Shown here: in pieces, positions 1-64,000 of the stretch
Position numbering within the stretch: the stretch's first letter is position 1
Layout: every line of letters starts with the position of its first letter
Assembly: GCA_030141605.1 (NCBI GenBank)
Contig: JAQGDQ010000588.1
Coordinates: 1 to 64,000 of the forward strand
Direction: 5' to 3'
DNA: 64,000 nucleotides
Source of the DNA: Tubiluchus corallicola
Taxonomy: Eukaryota > Priapulida > Priapulimorpha > Priapulimorphida > Tubiluchidae
Notes under the pieces: model-generated
The model's database searches: none
The model's input: only the letters and a program-made list of their open reading frames with translations
Told to the model about the DNA's origin: nothing
Made by a program: the position numbers and the translations under genes

Positions 1-10
1 TAGGCAATGA

Positions 11-739
11 ATGCAAGTCGAAAATCTTTGGAGTAACATCGAAACCAAATCTAAAACAAAAAACATTATCTTTGCTGTTATATATAGGCACCCCAACACT
101 GATGTATTGTCTTTTCACAACGAGATGGAGCGCAAACTGGCATACATTAACAGATCAGCCGTGAAATGTTACATATGTGGAGATATAAATATTAACTTGC
201 TACAGCACAAAGAAAAACAATACATTGCTGACTATCTCTCCATGTTATTTTCTAACTATTTTGTACCAGTAATTACGCGTCCCACTAGACTCACTCAGTT
301 CACAAAAACTCATATCGATCTTGTTTACACCAATGATATGAGTCAATATATTGTGCCTGGTATTATTCTGTATGAAGTGGCTGATCATCTGCCAATTTTT
401 TGTATTGTCAAATCTTCACTATTACACAAAAAGAATCTCACCTACAAAATACGTGACCAATGTAAATTTAATAAAGATAAATTTATTGAAGACCTAAAAA
501 ATAAATTCATGGAAGCTGATATAACTCAGCTCCCAACTCATGACTCTTTCTCTATCTTTATACACATTTACAGTCATGTCCTAAATACTCATGCACCAAT
601 CAAAACTCTGTCACATAGAGAAAGGTTAACATGGTCCAAACCTTGGATAACTCCTGCTATTTTAATATCTATTAAAACCAAAAGTAAATTATACAAAACA
701 CATAAATTATCCAATAGTTTATTTAAAAGAAATTATTAG
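11..739 (+). pseudogene. LINE endonuclease domain, C-terminal part
   Basis: This reading frame of about 242 residues enters from the left edge and covers the second half of an exonuclease-endonuclease-phosphatase domain. In LINEs this domain nicks target DNA to prime reverse transcription. Visible family motifs are IYRHPN (residues 24-29), CGDININ (56-62, the GDFN-type motif with catalytic Asp/Asn), TRPTR (89-93), THIDLVYTN (100-108) and ADHLPIF (124-130, the catalytic Asp-His). The frame stops at 737-739, before the reverse transcriptase, so the polyprotein is broken here. Confidence 0.85.
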
Positions 740-825
740 AAAATACATTCAAATAATTTGAATAGAATTAAAGAGGCTTCTAAAAAAAGTACTATTCTCA
801 AATAATTCAAAACAATAAACATAAT

Positions 826-2599
826 ATGAAAAAAATGTGGTCTACTTTCAATGATATATGTAACAAGAATAAATGCAACAGGAATAAAATAAATAAAATT
901 ACAGTTAATGGCCTTGAAATAACTGATCAAGGTAGTATAGCAGAGACTTTTAATGAATATTTTGCTTCTATAGGTTCAAATATGAAAAATAAAATCCCAC
1001 AAGTTTCAAAATCCTTCCAATCATATCTGGGGCTAGAAAATCCACACTCTCTTTTTCTTGACCCTGTTACAGCACCTGAAATTGAATTGTTAATTAATAG
1101 ACTAAATGAACAGAAATCACCCGGACCTGAAAAAATAACAGTATATTACTACAAAATTGCGAAGGAATTATTATGTCCTCTGTTAACTACATTATTCAAT
1201 AAATCTATTTCCACCGGTATATTTCCAGATATTCTAAAAATATCTAAGATTGTTCCAGTACACAAAAATGGCCCTGTTGTTAATATTTCAAATTACAGAC
1301 CAATCTCCTTACTTTCTCCTGTTGCAAAGATATACGAAAAAATTTTATACATTCGCCTAGAGAATTTTTTAAACAAACATAATATATTAAACATCTACCA
1401 ATTTGGCTTCAGAAAAAGCTACTCCACTTCTCTTGCTGTATCTGAATTGTGTGACAGAATTAATAAGGACTTAGATCAAAAAAAGCACATTTGTGGTATT
1501 TCTCTGGATTTATCTAAGGCATTTGATACTGTCCAGCACAATATATTGACTCATAAGCTTGCTCATTATGGTATTCGGGGTAATGCGCTGTCACTCTTCA
1601 CGTCGTATTTAGAAAATCGTAAACACTTTACTGCAATTGATGATAATGAATCACAGAGAATAAATATTACTTGTGGAGTACCACAGGGATCAACGCTTGG
1701 TCCATTATTATTCCTGGTATATGTTAATGATCTACCTTTGGCATACAATTTTCATACCAGATCGTTTGCAGATGACACAAACCTGTTTATGGCTGATCAA
1801 AATCTTAAAAGTCTCGAACATAATGTTAATGCTGAAATTTAATAAAATTGATATTTGGATGAAGGCAAATCAGTTAAGTGTCAACTACAGTAAAACCAAA
1901 TTTATGCTTATCACTAACCAACAGACTAAAACTGACCTAGACAATTTTAAAATTAAAATGGGTAAAAACATCATACAGCAAACTGATCAAATAAAATATT
2001 TAGGTTTGTACATCGATAACAAAATGTCATGGAAACCGCATGTAAGCCACATCTCGTACAAAATCAATAAAGTTGTTGGTATAATATCTAAGATTAGGCA
2101 CTATGTTGATAGAGACACACTTAAAGTTGTATATTATGCTCTGGTTTATTCTCACCTCCAATACTGTATTCTTACTTTTGCTTTTGCACCAACAACTACT
2201 CTCCAACCTCTCATAACTGCTCAAAATAAAATTGTCAAAATAATGAATTTTTCCCAAATTAGAGATCACGCAACACCTGCCTACAAAAACTTTCACATTC
2301 TAAAGCTTCATGATATCTCTAATCTTGAACTAGGTAAATTTGTTTTCAAATTCAAACACAATCTACTTCCTGAAATATTTTCTGATTATTACGTATACAC
2401 CTCTGATATACATCGATATAATACGAGATCTGCAAAAAATGCTTTTTTTGTAAAAAGGTTCGCAACCTATAGAGGCCAATGTTCGATCAAATACAAAGGT
2501 GTTGTACTGTGGAACTCTCTTTCACCAGACCTATTAGCAGGTACATTGTTTACTTTTCAAAAACAGTACAAAAAACAACTACTAATGAAATATGATTAA
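826..2599 (+). pseudogene. LINE reverse transcriptase, frameshifted
   Basis: The first frame (826-1842) carries the fingers and palm: NYRPISLL, a GFRKSYST block, LDLSKAFDTV near residue 227 (motif A Asp), GVPQGSTLGP near residue 284 (motif B) and FADDT near residue 314 (motif C, the catalytic Asp pair). The frame ends in a TAA at 1840-1842. The protein resumes in another frame from about 1829 to the stop at 2599, with thumb and C-terminal motifs such as KTKFM and IKYLGLYID. One indel near 1830-1845 therefore breaks an otherwise continuous RT. All catalytic residues are still present, which argues for recent insertion. Confidence 0.9.
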
Positions 2600-3035
2600 G
2601 ATTGTGAATTATATTTGTCTCCATGTCTTGGTTTACAGAAAACAGAAAACTCCTCTTCATATGATAAAATCTTTATTGTTTTGAGTATGTCTTCTAAATG
2701 CAACTGTTTCCTTCCAGTATATTCTGCTTGATGTCTATGAAATGTTTTTGAAGATGCCATAAAATAAGTAAATTTCTCTGACTTGATGATAGACACAGTA
2801 CAGGTAAATTTATACAATACACTGCATGCAGACTAAAATTGGTTTATAAAGTATCTTATAAAATCATACAAATTATGTTGATAAATATATTTACAATTTT
2901 TGTTAGGATTGTGCATGTTGTTTGATTTTTCTTTTATATACATAATTATTTAAAACTGATAATTTATAACTGCATGTGTTTTTTTTTTCGATATTTTTAT
3001 TTTTATAAAGAAATGTATGACTCATTAGAAATGTG

Positions 3036-3066
3036 TATATATATGTATATATACATATATACATAT
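3036..3066. repeat. AT-rich microsatellite (ATGTATAT type)
   Basis: A short run of alternating TA/TG dinucleotides, about 31 bp, with small internal palindromes. It could mark the 3' terminus of the upstream LINE, since some LINE clades end in microsatellites. Confidence 0.7.
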
Positions 3067-3407
3067 TTAGTTACTGACTGTGTCCACAGATTGGGATACT
3101 GATTATGCATGACCTTTTCCTTTACGATCATTTAAGCATGAAATTAAATTGCATGTTATATTATTTTCCTAAGTTCATTGAGTCATTAATCTACGTTGAT
3201 TTTGTTAGTTTTTTGGTAACCTTATTTCTGTTCTCATTAGTTAAAAATTAGAAATTGCACAATAATAATTTAATACTCGGTTTGGGGTGGCTGATTCGAT
3301 AGCAAATGTTTTTCGCCACCCCTTCCCTTTTGCTTGGTTTTTCTTATTTATATCTATTTTATTTATATTGTTATTGGGATAAAAATAAATGATTTTGATT
3401 TTTTTTT

Positions 3408-3510
3408 TACATGAGGCGCTTATCACAATCTCACTGCTGAAACTTTCTAATATTTTTCTCAAATATTAGAATAAGCTCAACTTCCCGCGAGACTTGACTT
3501 TTGCTTTAAA
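3408..3510 (+). repeat. Dispersed repeat, copy 1 (copy 2 at 52713-52816)
   Basis: About 100 bp matching a second locus near 52.7 kb in the same orientation. Shared blocks, in order: a GAGG(C/T)GCTTATCACA core, CTTCTAA- or TTTCTAA-type, ATTTTTC(T/G)CAAA, (G)AATAAGC, AACTTCCC, and TTT(T/G)C(C/T)TTTAAA. No coding potential or tRNA-like promoter boxes were seen. It may be a SINE or MITE fragment. Confidence 0.6.
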
Positions 3511-4001
3511 TTAAGCTTTGATCTGAAGGAATAATAACTCACTGTCCATTTCATCTTTGTGCATACCACATAAAATCAAGTGAAATTATAATGACACCAA
3601 CATTAACTGATTAAGATTTAAAATTATTAGAATCTTCCAGAAACAGTAAAAGCGGATGTTTACAAAAAAGAATGGATTCGTATTCCTAGTCACTTCCTTC
3701 ATTACTTTCAATTGAAGTGTTTAAAATATTATTTAGAAGTATAAGAATAAAGTCCACTGTATCATTAATTTTTATGCAACTCGGCACACTGCAAGATGGA
3801 ATCCAGCACCCAACAGTAATGTGTACCCAACATTGGTATTTGTATTGAACATATGCGGTGTAGTAGAATGTACAGTATATGGTGAGTATAGAACTACAGT
3901 GCAGGCCTAATGCCAAGTACTACGACTAGTACTACTACTAGTAAAGGAACAAGAAAAATCCCAAAAAATTTTAACAGTCCGCTGTGTCTTAAGTACATTA
4001 C

Positions 4002-4151
4002 TTGTTTATATCTTCCGTAAAAATATAACAGCTGATCACTGTGCAACTTAGATGTCAATTGTTTCAAATTTTCAGCTGCCTTCTGAAAAGAAATTTCTAA
4101 ATTTTCATTTAGAATGCTAATGTCCAAAACATCGTCCACAGATGCAGCCAT
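4002..4151 (-). CDS. ACBD6: Acyl-CoA-binding domain protein, ACBD6-like, first coding exon
   Basis: This minus-strand exon encodes 50 residues from ATG at 4151 (A at -3, G at +4) to a donor GTAATG at 4001-3996, ending exactly after a codon. Residues 21-50 match the first half of an acyl-CoA-binding domain: SFQKAAENLKQL (helix 1) and DQLLYFYGRYKQ (helix 2, with the conserved YxxYKQ). ACBP proteins bind long-chain acyl-CoA in the cytosol; ACBD6 proteins add ankyrin repeats. The acidic leader before helix 1 and the QLLY(L/F)Y(A/G)RYKQ block resemble ACBD6 more than short ACBPs. The remaining exons were not found and are probably beyond the left edge. A plain ACBP or another ACBD paralogue is possible. 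Confidence 0.72.
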
Positions 4152-4211
4152 AATTACTTTAGCAATAGGCGCTGTCTTTGTTACGACTTATGAACTCCCT
4201 CCAATACAGCG

Positions 4212-4307
4212 CACGTGATATGCACCTGACCCGGACACTCTACTGAGATTGTTTAATATTTTAGAGGCATTCAAAAACAAAAATTAATAATAGAAAATCT
4301 GACGTCA
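4212..4307 (-). promoter_or_regulatory. Candidate promoter of the ACBD6-like gene: E-box and CRE
   Basis: Upstream of the minus-strand ATG at 4151 lie a CACGTG E-box (4212-4217) and a full palindromic cAMP-response element TGACGTCA (4300-4307), about 60 and 150 bp away. The sites are visible in the sequence. Their use by bHLH and CREB/ATF factors is inferred. Confidence 0.45.
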
Positions 4308-6029
4308 GAGATGTGAAGAAATTTTTTTCCGCATCCAATTTCATATTTTAGTTTCAGTGTGTCTCCACATTACAAATACTGGATTAATTATTATTTTTAC
4401 TTGCAGTGAGTAAACTGCTCTTATATAATTGTTTTGTATATTAATGTGCCCACTGGGAATTTTTGGTTTTGTGCACGCCTAACTGGCGTTAGATTCTACG
4501 TTGGTTTTTTTTATTACATTAAATATTTGATCGTGTATGAAAGTTTTCAGCACGTCAGATTCTGTGCTGAATTTCTGAAGAAACTAATGAAAACTGCAGT
4601 CGTTTTTAAAAAAATGTTGCTAAAATTTGTTAAGACTAAAATGACTAATAATAATTGTTACGGCTTGCATACATGCGGATTAGTTCGCACGTTAAAATGT
4701 ATCAAGTGGCACAATTTTGGCTTGTCACAGTAAAGTGACGTAACGGCAAATTTTAGTTTTGAGAAAAGTTAATTGCGATCCCAGGGAAAGATGCACGTTA
4801 AAATGTGTCAAGTGGCACAATTTTGGCTTGTCAAAGTAGAGTGACGTAATTGCAAAATTTTAGTTTTGAGAAAAGTTCATTACGATCCCAGGCAAAGATG
4901 CTGTTAACTGAAGTACATAAATCTTTTTCAATGCGTATAGTGTAATACTGAAATGAGCTTTTGTAAATGCGGGAAGTAGGTCACATCGAGCTTTAGCACT
5001 GAAACTCTGTTATTACTAATGACAGTTCTAGCAAATAGACAAAGCAGTGTAATTTCTTTAAAGAAAAGTTTAATTTACTCAAGATGGAAATACAGAACAG
5101 GAAAGGCTACAAACAATGTTTTGCATAATAAAACTTTGCATTTTAGACCTTGTACGACAATTCGTAATTGTTTTTAAGGTACACAAATTTTAGTAGCATC
5201 TTAAAGATCTCATAACATATGTATGATACTTCTAGCTACACTGTAACTAATAAACAAAAAAATGTCATGTGTTCAAAACAATGGCACCAGTTGGCACTCT
5301 AAAGCTAAAACTATAAGGTCCGAACATGCTGGTTTACTTAACTCTATCTTGCCTGCAAACAGAATTACATGTATATCTATTTTATAATTTTTATTTTATT
5401 CTATAAAATTTGATCACTTAATCTCTAACCGATAGTAATGCGGTACTGATACATTTTATGCAAATTTTGACATCAAAAAGGAGAATTTTATAAAGTTAAT
5501 GATCCGTTGTAATATTATAGTATTTTAGTCTGTCATAATCAAATTGATAGCTAGGTCTATATAAAAAAATAATTACGTTTGATAATTCCCTTACTCGTTT
5601 TTTACACGCATCAAAAATACTGCAATTACTTTAGGATTATTTTCTAAGCATTATTTCATTATGCAGTTAGCTGGCGTTTTGTATAAGGCGAAATAATTGG
5701 TCTAACAATCTTTTATTGTAGCGACTTTTCACAATAATTACTGTCGTTGTTAAACAGACCGCCAAATCAAAGCAAGCCACTCTGATGGGTAGATACAATA
5801 ATATAAATTTATATTATAGCATTCCGTTTTTATTAGCTCGCCAGCTCGTCAGTAAACCTTTCCCTTCTAAAGAATTTTTTATGCACCGATTCCTTCATGA
5901 TGATTATGTAATCAGTCCACTTCATCTTATTGTAATGAACACCACCATTAAAACTGTAGAAAAAATCTTTTTATAAATTTCAGTAACTCGCATTATAAAT
6001 ATGACGAACTGTTTTTCCAGTTTAGAAAA
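4308..6029. other. Intergenic stretch with a two-copy tandem duplication
   Basis: Between the ACBD6-like and lectin genes I recognise no gene. An open stretch at 4434-4733 (plus) has no familiar motif and includes repeat sequence. A possible poly-A signal for the minus-strand lectin (TTTATT on plus, 5829-5834) lies about 200 bp past its stop. Confidence 0.5.
4688..4900 (+). repeat. Two-copy direct tandem duplication, about 106 bp unit
   Basis: Copy 1 (4688-4793) and copy 2 (4794-4900) begin with CACGTTAAAATG and end with CCAGG(G/C)AAAGATG, with about ten differences between them. The unit contains AGTGGCACAATTTTGGCTTG. This looks like a simple local duplication that has since diverged. Confidence 0.9.
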
Positions 6030-6899
6030 TTACAGAAAATCTTTTTCACAAATATATTGTTGTTCATGTAAACAATTCATGTCATTCCACTTGTAATCCA
6101 AGTCAGCCACTAGATCAAGACATTCTTCCTCAAAATGGCTAGGTTGCCCTTCTGACCAATAAGTGTAGACAAAATCTTGTTCATCTGCTGCCCATTTCCA
6201 CCGATCGTTCACAGAATGACCACCTGCCCAGTAACGACCCCACTGATTATGTAAAGCATGGCTTACTAACCAATTACTAACAGCTCTCTGTTTTCCTGCT
6301 GAATCTATCTTCAAGAGGGTAGCGTTTAAACGTTCACAGTCTTCTAATGCATCACTCCAAGATTTTTGTCTAACGAAGATAGCAACACACCATCTGCACT
6401 CAATAGGTGCAAAGCCATGGCCGAAATTGTAGCAAGCCTCTGTCACGGGATCCACTAAGACACTTTTAGTATTTTCGTGGACAGAACTGAAGTTCAAACC
6501 AGATTGTATTGACTGCACAGCATTCAGAATGACATCAGTTTTCGCGCTGAAACTATTTACTTTTCTGTACAAAAGGTTTATCTCAGTGCTTTGCGCTTGA
6601 ATCCATGTCCTTAGATCCCAAGCATCTCGCTTTAATTCCTCTAATAAACGCATTTTTTGGCGAATCTCATCTAACCGTGATATTAATCCTGCCAACGAGC
6701 CATCATTTGCTGACAGCGATGATAGCTTTTTTACAGATTCGTTAATAGAATTGATGCTATTGTCCAAGCGAGTAACATCATCCACTGAACAAAGTTGTAT
6801 AAGACTCTGTCCACTTTCTTGCTGGAGAGAGCTACACCGTCCCAAAATCACTACACTGCAAATACAAACTAAGTGGAAGCCTTGCAAAGAGGCAGCCAT
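6030..6899 (-). CDS. Secreted C-type lectin domain protein, single exon
   Basis: An intact 289-residue minus-strand protein starting at ATG 6899 (G at -3, G at +4). Residues 1-22 form a signal peptide with a hydrophobic core. Residues 38-135 are a long helical neck of heptad character, suggesting an oligomerising coiled coil. Residues about 168-286 are a C-type lectin domain: C188 pairs with C284 and C260 with C276 by family rule, with YWAGG (224-228) at the WIGL position, EGQPS (250-254) at the sugar-specificity loop, and WNDMNC (271-276). The loop reads Q-P-S rather than EPN (mannose type) or QPD (galactose type), so ligand choice is unclear, but the WND calcium motif is present. No intron breaks the lectin domain. 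It could be a defence lectin or an adhesion protein. Confidence 0.9.
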   Translation of the reverse strand: MAASLQGFHLVCICSVVILGRCSSLQQESGQSLIQLCSVDDVTRLDNSINSINESVKKLSSLSANDGSLAGLISRLDEIRQKMRLLEELKRDAWDLRTWIQAQSTEINLLYRKVNSFSAKTDVILNAVQSIQSGLNFSSVHENTKSVLVDPVTEACYNFGHGFAPIECRWCVAIFVRQKSWSDALEDCERLNATLLKIDSAGKQRAVSNWLVSHALHNQWGRYWAGGHSVNDRWKWAADEQDFVYTYWSEGQPSHFEEECLDLVADLDYKWNDMNCLHEQQYICEKDFL

Positions 6900-6960
6900 C
6901 ACCCACGTAAATAATGCACTGCAAATAAATGAACTCAGTCAGGCTCTATGAATTGGACTG

Positions 6961-6968
6961 TTTATAAA
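6961..6968 (-). promoter_or_regulatory. TATA-like element for the C-type lectin gene
   Basis: TTTATAAA, a palindrome, lies about 62 bp upstream of the lectin ATG on the minus strand, leaving room for transcription to start about 30 bp downstream and a short 5' leader. No splice acceptor is needed to reach the ATG. Confidence 0.5.
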
Positions 6969-8509
6969 CAGTTTGTTCAAAATAAACACAAAAACTAAAT
7001 GTAAGGATGTAGGCGTTCCTACATTCTACATGCAGGAAATGGGTTTTCCCAGAAATGCTGTGCAGCGCCTTCCGCACACAACACGAACTCTATGGGAGTA
7101 TATCGATCTAGGTCGGTAGTTGCACAGTGCACTCTCCATTTGTAGATGAGATCGCGATATACTTGATCATACTTGTCTGTGTGCGTCGAACGCCAGATAA
7201 GGATTTCAGTGAGACGAGCAACAGAGCACCTGCTCACATTATGCTGTAGTTTTTTGGGGGATGTTAATGTTAGCAAGCTTTTCATTACAGTGTAATATAG
7301 AATATCTATATATGTGTGACTTTGAAAACTTGGACGTCAATAATTCAAAATTATTAATTTTTTTATCATGCGTACGGTATTAAACATGATGATCTAACAA
7401 CTTGTGATTCAACCGTAAAACGTAATGTCGCGAATAATTAACATAAAGTCTCTGCGTTTTCTTTCTTTTTCTTTTCTTACTTTTCTTATTTTTTATATTC
7501 AGGTTAATTGCAATAGCAGCCACTGAGCAATTATTGATTAATAATTGGAATGTTGATTGTATAAAACTAATGACATTTACCTAGGTATACCTTTGGGCAA
7601 TATCTGTGGGTGATATGCTGTGTACATGAGTAACTTCATTTCAAAAATCTGAACTTCAATCCTTAATAACAATGTGGTTTATCATATTAATAATAGTGTG
7701 GTAATGCAAAATCACAAGTAACCTAGTCTGGAACAAAATACTCCACGCACTTCCTCACAGCGTCAAATCTGCATTTATTGATACCCAAATTACACAATCA
7801 CGCAGTTAGCTCCTTGTTAATATTTACAGCTCCCCCAAGTCCTATCTAGCACAGTATAATCTCAATGGACAGTTCAGCATGTCCATTGTTAGCTAGGCAG
7901 ATGATGACATGGTAGATAATCCGAACAAGAGCAGCTCGTTCTGGTGACAAAGTGTTGTCACCTCCTCAACAAAAGGGGTGATTTCTGCGTAATTAGAATG
8001 AAAACAATAAACTTAGCTCCCAGATGTTCCAAGATAAGTTGACTGACATAGTGGTTCTCATAGTCATAGCCTTATCTAGATCATTCCTAGATTTAGAACA
8101 GCTGCTTATAAACCGAATTTTCCCTCGGACTTCCAATGTAATTAAAAAATAAATTAAAAAATATTTTTTTGAAAACTACAATCTCAAACGATTTGAGAAG
8201 CATATCAAAACCTGTCAAATGAGATATACAAAAACTCTGAACATGTATTCATTTCAAAGGGAAACGAATGACAACCCAGTGCTGTACAGTAATATCTCTC
8301 ATCAGAATACACTGGCGTCTTGCTGTTACATTTCTTGTGGTAGTCCATGCATTCCTAAATGCAAGTAAAATCCCACAGGGAAAAATGGCAATGTAAACAT
8401 GACATAGGTAAAAATGGCACAGACGAACATTCTACACAGTGTTTGTCTACATTTCTTTAGCCATTTTTTCCGATGATAATAGACGGACAGATATACTTTT
8501 TGGTCCGAT
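6969..8509. other. Intergenic stretch, no gene recognised
   Basis: Short open stretches occur here (for example minus 7019-7285), but none shows a family motif, good splice signals or unusual codon use. A CT-rich tract lies near 7455-7500. No inverted-repeat element was noticed. Confidence 0.4.
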
Positions 8510-8840
8510 GTAGTAGGTCCGCCAGTCAAAAAGCCACAGGACCACCAGGCAAAGGTTCACCAGCCAAAGAACTATCAGTCATAGAACCATTATCCACATT
8601 GAAATGGTCAAAGGATCACCTGTCACATTCGATTTTCTGAGGACCACCGGTCAAAGAATCACCAGCGGATGTGCTTCCGGCAGCATTATTAAACGCTCGA
8701 AGTTCTGGAAAAATCATCAGACTATTAAGGACCACAGATCAGATGATCACCAGACAAATGACCACTGGTCAAAGGGCAACCTTCAATATTTTAAAAGTGG
8801 TCAAAAGGCCATCTGTTGGGGGATAGACTAAGGCCCACCA
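8510..8840 (+). repeat. Degenerate 14-15 bp satellite, unit about ACCAGTCAAAGRWYC
   Basis: At least ten imperfect copies of a core (A)CCA(C/G)(C/T)GGTCAAAG or CCAGNCAAAG occur in about 330 bp, some head to tail (8543-8590), others spaced. The same core recurs in the opposite orientation at 11195-11332 and 12055-12168. The region can be read as a short open frame, but that is a by-product of the repeat. Confidence 0.75.
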
Positions 8841-9019
8841 GTCGAAGATACCGCCCGTACCGTGGATACACACGATCCTCCTCACCAAAACAGCGAGCAA
8901 ACTGACATCAATAAAAAGTGCCAATTTGCAAGATCAAAAACACGTATTTTGTTCACTTTGTACACATAAGTTTCTTCTTTTCCACCAATTTACGATTACT
9001 AAAACTGTTTACTCGTATT

Positions 9020-10230
9020 TCATTATACTTTTATCTGCAAGAGCTCTGTGACATACAGTCGAACTTTTCTTAATTTATCTATGTGGGTATCACTAATATC
9101 TTGCACAGATAATCCCCATTTATTAATGTATGTTGACCTACATTCAAACATATGTTCCGTAGTATCATTTGTAAAATGACAGAACGAACATTTCAAATCT
9201 TCTTTATACGAATTTCTAAAATTTGCTTTTACATAAATCATGTTCAACCTTATAGCTGTAATTTCTTTCATCTCGTCTAAACGACATTTTAACTCATAGT
9301 TTTACCTTTGAAAACTGTTGTTTTTTTAGAAATCTTAATTTTTTCACCTTCTCTGTTTAAATTTCAAGTTCATTTTTGACAAACACATTAATTTCGCTTT
9401 TTATGTACTTCTTCCATTTAGACTTTTTGGCTGAATTTATATCAACTACATTTAGGTCAATTTTTGTATTTGATCATAATATCTTTAATTTCAGAGTACC
9501 AACATTTATTAAAATTGTTACTTATTTGTACATTAAAACCTGCTTAGCCACCCTTTCATCATTTGAATTTATTAATAAGTGATACTACATTAATTTTTTA
9601 TATTCTATTCTACATAACATAGGCCATGTCTGCGTTTCAGCTAGCATGCCCCGATATGGCGTACTGTTTTTTTGGCACAAGATTTTTGATAATGTGTCTC
9701 TTTGAATACTCTCAAACATGTCTACTTCTGTTTGAGTGAGGTTAGTCCAAGTCTCACTATTATTTGTTAAAGATGGAACAACGATATTTTCGTATAACAT
9801 TAAACGTACTGTTGTTACAGAAGAACCTACTTTTGTTTCACTACCAATAGCCAACACCTCGGATATTATAAATTCCATTTTCTCTCGCCTTTTTTTTTCA
9901 AACATCAGATGATAATTATTTCTAGTATTAAATCAGTCTCCCACATATTTATATTCATTTGTTTTTTTATTCGTCCATTGTTTACATTAAGTACTAATTA
10001 TTTTGTATTTTGTTTTTTTTGTCATATCAGTCACCATATACTTTGTTTTTTTAAATTAAATGACAGCATTTTTTGAGTTTCTGTTTCTCTAAAATTCTCA
10101 ATTACTCTGCATACAGTTTTGGCACTGCCAGCAGATAAAACACCGTTTACATCGCCAGTGCGGACTGCAATTTGAGTGAAACTGCTTCTTTTACTAGCCA
10201 TTAACATTTTATTTATCAGAGCCTGACGAT
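9020..10230 (-). pseudogene. Decayed LINE reverse transcriptase, C-terminal half
   Basis: Minus-strand pieces in order match the end of a LINE polyprotein. About 10230-10070 reads like the strand after the catalytic palm, ending in a KTKYMV-type motif near 10020-10060. 9905-9585 gives LYENIVVPSLTNNSETWTN and ESIQRDTL, the thumb and connection region. 9271-9023 gives CSFC...TEHMFEC, the Cys-Cys-His-Cys knuckle near the LINE C-terminus. Each piece is in a different frame with stops between, so this is an old copy. Style differs from the LINE at the left edge, so it is a separate family. Confidence 0.75.
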
Positions 10231-11194
10231 AATTTTTGGTGATAATAATAATGATTGATAAATAATGTCTTGTAATTTTTTCATTTTCAAATAAAATTTA
10301 TGTCGTACATTAAAAAGTAGATAGCTTCGCAAAGAAAGTTAAAATACTCACATGTACACAAGATTAACAGATGAAAGACTAATAAAAAGCGAATTAGTTG
10401 CTTTAAAAGCAACGGAAAGGCGTTTGTATTAAGTAGGCTTGAGGATAGAGTTTTTGAGAGACTGTTTAATATAAAAACATCGTTTTGTAGCAGATAGTAC
10501 TCGCCTAATTGTCGTCGCTGACTTTTTATAGGTTTGGCATTTATTCAAATTTACACATGTGAATAATTATATACATGATTAAAATGTGACAGCGCGTTTC
10601 AAATTCTAAAAAGAAGACTATCACAAGTCTTTTGTCCACCTTTAGAAATTGCCGATCGTTGCAAGTGAAACATGAAACATGTTACTCCTGCTGCCTGATC
10701 TTAAGTAGTATCTATTAGTGCTAGGTTCATCTTTGTTAGTCGCAATTTCAGGCAGGTGTGTCGTACTTATAAAAATAAAGTTTGATGTGTACTATACTGA
10801 CTTTTTTCCTGATTACCGAAATCAGATGTCCTGAGTTACACTTGAAATGTAAACGTTGTTAGCTTAAATACACTCGAGCTCCAATTAAATCACAAAAAGT
10901 ACTACGTTAAATTTAATAAATCTAAACTATACATTTATACATTTAAAAACGTTTTAAAATATTAAAGCTCATTTTTTATTTATTTTTATCAATTTATTTA
11001 TTTAATTTATACTACCATCTAATTCTTCAATGCATAATGTAGTATTTTCGGCCTAGTGTATAGAAAGTACTGACTAATAGATCGTGCAGAATTTTACACT
11101 TTAACCTCTGCAAGTAATATATTATCTCAACAAAAAGCAAAACTTATCTAAAATGGTTTTTTGGTTAACATTTGCGTTGTCTGCTATTTTTCAT
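10231..11194. other. Intergenic stretch, nothing recognised
   Basis: AT-rich DNA with no exon-like segment that I could support. The last part (about 11100-11190) is similar to 11965-12050, the sequence preceding the second inverted satellite block. Confidence 0.4.
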
Positions 11195-11332
11195 TTGGTG
11201 GTCCTTTGCCTTTCCAGTTGAACCTTTGACCAATGGTCTTTCGTCTGATGGCTCTTTGACTGGTTGTTCTTTGTTGGTGTTCGTCCGTGGTGGTCCTTTG
11301 GCCGGTGGTCTTTGACTGGTGTTCTTTGACCT
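11195..11332 (-). repeat. Inverted block 1 of the CCAGTCAAAG satellite
   Basis: On the plus strand it reads as repeated CTTTG(A/C)C(T/C)GGTGGT with about eight imperfect copies. It is the reverse complement of the satellite at 8510-8840. Confidence 0.75.
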
Positions 11333-11770
11333 ACACCTCATCCTCTGCCTCTCTTTCTCAGTTCCTCCTCTGTTTGTAAACTGTCAACTTGTCAATTTAT
11401 CTACAATACGTTTTTCTATTCTTTCAATTTTTTTCTAATTTTTTGTCTGTCACTCTCCTCGTTCCCCTCTTTCTCTCATCATACCTCTCCCTCTTTTTCT
11501 CCGTTCCTTCTGTATTTGTAAGCTGACAACAAGAATCTTTTCTGTTTTTTTCTTTCATTTTTGTCTGTTGCCCTCTCTTCCTTCTTCATTTTCTCACATT
11601 CTCTTACTCTTTTTTCTCAGTTCTTGTTCTTTTTGTAGACTACCAAGCAAGAACTCTTTAAATTCTCTCTCTTAAACGCGCTTTTTCTCTCGCCGTCTCG
11701 TTCTCCTTTTCTCATCCTGTCCCTCTCTTTCTCAATTCTTTCCCTACTTGCAAACACTGTACAAACCAAA
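11333..11770 (+). repeat. CT-rich minisatellite, four degenerate copies of about 115-142 bp
   Basis: Anchors of the form TTTCTC(A/C)(G/A)TTC, then a few bases, then TTTGTA(A/G)(A/G)CT or similar start near 11354, 11496, 11613 and 11728, giving periods of about 142, 117 and 115. Each unit carries a pyrimidine-rich core. Similar CT-rich sequence also occurs near 31283-31500 and, in reverse, near 44720-44830. Confidence 0.65.
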
Positions 11771-12054
11771 CCACGCAGTTCTTAATCCGCTTTAAAAACT
11801 AATTGCTTTGGAGTGGAGAAGTTTAAACCTTAGCCGTGTTTTAATACATAAATAAAGCGCATGGTAATTACAGTACACGAAGAATACATAAAATACACTG
11901 TCACGACCTGATTGAAACTTTAATTTAATTTTATAAGTCTATAAATTATATAAAACTTTACAATTTGTCCTATGCAGATAATAATTGTAACATTATCTTA
12001 GCAGAAGGCAAAAATGTTTTAAATAATTTTTCTGTTGCCGTTTGCGTTGTTTAT

Positions 12055-12168
12055 CTGGTGATCTTTGACCAGTGGTTATATGTCTTTTCAGTTTAATCTT
12101 TGACCAGTGATTCTTTGCTTGGTGGGCTTTGTCCAGTGGTCCTTTAGCCTAGGTCCTTTAACTAGTCT
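12055..12168 (-). repeat. Inverted block 2 of the CCAGTCAAAG satellite
   Basis: Reads CTTTGACCAGTG(G/A)TT and variants on the plus strand. The 80 bp before it (ending TTTGCGTTGT) resemble the 80 bp before block 1, so blocks 1 and 2 belong to an approximately 880 bp direct duplication. Confidence 0.7.
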
Positions 12169-13307
12169 AATCGTTTTTTGGAACTGCCATTGCAGCAGAG
12201 AAGTTGTAGCAATTGTTACAATGGTGGCGCCCAGTCAAATACCTGTAAATGAAAGAAATTATTAAAGTAATGTAAATAACTCGAACACGGCTTAGCGATC
12301 GACTGTATCGTTGTTGGGCTTAGTATATAATAGGCAGGAAAGCCTGGCTAATGCATATAACGTTAAATTAATTAGCTTATTTTCGGGCAACCAAAGTTTG
12401 CTAAACTAACACTTAACATGACTGAAATTTCGCATTCTCTCGGCGCATTTTCAGTTTGATTTTCGATGCGTGTAAAGTCAAGTCTGCACTTCGTCTTGCT
12501 CCAGGTAAACTCACCGCAGGGTCTGTAAACGATACTTATTGTTCCTGAAAGTAATCTTAATTAGGAAGCGTGGTTTGTAGAAAAGGGTGCTCTAACCCAA
12601 ATACATGTATCTGAGAGTAATGGAAACTATAAAGTACAATATGTTTTCATTAGTCAAAGTGAAATTGTGTTCATCTTTATGCATGTGTAATTTAACCATT
12701 TTAAGCGATTCAGTACTATATACGTGATTCATTAAACCTTGTCGCTCAAACCTACAGACTTACCGGCGGTATCTTCAAAGACGTTTTACATGGAAGAAGA
12801 TTATGTGAAAACTGCGAAATACTTTAACTGATCCTAATTTATACGCAATAGAAAAGGCGGTAACAGAAAGTCATGGGTTCCATGACGCTCCCACTGAATC
12901 AGCGGCATAATTAACCTGTCCTATTCGTTTGTTATACCAATTAAGTAATACAGGTGCGTTCACACCTGGCTTTGTCTTGCGGGAAATAATTAACTAACTT
13001 GTCTCATTATATATTACTTCCCACCAGAATAATTAATTGACTCGTTTATGAGATACTTTGGTATAGCCCAATCCCTACATTATCTGAACTGTAAAATAGT
13101 GTATTACTCCTATGACATAACTCTTGTTTCATAAACTTAGGCATGTAGAAATATGTGCCTTGCATATAACTTTAAACAAGAAAAAATATTTTTCTTTAAT
13201 GTAGCAAAAATTACATTAATGAGACGTTAATTTCTTTTAATAGGAGCAGCAGTCTTACGTGTAGAGTTTTGCTGTTAAGATTGTTGTGACTTCGTCTTAA
13301 AATAAAC
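12169..13307. other. Intergenic stretch, nothing recognised
   Basis: No open stretch, RNA gene or inverted-repeat element was identified. Confidence 0.4.
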
Positions 13308-13391
13308 TTTTACTTACTTACTTAGTTACTTACTCACTTACTTATTTACTTACTTGCTTGTTTGCTTGGTTACTTACACCGTAGTTACTTA

Positions 13392-13422
<31 letters not shown>

Positions 13423-13540
13423 CATACATACATACATACATACATACATACATACATACATACATACATACATACATACATACATACATACATACATACA
13501 TACATACATACATACATACATACATACATACATACATACT
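13308..13540. repeat. Compound tetranucleotide microsatellite, ACTT then ACAT
   Basis: About 80 bp of interrupted ACTT repeats (13308-13391) run into about 147 bp of near-pure ACAT (CATA) repeats, roughly 36 units (13394-13540). The change of unit by one base suggests expansion from a mutated ACTT repeat. Open frames on both strands here (Tyr-Ile-His-Thr or Met-Tyr-Val-Cys repeats) are artefacts. Confidence 0.97.
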
Positions 13541-15021
13541 TGAGTAAATCATTGTATTAAATTTATTGTCAGGCTTCAATACGTTAAATGTTGGTGAAGT
13601 TAGCTGAACAGCTAGGTATATAAAGTATATAACTTCTCAAATATTCACAAGTATTCAGTAATATGTGAGCAGTTACTGTACTTTACATAAATATTCACAT
13701 AATTACAAACAACTGCTAACTTTATAGCGGCGCGTTAGTCACTGGAAAATATGAACCTGAAAAACATGGAAAATATAATGTATAGAATATTATTAAAAAT
13801 ATTAGAATGTTATAAAAACATTTTAATATTTGACACTAATGTGACATCAAATAAATTCAAGTTTCAAAAAACATCATAATTTTAATTGTTGTTTCTCTGT
13901 TTTCAATTTAATATATTCATTGAAATTTGAAAGCTAATGAGTCGATTATTAAGTCACTGACGTTGGAAAGTATTTTAAAAATAAAAGACGGTAATAAAGG
14001 TGTGAACTACAATTATCGAAATTATTGCCAATTTACGATGGTTTTTTACGTTACAATTTTTTTCGTTTTAACAGATTTTTATATTACTTGTCTTGTGGCT
14101 TATTGCCAGGTTATTGATGTATTTTAAATTGCATTTTATCGTTTATCACTCACGTGTTTGGTTTAGTTACTTTTTATTAGATTATTTATCTCGATTTTCT
14201 TAGATGTTTCTTTTGTGTTTTTACTATTAAATGTGACTGTCTTAGTTTTAAGATGTGGGCACAGAACCTTTTTGTAAAGAACCTATTTTATAGATTAAAA
14301 AGTCTTCTGTATAAACATTTTCCTGGAATAAATAAGAATAAAAATGGACTTCTTTTTTTCATTTCAGTCACTCCTTTCGGTCTATAATGCTAATCATAGT
14401 ATTTAAAGTTGAACAGAATGAGTGCTCTTTGTTGTTTATATAATATCAAAACAAGCTTGACGGAAAGCGTTTCTAAACAAGCTACTTTATAAGCCTTAAA
14501 TGCTTACCTAAACATTTTGTTTGTGCACTAAAATATTTTCCACAGAATGAGAGGAAAATCTCATTGAGTCGCGAAGATTGACTAATCACTTTGGTAATTC
14601 GCCGCCTTTGATCTGTTCCTGCTCGCCTTCCTTAGAGCTTGTGGTTGGCTAATTTAACGCATGCGCAACTGTAAAAGGCAGTATTTTCGTACTGGGCAGA
14701 GCTTCTTGCAAAATTATGCTTCTCAGGAAATGTGTTGTTGCGGAATGGTAACGGAGTGACAAGCATGTCATAATTTTTTAATCGCTTTTATTCTATATTT
14801 TTGCTGCTAGCGATTAATATTATCATAACTATGTGTGGCATTAGCAAACAATAACAACGCAAACTACTTGTACTATTTTTGTCTAACAACAAACTGTATT
14901 AGTGCTCAAAAGGAGCGTTGTCATATTCGAAGTCATATATTATATTATTAAGTACTCAGTATAATTCATAAACTCTGATAGTGATAAATTATTGTGCCGT
15001 GATACTACATCAGTCGCATAT
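13541..15021. other. Upstream region of the Not gene
   Basis: No other gene seen. A CGCATGCGCA sequence near 14658-14667 resembles half of an NRF-1 site. A GC-richer patch around 14580-14720 is the best candidate for the promoter region, about 350 bp before the ATG. No TATA box was placed with confidence. Confidence 0.35.
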
Positions 15022-18000
15022 ATGTATACGCAAGATCCTAAAATGCAAAGTCAAATTGTGATTCCGTTTAATTATTCCTACGCAGCTGCACTCAGCGTAA
15101 ACGTAGCTGTACCTTCACCAGGGAATATAACAAACTATCGCGTCTCCGGCCGTCCTGAGCAACCCAGGCCACATATTGTCCATGTTCCGTCACACACACC
15201 AGTACAATCACCACTGTCCCCGCCGGCGACAGCAACCAGTTTTCCGGGCATGCCTCCAGAAGAGAGTACTTCGCCGACGAGTTTAAAGTCGTTTTCAATT
15301 GAAGCCATTTTAGGACTAAAGCAAACTACATCTCACTTGCAATGTGCCGCCGGTTCTAGGTATTACCCCTATCGCATACCTGGATTTCATCATAAACTAG
15401 CAGCTTATTACTCCAATCAAAACCGTTTTGCTGGGACACTTGATAGCACATTGGCGTTACCAAGCGAACATGTTAACTCTGAACAACAAAAACTGCAGGT
15501 AAAAAACAGACAGAACGCCAAACGACACCAAGAACAAACAGAAGCGATAGGCTACGTGCAAAAGCAGCATCAATTTAACCCAGAATGTTTAGAATCAAGA
15601 ACAAAAGGTACGTGCTATAATACACAAAACTTGTTCGAGATTGAAGCGAGGTATAACTTATAACTATGATTCTAAACATTTCATTTTATTTCACCTACTT
15701 GTGATTTTCTATTAATATTCTGATAACAATGTTTTTGAAGCTCTTTTTAAAATAGTAAGTAAATATTTGAATTATATTTCTTGCCTGATTCGACCAGGAA
15801 TAAAAAACATGTGAACTGACGGCGGCGACGACGAGACGTCTGTGGCGGTAGCACTTAACAAGCTATACATGTGTGATATATGACAAATTTTCCAAATTTC
15901 CTTTCTGATATAGAAGAAAAAGAAAACAGAAAACAATTGGCTTATTAACATATTCGTTTTTTTCTTCGGTTTAGGTGATTTTAAATTTCACTAATGAAAA
16001 GCACCTCATAAGATGCATAAATGTAAATTTTTTTTATGAAAATAAAGTATCGCGTATTTGCCAATACATCAATATATGATCAAACCCAAATAACTTTTTG
16101 TCGAAACTTGTACTTTTTTGTACAATAGTTAATATATAAAGTAGTAGAGTAAAATAACACTGAAAAGAACTAAACAATATTTTTGGTCATACAGTTTCTG
16201 TAGTTGAAATTAAATTTTAGTTATTGAGAGTTGAACAGTCACTAAATAATCATCATAGGCGTACGGGAGGAAGTTTCACAAGGTGGTGGTGGGGGGTGCA
16301 TAAGGAATTTGCCCTGAAAGTTTTCTAAGTTGCCGTAGTTTGAGTGATTTCCAAATAAGTGAAAATAATGAGCCACATAATTATGTAGGTATAGAATGAC
16401 ACATGTGTCTAAAAAACAAAATATTTACTGGTCTATATGTTTATGCTAATTTGTATTTTTTACGTATTTTTGTTCATTATAATATACACAGAGTGAAAGC
16501 AAATGACAGCTTTGCTAGAAAAGTAATCACAAGTAAATATAAACACACGTTTTAACATTTTAATCAATATGATTATATTCTTTGCGTTTTTAAAGTTTTT
16601 TCTTTCATTGTTGTCAGAAATCGAAATTAAAATTAACAAATTAACGAGGGGTGAAAAAGAAATGAGTTAAGACACCATTCTCATATTGAAAAACCAAAAT
16701 GGATCGTACCCCTGTTCATTTCTGAGTACCCCACATTCATGAGTATTTGTTTAAAAATGTATAAACTAAACTTGTGAACTAGTGAGATAAATTTGATAGC
16801 ATGCACTATTATTAACTTTAAAATTATTAAAAGCTAAAAATAATTCGTAGTACAATAAACTCTTTATTTGCTGCCACTAAAAAGAGTTGATGCACTACGT
16901 AAACAGTTTTTGAATGTTGAAATCTTACATTTTGAAATTTTAAAACAGAATTATATGCCCTGAAAATGTACAATTCATTTGTCTTGGGAGGGCAAACGCC
17001 TCCCCCCTCCCCCGACCACCACCTTGTACGCCTACGATAATAATTAAAGTATTATTAACAAAGTTGAAGGTTTTAATTCTCAAACGTATTTCGATTAGTT
17101 AAAACAGTAGTGTCAGCAATTCAGTATATATTTAAATTTCAAGTCTATATATTTGCAATATATTTTTATAATGCTGTTTTATCACCAAAAATACTAGTAA
17201 GTAACTCACAGTGATGCAGCTTTTAGACTTTTATGTTGCGATAAATAAAATAGGGATTATATTAATCCCTACGTATTGGAGACAAGTGAAGCTCTTATTG
17301 TTTGTTTCTATTCAACATTTGCTGGTATTTATATATAATGTGTATATACTCGTGATAAGCTTTTTTTGTTTTTCTGTGACGGCTTTGTAAAAACTTGATA
17401 CAGTGTAGGAGGTTTTTAAGTTACGTAGAGTAACCGGCGAGGTGAGTTGAAGAGCTGAGTCCAGAGATTCGATGCTATTTTTTTCTAAATGAATTATGTC
17501 ACAGACGCTTTTCCTGCCCTAGACGTCACTTAAAGACTCTTCCTGTCTCCCATTTAATTGTTTCCCTGGTTGCATATTTGCCAGAGCTGAAACGAAAGAC
17601 CCAAGTTTCTAATCGTCTTCTCTGTAATCATTAAAATTTTCTGCATCTGGAATTCAGTTAAAGTTTTCCCATTTCTACAATAATTCAATACCACTTCAAA
17701 TCTGTTACTAGAACAGAGGCGGAATGGTGAAAGTTTGTCTAACGTGAAGGCCGTCTTTCAGTGATTCTGCTGATACGTATTCAGTAAAAGCATTAAACAT
17801 TAAGCTACTTTAGTTTGCGTTTAAAATTAATTTTACGTTTTTATAAATTTATATTCTGACAGCGAAGAAGTTTGCGTTAGTCAAGTTAATGTTTTCCACT
17901 TTTAGCTATTGTTAATGAGTTCGCTTCATAAATTTACCCAGATTAAATGCAAATCCGCCAAAATCCAACCTGCTACTGTTTAGCATTTGTTGAACTCGAT

Positions 18001-20542
18001 AAAGTTACAATTTTTCACACTAACTAGTGTGGTTGATTAAAGACACGTGAAACATTAGGTTTAACTGTAATAAAAGAAGCCTGTTGCGTTGATGCGCTGC
18101 TAAACGGTCTTCATAATTGCAATTACAGTATCGCCATAAATTTACTGTAAGTACCTATTTTCTGTGAAATGTATAAGAATGGCTTAACTGTAGAATTTCA
18201 GCGTAATTATATAATAAAAAAGAACTAAAATTGCAAGCGTTATTTTGCTGTATAATTTTACTTAGTTGGGTAAGTTGATCGAAAATAATGACTAAACTGT
18301 GATTTGTCCCTAATAATACTGTGCAGTAAATTTTGTATACAACTATATTTTTACGAAGTTGTAACATACGCGCCATTAGAAGTCATTATTCTCTTTTTTC
18401 CCGCAAGCCGTGTAAGACCAATTAGTAAAAATAATGCTCATTCAGAGTATTCCATACAATGTTAAATTATAAACATATAATAATGTTTATATAAAAAATA
18501 AGTAAGTCTTATTATTAACTTTACCGGTATGCCTTATAGGAAGGGTTTTTTGCAATTATCTAGCTATTTTTAATTAGTTATTTAGCTCTAGATAAATACT
18601 AACTAGTATCCTTAAAAGCATTTTCCTCCAAGTCGGAACCATATGCAATGCCAGTCAATATGATTTCTATGTCATAAACTTCTAACTTTTCGAAATATTA
18701 TCAAAATCTAAAGGAAAATGCAATGCGGTGCCACAGTCAGAAAATAAACAGAGCTGACTCAATATAGATCGAAACCATTTGCTTGAATCAATGTAGTGGA
18801 AACTTATCAATATAGTGGAAACGCAGAACAAATCATAACTCTACATCTACCGAAATTATGCATAACTATATCCAGTTCCGTCAATCTATACAGACGTACA
18901 CTAACAAAATTAACATAATGTTAGATAGACCCTGTAAGCGACGATACTTTGTTCTATAATAATACTAATAAAGTTATTTTAATTACAGATAAATTATTGT
19001 CGGACGGAGGCGCTGGGAAATCCGGTAAAGCGAAGCGAATTCGGACGATATTCACGCCGGAGCAGTTGGAGCGATTAGAAGCGGAATTTGAAAGGCAGCA
19101 GTATATGGTGGGAACAGAGAGACTGTACTTGGCTTCTGAACTCCAATTGACAGAAGCACAGGTTTGGCATCTTACGTACTTGTTGCTTTTGTATTTTGCG
19201 TAGGCCGTACATTACCTGTTGTAGAGCAGAGACCTGCGCTCCGATCCATGGATGGATTGAGATTGTCTCGGGTCGGATGATACTTGCAGAATAGTATTTC
19301 ATTTACTTTCGCGATTCATCTTTGCCTTTGTGATGAAAATGAAATAGTTTATTAATACTTTTGTTATTTATTTTTGTTATCTAGATGTTTATTATTGATA
19401 CAGTAGTCATTTTCAACAGAATTAATCAGTCGTATATAGAATGATGAAAGTATACCAGCGCCTATCAATGAAGAGCAAAAAAGCTTTTATTTAGTCTCGA
19501 GTATTAGGTTTCAACCAAGGTTATTCTATGTTATAGGCAGTTAGTGCTGCAATTAAAAATTCTCGTGTTTTATACGTGATTCATGTGTTATTTTATTAGC
19601 TCTGCGTCGAGTTGTTTATTATAAGAATAGAAGTTTGCACCCATTTATGTGCTAGGATAATAATAATTATTGTGAAAAAAGTAATTACCGTATTTTCCCG
19701 TGTATAAGAGACCCTTTTTTGCTCAGAATTTTCACTTTAAAAATAGGGGGTCTCTTACACATGGGAGTAAGTCTTTTCAATAAGATGCATAAATTGTGAC
19801 ACTAATGATTTTAAAGAAATAAGTGCTCTACAACTGTTTTGCGTGTCGCGTTCGACTATGAAGCAGTTGTAAGCAATACAAGCATCGTGACACAGGCATT
19901 ATCTCCTCGTTTTCTCTTTTCCTGTCAGGTACGCACTTTAATATATACCAGTACTCTTTTTCTACAACACATTAACTGGTTTTATTTTGTTTTCAGTACC
20001 GCACTGAGTTGAAAAAAGTTGTACTTTACCCTCTAAAAATGTCCGTCTGAAAAAACTTTTTTCCAGAATTTTTGCCTAAAAATTGAAGGGGTCTCTTATA
20101 CACGGGAAAATACGGTAGTAAAAGCATTAATCAGGTAAAAAGTTAATATCTTTTGTGGAGTTACTAAAACAAGAACTCAAATTTTACAATAGTACTGTGA
20201 AGCTGTGAACCTATTGTTATGCAGACTCAAAAATAAAACATGTGGGATTCGTGTAAAATTAAACAAAACTCATTTCATTGTTTTCATTTTTAAATCTTTT
20301 ACCGTTGCGACCCGCATCAGTTCGTACCTTTAGATTATAAACAGAACCATATAAGTGCATTTAAGAATTTATTTCTCATTAATTTATAGGTAAAAGTTTG
20401 GTTTCAAAATCGAAGAATAAAATGGCGGAAACAGCATTTGGAAATTCAACACGCTAAACTGGCACAGCTGGGCTTGCTTTCAGGACAGCAGGATGAATAC
20501 GAATCTGAATCGGATAGTGAAATTGTTAGCGAACAAGAATAG
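15022..20542 (+). CDS. Not: Not (notochord-type) homeobox transcription factor, complete, three exons
   Basis: Exons: 15022-15607, 18989-19161, 20390-20542; 303 residues plus stop. Phases match: G|AT makes Asp196, and the second intron falls exactly between homeodomain positions 44 and 45, a common homeobox intron site. The homeodomain (210-269) has Arg5, Phe8, Trp48, Phe49, Gln50, Asn51 and the Not-type blocks [19 protein letters not shown] and [10 protein letters not shown], then [12 protein letters not shown]. An Eh1-like repressor motif FSIEAILG lies at 91-98, as expected for a Groucho-recruiting repressor. The C-terminus is acidic (ESESDSE). The protein would act in the nucleus; Not genes pattern axial mesoderm or ectoderm. 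Start: first in-frame ATG; Met8 (15043) has a better context. Donor 2 is weak (GTTTGG). Both introns carry transposons. Confidence 0.93.
16252..17038. mobile_element. Inverted-repeat element in Not intron 1 (TIR starts ATC(A/G)TAGGCGTAC)
   Basis: The left end reads ATCATAGGCGTAC then, after a 14-base insert, AAGGTGGTGGT and a G-run. The right end is the inverse: C-rich, ACCACCACCTTGTACGCC, TACGAT. The element is about 787 bp with no coding region. Flanks read AATAAT on both sides, offset by one base, so the target duplication is uncertain. Superfamily not assigned. Confidence 0.75.
19688..20115. mobile_element. MITE in Not intron 2, 27 bp perfect TIR, TA duplication
   Basis: The two 27-base ends starting CCGTATTTTCCCGTGTATAA are perfect inverse copies, flanked on each side by TA (19686-19687 and 20116-20117), which suits a Tc1/mariner-like element. 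Length is 428 bp, with no coding region. A second inverse partner of the left end at 19747-19772 (GGTCTCTTACACATGGGA, slightly diverged) makes an additional terminal hairpin. Confidence 0.85.
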
Positions 20543-23500
20543 AATCTTGAATAGATAGTAACTTGTGGATTTAACAACGTATAGATCACATGTTAACAGT
20601 TAATGGAAACTGGAAACATAAGCATAATACCTACTGCTATGCTAATCTACTAAAATTATGGCTTACAGTATGTCAGTGATCTCGTAACTACAAGCTGTCA
20701 GTTAGTTTTCTGCAAATTGTATATGACATTGTATATGAATGCATTCACGACATAATTTCACTTTTTTCTTCATAAAACCATGCTGCTCGTTCATATAGGT
20801 TTGTTAAGGAACAACAACACATAGTTTTAAAAATTGAAATGCATGCGAAGTGAGCTGTATACTCGCTTTGGATCGTAAAGTTAAATGCGTATTGGATACA
20901 CAGATTAATTTTGGGCTTGCACAAATATAAAATTTACAGTTGGGCAGTGCTGGAGCAATTAATTTGTTATGTTAATTTTAAATTTTACATAATTTGTCTT
21001 ATCATGTTATAAAGCAAAAATATGCTGTGCGTGTTTTCTTTACGTTAAATAGCTAAATTTTTTTCCAAATAATTTGCGTAAAATTTCCTTCCTGAATATG
21101 ATGCCTACTGGAAATAATTCATTTTGTTAAAAACAGTTTGATAGATTTTTATCGATTGCCCACATATTATCCATTATTGTAATGAAAATATATTATTGTT
21201 ATGTGATACAGACACATTGGTGGCATGCAAATGTGTGTATAGGCCCTAATAGCCACATTACAATCAATAGATTATTGTTTTTATTTACCCTGACAGTTGT
21301 ATGTTTTCTGTAAATTTGCTAAACTGTAAATATAATTATATAATTATTATGATATGAATATATTAAGAAATTGATATGAAAAGAGATTAGAAACCTTAAC
21401 ACAAAAACATATAAAATTTCCCGAAAAGAATCTAATTTTGAGGTTGTTCGTTTTATATGTACATTAGTTAATAAAGGTTTAATGAGTATATGACACCAAG
21501 TCGATTTGATAATGAGCTTCTGCGTGTAGTTCATTAATTACAAAAAGTAAGGGCAGAGCTATTTTCTGCAAGTTTATATGTTTCGTTTGAATGATGCTTT
21601 ATTGCAACTGTTTTGCGTCATACCCGTGTTTCTGTTTTTCTTTTTTCTTCTTTTTTGGTATGGTTTGAGGTCATTTGCAATCAACTAAATATGAATACGA
21701 AGTATCAAATATCAAGGTACAGCAAATTTGTGGTTTGGCCTGTCTGCTAAAAGTGTTCTTCACCTGGCTAAAGATATTTTGTCTTGCACGTCACTTAAAG
21801 AGACTGATTTAAGATAAGTATAATCTTATAGGCTAAGTCATTAATAAAAAATTGCGATCTTATAATTGATTTAATAAATCAGAACTTGCTAGCAACATAA
21901 TTCTGCTTGCCCATTTCAAACGCATAAACCTTCATGTCTGAAACTAGTTGTCTCATTAGGGGTTTATTTCATCGCACACCTGAATGTAGTTTACCTCCCT
22001 GTTGCATTTATATATGCATAAGCACGAACTAGTAGCTATAATTTAACAATAGCCTTGTCCTTATACAAAGACATGACTTACATAACAGATGCATTTTATC
22101 TTCTCATCCAAAAACGGGGTGATAGAGTTAAATTAACCCGACATGTGTTTACCTTGCAACGAGCTGTATAGGTAAAGGGTTGAATAATGTCACCTAGGCG
22201 GCGTTTATCAAAGAGGCGTGATTGTCCAACGTGCGTGAGTGTCATACTGTCACCTGCATTATTGCGCAAAATGTATTAGTTTAATAGAGAAATTCCACGT
22301 TGATCAATGCAACTGTCGAGCTCTTGTTGAACGAGCTCATCTGTCAGAAAGAGATGAAACTCTATTCTCCTCAGTTTCTCATTTTGTCTTAATTAATGTC
22401 TGGTAAACGACACGCTATATTTACAGCGCTAGTGTTATAATTACGTATGAGCCTGTTGCATGACATTATTGTAGTCAAATTAAAATTTTGCAAGTTAAGC
22501 AAAATAAATTCCCTTCTATTCCCCTTTCATTTTGTTTACCCACCGTTTCCTTCCTGTTTTTCTCATTGCTTTTAATTTGTTGAACAACACCTTCAGCATG
22601 CGAACATCTTCTTTTCATAACGTTTTAAAAATAATTGAAAAATTAACACATGAACTCTTGCTGCTGTTATTACTGCCCGCCCCGTCTCCTTCCTTCTCTC
22701 GCTCCCCCTCTTCTCTCCTATTCGCGCCTCTTTTCATTTTTTCTCTTTTTCTGTACGTTATCTCTGTGGTATTTTTGTGTGGGAGTAAACGTAACCTTTC
22801 GTCGTTAGCTATCACAGTGACCACTCTTTTTTGATATCATGCAGCAAATTAAGTGTGCACAAAAACTGTAAAAAATTGTTAATGTATTTTTCTACGCTGT
22901 CTTTCTTTCACAAATTACGCACATAAATTTACATTTTTCACGTTTTGGAATCTTAGCAGGTTAATTTTAAAAAAATTGAAAACATAGTATCTGAGATAGT
23001 TTTTAAAATATTTAGAATATATTAAAAAGGTGTTTGTACGTTTTAAGTTTTAACCTTTTTAAAAATAATTTTGTTTTATTACGTAACTACTGCTTTGAAT
23101 AAATCACCGAAAAAAGTTGAAAGAAAGAAAGAACTAAGATTAAGTAAATAAAATAAAAACAAGGCAAGCCTACACCTATATATTAGAAAACAAACGAGCA
23201 AGTAAACAGATACCATTCTTCTTATAAGTCGTTAAGAAGCCGTGGGCAAACTGCTGAGAATCAAATTAATAACGCAGAGACATCAGTAACAAAATGTAAA
23301 AACCATGTTTGTTGTTTTTGCCTCTTTTAGTCAGCAGTTTCCCACGCTAAATTAGACTTGGACGACACAGTGACTAGCAAGGTGTGCACATTATCACCAT
23401 GTACCGGATAATCAACAGGTAAATTGCTGGACAATTAGAAGCGTGAAGCAGTCGACTTGTGCAGTCCAGTCGTGTGTGGATGCCGGGTAGGGTTTTAGAA

Positions 23501-24463
23501 TTACCCGTAAGTGCTTTTACAAAGCATTTATTACCTGATCAAAGAACAAAGTGCCGCTCTTTTAAAGCAGCACTGTTATCCAGCTGCCTTCAATGGCAAA
23601 TGCACTTACATATTTTCCTGCTATAAGCTATATATTACGACATATATTTTCATGAAGCTATAGTATAAGACTGGGCTCTTTACTCACATATTCACAATAA
23701 ATTATTTTACTCTTTTAGTTTGATACATAAACTTTGATGTGAGAAATAAATTAATTCAAAAACTCCACATTTTGAACTAAACTTAAGACTGACAATCTGC
23801 ATATCTCTAGTGCATATCTGACACTGGTGTGCACATTGAAAATGGCAACAGAGAGTGCCGAATTATCAATATCAGTGTTTTTTGGCTTTATTTTATTAAA
23901 CATCTTGACGTATCTTTCTAGTTGTGTTGTTTGTTTTGAAGTAAAAGTTTCCAAAGCATTAATTTAGACTATACTAGAAATGTTGGCGTTGTTGGACATT
24001 TAAGTACAGTGTATAATAGAAATTCAGGGAGAAAAATTTATTGGTTAGATTACTTTTACATGTATATAGTTTGTACAAAGAATTGCGTAATTGCTGTCAT
24101 TAGCACCCCCAGGAATTGAACTTGCGTGAAGGAGCTGGTTTAACGAAAGCTAGCTAAACGCGATTGACATACTCAGTACCAACCCGAGTGTAAAATTAGA
24201 AACATGCCGAAAGTGATTAACTTGCGTTTAACTTACTTCTGTCTACCAACCTCTCTTTCACGCACAAACAAAATTTTTCTAAAAAATAATTCGTTTCACT
24301 CTTGACTTCATCTACGTCAAGTGTTGGCGCGCGTCGTTGAGTTAGTGCGGCGTCTTTGACTAAGGATATTGCTGAAAAGAGCATTGCAGAATGTGCCAAA
24401 AGACTGCGCTTAAAAGAGGTAGTTTAGACATTACCTCTATAACTTTTAATAATTGATCATTTG
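20543..24463. other. Not 3' flank and intergenic stretch
   Basis: No further gene recognised. Exon-like signals at 23332-23382 (plus) are noted separately. Several TA-rich tracts and a CT-rich tract near 22680-22760 are present. Confidence 0.4.
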
Positions 24464-24884
24464 CAGGGTTGGATTACACTGTAGGCTAGTATGTGTTGCA
24501 GCCTAGGGCCCCTCAAGCTTGGGTGGGCATACTTTGCACTGCTGAACAATTCGCATAACTTAAAATAAAATTTCAACTTTAAAAATGAGGTCAGAAGGTC
24601 TGAAAATCGAATTTTAACGTGGCTCCTCATTTGAGATAAAAGATCCCTGTTTGAGGCCTTTATTTCAGGCAAAGGGCCATTGTTTTGGGGCCTTAATTTG
24701 AGATAAGGGCCCGTCTTTGAAGCCCTGTATTTGAAATATGCATTTCCTAGCTATGCAAATGTTGCTAAAGTATATAATAAAAAAAAATTCCAGGCGAGTG
24801 CGAGCAAATTAGAGGGTGGTTCGTCTGTAGGGGCCCCATAATTTCATTAGGCTAGGGGCGCCAGAAGGTGATAATCCGGCCCTG
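24464..24884. mobile_element. hAT-type MITE with near-perfect 8 bp target duplication
   Basis: Ends are CAGGGTTGGATTA on the left and the inverse of CAGGGCCGGATTA on the right. The flanks ATCATTTG (24456-24463) and ATCAGTTG (24885-24892) match at 7 of 8 bases, the size typical of hAT insertions. The interior is GC-richer than the surroundings, with GGGGCCCC-type blocks near both ends. No transposase. Confidence 0.85.
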
Positions 24885-24892
24885 ATCAGTTG

Positions 24893-26000
24893 TATTTTAG
24901 TGATATACGATGCGTTTCTACAGTGGCCAAAATCGTGCACATACTGTCAGTGCAGACTTGATTTTTCTTATTTAAATTTTATAGTTACTAATACTGCGTA
25001 GGGTTGCTTTCCAAATTTTAAACCATTATTGCATTTTATGCTCTTGATGATAATAATCTGGAAAGTTTTTTAGCATGCGAAATACTGGTTTTGAGAAACA
25101 AAAAATATTAGGGCAAAGGAGCAAAATTTTTTGTTTCTTGTTTTCCGCTGAAAATGAGGTACCATTTATTGCGTTTTGGAGTTTTTGTGAGATAGTAATT
25201 ATAGCCTAAAGTTACAATTATTACAATCATAGTCATAAATTGTGTTTTTTTTACAAGACAGTAATTTCTTACAACTAATTACGCGTTTTTTGTATTTGCT
25301 GACAGTATAATACCCGTGTATGGTAAAATAATAAAATTCTTAATTCGGCTGGCATTAACTACCAGACAACCTACAAGACAACCAGTCCTCGGTTAGCAGA
25401 CAAAACCTTTTCAAGATTCCGCTTATTGGCCCACTTTCTCATGACAGAAAGAGAGATATGAGATAGGTTACCGAGGGAGGCTTCGCCGTGTTTGTAGAAG
25501 AGACATGCAGGATGAAGAAGTTGAACACGCATTCTTTTATTGCGAGTAAACTGAACACTTTACAGAAGTTTATAATAATCTGGACTTTATCAGTTTATAC
25601 TCATTACAGCATAATCTTTTGCATTTTGTTTAGGAATGTTTTAAAATTTTCAAATGATCACATTTTTGTTTAGCAAGCCTAATTTGCAGTTCTTAAAATT
25701 ATTTGTAACTATTTACTAACTAATGTAAACGGCCTGTCACCTGTCAAAAGATAACCATTACTATTATTGACACGTTTGCACGTTTTTCGTGGTTTAGGCG
25801 TGATTAAAATGTATTCAGGCAAAAATTGTATTTACTAAATACATTGTTTTTATAAATATTTATTATAAGTACAGTTTTTGAAAACACTTTATCGCAAACA
25901 GGATGTTTAACTCTTTTTGCTGTTTTTTTTCAGATAGTCTTTTGCGTAATCTGCTGATTAAAGGATCAAGTGATTAGTAACAGTGAAACTGGGAGTTAGG
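24893..26000. other. Intergenic stretch, nothing recognised
   Basis: AT-rich sequence without exon-like or element-like features that I could support. Confidence 0.35.
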
Positions 26001-26075
26001 CAGTCAGTTAGTCATTACATTAATCAGTCAGTCAGTCAGCTAATCAGTCGGTCAGTCAGTCAGCCAGCCAGCCAG
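26001..26075. repeat. Interrupted CAGT/CAGC tetranucleotide repeat
   Basis: Repeated CAGT units change to CAGC at the right end, with short interruptions. A few related units recur near 26211-26225. Confidence 0.85.
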
Positions 26076-26426
26076 AAGACATTAAAACCTGCCAAATCAA
26101 ATACAAAGCACAGATTAGCAGCTGCAACAAATATATAGTAGACATAATGACTTTTACAAAAGGGATAGTGGCTCAATTCAAGTTTATACATTAAATTTTG
26201 TAGTCAATTAGTCATTCCGTCAGTAGTTAGTATTTGTGAGCCAGCAAGCAAATCACCACTGAGCAATCTATTATTTCTGTTTCACTGTTTGTCTGGCAAT
26301 CTATATCTAGGTACAAATGAGAAATTACTTATTTTCTCATAGTTTAACCTACTTTAGTGTATAACATCTCATGCAATGACTTTTAAAGATTATTATACGT
26401 TACTTAAAAACGCTCTGGATTTACGT

Positions 26427-26495
<69 letters not shown>
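26427..26495. repeat. AC/AT dinucleotide microsatellite
   Basis: Four AC units followed by about 30 pure AT units. A looser ATT/ATC-rich tract follows to about 26575. Confidence 0.97.
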
Positions 26496-26501
<6 letters not shown>

Positions 26502-26575
26502 CGTAATTTTAATTTTATTTATTATTATCATTATTATTATAAATATCATCATCATCATTATCATCATTTTTATGC

Positions 26576-29500
26576 GTATTATATCAACCATAATAATATA
26601 CATATTACGAGGTTAAATTCGTTTATAACACGCTCGCCTTATTTCCAAGGGATCAAAAATCAGAGAACTCATGCACTACCGCTGATCTTCTCGAATAGTC
26701 TATGAGTTTGTTGTTTTGCATATAAAAAATCTTGAATTGTTCAATTTATTCGCAAGGGTAGTTCTTGTTGAACGACTTTCATAGGATCACCGCACGCCGG
26801 CAAAGCGTAATGGCTTTAATTCACTTTTAGCCTAATTAAACGTTTAACAGTTTTCGTTTCGCGCCGTTCCTTACTATTATTACGCGCCTGATTCTAATAT
26901 ACTATTATTATATTATGTATAGGAAGTATTATGATATTTTCTATATAAATTAATTTACACTGCCCACTCATTGGTTGAGATACATGTCAGACATTACACA
27001 CCCACTGTGCGAATTATTACTCAATCAATACTTTTAAGTCAAGCGGGCAACTAAACATTAGTTCAATCCGTAAAGCACACACCCAGCACGCCATGTTTAT
27101 TACTTGTTCTGATCTCATTAAACTAAACCGGGGATCCAATTTGTCGGCGCGTTTGTGCACCATTATCACTTAGGCATGCGATCCGCATTGTGCAGCATTA
27201 GCGTCTCGCTTTACATGGACACCTATTACATTAACCCTTTTTCTGTTTCCATCACGTTAACTTTACACATTTCTACTAAAAGTTTCAAACATTTACATGT
27301 ATTTTTTGTAATGAGCAAAACGAAGACGGTCAGCAAAAGACATTTACAAAAGGCACATCTAATGTGGCTGAGAATGTTGAGAAACCGATAAAATTACACG
27401 CACGAAAACTGGCTGCACAGATTTCGTTCAAGATTTGCTTTAACACCTTATAATAACAAGTGAGCAATCATTGCCTTAATCTTAATTAGTTTAGAACCAT
27501 ATTACAAATGAGAATGGGCTTGTCATGGTTTGCAATTCGATTTTCTGCTTCAAATAAGCCTTTTTTCTATACAGAGATGAGAGACCTTTATGTCTCTAAA
27601 AATTATAACAGAATTGAATACCTGCAACTATAGATAATACGTCTCGATCTCCAACTAAAGTGTCGTCACATTTAACGAAATAAAATAAGAGGAGACATTA
27701 AATCACAGGGTGCAGCAATTCTTTATTCTTTTTGTAACAGTAACTCGATATTTCTGTATTGCCGCTCACCACGCCTCTCGCTTTTCGCTGGCCTGTTGTC
27801 TGCTGGAAAATGAACGCCACCTGGGATTCGTTGCCAAAGTAGCCGACTTCTAGTTATAATAGGAAAATAATTACCTGATTTAGACAAATCAACATAGAAA
27901 ACTAGATTGACTGCGTCGCGGGGTGTTCTTCATCTAAATTTAAATAACCAGAATAAGAGGCCTATACTTGCAGATTGAGTTATCAGAGAGAGCATGCTGC
28001 CATCCATATTTATATTATCTTGTTTCCTTGAACTCCCTCAACAGAAACACAGAAGAGAAATTGTGACAATAGCTTTACAGAAAGATCTACTCAGTACAGA
28101 TGCTCTGAACTACGCAAACATACTTGGTACTCCTTTGACTCAGTAGCAAAATTATGTTGATTAATGTGCACGAATTGACCAAAATTACCGTAGCATACAT
28201 GGCGCCTGAAGTCGTTGAGGTATGTAAAAGAAATAGACTCTGTTCTATCATTTAATTTTATTAAGATTAGTATTATTTTTTAAGAGTCGGATTTAAGACT
28301 GTCCGCTTAATAATCCATTAAATTTTGATCAAAGTTGCAGTGTTGCTGCAAGCCCAAAATTCAGATGTGCTGCATGGATTAAGGCCTGCGTCTGCAACGA
28401 GTTATGCAAATAGATTTCAGGGCAAATTGTCATGCGCCTCTGGAGACTGATCGGTGTTTTCTCGACAAGATGAAACGCAGTCCCGCAGTTACCGTAAGTG
28501 CTTCACTTTGGTGTATATATAAAGCACATTATCAGGCAAAAGTGGATATGATTGTTTTGACATGGCCGGCATTTTTTTAATTATCAAATTAACCAACTTT
28601 TTGTTTTTTTGGCTCAAATTCACAGCATGTGTGATATTTAAATGAGCGGGCCGGGTGAGTTCAACTGCAGAGAAGTAGAAAAAAATTTTGAATGCTGAAT
28701 CAGGGCTTACTACTCCAACAACTGTCCCATAATCAGAATAGCTCAAAAACATATTTATTGAAACACTATTTATATTTCCTAGGCTATTTTCTTTTCCTAT
28801 TGTAAGTTTTTATCTATACAGTGTACTACTTTCTACATTTCTATACAAAATGCCGGTATCAGCTGTTACTCAAAGTAGGGAACTACTTGGGCATGGGACA
28901 TTTTGTGAAACCACAAACAAAAAGGTTATGCTTACTTAACGTACTTACGTTCAAAAAATGTTATAACGCTTGTTTAATTTCACTATACTACAACATTACA
29001 CAATTAGTGCAGTAGAATGCAATGTAGATAACCACAGTGATTATTAAAATATTACACTGCACCAATTTTATTAGTTTGTTGGACAATTATGGCTCTTTGG
29101 TGGTAGAATGCACCCCCATACCATTCTATCATGGCCAAAAATGTGTTAACAACTTTTAATTTATCTTTTTTAATTTTACCACCTTAAATCTTTCCAGTTT
29201 ATGCGATTAATAATGTTTATCATCTTTACTTGAGATCTCTCACTCAAACGGGGTATATATGCACATACTTATTTTGGCTAAAGTAAACGTCTTAGCAATT
29301 GTGTCATTGGTGACCTTTTTACGAGCAACTAATGCCGTCAAGCCAAGGTTACCATGTATGACTAATAATGCAAAATGTTACATAAACTGGTTACCATGGT
29401 AAGCAACGGCTTAGCACTGGTTAGATTTGGAAAATTGCTTGAAGAAATCTTAGCTTTTACTATTACGTGTACTGACGGCAAGTCTTAACGAGCAGTTAAG

Positions 29501-30565
29501 CAGCAGTTGCTATGGTAACGATGTTTATCTTAGCAACTGTATAGTAACAACTGTAGTAAATGGCATTTAATACACTTTCCATGCTCTAGTTGTTATATTA
29601 TTGCTAGTTTTTTGCAAACACTTTCTGGAACTTGGCTTATATTTGAATCTAAGAATCTTCTTCTTTGTCACTTTCTTCATATTTGACGTTTAAGCAAATT
29701 TCTTCATCACATCTGCATGACGGCATTCAAGAGAAACCCAAGAGTTTGCAACTGCATTTACTTTTGTAGCCTTCTTTGCAACTGCGAATCACTGCTTCTA
29801 TTGTACTCACTGGAGCTGAGGCATTATTCCTTAAGCCAGATGTCAATGCCCTGAATTGAGCTGTTATCTAATCATTTCCTACTGATGAAGGTAAAACAAT
29901 AATAGGTTTTTGTGGAGCTTTCCATAGATGACATTGAAAATTTGGTTTGTTGATGTGCTCGTGCGCAGCAACATCAATATGTGGTAAACATAATGATTCT
30001 AGTTAAATCATTTTTGACAAACAATTTGTATTGTAGAGCATTCAGGTTGGCCGTATTTATGCCAGACGAAGTTGTAGAAGCTAAGACAAATGAACTTTTA
30101 GAAATGTTTAAAAGGTAGTAAAGATATATTTAAGCGTAGACTAGAACTCAGATATCATTCAGCCGACCTTTGCTCTGATGTTTGACAAATTTAAGCTAAG
30201 ATGTATGAAGTGTTCGAAATGCAAAATAAAGAAAGGTCTCTAACGTTTGCATTTTTGGATGAGTACTGAAATGGTTTGGTTGTACTTAATTTTGTTCAAG
30301 GAGACTAAGATTGGCAACTGCATTTAAACACTTAATGACATATTGCCATATTATAGAGCATTTGAACCTCTCAAGTATTTTAGGTGGTGAAGCGTCTACA
30401 TAGGTTTTGTGAAGATATGGTTACTGTTAAGTTACCATTTAATATAAAGAAGTAATAAATTTATGTAGCAACAGAGATATTGTGGCTACTTTTTATGCAG
30501 TTTGACTTTGCTTGAAACTTCCCAAAAGAACTAAAATTGGTAATCAAATATCTAGAATGTCCTTC
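26576..30565. other. Intergenic stretch, no gene recognised
   Basis: Several short open stretches exist on both strands without family motifs. Small palindromes such as TTACCATGGTAA near 29391-29402 are present. The part from about 29650 to 30900 has patches that look like decayed coding sequence but gives no consistent frame. Confidence 0.35.
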
Positions 30566-30643
30566 CAAGATGACTCAACGCTTAAAGTTGCAAACAAACT
30601 AAGTAGAAGGATTTTTCTTGCATCAGGTCATGAAGAGGCTGAC
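30566..30643 (+). pseudogene. Possible fragment of a transposon-associated HEEADTR-type protein
   Basis: A 26-codon stretch ends with FLASGHEEAD, resembling the (S/C)xHEEADTR block of a large family of transposon-like genes common in invertebrate genomes. The frame is cut by a stop two codons later and no flanking sequence confirms it. A piece from what I believe is the same family, its Cys-rich tail, lies at 56944-57238. Confidence 0.3.
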
Positions 30644-31281
30644 AGCTGAATATCTGTATGTGCATTGCAAATACGTGTACCTTGTGAGCAGCAAACAACG
30701 TCTAATAAATTTACCCAGGAAAAATGGAAAACAAATTGTAATAAGCTCCTGATACAGATGTACTTGTATCACTATCACTAAAGCTCATCAGATGTTGAAG
30801 AGATTTGATGCCATAAAGGTTCGAACACGAATAAAGATTTAAAGCAAAACACAAAAGTGTTGAGGATTTATAGAGATAGATATCTGTCAACTTCTTCTAG
30901 TACTTCTTTCACTGACAGGCTGTAATACCACCATCTACGTCATAAAGAAGAAAAGGCATTTGCAATTTTCTGTAGCAATGTACATTCGTTATTTATTACT
31001 CTTAGGCTGTACAGTGACACAAACTGATCAAATAATTTTTACCAATTATTTGTCACTAGTCGCTAATTATTCCGACTGGTTATATACATTACTGAAGTGA
31101 ATTCTGGACCGGTGCATAAAGGAAATTTAGTAATAATGGGAAGAAAATTTTGTATAGAGTGCAAAAGGACGAAATCGACAAACGAAATAAGAGAAAGTGG
31201 ACTTATGTTATGCGTTATACTTTAGTAAGAGTATTTTCTCTCTGGAACGTGGCAAGATTTTCCCGTCTTTTCTTTTGAAAC

Positions 31282-31282
<1 letters not shown>

Positions 31283-31335
<53 letters not shown>

Positions 31336-31377
31336 TTCTCTCTTCTCTCTCTCGCTCCCCCTCTCTCTCTCGCTCCC

Positions 31378-31408
<31 letters not shown>

Positions 31409-31436
31409 CCTCTCTTTCTCTCTGTCTCTTTCACTA
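31283..31436 (+). repeat. CT dinucleotide microsatellite with interruptions
   Basis: About 150 bp of nearly pure CT with TTTCT and CGCTCCCC interruptions. Open frames through it (Ser-Leu on plus, Arg-Glu on minus) are artefacts. Confidence 0.97.
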
Positions 31437-31502
31437 TCTCTTTTCCCTTCTTTTTTTCCGTCCCTCCACTTTGCTTTCTCCTCATCCTTTAGCTGTATCC
31501 TC

Positions 31503-31724
31503 CATTACTGGCGAACTGTACCACTGGGAAACAGTACCATTAAAGAACTGAATCACTGGTGAATTGCACCACTGGCCAAATATGCAACTGGCAAACTAAA
31601 CTAATACTGTAATAACGTATCAGAGATAGTTTATTGTCAAACTATACCACTGGTGAAGTGTACCACTAGCTAACAGTGCACTGGTGAAGTGTACCATTGG
31701 CAAAGTGTACCGCTAGCGAAATGG
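31503..31724 (+). repeat. Degenerate 13-16 bp satellite, unit about GTACCACTGGYRAAST
   Basis: At least twelve imperfect copies of (T/C)(A/C)CACTGG(T/C/G)(G/C)AA(A/C)T occur directly after the CT repeat. The core CACTGGTNAA is shared with the inverse-oriented satellite near 11.2 and 12.1 kb, which also adjoins CT-rich sequence. Confidence 0.75.
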
Positions 31725-32903
31725 GTGAATATATTCACAGCTAGTACTGACTAAAATTAAGTAAGCAATCACTGGCAAGAACACACACAACGGCGAAAAC
31801 ACAGGATGGGGTGGTATACATGTGCTAAATACTAAAGCATCATCAGAATCGCTGTCATCCCATCAGAGCTAGTAAAATAAGTATCTTGTTATTGTTCAGC
31901 AGCACTGGAGTGGGCTTTGTGTTTATAGTTTTCACTTTGAGTATACACATATGTAGGAATCACAGGTAGCTAGGTTTTGGGTTTTTCTTGGTGTTTGAAA
32001 CATCTACTTTTTTCACCTACTTGTAATCTACATCTACTTTTGTAACATCTACATTATTTAACATCTACATGTATCTGCATCTAATTTGTGAAACATCTAC
32101 TTTATCTGCTTTGATAAACGAAATTTAAAATTTTCCTTGCAATTCTTATTTGCAAAGATTGAGGTCACATTAATTAAATATTGATCAGCGAAAGTACTTA
32201 TGGCTTATATGGCTATTTCTTTCTATGAGCAATTACTACCTGCTAAATAACTGTTGTCTTTAAAAATATTTGCATTTTTGTATTTTTGCAAATATCTATG
32301 AAAACATAACCAGGTAGTTATTAGTTTTATTATTTAAATAAACTTGTATGTAAATATGAAATATTACTATGTGTATTATCACATGTGTGTTAGCAAATTC
32401 AACTTTTATCATAATTACTTTTAATGTAAAAAAATATTTCCTTGGCTTTTGACACTACTTGATAAACTTTTAATTAACTCACCTTTAACTCATCTTTACA
32501 GCCACCCCCATCATTTTGACTCTTGTTATGGCTTTAATTTTGGTAGCCATTGTATAAGGAATGCAAAACTGTGGGTTGTATCATACTCTCGATCTCTAAA
32601 CAACTTTTTTTGTGGTGCTTAACACTGTAACTACAATAGTTATAACGATTTGATACCTTGTATACACTACATACACATAGAGCAAAAACATTACACTGTA
32701 AATTATTGGGTAACTGGCCTGACAAATGCCTAGCAAGCAGGACCATAAAACGTGGATGTCAGTAAATAACTTGACGACGTTTCCCCTTACAATTATTGCA
32801 TCAGCAATTATTGAAGAATTACTGGCTTTTAAATATGACGTCCTGTATGTATCCATTTTGTGATCTGTTTGACCGGCTGGTGGCGCCACGTTTCCATTAG
32901 CTA
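31725..32903. other. Intergenic stretch, nothing recognised
   Basis: A short ACATCTAC-rich patch near 32000-32105 is present. No gene was recognised. Confidence 0.35.
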
Positions 32904-33558
32904 TGTGCCATGGCGGGCGCTATTACACTTTCGCACCGCCTAGCTTTTCCTGGCCTATTGGTTGTTTTCACGCCTGCAGGCCAGAACTTACCTACAGCCG
33001 CCATTAAAAGCTGCACGTGAATAACCGTGTTTACATCACTGTTGCGCAGTCGCTCTCGCGCATTGACGTGTGGCCCTTAACCTGTATTTTTAGTTTCTTC
33101 GCATAATTTATGATTATTAGGGTTGCATCTACGAGAGTTTGTATCGTATCGCGGGTGGGCCTGGAACGGAACAGTTATTTATCATTAATTTTATTTATTA
33201 CTGTAGTATTATTACTATTAGATTATAAAAAAAGTAAAGGTTTTTTCTTTATTTCGTAAATGCGGTGAAGATGAAAGTGTGTCACGTGCTTTTAAGCTAG
33301 GCCCTGATAATGCATAAACTAGTACGAAATTCGTCACGTGACCACACACACAAACAAGATGGCGATACTGTGTCGAACTGTGAATACAGCGTAATTATTG
33401 GTAATTATGCCTAAATAGGATTAAATTACAATTAGATTAGCGGAAACATTCACTGATGACGTAAGAATAATAGAATGATGACTTACGAGCCTAAAAACGC
33501 GTAATAACCTATAAAAAGCTAGGCGGTGCGAAAGTGTAATAGCGCCGCCATGGCGTCA
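32904..33558. mobile_element. 655 bp inverted-repeat element (TIR about 45 bp)
   Basis: The left end and the inverse of the right end share GCCATGGCGG(G)CGCTATTAC and then ACTTTCGCACCGCCTAGCTT, about 40 bp with one indel. The outermost bases are TGTG versus TGAC. Flanking TA on each side suggests a TA target duplication. No transposase frame. The ends are much richer in GC and CpG than the surroundings. Confidence 0.82.
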
Positions 33559-34246
33559 TACAGTTGGTATTTCGATAGAAAATATTCTAATTTTATTTAT
33601 TATCAGCTATTTAATACACTGTTATAAGTTTTCGTCACTGTTTGATTTTCGAATATTGTCATTGGTTTTTCGAAATTTCGTTCATTTCATTCCTGTATTA
33701 TTGTAAATGCATAAAATTTCGTTTGTGTATTGTGTACCAAACACTGGTAGGGATATGTACGTTGCTTGCAAATTATAAAAAGCTCCCAAGCCATCGTGCG
33801 GCAACATAATCTGAAAACTATTAGAGTAGTTATGTTGACAGTAAGAAATACTATTTAAAAATAGTAAATTAGTTCATCACAAGCCAGAAGCTAAACGACA
33901 TTAGACTGTAGAGTTGATAATTTGTCGCATATCTATGTCAAAATTCGATCTATCACCCATGTATATGTACCAACAACCAAGAATATCTGATGAGTAGTAA
34001 AAGCAAGAAAATAAAATACTGGAGCTAATTTTATTTACATGTACCAGTATTAGGTGCCGACTAATGTTTAACGAAAGGTCGAGTTTTCTGGGAAATTAGG
34101 GTTATTTCGATGTTCTCAAAATTGTTAGAAGAAATTAGTAATAAAAGTGTAGTAAATGCATCGTAAATTGTGTAATTAGTAACATCGCTTTACAGTCACG
34201 TCCATTTCTCAGTTCGGTGTTCCTATTTTGAATGCCCATTCCTCCT

Positions 34247-34355
34247 CCAATGATGTCATTCATTGGCTGAAGAAATCAGTGCACTGTCAAAAGTACAACA
34301 AATTTTTCCAAAAAATGAGATAGCTAATTTTGTGATATTTCTGCATGAACCTTGG
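34247..34355 (+). promoter_or_regulatory. Candidate promoter and 5' leader of the SYCE3-like gene
   Basis: Two CCAAT boxes in opposite orientation (34247-34251 and 34262-34266) are followed by a possible donor GTAAGC at 34356. A leader exon ending there could splice to the acceptor at 34674, just before the coding start. This is inference from spacing only. Confidence 0.25.
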
Positions 34356-34679
34356 GTAAGCTGAAGAAATCTGAATTAGTTTAATCAGCTTGTGCTTACT
34401 GAATTACAAAAAATCACAAACTCCACAAGTTATCTCATAATTTTCAAGTGAATGGCGGCTACTATCATGCCTGAAATTGTCTACACAGCAGTAGTAGAAA
34501 TTAACTCCATACTTTATAGACTGTTTTTTGCAAATTTTTTTTGTTATATTTTTTTAAGTTTAAGTGATAACGGTAAAATTAACCCGATAATGTAAGTCAA
34601 CGTGTCTTTTTCTTTAATCCAATATACCAGTGGAATTAGCATAAATGGAATTGTTATAAGTTTAGTTTTTACAGAAAAA

Positions 34680-36433
34680 ATGGAAAAGCCAGAAGAATTT
34701 ACGGCCAGCAAACTGAGTGAAGGGGACCTTATAAAGGAAAAAGATAGTCAAATAAAAACATTAGATGAACTTAAGGAAGAGTTGTCAAGCATGATCAGCG
34801 ATATGAATAAAGCCTCATGTAAGGACATGTTATGAATCATATTGGCTAGTATGCTAATACAGTCTTTGCACTATTCATTTCTGGTTGAGTAATAATTATA
34901 AGCTTTATTAAAGTAAATAATTATTTTATGCACAATGTTAACACAGGAATCCATAATGTTCCAAATTTTTTTTAAACATAATGTTTTGGAAAATAGAAGC
35001 AAACTGTTAGAATAATATTTTATGTTACATAAATTATGTACTATAGCTAAAGCCACTGACTCCAAATATGGTCTGTGTTAGGTTGTAGTAAATAAATTAA
35101 GTTGCAACAACAAGAATTACACCAGAATTACATAACTGCTAACTTTGTAAGACATTCTTATCTTTTGCAATAACTCGATAATGACTGGTATTTGAAAATT
35201 ACTGATACAACGCACAAAAATAATAATTAAAAAAGCACATTGCATGAAGAAATTCCCAGAATTTCTCAGTTGTAAGCCTGATTACAAAGGCTTCATCTAC
35301 TGTCTTCTGTTTGCTTGGTTCTATTCATCTCTCTTCAAATTTATGCTAGTATTATGCTTGTGCTCCATGTTGTGACAAAATGTTCAGTTACTCCTTATTT
35401 GAATCATTTCCTGGTTTTCCTTCTTGATTAGCTAATGTAGCTATTCTGTTAATTAAGTTATGTATAATAACTGGTTAACTGCCCACCAGTTGGGTATACC
35501 AACTGGTGGGCAGTTAACCAGTTAGGAAGGCAGTTTTCCAAAATGCTTTGTGACTCGAAAAATTTTAGCCAACATCACTCATGTCCATTGACTAGTCATT
35601 ATGATTGTATTAGAGTAATCTGCAAGTAGAAGTGAAATTCCTACATTAAGAGAACTTAAAACATATTCTATTGTTCTATCAATGTTTTTTACAAAGCAGC
35701 TGTTGAGTAATTTCTGTCAGTTTGCAAATCCACCAGGTGTTTGTTTTTAACTTATAATCAGGCTGCATAAGATTATGGATATCCATAAAATAAGACCAAA
35801 AATTCATAAAATAAAATTTGAAAAATCCATAAAATAAGAAATGCATAAAATAAAAAAAATATTTTTTTGTGATTTTTTGTACAAAATAAGGCAATCAAAA
35901 TTCAATACAGGCATTGGATCGCAAACTTCAGCCTAGAGGGCATTCTACATTCGTACCAAATAGATGAATTATTTGAACTGTAGTGATGAATTACAAGTCA
36001 TAAAATTTGATTAAATTTGAAGCGATATGAAACCGATAAAATTAAAACGAAACTGATAAAATTAAAACTAAGTCCAGCGTGTTTAAAAACATGTTTCAAG
36101 CACTGCTGTTTTTACTTTTTAATTGATTTCCCCCTAGGAATCTCGTTCCAGATATAGTCTATTTCTTATTTTATTGATATCCATAAAATAAAATTTCAAA
36201 AATCCAAAAAATAAGCTATTTTATTTATTTTATACATATCCATAATCTTATGCACCCTGCTTATAATACTCATTTGTTTTTGTTTATAATCAGTACAGTG
36301 CCGCCTGATGCAGCTAGACCTTGTAACAGAATTTGATCCTGAGATCACTCATATAGTGAAAAAGACCACAATAAACTGTGAAAGCTGTGCAAGGGCAATT
36401 GACTCTGTAGAAAAGGAGAAGATCGGAAAGTGA
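34680..36433 (+). CDS. SYCE3: SYCE3-like synaptonemal complex central element protein, two coding exons
   Basis: Exons 34680-34818 and 36294-36433 encode 92 residues. The donor CAT|GTAAGG and acceptor TCAG|TAC leave T|TA, so the frame is kept. ATG has A at -3 and G at +4, and an acceptor (TTTTTACAG) lies five bases before it, so there is probably an upstream leader exon. The protein is short, charged and helical. Residues about 35-63, with SDMNKASLQCRLMQLDLV, align without gaps to the core of vertebrate SYCE3 (E-M-x-K-x-S-x-Q-x(3)-M-x(2)-D-x-V), and a D/N-P follows at the same place; vertebrate SYCE3 is 88 residues. SYCE3 helps build the central element between meiotic chromosomes in the nucleus. 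The match is from memory and the protein is short, so a different coiled-coil protein remains possible. Confidence 0.6.
35468..35524. repeat. 57 bp palindrome, 26 bp perfect arms, 5-base loop
   Basis: Arms at 35468-35493 and 35499-35524 are exact inverse copies starting TAACTGGTTAACTGCC; the loop is GTATA. It lies in the intron of the SYCE3-like gene. A transcript would fold into an uninterrupted hairpin. Confidence 0.97.
35759..36259. mobile_element. hAT-type MITE in the SYCE3-like intron, perfect 8 bp duplication
   Basis: The left end CAGGCTGCATAAGATTATGG and the inverse right end CAGGGTGCATAAGATTATGG match at all but one base, then both run into ATAAAATAA-rich sequence. Flanks are CTTATAAT on both sides (35751-35758 and 36260-36267), a perfect 8 bp duplication as made by hAT transposases. 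Length 501 bp, no transposase. It ends 34 bp before the coding exon, so the right copy of the duplication lies in the branch-point region of the intron. Confidence 0.93.
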
Positions 36434-38236
36434 ATTTTACATGCAAATGTGCCAGCTTATATGTTGTTATCAAGTTTTATCCAGAAGATTACTTTTTTCG
36501 TTCTTCATTTATTAACAGTTATTTCAATATTGTCTATATATTTGCTTATTTTATAATTTATGCATAATATATTTAATATTTCTTTTTATGTTTACATTAC
36601 TAATGTTAGCTTAGTTAAATTTTATTTATTTGAAGTGGATTTTTAGAACAGACTACATCTGATGCACCTATGTGCAATGCAAGTTCAAAGTACAATTTAA
36701 TGTGATAATGAAATGTTAGTATGCATCACAACTAATCTAACATTTCATTTGCTAAAACCGCTAGTTAAATTACAACCCAGCAATAATGCTTGAGCTTGTA
36801 TACATGGTTGTTACAAGGTAATTCACAAAGACAACATTTAAAATTAATAGCAACAGTATTACTGTAATAAGAAGACATTTACAAAGCAAGTTCGCTGATT
36901 AATCATTTAAATAATAAAATATCTAATATACTGTAAGGTGGAAGTTTGATATAATAAATTGTTGCAAAAAATTCTGAAGAATATTGCAAGGTTGATGGCG
37001 AGTTTTGAATTTTACAAACATGTTTCTGTATAATACTGCTGGAATTTTGTGAAGATTTCAGTGTTACAGTCTTCTGGTTGAGTAGGTTATTTACCTAATA
37101 ATGCCGCACTGGCTCTGTCGTATTTCACACCTTGAAAAAAGTAATAGTAAAACTCTATAAAATCACATTCTTGGAAGTGGTGCTGACAAGCCACTGCCAT
37201 AGCAGTGTCTAGCTTTTTGCTGAATTATTACTGTGTTTACCTCTCTTGAGGGCATCTCTTATTTGAGTTCTGCCTGCTCATTGTCTACAATAGATGTTGT
37301 GGGCATTATGATGATGATAAAATCACCACAGCTGCATTTAAGGCTGTCAATAACGTTTCTAATAAAAAGATCTTTCACCTAAGGAAAATTCGTAATGCAT
37401 CTGTTAGTAAATGTATTAATTATATTGGCCATATTATTATTGTATTGAGAACATAATTATTTTGATGGAAAAATTCCATGAGGCAATTATTTTGTTTATA
37501 TGACTTTAGCTTTTGTCTATTGGCAATCACATTTGGGCATCTTTTGTTCAATCTCAACATAATTTCTCAGAAAGTCCCATGTAAGGTTTTTAGTGGACGT
37601 ACAGTCTCTTGCAAACAGCAAACAATTTGAAAAGTGAAGTTAACTCGGTTTGGTTATATAGGTGACAATAACTACAAAACATCTTAAATTAAAGTTAATA
37701 ATATTAATCATATTATAGCACAAAAGTGAATCTATCCTATAATAAAATAATGTGCTTTTCTTTTTAACAAAGTTGTTGCCAAATTATTTTAGCCTATTTG
37801 CAAGTCTTCGGCCCTTATGTTCAGATCACAAATAAATTAACAGTTGTGTTCAATTATAGAAAACTCCATGTCTTCAACTTAATCAACCATGTTTACCTAA
37901 TTTATCTACTGTTCTGTACTTTTGTAAAAAGAATAAGGGTGCTGACTTGGACTTCTTTTCTACCTCAGTTATCTCCCTGAATTCACTACTTCGTGTAATT
38001 TTTACTTTGCTGTTTCTGTTTCAATACATTTACTTTGTAATTTTGTGTAGTTGAATTTGCTCTGGAATGCTAAAATTAAATTTAATGACTAATAAGACAA
38101 ATATGAGAAAATCGAGAATAATATGATTTGAAACCACAGAGCAGAGAACTGATTAGCGATGCACGTTGTCGATCGACATCATTAGTAAACTCTGAACCGT
38201 GCGTCGTTCAGACTTTTATGTAATCAGTTTTTTTGT
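36434..38236. other. Intergenic stretch, nothing recognised
   Basis: 3' flank of the SYCE3-like gene. No canonical AATAAA within 400 bp of the stop was seen; AATAAA-type sequences occur near 36915. No other gene was identified. Confidence 0.4.
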
Positions 38237-39689
38237 TACTGTTGTCAGGAGCCGAGTAACCCACTAGCCCAAGTAGGACAATTGGCGTACTTGGGCTAGC
38301 CCAAGTAGGACGCGGCGTACATGGGCTGCCCAAGTAGGACACTAGAGACAGGTCGCGAATTGAGCCGTTAAGTGTACTGACACCGTCCGTTGTCCTTGTT
38401 TATGTAATAAATAATAATAATTAAAAACGTTAGTACACGTTGAATAATTTATTATACATCTGATAAAATAAAAGAATTTTATTCTGAGCTAGTAGAACGA
38501 ACAATATTAAATTTGGTTTCGATATTAATGTTGTTGAAGTGAAAAAACCCACTTTTTTAGCGTGTTCAACATTTGTTTAAGGTATATCATTTTTGATTTT
38601 GTCTCGCTTCACGAACAGGTGATCCGTTTCACTACCTCTTGGGCAAATAATTGCTTTCTTATAAGTAAACGTTCTAGCGATCTATGTCCTACATAGGCTA
38701 GCGAGCCATGTAGGACAGTGTCTTACATGTTACAATACTACCGATAATATTAAAACTAATTAACTTTGCTTTTCCTAAATGTTAAAAATTACTTTTTGGT
38801 GTTGTGAAGGCTTAGCAGCATCTGTCTCATTTTTAGATTTGCAATTATTTCTGTAATAACTGTGTGCAGTTTCTCTCTTTAAAGCATTAGATCCTTTCTC
38901 ACCATCCTCCTGGTAGATTTTCATCTGTCAGCTGGCGAACACTTGATATTGTGTTCGCCATGAGTTACTTGAGCAAAAAGTACTTCAGTGACTTGCTAGG
39001 TCTATCCTGAAGGATTTGGTCCACAGCTCCTTATTTGAATATTCGGAGCACCCTGGCTCGTGAGCCAGGGGTCCCCCATCCGCCACCCGGGGGATGCGCC
39101 CGGTAGAGGTTTACTCCCCCCCCCCCCGAGAAAGCATTAGATAGTAGGTTTAATGTTATGATGATATTAATGGAGCTAATCATAATCATGAAATTATTGT
39201 AAAAAATGCGTTTGTAAATTGCCAAGGAATATCCATTTCTAAAAGAGGCTACAACAGGCTGCATAACACGACTTCAATGTTTGACATTTTCCTGTAGTAT
39301 TGTTTCATTTCACCTCTATTATAACCATACTGATGAACAACGCTAGAGTGCTAAATGAGCTGCTTTGTTACCAAACAAACTCTCGTTCAGTGGACGAGTT
39401 ACAAAAGTCACCGCAAAACAATACCTGCGTACTGCAGTCTGAGTTAAACACCTGGTCAAGCAAGTTTTCATGACGCCAAACTGACGACAACTCAACCAAC
39501 AAGCACAATTTTTAATAAAATGAAGAAACTTTCACAGAATTTTTAAAAATTTGATAAAATTACCGATTCTCGACAAAAATCGCTAGTGTCCTACTTGGGC
39601 AGCCCAAGTAGGACACTACTCTTAGCACATGGGTTTTACCGGAAGTGTCCTACTTGGGCTAGTGGGTTACTCGGCTCCCTACAACTGTA
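38237..39689. mobile_element. 1.45 kb inverted-repeat element rich in short palindromes
   Basis: The ends share GGAGCCGAGTAACCCACTAG and then CCCAAGTAGGACA in inverse orientation, about 34 bp nearly perfect, and about 11 more bases outward with a few mismatches. Inside each end, and again near 38684-38720, inverse pairs of GTCCTACTTGGGC (or GTCCTACATGGGC) form hairpins, for example at 38289-38308 and 39590-39620. No transposase frame and no clear target duplication. A GC-rich module at about 39045-39127 sits inside. Confidence 0.82.
39045..39127. other. GC-rich structured module ending in a 12-base C run
   Basis: About 80 bp of very GC-rich DNA in an AT-rich surround. It contains a hairpin CCCTGGCTC-GT-GAGCCAGGG (39051-39070), a second possible stem CCCCC/GGGGG (39073-39093), and a run of 12 C (39116-39127). 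Not identified. It may be a small nested insertion. Confidence 0.6.
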
Positions 39690-41001
39690 TCACTTTGAAA
39701 GTTTGACTGTATAGTGTAATGTGCATCAAAATCCACGGTATTAGGGTATGTAATGTATAGATAAGGTCGCAGAATTATGTTTTGACGTTAAACGTTGGAA
39801 TACATATTGCAGTCCCGCTTCAGAAATTCAAATTCGGGACCTGCAATTAATTTTTAGTAAGACACGTTTATAATTTTCAGGATGTAATCAACATGGGCAA
39901 AAAGCCTACATGAACTATAGGCTTGGCCCTGTCGGTCTACGCCTACGGTAATAAGTCAAACTAAGATTTTTAAGCAGTGTGGGGAAAAGGAATGAGCTTA
40001 TGGTCTTCTACTCCCTTCCGCTATATAAAGTGAAATACTTAGTTTTAATCGGAGATTGTAGGCTGCAGTAAAGTTATTTTACTAAATTGTTAGGACAATA
40101 TATGTGTGCTTGCACCGCAAAACGTCTGGAAGTTGGCATGTAAGCTTTTTAGTTATTCACATATCCTGAATCTCTATTTCATAAGGATCATTTTGACGCC
40201 AAGTTCATCACTGTATGTTATTTCTAAGCAGAGATAAGCCATGTGGCTGTACACTGAAAAACAATCTTGCCAGAATAGCTGTTACAGCTTGCCATTGTTT
40301 TTGTCACGCTTCCACAAAAACACTTAGCAACCGTATGATTGAGCGGTTGCTATGGACTGTGCAAGAACACTTTGAAGTCATGTTTAAATCCTGTAGGGCT
40401 CTTCCAAACGAAGACCCAAACAGAAAAAATTGCAAGCAAAATGATAGCTTCTATGGGCTAGTATCAGAGTTTGAAAATACAGGTTTTTGACAAACGCCTC
40501 ACTAGTTCTTAAGCAGAGAAATGGGTAAGGAATTCTAAAATGAAATTTTTATTATTTTCTAAACAATTTCCTGATGTTTTGGTTCAAGAACATAAAGGTC
40601 CAATATATTTAGCATTTGTTTTTGTAAAAAACAAAAAATGATGTTTGATGCATTGTACTTTGAGGCATGATAATGCAGTTTTGACTATGCTGACTTGTGG
40701 ACGGTTTTTGGTTTGCAAGCGCACGTATATTATATAATAATTATGGTGTTATTTTTTAAATTGTAGTTTTTTCACTGTTGCTGCATTATTTAAAATTTAG
40801 AATAATATGGATGTCTATATAAAGTACATGTAATAAAGTAATTAGAATAGTTTTGTAAAACAGGGAACTTGTGAGTTGTCTTAAATGAAGAGAGAAAAAT
40901 ATTACATTTATACACATGTACTATTTTAAAATGCAAAAAACAACAATTTTGCCTGGAGTAAGGCAAAATCATACCTAGGTCAGGAATAATCAAACTTCAG
41001 T
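39690..41001. other. Intergenic stretch, one unrecognised open frame
   Basis: A 91-codon open frame at 40215-40490 (plus) with a Cys/His-rich patch (CHCFCH) shows no family I recognise and no splice context. About ten such frames are expected by chance in a window this size and composition, so it is not called as a gene. Confidence 0.4.
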
Positions 41002-41930
41002 AATTCATCTCCTGGTCCTGACAGTTATTATCCTTATTCATTACAGCAACTAGCTTATGAGAACTTGTGGAACCACGAACCTTTGTCTTTCACAAATCCT
41101 AGCTCTGATATTGTTCCTCCAGAATGGCTTGACATTAACATTACCCCAATATACAAAGGCAAAAGTTTACAGCCCTTACCGAAATCCTGTCATCCCATTA
41201 GTTTAACCTCGGTTATTTCTAAGATTTTTGTACGGATTCTGAGGCAGCGCATGTTACATTTTCTTTTGACCAATAATTTCGTATCACTAAATCAGTGCGG
41301 GTTTCTGTCTGAGCGGTCAACTGTAACGCAACTTTTGCAATGTGTAAATATGTGCTTGAAATCTATCGACATGGGTCATCCTCTTGATTGTGTGTATCTC
41401 GACTATGCACTTGACTCTGTCTCTCACATCAAGTTAATCTATAATCATCTTGGTTTTGATGTTCATACTGTTCAGTGGCTTTCTGGGTTTTTGTCGAGCA
41501 AAGACAGCGAGTTATACTTAATGGCATATCGTCTACCTGCACTGGTGTAATGAGTGGAGTTCCCCAGGGAACGATCTTGGGAACCATTATTTTCCTGCTA
41601 TATATAACTGACTCCACTAGTGCCGTATCAAATAGTAATCTCTACAAGTATACTGATGACGCCAAAGTGTTATCCTATGACGCTGACCTATTACAAGCGA
41701 ATATCTCGTTATTAGCTTTGTGTGCATCAGACTGGCAGTTAGCCCTCAACACTGAGAAATGTAAAGTCATTCACTTTGGTTTTGACAATCTTAATTGTTA
41801 GTACAATGTTAATGATGTGCAACTGAATTCCTCTGACTGTGAATGTGACCTGGGAAGTGTTCATAGCATCAAATTTAAAATTTGCAGCTCATTGTAACAG
41901 TATTGCCAAGAATATTTGGCATATCATGCA
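41002..41930 (+). pseudogene. LINE reverse transcriptase fragment, frameshifted
   Basis: Three overlapping frames give an RT palm: SSPGPD near 41005, SLTSVISKIF and NQCGFLSERS, a decayed motif A (LDYALDSV in place of LDFSKAFDSV), SGVPQGTILG (motif B), and YTDD in place of YADD (motif C). It continues through KCKVIHFG and DLGSV to LKFAAHCNSIAK near 41900. Frameshifts occur near 41500 and after 41800. This copy is older than the one at the left edge and lies 0.7 kb upstream of UBAP1. Confidence 0.85.
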
Positions 41931-42569
41931 TAACTTTTGGTCTTTTCATGTTTTGCATATTGTATAAATAATTAAACATTGTTAATGAAAGCTAGTCAAA
42001 ACAATGCATTAGGGCTTAGAACAATAGTGTATTATGAGAAAATGCTGAGTAAATTTGGTCGCTCTGAGATAATATGAGTCGCCTAAGGAAGACATAGTGA
42101 AATTTAATTAAAATGCAAAATTCTTTAATGGCATTGGGTACAAATTTGTTGCATGGGTGGTTCGTATGGGCTATATCAATTCTATTTCAATATTTGTTTT
42201 GTTAATTTCTTGCAGTGCTTGCTGTTTTTCTTATATTTGCTGTGAGTGTAATGTGCTTTTCCACCATCAAAATTAAAAGTTTGACGTGTCTATAAAGTAA
42301 AAAAAGCAGCGACTTTTTTAGACAATCAATTGCAGTAAATGGAGATTCTGTAGCCCTGAAACTGGTTTGCACTCTGATGCAAAGAGCTGGCGAGCATTAT
42401 GTATATTCTCCGATAACCACCTGCCACTTGCAAGTGTGATAATTTGTTCTGTTCAAAAGCATTCGCTAGGACATTTTATTAGCATTGACTAGAGCTAATA
42501 GAAGACTTTTGTTGTACATATTCATATTGTGTTTTAATTTGCTATACAATGTTGTTTTTGCTTTTTTAG
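41931..42569. other. UBAP1 upstream region
   Basis: No coding exon seen. A strong acceptor (TTTTTGCTTTTTTAG) ends at 42569, so the first visible UBAP1 exon is probably preceded by a leader exon here or further left. Confidence 0.4.
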
Positions 42570-42603
42570 GAATACTCGATCCGACGTTTTTATTAATGTA
42601 AGC

Positions 42604-42636
42604 ATGGTTAGAGGTATTAGGCCCCAACTGTTATAG
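42604..42636 (+). promoter_or_regulatory. Short upstream ORF in the UBAP1 leader
   Basis: ATG at 42604 opens a ten-codon frame closed by TAG at 42634-42636, 23 bp before the UBAP1 start. If it lies in the mature leader it could reduce translation of UBAP1. Whether it is transcribed is not known. Confidence 0.4.
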
Positions 42637-42659
42637 CCCAGTTGACGTTGTGAGAACAC

Positions 42660-45600
42660 ATGGCTCATTCTTATACTCGAGAGGACAGTTCAGGTAAAAA
42701 TGAAACTGTGAAATTATTCATTAATAAATTTTTCTGTTTACCGTACTTGTTTACAGTAATTGGAAACGTTATTTTCAGATAAACCAAAATAGTAATGATT
42801 TTTTTATTGCGATTGCCACGCAATATTGAACAGATCGAATTGGATCCAAAAAATTCATATTGAAAAACATTAACGCTGAAGTTCGTAGTTAATACTTTAA
42901 TTTTCTTTCCAGGCATGTCTTACATTGAAGGAGTTCCCATGAAGATAGGTGACCTATTTTTGCTCCCTCCAAAAGTAGGTTTGAATACATATTTTGTAAC
43001 GCTATCTAGTTGGTAGCGGCTCAGACGGCATATTTCCCATAGGTTGAATATAATTGATCTAGTGTAGCTGACAGCATTACCCACTAATGGGTAACATTAC
43101 TAATGGGATGGATTACTCACTGCATTAGTGACATAGTGATGTTATAGTTTTGAAACAAATTTATGTAAAAACACAGCCTTTTTTCTGCTATTCATTTAGA
43201 TAATGTAGCTTTGCTGGCATTTATTGCCACTTCAGGTTTTTCAGCTGTAGCATTCCTGTCTGACAAAAAATACTTTAGCAGCTTAGTATAATTTTTGAAT
43301 CCAGGCTGTATAAACTGTGAAAATGGCTGATTGGTACCAAAAAATTGTGAAATATATGGATTTTGCTGCTTGAATTAGAATGTAAGGAAAATTATGCAGT
43401 AAGATCTTTTCCTTTCTGCTGACCTGCATTCTATACCATTGTACTTAAATTCAGTCACCATAGCAAATCATATATTTATACTATGAGGACTTTTATTATG
43501 GTTTGACTGCTTTGTCATATTCTATTGTTTTAAGTTACTTGGTAGAGCTTACTGGATTAAATTAGTTCTGTGTCTTATGACTAAGTGTGCTTTCAGTTAA
43601 GTTTTATAAACGTTTTGACAAAAATTGTGATTTTCATTTCATTTTTAGGTGACATTGCCCATAAAATACCAGCAGTGGAATCCGAGTGAAATTCTAAATG
43701 TTACAGCTGATGTAAGTCCTTGGTATTTTCATCTTTTTTGTAAAGTTGTTATCTACATTTGCTATTTCTAAGCTGAAGAACATTTAAATAGGGTCTAATG
43801 TAGACTGCGTTTTTTTAATTATCTCACCTTTGCAAATCAGGTACCTTTTATTCACATATTTTACTTTTGGCTGTTTTACTACGAGAATGAATGATTTTAA
43901 ACTTTCTTATGGGAATTTTGTTTCATCAGCCATTCCTAACAAATCAGTCATGTGTTAAATTTATTAATTCCAAATATTTGCCTCCCTCAAATTTTTGCTT
44001 TTCTTTTTGCTTGCAGTGAATTGCATAATAATAGAATGCTTGAAACTGAAAAGAGTAGAGGTAGTTTTAAAATGCGAGGAAAACAGTTTAATGAAATGGC
44101 TGTAAGCGTGAATTAGAACACGTTTGTGTGTTACTGACGGCAAATTATAAGTTTTTGATTGATACCTCTGCGGCAGTCGCAGTATAAGCAGATGGGTCAC
44201 TGGTCAGAAAATGTGACGCAAAAAGTGGTCACATGGGGCTAGGCCATGTGAATTTCCGCACTTTTTAACATAAGTGGCTTCTATTAGTACGTGCGAAACT
44301 GACCTACAGGAACAAGAAGTATCCATACTTCAAAACCATCGATATTGTTTGTATCTATTGCATGTGTACTAGAAACCAAGGTGGCTCTGCTTGATAGTTA
44401 TAGCCTTAATAACGTCTGTTTTTCAAGGACCCAACCTTCTTTTTTATTTAAACTCTAATTGTAATCACTTTGCAACCTTATACTTATTAATATATTTCCT
44501 TAAAACCTGAAACAGAAAGACTGACTCTATAGGATATCGAAATCGGGCAGTCAGTTCACAGTCAGTTAAAAAAACCAATTGTTTTGTAATGTATGTCTTT
44601 TAAACCCAAACTCAATTTAATAAGCAATTTGATTAAGCAGGGTCGAATTAATAAGCAATCAGTTTATATACCGTAGGCAGAAAAACACAAATGTGGTTTT
44701 TGATGGGCACCACCAATTGATGTGGGAGAGAAAGAGAGAGAGAGGGGAGCGAGTAAGTGGCTTGGTATGAGACATAAAGTAAGAGACAAAGATTGAGTGG
44801 AAGAGAGAGGAGAATGATAATACAAACAATAAAAAGGCACTAGCAGTTATGCATCACAAATGACATTTAAAAAAATTGCATCCGTGGGACTGCAAGGGTT
44901 CACAGGTTTTTAAAAATAGGCCATAACAGGATTGTTATGCCAGCCTTGCAATTTTAAATTTCAACTGTATGTAAATTTCTTCAGACTGCCCTGATGCCAT
45001 AATTTAGTTATACACATTGTACATTTACTCACAATTCTGATGATGTGGTAGAGACTCTGTTCGAGAAGGAGGCACGGAGGGATTTTTGTGTGTTATCATC
45101 GAGAGTTTCTTTTATGGAAATAATTCTTAAGAAATATATATTGCCATTTCTAGCATTATTTTAGGCCATAAATCATTTTGATGTAAGTATTTGCAGGTCT
45201 GGTTTTATTTTTCTTTCAGTATGATTTTTCTCTCGAAGAGAAAGTAGTAGCTTGGGCAGAAGCTCAGAGAAATGCTAAACAGGCTTTAGCACAAGCTCAA
45301 GCCAATCAGGTTGTAATTTTACTTTTTTGTACCAATCTCTAAATTATCAGTTTTACATTTTTAAAGACAGGATTTTTAATTTTTTTCTTTGTATTACTTA
45401 TTTGATTTCATTTTTACATTTTCTTCCTTTTGATGCGTTCTTGTGTCCTTAGCTTTTTGTGTGCTCATGAGTGTTGCACTTCTTAGGTTAGTGAATGTGT
45501 TAACGTTACAGAAATCCCCAAAAAATTTGCATTTAGTGATGGTTTTTTTATCTTCAAATGAAGTTAGCCTACACTGGGGGACTGAAATGTCATGTCTTGC

Positions 45601-48600
45601 TTTACTGTGAGAATTTTATTAATAATTTTATTGCATTTATTGTTTTTTTATCACTAAGAAATGTTTTTGTGTTGTTAAAGACGTTGGTTTGCCCTAAAAT
45701 TAATAAGGCCCATGAAAATTTTATTTTAATTAAAAAAGTTGCACTTCTGTTTTGTTCTAAGTAAATATTAGGTAATCATCTCAGTATGTTGTACATGACT
45801 GTTATACCTGTCACAGTCATATCAGTCTGTCACTATATTGCTTAACACTGGAAAAAATTAATTAGCTGCAATTACTAAATGTTTTAACTTTAAACAGAAA
45901 CTGCCTAAAATTTTAGCATTTTGTAACTAAGTATTAACAAGTAATAGTGGAGTGCTGGGATGAGTGTTTTATTATAGATGGTTAGTGCAATCTATTTGTG
46001 GCTCTCAAAAACACAATAAGCATAAAATAGTCACAACATTGTTTTTCTCTTTATTTGGGGATTCTATGAAGTAACAATGAGAATTTGATCTTTACAGTGA
46101 TATCTAGTGTGCATTAGAAGCTTTTTATAATATCTTCACTGTCCTTAGTTGCAACAATTGTTTATTCACACTATTATTGCATTATGTAAAATTTTTCTGT
46201 GGCGTATAAATTATTACAAAAGTTTAGTGTGCAATATTTAGTAAACATGATGTCCTTTTCTAATCACAATATTTGATATGCCCAAAAACTTAACTGTGTT
46301 ATGGCCATTAGTGCTATAATGCTGTTATTCACTGTAATGTAGCCTGCTGATAAATTTGCTAACTTTATAACGTACTGTCGAACTAATGGTTGCTGAACTG
46401 TGACTGAAATGCTACACATTTTAAAGCATTTCCTAATTGCAATTTTGTTGCATAGTATAGTGATTTTCATGGTACTGGTTGTTTGTGTTCTTCTAAGCTA
46501 TGATTTTTTGCATGCAGGCAATTAAAAGTTCCTCTGCATCTGATGGAGAAGATAGTTTAGGTGCTAGTGATGACAGTGAACAAGCAGGCTCGTCGACTGT
46601 GGAAGGGTCAGCTGGTACTGGTGATGCTATGGAAACTGGTGATACTGACATTAACACAGTAGATTCAAATGTGTCTCCATCTGAGTTGCCATCCAGTCCT
46701 CGCATGCGCATGAATGCAGGTTTGTTACAACCTGTTCCGGCGAAACCCATGCAAAAAATAACTGATGATTCAACCAAGCACACATTGATAAATCTAGCAG
46801 ATTTCGAGAACAACACTGATCCTTTTGACAGCGCAGAATTGAAAACCATAAATGACATAGAGGAATTAAAAAATGTTTTACAAGGACCTGCTCCAGCCAC
46901 GCATTTACCATCTGTGACGGGGTATAGTGCTCATACTCAGGTGCTTTCAGGTTCTTTTGACGCTTGCTATGGACCACATCCTGTATCAGGTTTCACTGCT
47001 GGACAAGTGTTGCCACCAATTTCTAGTGACGACTCACTGAGTAATCAACCAATAAATACTTCAGATGTTCAAAGTGCGTATTATAAAACTTTGGTAAATG
47101 GTAGCAGACCATCTACTTCTGTCATACCTTGTAGTTACCAAACTTTTCCATCTTCATCTAGTATGGTTTCAGCAATTTCAAGTTCTAGTGCTAGTGGACC
47201 AAGTAGCTTGCAGACTACTTATCAGTTTATGCCATCGGACACAGCAGTAGGAACGTCACAGTACTCTCAGTACTTTCTACAAGGTTGGGGACATGACCCA
47301 CCAAATAGGAGATTTGCACGTGGTTCTTTCGGGTAATTACTTATTTACTGAAAAAAGTCAATTACATTCTTCCCGAAAAAGTTTCTAATTCTGATAATGA
47401 AAGACATGCTATAGTTTTCAGCTATTAATGTTGCTGGAAACAACATAAGTATATATGTGTTTAACAATTATCATAAAAATCTTTTAGTGCAGATTTATAT
47501 ACATGTATTTAGCAAATTCTTGTTTCAGCATCGGATGTTTGGTGCTTTTTAAAGGTTTTTACCAATTTTAGTGTACTTATTTTGCTTCTTGGGCAATATC
47601 TGTGTCTGTATGTGATACAAGTGTAGAAATTACACTTTCCTAATGATTGGGATTCTCTGCTTAATAACAAATGAGTTAAGCAGTGTGTCCAATAACGTAC
47701 TCCTTTAACCAGTAAGTTTTTGCATGGTCTTTTTGGATATCTTAGAAATGCAAGCAAAGTATGCATAAAGTAGGCTTTAAGTAGTAATTATTTAATAGGT
47801 TTAGTAAGTAAATTTACCTCAAAATAAATGCTGCTACTTGTGAAAATCTATTGTTGATCCTTGTACATTTTATATCAGTAATCAATGCAAAAAGCTAGGT
47901 CATATGGTTAATATAACCAATCCAGTTGTAACTGTTAATGCAACACACAATTAAGAACTAGTTTGCCTCATGCTTTGTGTAAGCCTCAATTTTTTCTGCT
48001 GCACTTTTGAATTTACTCATGTGTATGTGTTATCCCAAACTGGAACTGACAGCATAAATTATACTTCACAATGTCCTTCTAGTGAACTGATTTGCAATAA
48101 AAATGAAAAAGACTGCCATCTAGCTGTCTGTAATTAAACGAGAAAGCATGACTACATTGTATTTTTTGTTCTAGTTCTGCAAAAGACTTGCCATTGTTGC
48201 GACCTATTGTTTCAAGTAAGAGCACACCCGATATATCTCAGGAAAATGGTGACATTACACCTGTGGAACAAATCCGTTCAAAATCTAGGTCACCCCCTCC
48301 TCGTCCTTCTAGTGTTGGTTCTGTGAAGTTACAGGTAAGTGCTGTGATTGATTATGTTGTATGGAAACTTGGTTTACTAGTCAAAATGTTGTTTTTTTAG
48401 TTATTCGAACTCATCAGCTCTTCATCAGAATAATTGAAAAATAATTTATATTGGCATTTCTGCCTGTCTATAAGTAATACATGCAGATGATATGATGGGT
48501 ATTGACTAAGTGGTTATTTAATTTGTTTTGATCTATAAATCTTGAAAATAATTATTTAATTAGTGTTTCGCTAATACTGTCTGCAACAAACAAAGTTAGA

Positions 48601-51600
48601 TAGTGTGTTCTTTCGTTTGGGTTGTTTTTTATAAAAGAACATTATTACTTATACTTTTAGGCCTGGAATCCATATGATCCATTACCCCCGACTCCGCACA
48701 TGCTTACCAGTCAACAGTCGTACTCCAGGTAACCTACTTTACCTTAATTAACTTACCATATCTTTCTTGCTGATTCAGACGTCATAAATTTTTATGTATA
48801 ATTCACCACGAACAAGGTCAGGGCCTGGTATGGACGCAAATCCAGAAATATAGAATTTGTGTAACAGTTGCTAGTGATAGTAGTTAATATTCTTCTTGAA
48901 GCTGGTGAAGTTGAAGTTAACAGGAAAGCTGACTTAAGTTGACTGACTAAAATTCCATAAATTTATAAGCCTGATGGACACCCAAGGATGGCCATGGTAA
49001 AATATGAGTAATTGAGTGTAATATAAATGTGTGTTGAGTAGACTGTTGGCACTTAGGAGCCTGCTTTCTCATAAATAGTTGTACTAATTGGTAAATTAAC
49101 ATTCTTTATGTAGTAATATATTCATATTTAAATATTTAATTCTATACTTCTATAAAAGCAATATCGTAACTTAGTATTTAGTAAGTTATTATTGAGAATA
49201 TAGGCTTTGTCAATGTGGGTGAAAGAAAAAGTAGAAAGACTTAAGGTCTAGGTCTCTAGGATATATGCAAAGTGGTCAGTTGATGGAAAACTTGAAGACT
49301 GGAAACACCTATCGCTGGCAAGTACCTTTATAAGCAAGACAGAATTAAAAACAGTACAAAGCAGAATCTTGTTTATTTTCATTTTTTCCTAATGATCAAT
49401 TGATCTGACACTACAGCAAGAATAACTGCTGTATGTATATGCATTATTATATGTACGCACGCACAAACACACACGTATAAATCCTGTTAGTTTCATAAAA
49501 TTATGTTCTTTTGAATAAGATGCTATCATTGTGATGATGTTACCTTGTGCGAAATGTTTTTTTGTAGAATATGTTTTTTGATGTGTTATTTACAAAGTTT
49601 CTGTTTTGCAGACATTCAGCAGCTGGCGAGATGCATGAACCAAATCCTTTTGCACAGTTGAGTAGCAATGCACAATGTTTAGTAGACAGGCTGACTGATA
49701 TGGGTTTTTCAAGAGCTCTTACTGCAAGAGCCGTGCAAAAGATTGGTACTGATGATAAAAAGGTGAAAGCACTTAGTTACTTCATTATGATGCTAGGGTA
49801 TTACAATTGCTACATGTTGGTGTCAAGTGTCAACTCAAGCATTTTAGTATAACTTCAGAATTGGGAAATTAGTTTTTCAAAAATTGATAATCGCTGTAAT
49901 TAGTTTTATGCGCTGTGTGAGTAGTAAACGTTATAATCACTGAAATGTGCAAACAATACCCTGTGATTACCAACTGTGTGAAAATTAATGATGATATGAG
50001 AACTGAACTATATCAGTTGTTACAACACCAATTTTAATACAACAGAAGGAAAAATACAACACAGTAATGATAACTAAAAATATAACACAGCAATGATAAC
50101 TGATTCTGAAAAGAATGTGGTTACTTTTAATCACCAGTAGTCAAAAAAGAAGGTAACTTAGAAAGATTCATCTGACAAATAAAACCTGTTTCAGTTTGTA
50201 ATAAAACGTGGTAAAAAAATTATCAAAAACTGTCTGTACGGTACTCCTATGGCATCCAAATTCTAAACGTCCTAAAGTAAAATTTATGCCCTCTTTTTTA
50301 GTTATCTGTGGCCTTCTATGAAAAATATTCCACGTGCATATCTCATCCCTTTGCTGCAGTGATGTCAGAACAATGCTGAGTCGTGTCTGCAAAGCAGCTG
50401 CCACCTGAAGTTATGAATTGAAACTCGAGAACCTATAGCTAAGATTGCATTAAAATACTTGGGTAAATGCTCACACAACTAAATAAATCAAGTGGATGCC
50501 TTCTATATGCTTTTACTATTATCATTCATTACATATCGTAGCAGAATACCTTTTACAAAGCAAATAACTACAACCTAGAGGTGACGTAACATAATTCAAA
50601 ATAGTTTAACAACAATATTTGGTAACATTTTACAAATTTTTCATAAAATCTCATAAGCCTACAGTGTAGAGATGCCACAAACAAGCACATATCAATAATA
50701 AAATGCAAAAATCTAGTATGTGTCATTGGGCAAGTGCCAAAACCGTCTAATTGCAATAATAAACTTGTGCTTGACCTTCACAATCCAGATGAATTTAGTT
50801 TTCATAAACAACAACCACTAAAACTACAACAGGATGTAGGAAGTACAGACTTTTTCAATTGAGGAGGATTTGTGAATGAATTTGAGATCACATGATTAAC
50901 TTTACATATAAAATCAATTTCTTTTTGATATTTATATTGCCCCCCCCCCCAATTTTGAGTTAACAATGTGGATTAAATGATTAGTTTTCATTAGCTATGT
51001 TAATGGCGTACCATCAGGTATTATAGGATAAGTTACATCAATCACATATTTAGAAAACAAAATGCGATCACTTTGTACTTAATGTCTGCAGTTTGGGTAA
51101 CATTGAAGAGGGTTGGTGATAAGATAGTTCCTTGCAGTGTACCTAGCAAACAGAACATTTCTAGCAAGGATGGTTTGAAATAACTGTAAAAAGTCAAATT
51201 GAATTATCGGATAAAGGAGGCAACAGATAAGTGACAAATAGATAAGCGAGGACATTCTATAATTACAACTGCCATTTTAGCTATTACGTGTCTTTTCAGG
51301 TTGTTGATCATTTGTGTCAAGTAAATGTGATGGTTGAAAAAGGAATTTCTAGCATGGATGCTGAGGAAGGGTTACATCTTTTTGACCAAAATACTAGTAA
51401 GGTAAGATTTGCACATCAGTAACCGCAGAGGCACCCTAAATTGTGCCTATAGAGTTAGATGTCTCCATGTCTGTTGTACTAAATATCTTTCTTTATAGTT
51501 TAACAGTTTATTAATATCATTGTACCAATATACTAGCTTATCAGAAAAATGAAGATTAGCAAAATGATTGCTGTTGATCACATTATTAACTCTTGCTATA

Positions 51601-51984
51601 CGTGATTTATACCACATCAAGCTTTTGCAGGACATAATATGATGTTTTACTATACATGCTTCAATGAATTTCTCAAAAGTTTTTGTCCATGTAAAAAATG
51701 CAACACTAGTAATTTACTAGTAAATTAGTTGTTTAATTCCACATCTGAATTACATTCACTTGCTATTTTGCTGCTTATTATTTAATTTTTAAATACAACA
51801 GTAAAACATTCAGTTTGAATTCATTTTTATAGGAATGATGTGTTTATATTTCATGTAGGCAATGGAATACGTGAAATTGAAGAAGCAGTTCTTGGACCTT
51901 GGCTTTGAAGAATCGTCCATTAGACAAGCATTAGTCGACTCATCCTTAAACAGAGATAAGGCTCTGGATAGCTTATGCGCCTAA
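42660..51984 (+). CDS. UBAP1: UBAP1, ubiquitin-binding subunit of ESCRT-I, complete, ten exons
   Basis: Exons: 42660-42693, 42913-42974, 43649-43711, 45220-45309, 46518-47332, 48175-48334, 48661-48728, 49612-49762, 51300-51401, 51859-51984. All junctions are GT-AG with matching phase; 556 residues (human UBAP1 502). Residues 14-60 form the UMA domain (VPMKIGDLFLLP, VTLPI) that docks UBAP1 into ESCRT-I, followed by YDFSLEEKVVAWAEAQ (54-69) and an Ala/Gln-rich helix. The long exon 5 is Ser-rich with the conserved block NLADFENNTDPFDSAELKTI (175-194). Residues about 449-556 form the overlapping UBA solenoid, with LTDMGF (458-463) and LDLGF (527-531), which binds ubiquitinated cargo on endosomes. 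A proline-rich segment (SRSPPPRPSS) lies in exon 6. ATG choice: phase-compatible first exon with G at +4. Confidence 0.96.
50940..50950. repeat. Poly-C run in UBAP1 intron 8
   Basis: Eleven consecutive C in AT-rich intron sequence. Confidence 0.9.
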
Positions 51985-52142
51985 TATTTATTTATATCAT
52001 GTAGTGCCACAATTACTAGGAAAAAACTTTGTGCAACTTTGTAGAGCCAGTATTTAGCTATGTTTTGTTGCATTGACTACTAGAATTAATTGAATATTCA
52101 GAGTACTACTAGGATTGGTGGAATTTTTGTTTTGCAAATGCA

Positions 52143-52148
52143 AATAAA
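52143..52148 (+). terminator. Likely UBAP1 polyadenylation signal
   Basis: AATAAA 160 bp after the UBAP1 stop codon, the first canonical signal downstream. Confidence 0.55.
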
Positions 52149-54689
52149 AGAAAAATCAAGACGATTTTGAAGCTTAATAATAAATTATCATTCATTTATG
52201 GTATTAAGCAAAGCCAATTATTTTACTGATAGTTTATATTAAATTGAGTCTACTCTATGAAATGTGGCAAAAGTCTTTAGACTTCGCAATGACTTCGAAA
52301 TAACTAAATGAATATCTCAGAAGGTAGAACATGTGCCAAAGTTGATACATTAACCATTTATGCCAGGAATATATCTCTCATTACTCTGTTCATTTTCCAT
52401 ATCATAAATTAGCATTTAATTGTCCCTTCTAAATCCCAAGCACCTGCTTAAAGAAATCAATTACTTAGCGTGTTCGGTTTATTTTACTGTTACCACTTAA
52501 ACATAGAAAATCATAGAAATGCAGCTTACAAAATGTTCATGCAAAAATATCATGGAATTATATGCCCAATTTTTTGTGAAATTACTTTTAACTGAAATTG
52601 ACAGTGCGCTGCTTTTCTCCAGTCGATGAATGATGTCATTGGTGGAAAAATGGGCCATCCAAAATGGAAGTGCCAGCATAAAATGATGGTGATTTTAAAG
52701 TGATTTTACTAATTACACGAGGTGCTTATCACACATTTATTACTATATCCTTCTAACATTTTTCGCAAACATTGAAATAAGCCAAACTTCCCTGAAGGCC
52801 TGGCTTTTCCTTTAAAGTGGAAAATTAATCCATTTCCTTAATACGGAAAATTAAAAGCCATTGTCATATTAGAGTTGTGACTTTCGACTCTGTCTCACTG
52901 CCAGAAGCAATCTTTGTCCAGCTAAATATCCTTTGAATTAATCTTATTTTACCAGCAGTATAATTGTTTGCCTATTTCAATAAATAAACTTTCGTGGTTT
53001 GATAGTACTCCGTGAAATATTCGTCTCATTTGATCTACATCATCAGAATCGGTATGGAAAAAGCTAGTAAGGGTACCCCGGTACAATAACTCCTTGCTCA
53101 TTGACATGCACTAATGCATGTTTCAAGAATATGTAGTGTCACGAGAATCATCATTAAATAAAGTCAAGCCTTTCATAGGAAAATGCAAAAAGTTTATCAA
53201 TTTAGGGGCAAAGATTGATAATGCAATAATCAGTTGTATAAATGCATTGCCTAAACTAATCGAAAGTCATTCAGTGAGGGATTACTGTATTTTAAAGATT
53301 CCATCGTACCAACATTTTACAATGCCTTAGGCTGATAGTTCTGTCCCGCCCATTTCTATTGTGAATTTAAGGTACTTTATGTAATGAGCAGATTAAACAA
53401 TTATTTGTAGTGTATTAGAAACACTATTAACTTAGTTTTTACGTGATCATTATTAATTACATGTATTTACATAGCGCTTATATTTAAGCAGGCTACGCAA
53501 CTGGTTGTTGTGTAATACCTTACACCTGTTCGTTATGTGGCGTTTATATAGAAGCTGCACACAGTAACTGCCTGTGGTGTGTTATAAAATGTGCCCCATA
53601 TAAAACACGAATATGAAAGTGTACACATTTTCCAAGGAGAATAAGAATTTTTTTAAATGTGACTCCCTCAAACTTAGGCACCTTAGACTATAGTCTACTT
53701 AGCCTATTGTTTAATATGCTCCTGAATCCAGTTTAAATTGTTTATGCAGAAAGTTAGCTCATAATGTCGTTTCCACTCCTTAGTGACTGCAGCTTAAGTA
53801 CTTTGAACCTAATAATTGACAAACAAAAGTTTTAATTCAATGACTAGGACTTAACCTCACAATTCATTCAAAAATATTTGAGTATTAATAAACCCACATT
53901 TAACGAAATATTCCAAATGACAAACTAAGTTTGGGCTGACAAATTGTCCTGTATTTTAACTAATAATCTTGACGAATTCATAATTAATTATGATAACTAC
54001 AAAGTCTTATACAGACTGTAATTCACTTGATAAGCTTAATTTTGGGAAAACTGGACATGACTTAGAACTTGTCTTAAATTATTACATCAGAATTCAAAAA
54101 TCTGAAAGTGATTCTGGTTATACTTTTATTTTAATGTTGGTGTAGCTTTGTAATATAATACCACCAAGCAGCACATTGTTAAATCAATTGTAGAAAAATT
54201 GCTGAAAAATCATTAACTTAGATGTGTGTGTTCTCCTCATAAAACTTTTTTCACAAGAGTGATGACACCACTTTAATGCTCAAGCTTTAACAGCTTCCAT
54301 ATTTAACTAGTTTTGCAGCTTATTTCATACTTTACATAACAAAATAATATTTTTGTAATTTACCTTTTCTAAGGAATCTCTTGTGTGCTAACACACTACA
54401 AGCAGTTTTAGTGACCTTCGTTCAGATTATCAGTGGATCAATACAGAATTTTTTCAAGCTCAGATTTAGCTAAGTCAGTGCTGATTAATAAAGCAGACCA
54501 TTTTAACTTTTGAGATACATAATGACAGCACTCTTTCGGTTTTTGTTAAAATATAGATGCACAAGGTTAAAATGTAGTCAAATTTTCAGAGATATTAATT
54601 GTAGTTTATTTTGTTTAGACTTTAGAGCAATATAAAAAGTCCTTCCGCGTGTTTCGCCTCACAGCGTACAGGTTACAGGCAAGTTCATG
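52149..54689. other. Intergenic stretch between UBAP1 and the SAM-domain gene
   Basis: Contains copy 2 of the dispersed repeat (52713-52816). A 70-codon open frame at 53118-53330 has no recognised motif. Nothing else seen. Confidence 0.4.
52713..52816 (+). repeat. Dispersed repeat, copy 2 (copy 1 at 3408-3510)
   Basis: Same orientation as copy 1, sharing GAGGTGCTTATCACA, CTTCTAACATTTTTC, AATAAGC and AACTTCCC blocks with about 25-30% divergence by eye. The 30 bp before it also resemble the 5' flank of copy 1. Confidence 0.6.
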
Positions 54690-54697
54690 TGACGTCA
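54690..54697 (+). promoter_or_regulatory. Palindromic CRE upstream of the SAM-domain gene
   Basis: TGACGTCA about 240 bp before the ATG, inside a locally CpG-richer stretch (54640-54930). A GCGGAAGT sequence, matching the ETS core, follows near 54757-54764. Both are common in animal housekeeping promoters. Use is inferred. Confidence 0.45.
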
Positions 54698-54937
54698 TCG
54701 GACTTTACTAGTTTTGGTGGGAAAGTTTCTACGTATTGAGTTTGCGCAATGAAAGAGCGGAAGTCGATGTAGCCCCGTAGCCCCGGTGTTTTCAAGTTTC
54801 AATTGTTTTGTCACAGCAAGCGGGTTTGCGATCGTGAGAGCGAGTTTGTTGTTTTTCAACAAAGACACGCTTCGTTGCTTTTAATTGCTCTCGTCAAATT
54901 TTGACGAGAATAAAAGACCTGCCCTAGTGAACTAGAA

Positions 54938-55896
54938 ATGACACACGTGCTGCATTTACCACCTACAGATGTAGTGCGATTCTGGAGCGCTTCGGATGTT
55001 GTTTCGTGGTTACAGGTTCGTTCAACTTTGTTTTTTTTTAGTATTGTTTTGTTTCATTGTTATGTTAGTAGTTTTAGTACACATAAATTTTAATTTTTTT
55101 GACTAAAGATATTTTAACAAAATGATAACTGAATCACTTGGTAAAATTAGATACCAATTACGAGGAGTTTAAATAAAATTAAATACGCAGTTCATGTATA
55201 AAGAACAGGAATTGGTTAGTACCTTTTATCATTTCATATGCAGCAGTTATACAATGACATAGCTTTAGTTATAGTTATGAAACTTAAAATGTTTCGTTGA
55301 TCTATTATACATGTAATTATTGTTGTAAAGTACTAACATCGGACTCGAGGCAAAACGCTATTCATTTGTATGTTTCTTGTTGTTACTATTCTTATTGGGG
55401 ATGGCCTTTTTGAAAAGCAAAGCCTAAGTGAATTTTCAATGGACCATTCCGAAATTTCGCACAAATATTCTAGATGGAATTCTGCATGGTCGGATTTTGG
55501 ATTTGCCATTTTGAATTCAGGCTGGAAGTAAAAGCATCAAAAGAAAAGACCCTAAGGCTTTGCTAATTTACAATAGATCGTTATGAATGTGTATCAGAAT
55601 GTGCTGGAACGAATTGCGTGTTTACTGACGGAGTCAGATTTTCGATCCCACTTTTGAATTTAAGATGGCAGCAATATCATTATCTTCGAGAAAAGCCTAA
55701 AGCTCCACCAATTTGCAGCGGATTGTCATAAATCGCTGCAAAGCGTACTTCTTATACTAGAATGAATTCTGCATTGATTAACAGAGTCAGATTTTCGAGT
55801 TGCCATCTTACATTTAAGATGGCCGCATTAGCAAACATATATGTCAGGAATATTAATGATATGAGTATATTACGTTAGTATAGAGGGCCAAGATTA

Positions 55897-55964
<68 letters not shown>

Positions 55965-58900
55965 GATTTACAATTCTATGTACCATTAACAGTCTATGAA
56001 GCACTCTCCTTTTACCAAGCAAGACTTATATTATAATATAAGTAATCAAAGCCAGAATCATACAGGGTACCTTTCGTTGCCTTACTGCACCACATAAGCA
56101 GCTCGTTTTTGAGATTTTTTCAATTGTATCAGATAAAAAGCTAGGAACATTCTGCAACACTACTTATGTTGGCATATTCTAAAACTAGTCTAGTCATTGA
56201 TTTTATATCTTTGGCAAAAATTACATCAACTCGGTAATTACTAATCAGACAACACTTTATTACTTCAAATTTTATGAATGATACGTAAACTATGAAATTA
56301 TCACAGTATTCTAGTTTCCAAATTTTTACACGTGTTTCTTTTGTTCCAAGCATTACTGAGTAACTCAGATATGTATGTATATATACTGGACAGCATTTTT
56401 AAGGTTATGGTACTTTTGAAACTGTCAGCACTTGATGAGTTGTAACAGAGATTTTTGTATTCGTGCTAGCTCTGGTTATAATTAACAGATAAGTTTGGCC
56501 AATTTCCAAAATCCTTGTTTTGATTTTTATTTACTATATTATATAAATTTATTACTCACTGTTTGTGTCATAGGTAGCCTTGAAAATTAAAGGTAAATGT
56601 CACCTCAGAGAGGGCCCGACAAAATCGCCTAATAGTGCAGTAAAAATAAGGTTTGGTCTGGACAAAAATAGTGAGTGGCTGAATTTTTGCACAGACTTCC
56701 CAGAAAGTCATCCAGAACAACATATTAAAAATCCCCATATTAAAAACCCCCACCTTGGTGAAAAAAGTTATGGGTTTAAATTCAAAATAGCTGCCAATGC
56801 AGCACGAAAGTCAAAATAACACAACTTACACAGGTTACATGAACTGCGTAGCTACGTCAAATTGGTATTGTAAGATCAAAAAAGTTCTACAACTATCAGA
56901 GCGTGTTGCATATTGTCATGTGTTCGTGTGCCTTTGTGTGCACCTCCAGGCCATGATCTGGAAAAAACTTTCAGCGCCTATAACTTATGATCCCAAAGAG
57001 TGGGGTTATGAATATGAAAGTGGCAAGTTTTTGCCAATTATGCCTGACAGTGCTCCTGCTTGTACGACTGCATGCTCTTGCTGATGGTTTGTACTGTATG
57101 GCAGCTTGTCACAGGCAGACTTGCCAAAACAAAGAGGAACTGATTGATGGTATATCTGAGAATGACGATACTCATACAGATAATGACTTACAGAGTATAG
57201 ACATACTTGTGGTTGCTATGTGTTATGGACAACCATAACTGTAAGTAAGCAAGTATATGCTCTTTTTTATCAGCTGGTAATATACATTTATGCTGACTTA
57301 AATGCACCTAGTTGAAATATTTTGACTTAAGTGTTGTGTTAGCAGCCATTTTGAATGGCCTTGACCTTGAATGACTCTGAAGCACTCCGATGGGCATGTC
57401 TATATCAGCTAGTAATACATTTATGCCATCTTAAGTGTCATCTAGTTGTGTTATTTTGACGTTAATGCTGCATTGGTGGCCACGTTGATTTTAAAGCCCC
57501 ATAACTTTTTCCCCAGGGTGGGTTTATGAAGGATTTTTAATATGCTGTTCCAGATAAACTTCTAGGTGTCTGTGCAAAAATTTAGAAATACACTATTGTT
57601 GTCCAGGTCATGCATTTTTTAGGCTAATTTGACTGGATTATAATTTGAACAGCAAGTTTATCATTGTCGTCACATTATCATCATCATCATCATATTCATT
57701 TCACCAGCACTATCATTAAGTGCATCGTCTTTATTATCGTCATCATCATCATCTTTACCTTCATAACTATCATCATTATCAACCACGACACAAATATGAA
57801 ACAGAACAGCAGCAAGGCCTGCAGAGCCTTAGTGGTGTACATTGATGAATCATACTTTAGGCAATTGCATGTTTGAATAGTTGCGTTATTGTCGTCACCA
57901 TCATTTTTCATTTGTCACTAATGAGTAATAGCAATAATGATGAGAAAATAAGGAGAAAGGCAAACATATACACGGCAACACTGCCAGCAACGAGAAAGAC
58001 AAACAAACATGCACAACAATGCTACCAGCAACAAAATCAATTTACAACAAGATCAGCAGCCACAACGGCAATAGAGCAACTGCAACAACTGAATGACAGA
58101 TGTTGTATTAATTAGTTAATTATTATTAATTATTTATTAATCATTTTTTAATATATTGGTCTGCATTTGAAAGGAAAAAGCCCTGCAAAAATTGCTCAAA
58201 ATAGATAACAATAATATGTTGATATCACTGGAATGCGCGATCATTTTTCTTAACTTGATTAACTTAACTTAGTTTACTTTGCTTTAATAGTTTAATAATG
58301 GTAATAAGCTAACAAGATGTCAAGTTCTCCTTAATCTATGTAATGGTTTATCGCATGACAGTTTCTGGAACAGTTTCACAATTTCTGAAAGGCAAAGAGA
58401 ATGGGTGTTCCATATAGTTTGTATTTGAATGTATGTAATAGGATGTATTTAAAGTACATGTACTACATCTTCCCATTTCTTTCAGTGGACATCTCTTTAA
58501 ACGAAACATTCACACATTTGTTTTTGTGGATCGTTTCCGTCTTTTTCCCAGAGTGTGCTTATTTTTTCGAGACATCCAAATGCATAAAAAATACATTGAT
58601 ACTTCTTGTAGGTTGTTTATTTAGTTTAACCAACCGTTACCAGCGTGCCAGACAACTAATTTTTGCAAATGTGCGCTGTTAATGGCCATAACAGTATAGT
58701 AGGAAAGCTGCAAACATTACATTATTCAGCAAGCCAGCTATGGGCACGGACATTTGAAGTAGCATAGTTGGAATTTCCAAATTAGGTTATTGCTCATACA
58801 GGAACATTGTCGTATTAATCAAGGTCCATGTTGCTGTAAAGGCTATTAAAAACTGATCCCATGCAGATTCCAGATTTATACCGACAAGCTGATATGCACT

Positions 58901-61900
58901 TGGTTACTAGGAACCTTATCACTCTTTTGTGTATTGGAAAGCTGCCCATGTTTATTCTGAACTGTCCTAACTCATTGGTAACAATCGATCCCAAACCGCT
59001 GATACAAATATTTACGGACCAGTTCTTTGAAAACACCAAAAACCCCAGGCTTTGCTACAAGATAAAAAAAATCTTATATAGTGAAGATCCGCTTCCTGAC
59101 ACTTTTGTAAACGAATGTACATGATGAAGTCAGGGAAAGCCCACCTAGGGACGTCCTATTTTCATGGTTTGACGTTCCCACTGTGTTATTCTTACCACGA
59201 GTGGCCACTAGCTTTGCTTGGAGTAGTTATATAAAAAATACTACTCTTGTATTGCTTATCATACGTTTAATGTATGTATTACATACATTACGAATTTGTG
59301 TAGTATTTAACTCATTGTGCATTCATGCATCATTGTTAGAAAGTAGTGCCCGATGTGTAACTCTGTGATTAATAGAATGATATAGGTGGCTTTAATTAAC
59401 ATATTTTTTCTAAATTTATATCTATCTTGTCTTTGAGTTCTTCATCTGAAGTTATACTAGCATTGTCAGCATTGTGTCGTTTTCAGGTTCAACTTTATCA
59501 ATTTATGCTGCACTTGCATGGAATCGTTGGCATTTTTGTGAAACTTATCATCATTATTTTTTGTTTACTTTTATACTGATGCTCAGCTGATGCAGTTTCA
59601 CAGTTAGTAAAATTAGTGTTTACTATGAAGTCTACATTATTAGAAATTCTGGTTTGCAAGTAGTTAAAATTCGTCATTCTTTGTCATAATATTGCAGTCA
59701 GCTTTGTTGTTCCTAAATCTTAGCTTTAACAGAAATTATGCAACCAGTGAGAATATTATCATTAGTATTTATTGACGACTAGCATCGGTCACTTTAAACA
59801 TTTCAAGATTTTACTTATAAGCCGTCATCAGCAAAAAATACGTCAGAAGTAAATACAAATAATAGAAATAGTAATTCAACAATTTAATAATAATTTATTA
59901 GCTTCAATCCATAAAAATACTCTAGGGCTTTACAATTAGTAATTGATAAAAGAGTGAATAAAAAATACATCATGAATGGAATTAAAATTATACATTACAA
60001 TAAAAGTAGCAGCAAAGTGAAATAATTCATACAATACAATTCTGCAAATAAAATTTAAGACAATGTAAATCCAATTAAATTAATTTTATTTTATAATTAA
60101 GGGTTAAAAGCTTTTTGAAATAAAAAAGTTTTGAGGCTTCTTTCGAAAATAAATGGCTTCTTTCGACTCTGACTGTCGTATGTGAATTGGTATTTTATTT
60201 CACAGTAGAGGAGCGGTGAACGGGAATGACCATCCTTTACAAGTGACTAGCTTTATTCTAGGTTGGACCAAGTTCACTGAATTTGCTGAGCTTAAACTAC
60301 TTTTGAAATACTACTACAAAATTAACTCCTGATATTAACAGGAAATCAGAATTAAAATTCTTAGAATTAGTAGAATTAGAAATACCTTTGGCTGCTCAAA
60401 GTTACAATTGAACAGCAAATATACCACTCATTAGACCAAACAACCAAATGTGAAATCTTTATTTAATATTGCTATAACCTGCAAAAGCATGAAATGTCCA
60501 GTGACAATAAGCCAAGCTACAATCACGAAACAACTTGTTATAGCGCTTACATTTAATGACTTGTACATTAAGCATTGTTATTATTGGCTTTATCACCATC
60601 ATTCTAATCATCATCGTCCCTATTATAACCTTTGATTATTAATATCAAATGTACCAGAAGGAGAAGGATTAGCTATCGAAGTAGCAGTTTCTTGATTCAT
60701 ATGAATGGGACCTGCAGTTTTATTTCATTAATCTGACAACAAAATTCCTTTTTCCTGGATAGCAGCATAGATTTTTTCCAAGACCTCCATTTTTGCTGTA
60801 TTTATTTCGTTGATGACAGCATCACGGGCTTTTTGCAAAGATTCAGTCGATGGCTCTGAACTAATTTCAATTGCCTCAATAGCTTGTATTGGTACATTGT
60901 GTCCAGCTTCCTTAAGTATCCGATACCTATCCGTATCTGTTACCAGTGTGTCCTACAATGAAAAGTCACAAACCTACAATGTCTGTGTCAGAATGGACTT
61001 CATATCTTGTTTAGCTCAATTGCAGAGTAAGACTGATTTACACTTTTCAGAGAAAAATTAGTTAGACTATTGTTAGCAATTTTTTAGCTCGCTATGCAAA
61101 TCTGCTAGAGCTATTATTTGATTCTTGAATTTAACAATCTATTTTGTTTCATCTTAAAATTGTAATCGTGAGGTAGTTGTAAAATTTCACATTTTCAGCT
61201 GCGTGAGTCTAATCAGTAGCAGTATGATTGAGTGATTGCTAAAATGACATAGATCTACTACTAATGTCATCGTGTTTTTGTCTGAAATTTTCGAGTCGAT
61301 TCGAATTTAGCTTATTTGGCATTTAACTCGTTTTAGCATGCAATGATGCAATAATAATAATAATTAACTCAGCTTACCTGAGCTTTGGTGCAGATTAGCT
61401 GCTTCATCAATCCTAACAATAATATTGAAAATACAAAATTTGATAACATTTTTATATGATCTTATGGGCGTTCTAGCAAACTACCAGACCTTATTTTGTA
61501 GTTGTCCTCTTTCAGGCTCAGCAAACTAATGAAAATGTGTTCACGGTAACAGCTTGATGTGTGACTAATGTGCGGGACAGTGATATTTATTGATGAAGAA
61601 CTTCTGTTGTTAGTAATTGTATTACTTAATAGACGTAGCAGATGCTGTTGTCAAAGCAATATTGAATCACCAATGAGGCATTTGAGTTGGTAATTCTGGA
61701 TTTTTGGTGTGCCATGTCTTGTTAATTTCTCTGTTTTAGGCTTTTGGTTGCACAAGCACAAACATTCGTGTATTTGAATGCCAGTAGTAATATTATTTTT
61801 ATGGTGATGACAGCCCATGGGTAAATTTAATTATAAATGCATATTTCACTTACCTATTGCAGTCCCTTACCTTGATTGACCACTGTCTTTTTTTGGGGCA

Positions 61901-62928
61901 ATTCGTATAAAGATGTTGTTAGGTAGACCTGGATCAGGTCTCAGCTTTAGGATTTCATAGCAGACTTACAATGAATCTGTGAGGATCGTGAAAGAGATGA
62001 GTGGCTTAGGAATAGTATTCTTACTTTGTATGGAGGTGATTTTTGCTTAAGTTCCCATGCAAGTCATACTGAAAATACTTACAATAAATGTTGCTTTTAG
62101 TTCTTCATCTATTCTTGTGTTGCGCTAGTGGTATAATTACTGATTTCATGGTTGTATTGCTGTGACTGCATTAAAATTAATTTCAGCATTGTTAACTAAA
62201 TTTAAACAACATTTTGGTATGGTTATGTGGATGTATGAGAAAGCAAATTTTGGTGGTCGAATCATGACCATAAACTTATGGTCAATGTTGAAATTTAAGG
62301 GGACTGTCTCTACAACTTGATGTGCAGATGATAGTTTATTAATATCTGCAATTTTTTTTTACCATGTTGTCTAGTTTTAAGTTTAACATTTTCTTAATGT
62401 TGTGTTTTTCAACGTTTGCAAGTAAGTTGGTAAAATTTACTGAAAAATTAAAGTGGTCAAATTTTTAGGAGTTTTCATTTTAACATTTAAACAAATTTCC
62501 TAAATCTTACCAGCACAGTGAATCACGAGTAAAACACTCAGTTATTTAAAACAATGTTTAATAACTGATTTTTTTGTTTTTTATTCTACCCTTTTGTTAC
62601 ATTCGAAAAATGATTTATGCAAATAAGTGAAAGCTAGCAAGTGACCTATTTTCTTTCACCTGAGAGATTTGCAACCTTGATTTGTTTGCAAAGAAGATTG
62701 TTTCCAAGTGAATGATGTGGCCATGCATAAGCGTACATACTGCCCAGTGTATTATAAGTAAACTGTTTGTTCATCACTATATTTGAGTTTCCAGCAACAT
62801 GTATTACGTACATTTGCGTACCTGCTTTTTCCTGTACTTAACATCAACATTTCGTCTGTTTCCAGAGCAACTGCCCGGCAGCGGTTCATGCTTTTCGTCA
62901 TCGAAATATTGACGGACAGAAGTTTTTG
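54938..62928 (+). CDS. SAM-domain protein, first two coding exons, runs off the right edge
   Basis: Exon 1 54938-55015 (26 codons; ATG with G at -3) and exon 2 62866-62928 (21 codons) join in phase 0 across a 7.85 kb intron with CAG|GTTCGT and CCAG acceptor; exon 2 ends in a consensus GTGAGT donor. The joined protein has FWSASDVVSWL then CPAAVHAFRHRNIDGQKFL, the first three to four helices of a sterile alpha motif (W-x(3)-D-V-x(2)-W-L and I-D-G-x(2)-F/L-L). SAM domains mediate protein-protein oligomerisation. The C-x-x-A-V-x(5)-I-D-G-x-x-F-L spacing recalls the SLP-76/BLNK adaptor type, but connector-enhancer and other SAM proteins remain possible. The rest lies outside the window. No symbol is given. 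Confidence 0.72.
55376..55822 (+). repeat. Degenerate tandem repeat, three copies of about 145-155 bp
   Basis: Unit ends at TTGAATT(C/T)AG, TTGAATTTAAG and CATTTAAG (55520, 55664, 55818). Shared blocks inside each unit are GAATTCTGCATxG or equivalent, GGAGTCAGATTTTCGA and (T/G)CCATTTT or TGCCATCTT. Copies are about 70% alike by eye. It lies in intron 1 of the SAM-domain gene. Confidence 0.65.
55898..55961. repeat. CA dinucleotide microsatellite
   Basis: About 32 uninterrupted CA units in intron 1 of the SAM-domain gene. Confidence 0.98.
56628..57632. mobile_element. Fold-back-like element with about 200 bp inverted arms
   Basis: The left arm (about 56628-56835) and right arm (about 57425-57632) are imperfect inverse copies. 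Shared blocks include CTGGACAA(A/C)AATAGTG, AATTTTTGCACAGAC, CA(T)ATTAAAAATCC, AAAGTTATGGG, (G)CCAATGCAGCA and GTCAAAATAACACAAC. The interior holds a transposon-type Cys-rich reading frame (56944-57238). The inner part of the right arm is repeated once (57269-57403 and 57404-57520, period about 135). Ends and target duplication are not fixed. Confidence 0.7.
56944..57238 (+). pseudogene. Cys-rich C-terminal fragment of a transposon-associated protein
   Basis: Two overlapping frames give HLQAMIWKKL, then P-x(4)-WGYE, LPIMPDSAPA and, after a frameshift near 57060, LYCMAACHRQTCQNKEEL. This order (HLQxMxWK, FGWE, P(I/V), xAPxEL, C-x-C, then a C-x(2-3)-C cluster ending C-x-N) is the tail of a protein family common in predicted gene sets of corals, molluscs and other invertebrates and usually regarded as transposon-derived; the same family carries HEEADTR. 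The family has no agreed name that I can give. The fragment is broken and lies inside inverted arms. Confidence 0.5.
57664..57785. repeat. Loose ATC trinucleotide repeat
   Basis: TCA/ATC units in several short runs (57674-57692, 57739-57755, 57769-57780). Short open frames on both strands come from this repeat. Confidence 0.7.
57786..60727. other. Intron 1 of the SAM-domain gene, no further feature recognised
   Basis: A few open stretches (for example plus 58861-59124) show no family motif or consistent splice signals. AT-rich tracts at 59860-60120. Confidence 0.35.
60728..61964 (-). CDS. Last exons of an unidentified minus-strand gene nested in the SAM-gene intron
   Basis: Three exon-like blocks on the minus strand: 61964-61871 (donor GTAAGG), 61412-61378 (35 nt, TTGTTAG acceptor, GTAAGC donor) and a terminal exon ending at TAA 60728-60730. 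The terminal block is open for 69-74 codons with a purine-first codon pattern: DTDRYRILKEAGHNVPIQAI, then a Glu/Lys/Ala-rich helical tail ending EKGILLSD. Two acceptors are possible for it (60936 or 60952), giving different upstream frames. The first keeps a better codon pattern upstream (LRPDPGLPNNIFIRIAPKK, IDEAANLHQSS). I do not recognise the family. A TAA directly followed by AATAAA-like sequence (GAAATAAAAC) supports a true gene end. Confidence 0.42.
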
Positions 62929-63116
62929 GTGAGTTTGACCTGTTTGAGGCAGAATGCGTTCCTAGGTATTCTTGATGTGCTGCAGTTATTTAGTCAATTT
63001 GAATAATGGCCTTTGTGTGACATGAAACATATTTTGGCCGTACACGTGTACTCCTTAGTGTTCGGCCATGGATGTCTGGCAGCCAAAGTGTCTTTATTAA
63101 TTTCTTGTAGTAAGTA

Positions 63117-63205
63117 AGATAAAATGAGACAGATTCGGTGAGGTGCTGTGAGGTATGATGAGATAAGGTGAGGTGAGGTAAGAGAAGATAAGATAAAATA
63201 AGAAA
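63117..63205. repeat. Pentanucleotide GAGGT/GATAA minisatellite
   Basis: Runs of (G)GTGAG and GATAA units, about 90 bp, imperfect, in intron 2 of the SAM-domain gene. The flanking sequence to the right edge shows no exon. Confidence 0.8.
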
Positions 63206-64000
63206 CTATTTAAAACTCTGTGACCCTTAAACGGGTATGAAATTTACCCTCTTTACGTGAGTGCCAAGTATAGAACAAGGTGTTGATAATTTACAACACA
63301 AATTAAAACACAACAACAAAACTACAATAAAAAGAAATTAAGTAAAAACATGGTTACTTAGAATTTATTAAAGCAGATTTTTAAAAACACTTGTAACACT
63401 AAGCTTTAACAAACTATTAAAAGATTTCAGGTTCACGAAAGTATAATCAATGAATGGTATTGTAACACATACCTTGCTGCATTTTATAAGATTTTTTCCT
63501 AATTTCTCTCTGCAAACAATACACTAGTTAATCACCTAAGCAGTAAATTAATACACTTCTAGTTGGCAGAAATTGTTGTAGCTTCGTTGAATAATGGTCT
63601 TTATCTTATTTGAATCTGCTTCTCTTTACTGATAAGACACGTTTTGAAAACAGAAAGTAGCTTTTTGACATAAAAAACTTATTAAGCAGTGGCAGTTGAC
63701 TTAGTAGGTAAGCTTCCGAGGAAAAAGTACATAGGCCCATTGATTTTTCGTTTTTCGTCCATAAAATGTTATTATAAACTTATAAAGGGACTGTACTTGT
63801 TTTTTTATGTGTTTAAATTAATATAGTTTGATCAAAAGCATAATGCAGTTGTCATCCAGGTTGTTTAGTGTAATTATTGTTTCAATCCACTTTGAAGCAA
63901 AATTTTTAATAGTGTGGAGTTCAAATGGGTTCAAAGGTCAAAATCGAGGAATTATTTAAAGGTACCTTTTCCAGTATTTGTAGTTTTTTAGTGGTAGGAT
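63206..64000. other. Intron 2 of the SAM-domain gene to the window edge
   Basis: No exon completing the SAM domain was found; nothing else recognised. Confidence 0.4.

Follow-up and report, generated by a model that had tools for sequence, protein, structure and literature searches.

The window analysed here, bases 1-64000 of contig C176 in an assembly of 343.5 Mb and 2344 contigs, has a G+C content of 33.7% and carries on its forward strand two short open stretches that together probably encode a diverged SYCE3, a small component of the zipper by which chromosomes are paired in meiosis. An earlier note had proposed a two-exon model of 46 and 45 complete codons at this locus, and we found the exon coordinates, the donor, the acceptor and the open frame all as claimed. 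Translation of the joined exons yielded the 92-residue spliced product, without an internal stop (Table 1). The acceptor-like TTTTTACAG upstream of the start codon may mark where an intron of the 5′ untranslated region ends or, alternatively, may be a trans-splice site. A protein search of the assembly returned these two exons as the only SYCE3 candidate, with no second copy. Within the intron, the repeat search additionally detected a perfect 26-nt inverted repeat with a spacer of 5 nt (35468-35524).

Table 1 Features of the candidate SYCE3 gene and of the predicted SYCP1 gene; splice signals are putative and were read from sequence only.
Feature	Position	Strand	Description
Acceptor-like TTTTTACAG	34666-34674	+	ends five bases before the ATG
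Coding exon 1 (candidate)	34680-34818	+	139 nt, 46 codons + 1 nt; frame open between ATG and GTAAGG donor; residues 1-46 and first base of codon 47; predicted alpha1 helix within
Intron (putative)	34819-36293	+	1475 bp, phase 1; GTAAGG (at 34819) ... TCAG; acceptor TTTATAATCAG, last base 36293
MITE-like insertion in intron	35752-36266	.	42-nt inverted ends, 90% complementary (repeat search)
Coding exon 2 (candidate)	36294-36433	+	140 nt, 2 nt + 45 codons + TGA; end of codon 47 to TGA; would hold the end of alpha1, the proline loop and alpha2 if SYCE3
SYCP1 gene (predicted)	C250:56000-65999	-	many short exons; three joined pieces match Pfam SCP-1

Elsewhere in the window, a homeodomain exon was observed at 18925-19200 (+; Pfam E 1.4e-12), which by eye we take to resemble NOTO, and we assume that an upstream frame with an FSIEAILG motif (14965-15660, +) could be the first exon of this homeodomain gene. 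The frames at 46497-47333 and 49568-49849 (+) presumably belong to one probable UBAP1 gene; the latter gave a sub-threshold UBA-like match in Pfam (E 0.0098), and the former gave no Pfam match. On the reverse strand lie a gene for a C-type lectin domain protein (6033-6938; Pfam E 1.8e-12) and an acyl-CoA binding protein exon (3897-4187; Pfam E 1.5e-05, just under the cut-off), the latter presumably resembling ACBD6. Frames at 11-2596 and 40990-41798 (+) were judged by eye to be like pieces of non-LTR retrotransposons (endonuclease, reverse transcriptase).

Among 177,635 PDB sequences searched with the spliced product by phmmer, human SYCE3 was the top match (E 0.023, 18.3 bits), and the runner-up had an E-value of 0.38. 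Ras chains, found at E 0.44 and above, were rejected as matches of approximately 42 residues with noise-like scores. The alignment placed product residues 20-72 collinearly on residues 10-63 of the 88 residues of human SYCE3 with a single one-residue gap, and 13 of the 53 pairs were identical and 28 positive-scoring. The 18-residue gapless match to vertebrate SYCE3 described in the earlier note proved real and understated, since 39 residues (20-58 on human 10-48) align with human SYCE3 without a gap, and the in-register match runs on across the 34818/36294 junction. Most heptad hydrophobics of helix alpha1 are retained, with Ile25 aligned to human Leu15, and Pro62 aligns, after the one-residue gap, with the human loop proline Pro53, which passages of a structural study describe as shaping the closed loop (PMC6556580). 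The arrangement is also like that of mouse Syce3, a gene of 88 residues whose exons 2 and 3 hold the coding sequence (PMC3102746), in that there are two coding exons. In contrast, relative to human SYCE3 (PDB 4R3Q/6H86; PF15191), the candidate has an N terminus approximately 10 residues longer, lysine in place of Tyr11 and, as aligned, a loop with one residue fewer. Moreover, Leu51 and Leu54 occupy the positions of Trp41 and Tyr44, so that both aromatics are lost; in excerpts of two papers, these residues serve lateral self-assembly and the double-mutant mice are infertile (PMC6556580, PMC7614228). The pair is, however, a property of mammalian SYCE3 and may not define the whole family.

The proposed SYCE3 identity fared less well in family searches. 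Pfam returned DUF47 (E 0.0038), Synaptonemal_3 (E 0.016) and SR1P (E 0.034), all under their cut-offs, with the Synaptonemal_3 profile (PF15191) reaching 15.5 bits against a curated cut-off of 27. These values alone prove nothing, because six out of ten shuffles keeping the hydrophobic pattern matched a family at E 0.016 or lower, and two did so at E 0.0038 or lower. A better-scoring placement in another family had been named in the earlier note as an outcome that would refute SYCE3, and nominally DUF47 provides one, its E-value being slightly better than that of Synaptonemal_3. Nevertheless, DUF47/PhoU_div (PF01865) shares with the product just a helical stretch (residues 29-87) over 59 of its 214 positions, lies below its 24.4-bit cut-off and has a score of a size attained by two of the ten shuffles; we therefore rejected a DUF47 identity. 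The Synaptonemal_3 profile also had no advantage over the single human sequence (15.5 versus 18.3 bits), which counts against SYCE3, because true distant homologues usually score higher with a profile than with one sequence. Scanning the assembly with PF15191, exons being read singly, gave no candidates; this null result is no evidence of absence, because 14 controls read in the same way likewise gave no match. NCBIfam contained no family matching the product at E 1. Pattern searches for relatives yielded 24 matches in viral contigs and 74 in prokaryote genomes, none of them confirmed, as expected for an animal gene. In favour of the identity are the first rank of human SYCE3 in the PDB, the size, the single locus in the assembly, the two exons, the loop proline and the SYCP1 gene described below; against it are the sub-threshold Pfam score, the better E-value of DUF47 and the leucines at Trp41/Tyr44.

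We quantified how often such a match arises by chance by enumerating two-exon products on both strands of the window (GTRAG donor, YAG acceptor, intron length 40-3000 bp, product length 75-130 residues, a minimum of 25 codons per side, start at the ATG giving the longest frame) and scoring them against the human SYCE3 fragment from the phmmer alignment. The candidate ranked highest, at 17.2 bits, among the 207 products, which derived from 22 distinct first exons; the second, at 12.0 bits, shared its first exon, and products lacking that first-exon sequence reached 2.3 bits at best. In 20 Markov-simulated windows, the maximum was 7.6 bits. When the whole product was shuffled, 17.2 bits was attained in 0 of 5000 trials preserving composition, 0 of 5000 preserving position modulo 7 and 3 of 5000 preserving the hydrophobic pattern. 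Under the same three schemes, shuffling exon 2 alone reached this score in 1, 13 and 24 of 5000 trials, and shuffling exon 1 alone in 0, 2 and 199 of 5000. Accordingly, the exon 1 match to SYCE3 is largely a helix pattern. With the alignment held fixed, hydrophobic-pattern shuffles equalled or beat the exon 1 share in 1068 and the exon 2 share in 73 of 20,000 trials, and the values for residues 31-48 (assumed to be the 18-residue core mentioned above), the stretch before and the stretch after were 2660, 684 and 218 of 20,000, all of these counts favouring the observed value because the alignment had been optimised beforehand. Both exons contribute to the SYCE3 match. Of four shuffled queries run against the PDB, one had no match up to E 0.5; the best E-values of the other three were 0.065, 0.26 and 0.031, and the lowest of these came close to the 0.023 of the candidate.

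These controls bear on the alternative that the locus holds a genuine small gene whose helical product is unrelated to SYCE3 and resembles it through a general amphipathic-helix pattern. The ease with which hydrophobic-pattern shuffles of exon 1 recover the full score, and with which such shuffles attain the Pfam value of Synaptonemal_3, is what this alternative would lead one to expect. It accords poorly, however, with the rarity of whole-product shuffles that do so, with the in-register SYCE3 match that exon 2 has of its own, and with a top PDB match that is itself a protein of 88 residues aligned nearly end to end; we consider it unlikely.

Codon bias was scored with a table of 1092 codons from neighbouring and SYCP1 exons, chosen by eye; among 2693 open 45-codon stretches taken with overlap from presumed non-coding DNA, 4.3% equalled or exceeded exon 1 and 11.1% exon 2. 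For exon 2, a different frame scored higher once stops were skipped. The codon bias of both exons is mildly coding-like and constitutes weak support for a gene. AlphaFold2, run on exon 1 alone without relatives, predicted one helix over residues 14-45 (mean pLDDT 90.3); for residues 48-92 alone, also without relatives, confidence was low (mean pLDDT 58.5) and a helix appeared in the last part only. In this low-confidence model, the exon 2 peptide was non-helical over its first 27 residues, where the alpha1 of SYCE3 would continue. A chance pairing of open stretches beside splice-like sites, with no gene present, would fit the weak codon bias, above all that of exon 2, and the shortness of each exon on its own. 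Such a coincidence nevertheless leaves unexplained why the SYCE3 match spans the proposed junction and why the chosen acceptor is the best of those tried with the same donor (17.2 versus 12.0 bits), and we regard it as quite improbable. A decayed or non-expressed SYCE3 copy, to which the MITE-like element in the intron and the loss of aromatics essential in mouse SYCE3 might point, is highly implausible given that the frame and splice signals are intact and that the protein search revealed no second copy.

SYCP1 is the partner of mammalian SYCE3, and a scan of the assembly with the SCP-1 profile produced two weak single-exon matches, at E 0.272 (C1477) and E 0.44 (C250). The matched C250 frame alone gave an E-value of 0.00069 in Pfam, and joining three successive exon pieces of this locus, at approximate junctions, raised the SCP-1 match to E 7.5e-15 and 54.5 bits over 100 residues and 100 profile positions. 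Judged from these joined exons, the assembly that holds the SYCE3 candidate also encodes SYCP1; a SYCP1-type synaptonemal complex, the setting in which SYCE3 works, is therefore likely. SYCP1 also shows how faint such genes are when read exon by exon. The other weak match (C1477:641469-641660, minus strand; E 0.272) is probably another coiled coil. For TEX12, one match was found (E 1.96, 30 positions, one stop) and rejected, chance matches having occurred in two bacterial controls; the list of open reading frames showed no exon that would support it.

Together, these results suggest that the locus is a gene of two coding exons for a diverged SYCE3 orthologue, a reading that we hold to be likely but not established, because the curated profile threshold was missed and the junction is known from sequence alone. 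The sequence data show an open frame across two exons, a match to human SYCE3 that stays in register over both of them and exceeds chance, and a SYCP1 gene in the assembly; from these we infer the splicing, expression, fold, SYCP1 binding and meiotic role of the candidate. If the homology holds, the protein would work as SYCE3 does, possibly with another surface for self-assembly. As in mammals, two helices linked by the proline loop would build an intertwined dimer; once the loop opened, the chain would attach to the SYCP1 N-terminal coiled coil, remodel the SYCP1 lattice and bring in the other central element proteins, allowing homologous chromosomes to synapse.

Accounts of the age of SYCE3, as far as the consulted passages go, place it in vertebrates: it is present across all vertebrate classes (PMC3102746), is specific to Vertebrata according to Fraune et al. 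as cited by PMC4132317, and is listed among genes possibly arisen after vertebrates split off (PMC8132408). A literature search covering titles, abstract openings and some passages returned no report of an invertebrate SYCE3; SYCE3-like proteins of invertebrates may already be so named in databases. Its tiny size, its divergence and its division between two short exons would explain why such a gene had escaped notice. To judge from the assembly size, the low G+C content and the divergence of both SYCE3 and SYCP1, the animal studied here appears not to be a vertebrate. A COX1 search gave no match at E 0.001, and an FMRFGKR pattern had 0 matches, which speaks mildly against a mollusc or an annelid. 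On balance, we lean towards the view that SYCE3 predates vertebrates and that this lineage keeps a SYCP1-SYCE3 central element, with an SYCE3 that must assemble although it lacks the Trp41/Tyr44 patch on which mouse depends. If so, the SYCP1-remodelling subunit would be older than vertebrates, and the ancestral surfaces of SYCE3 would become distinguishable.
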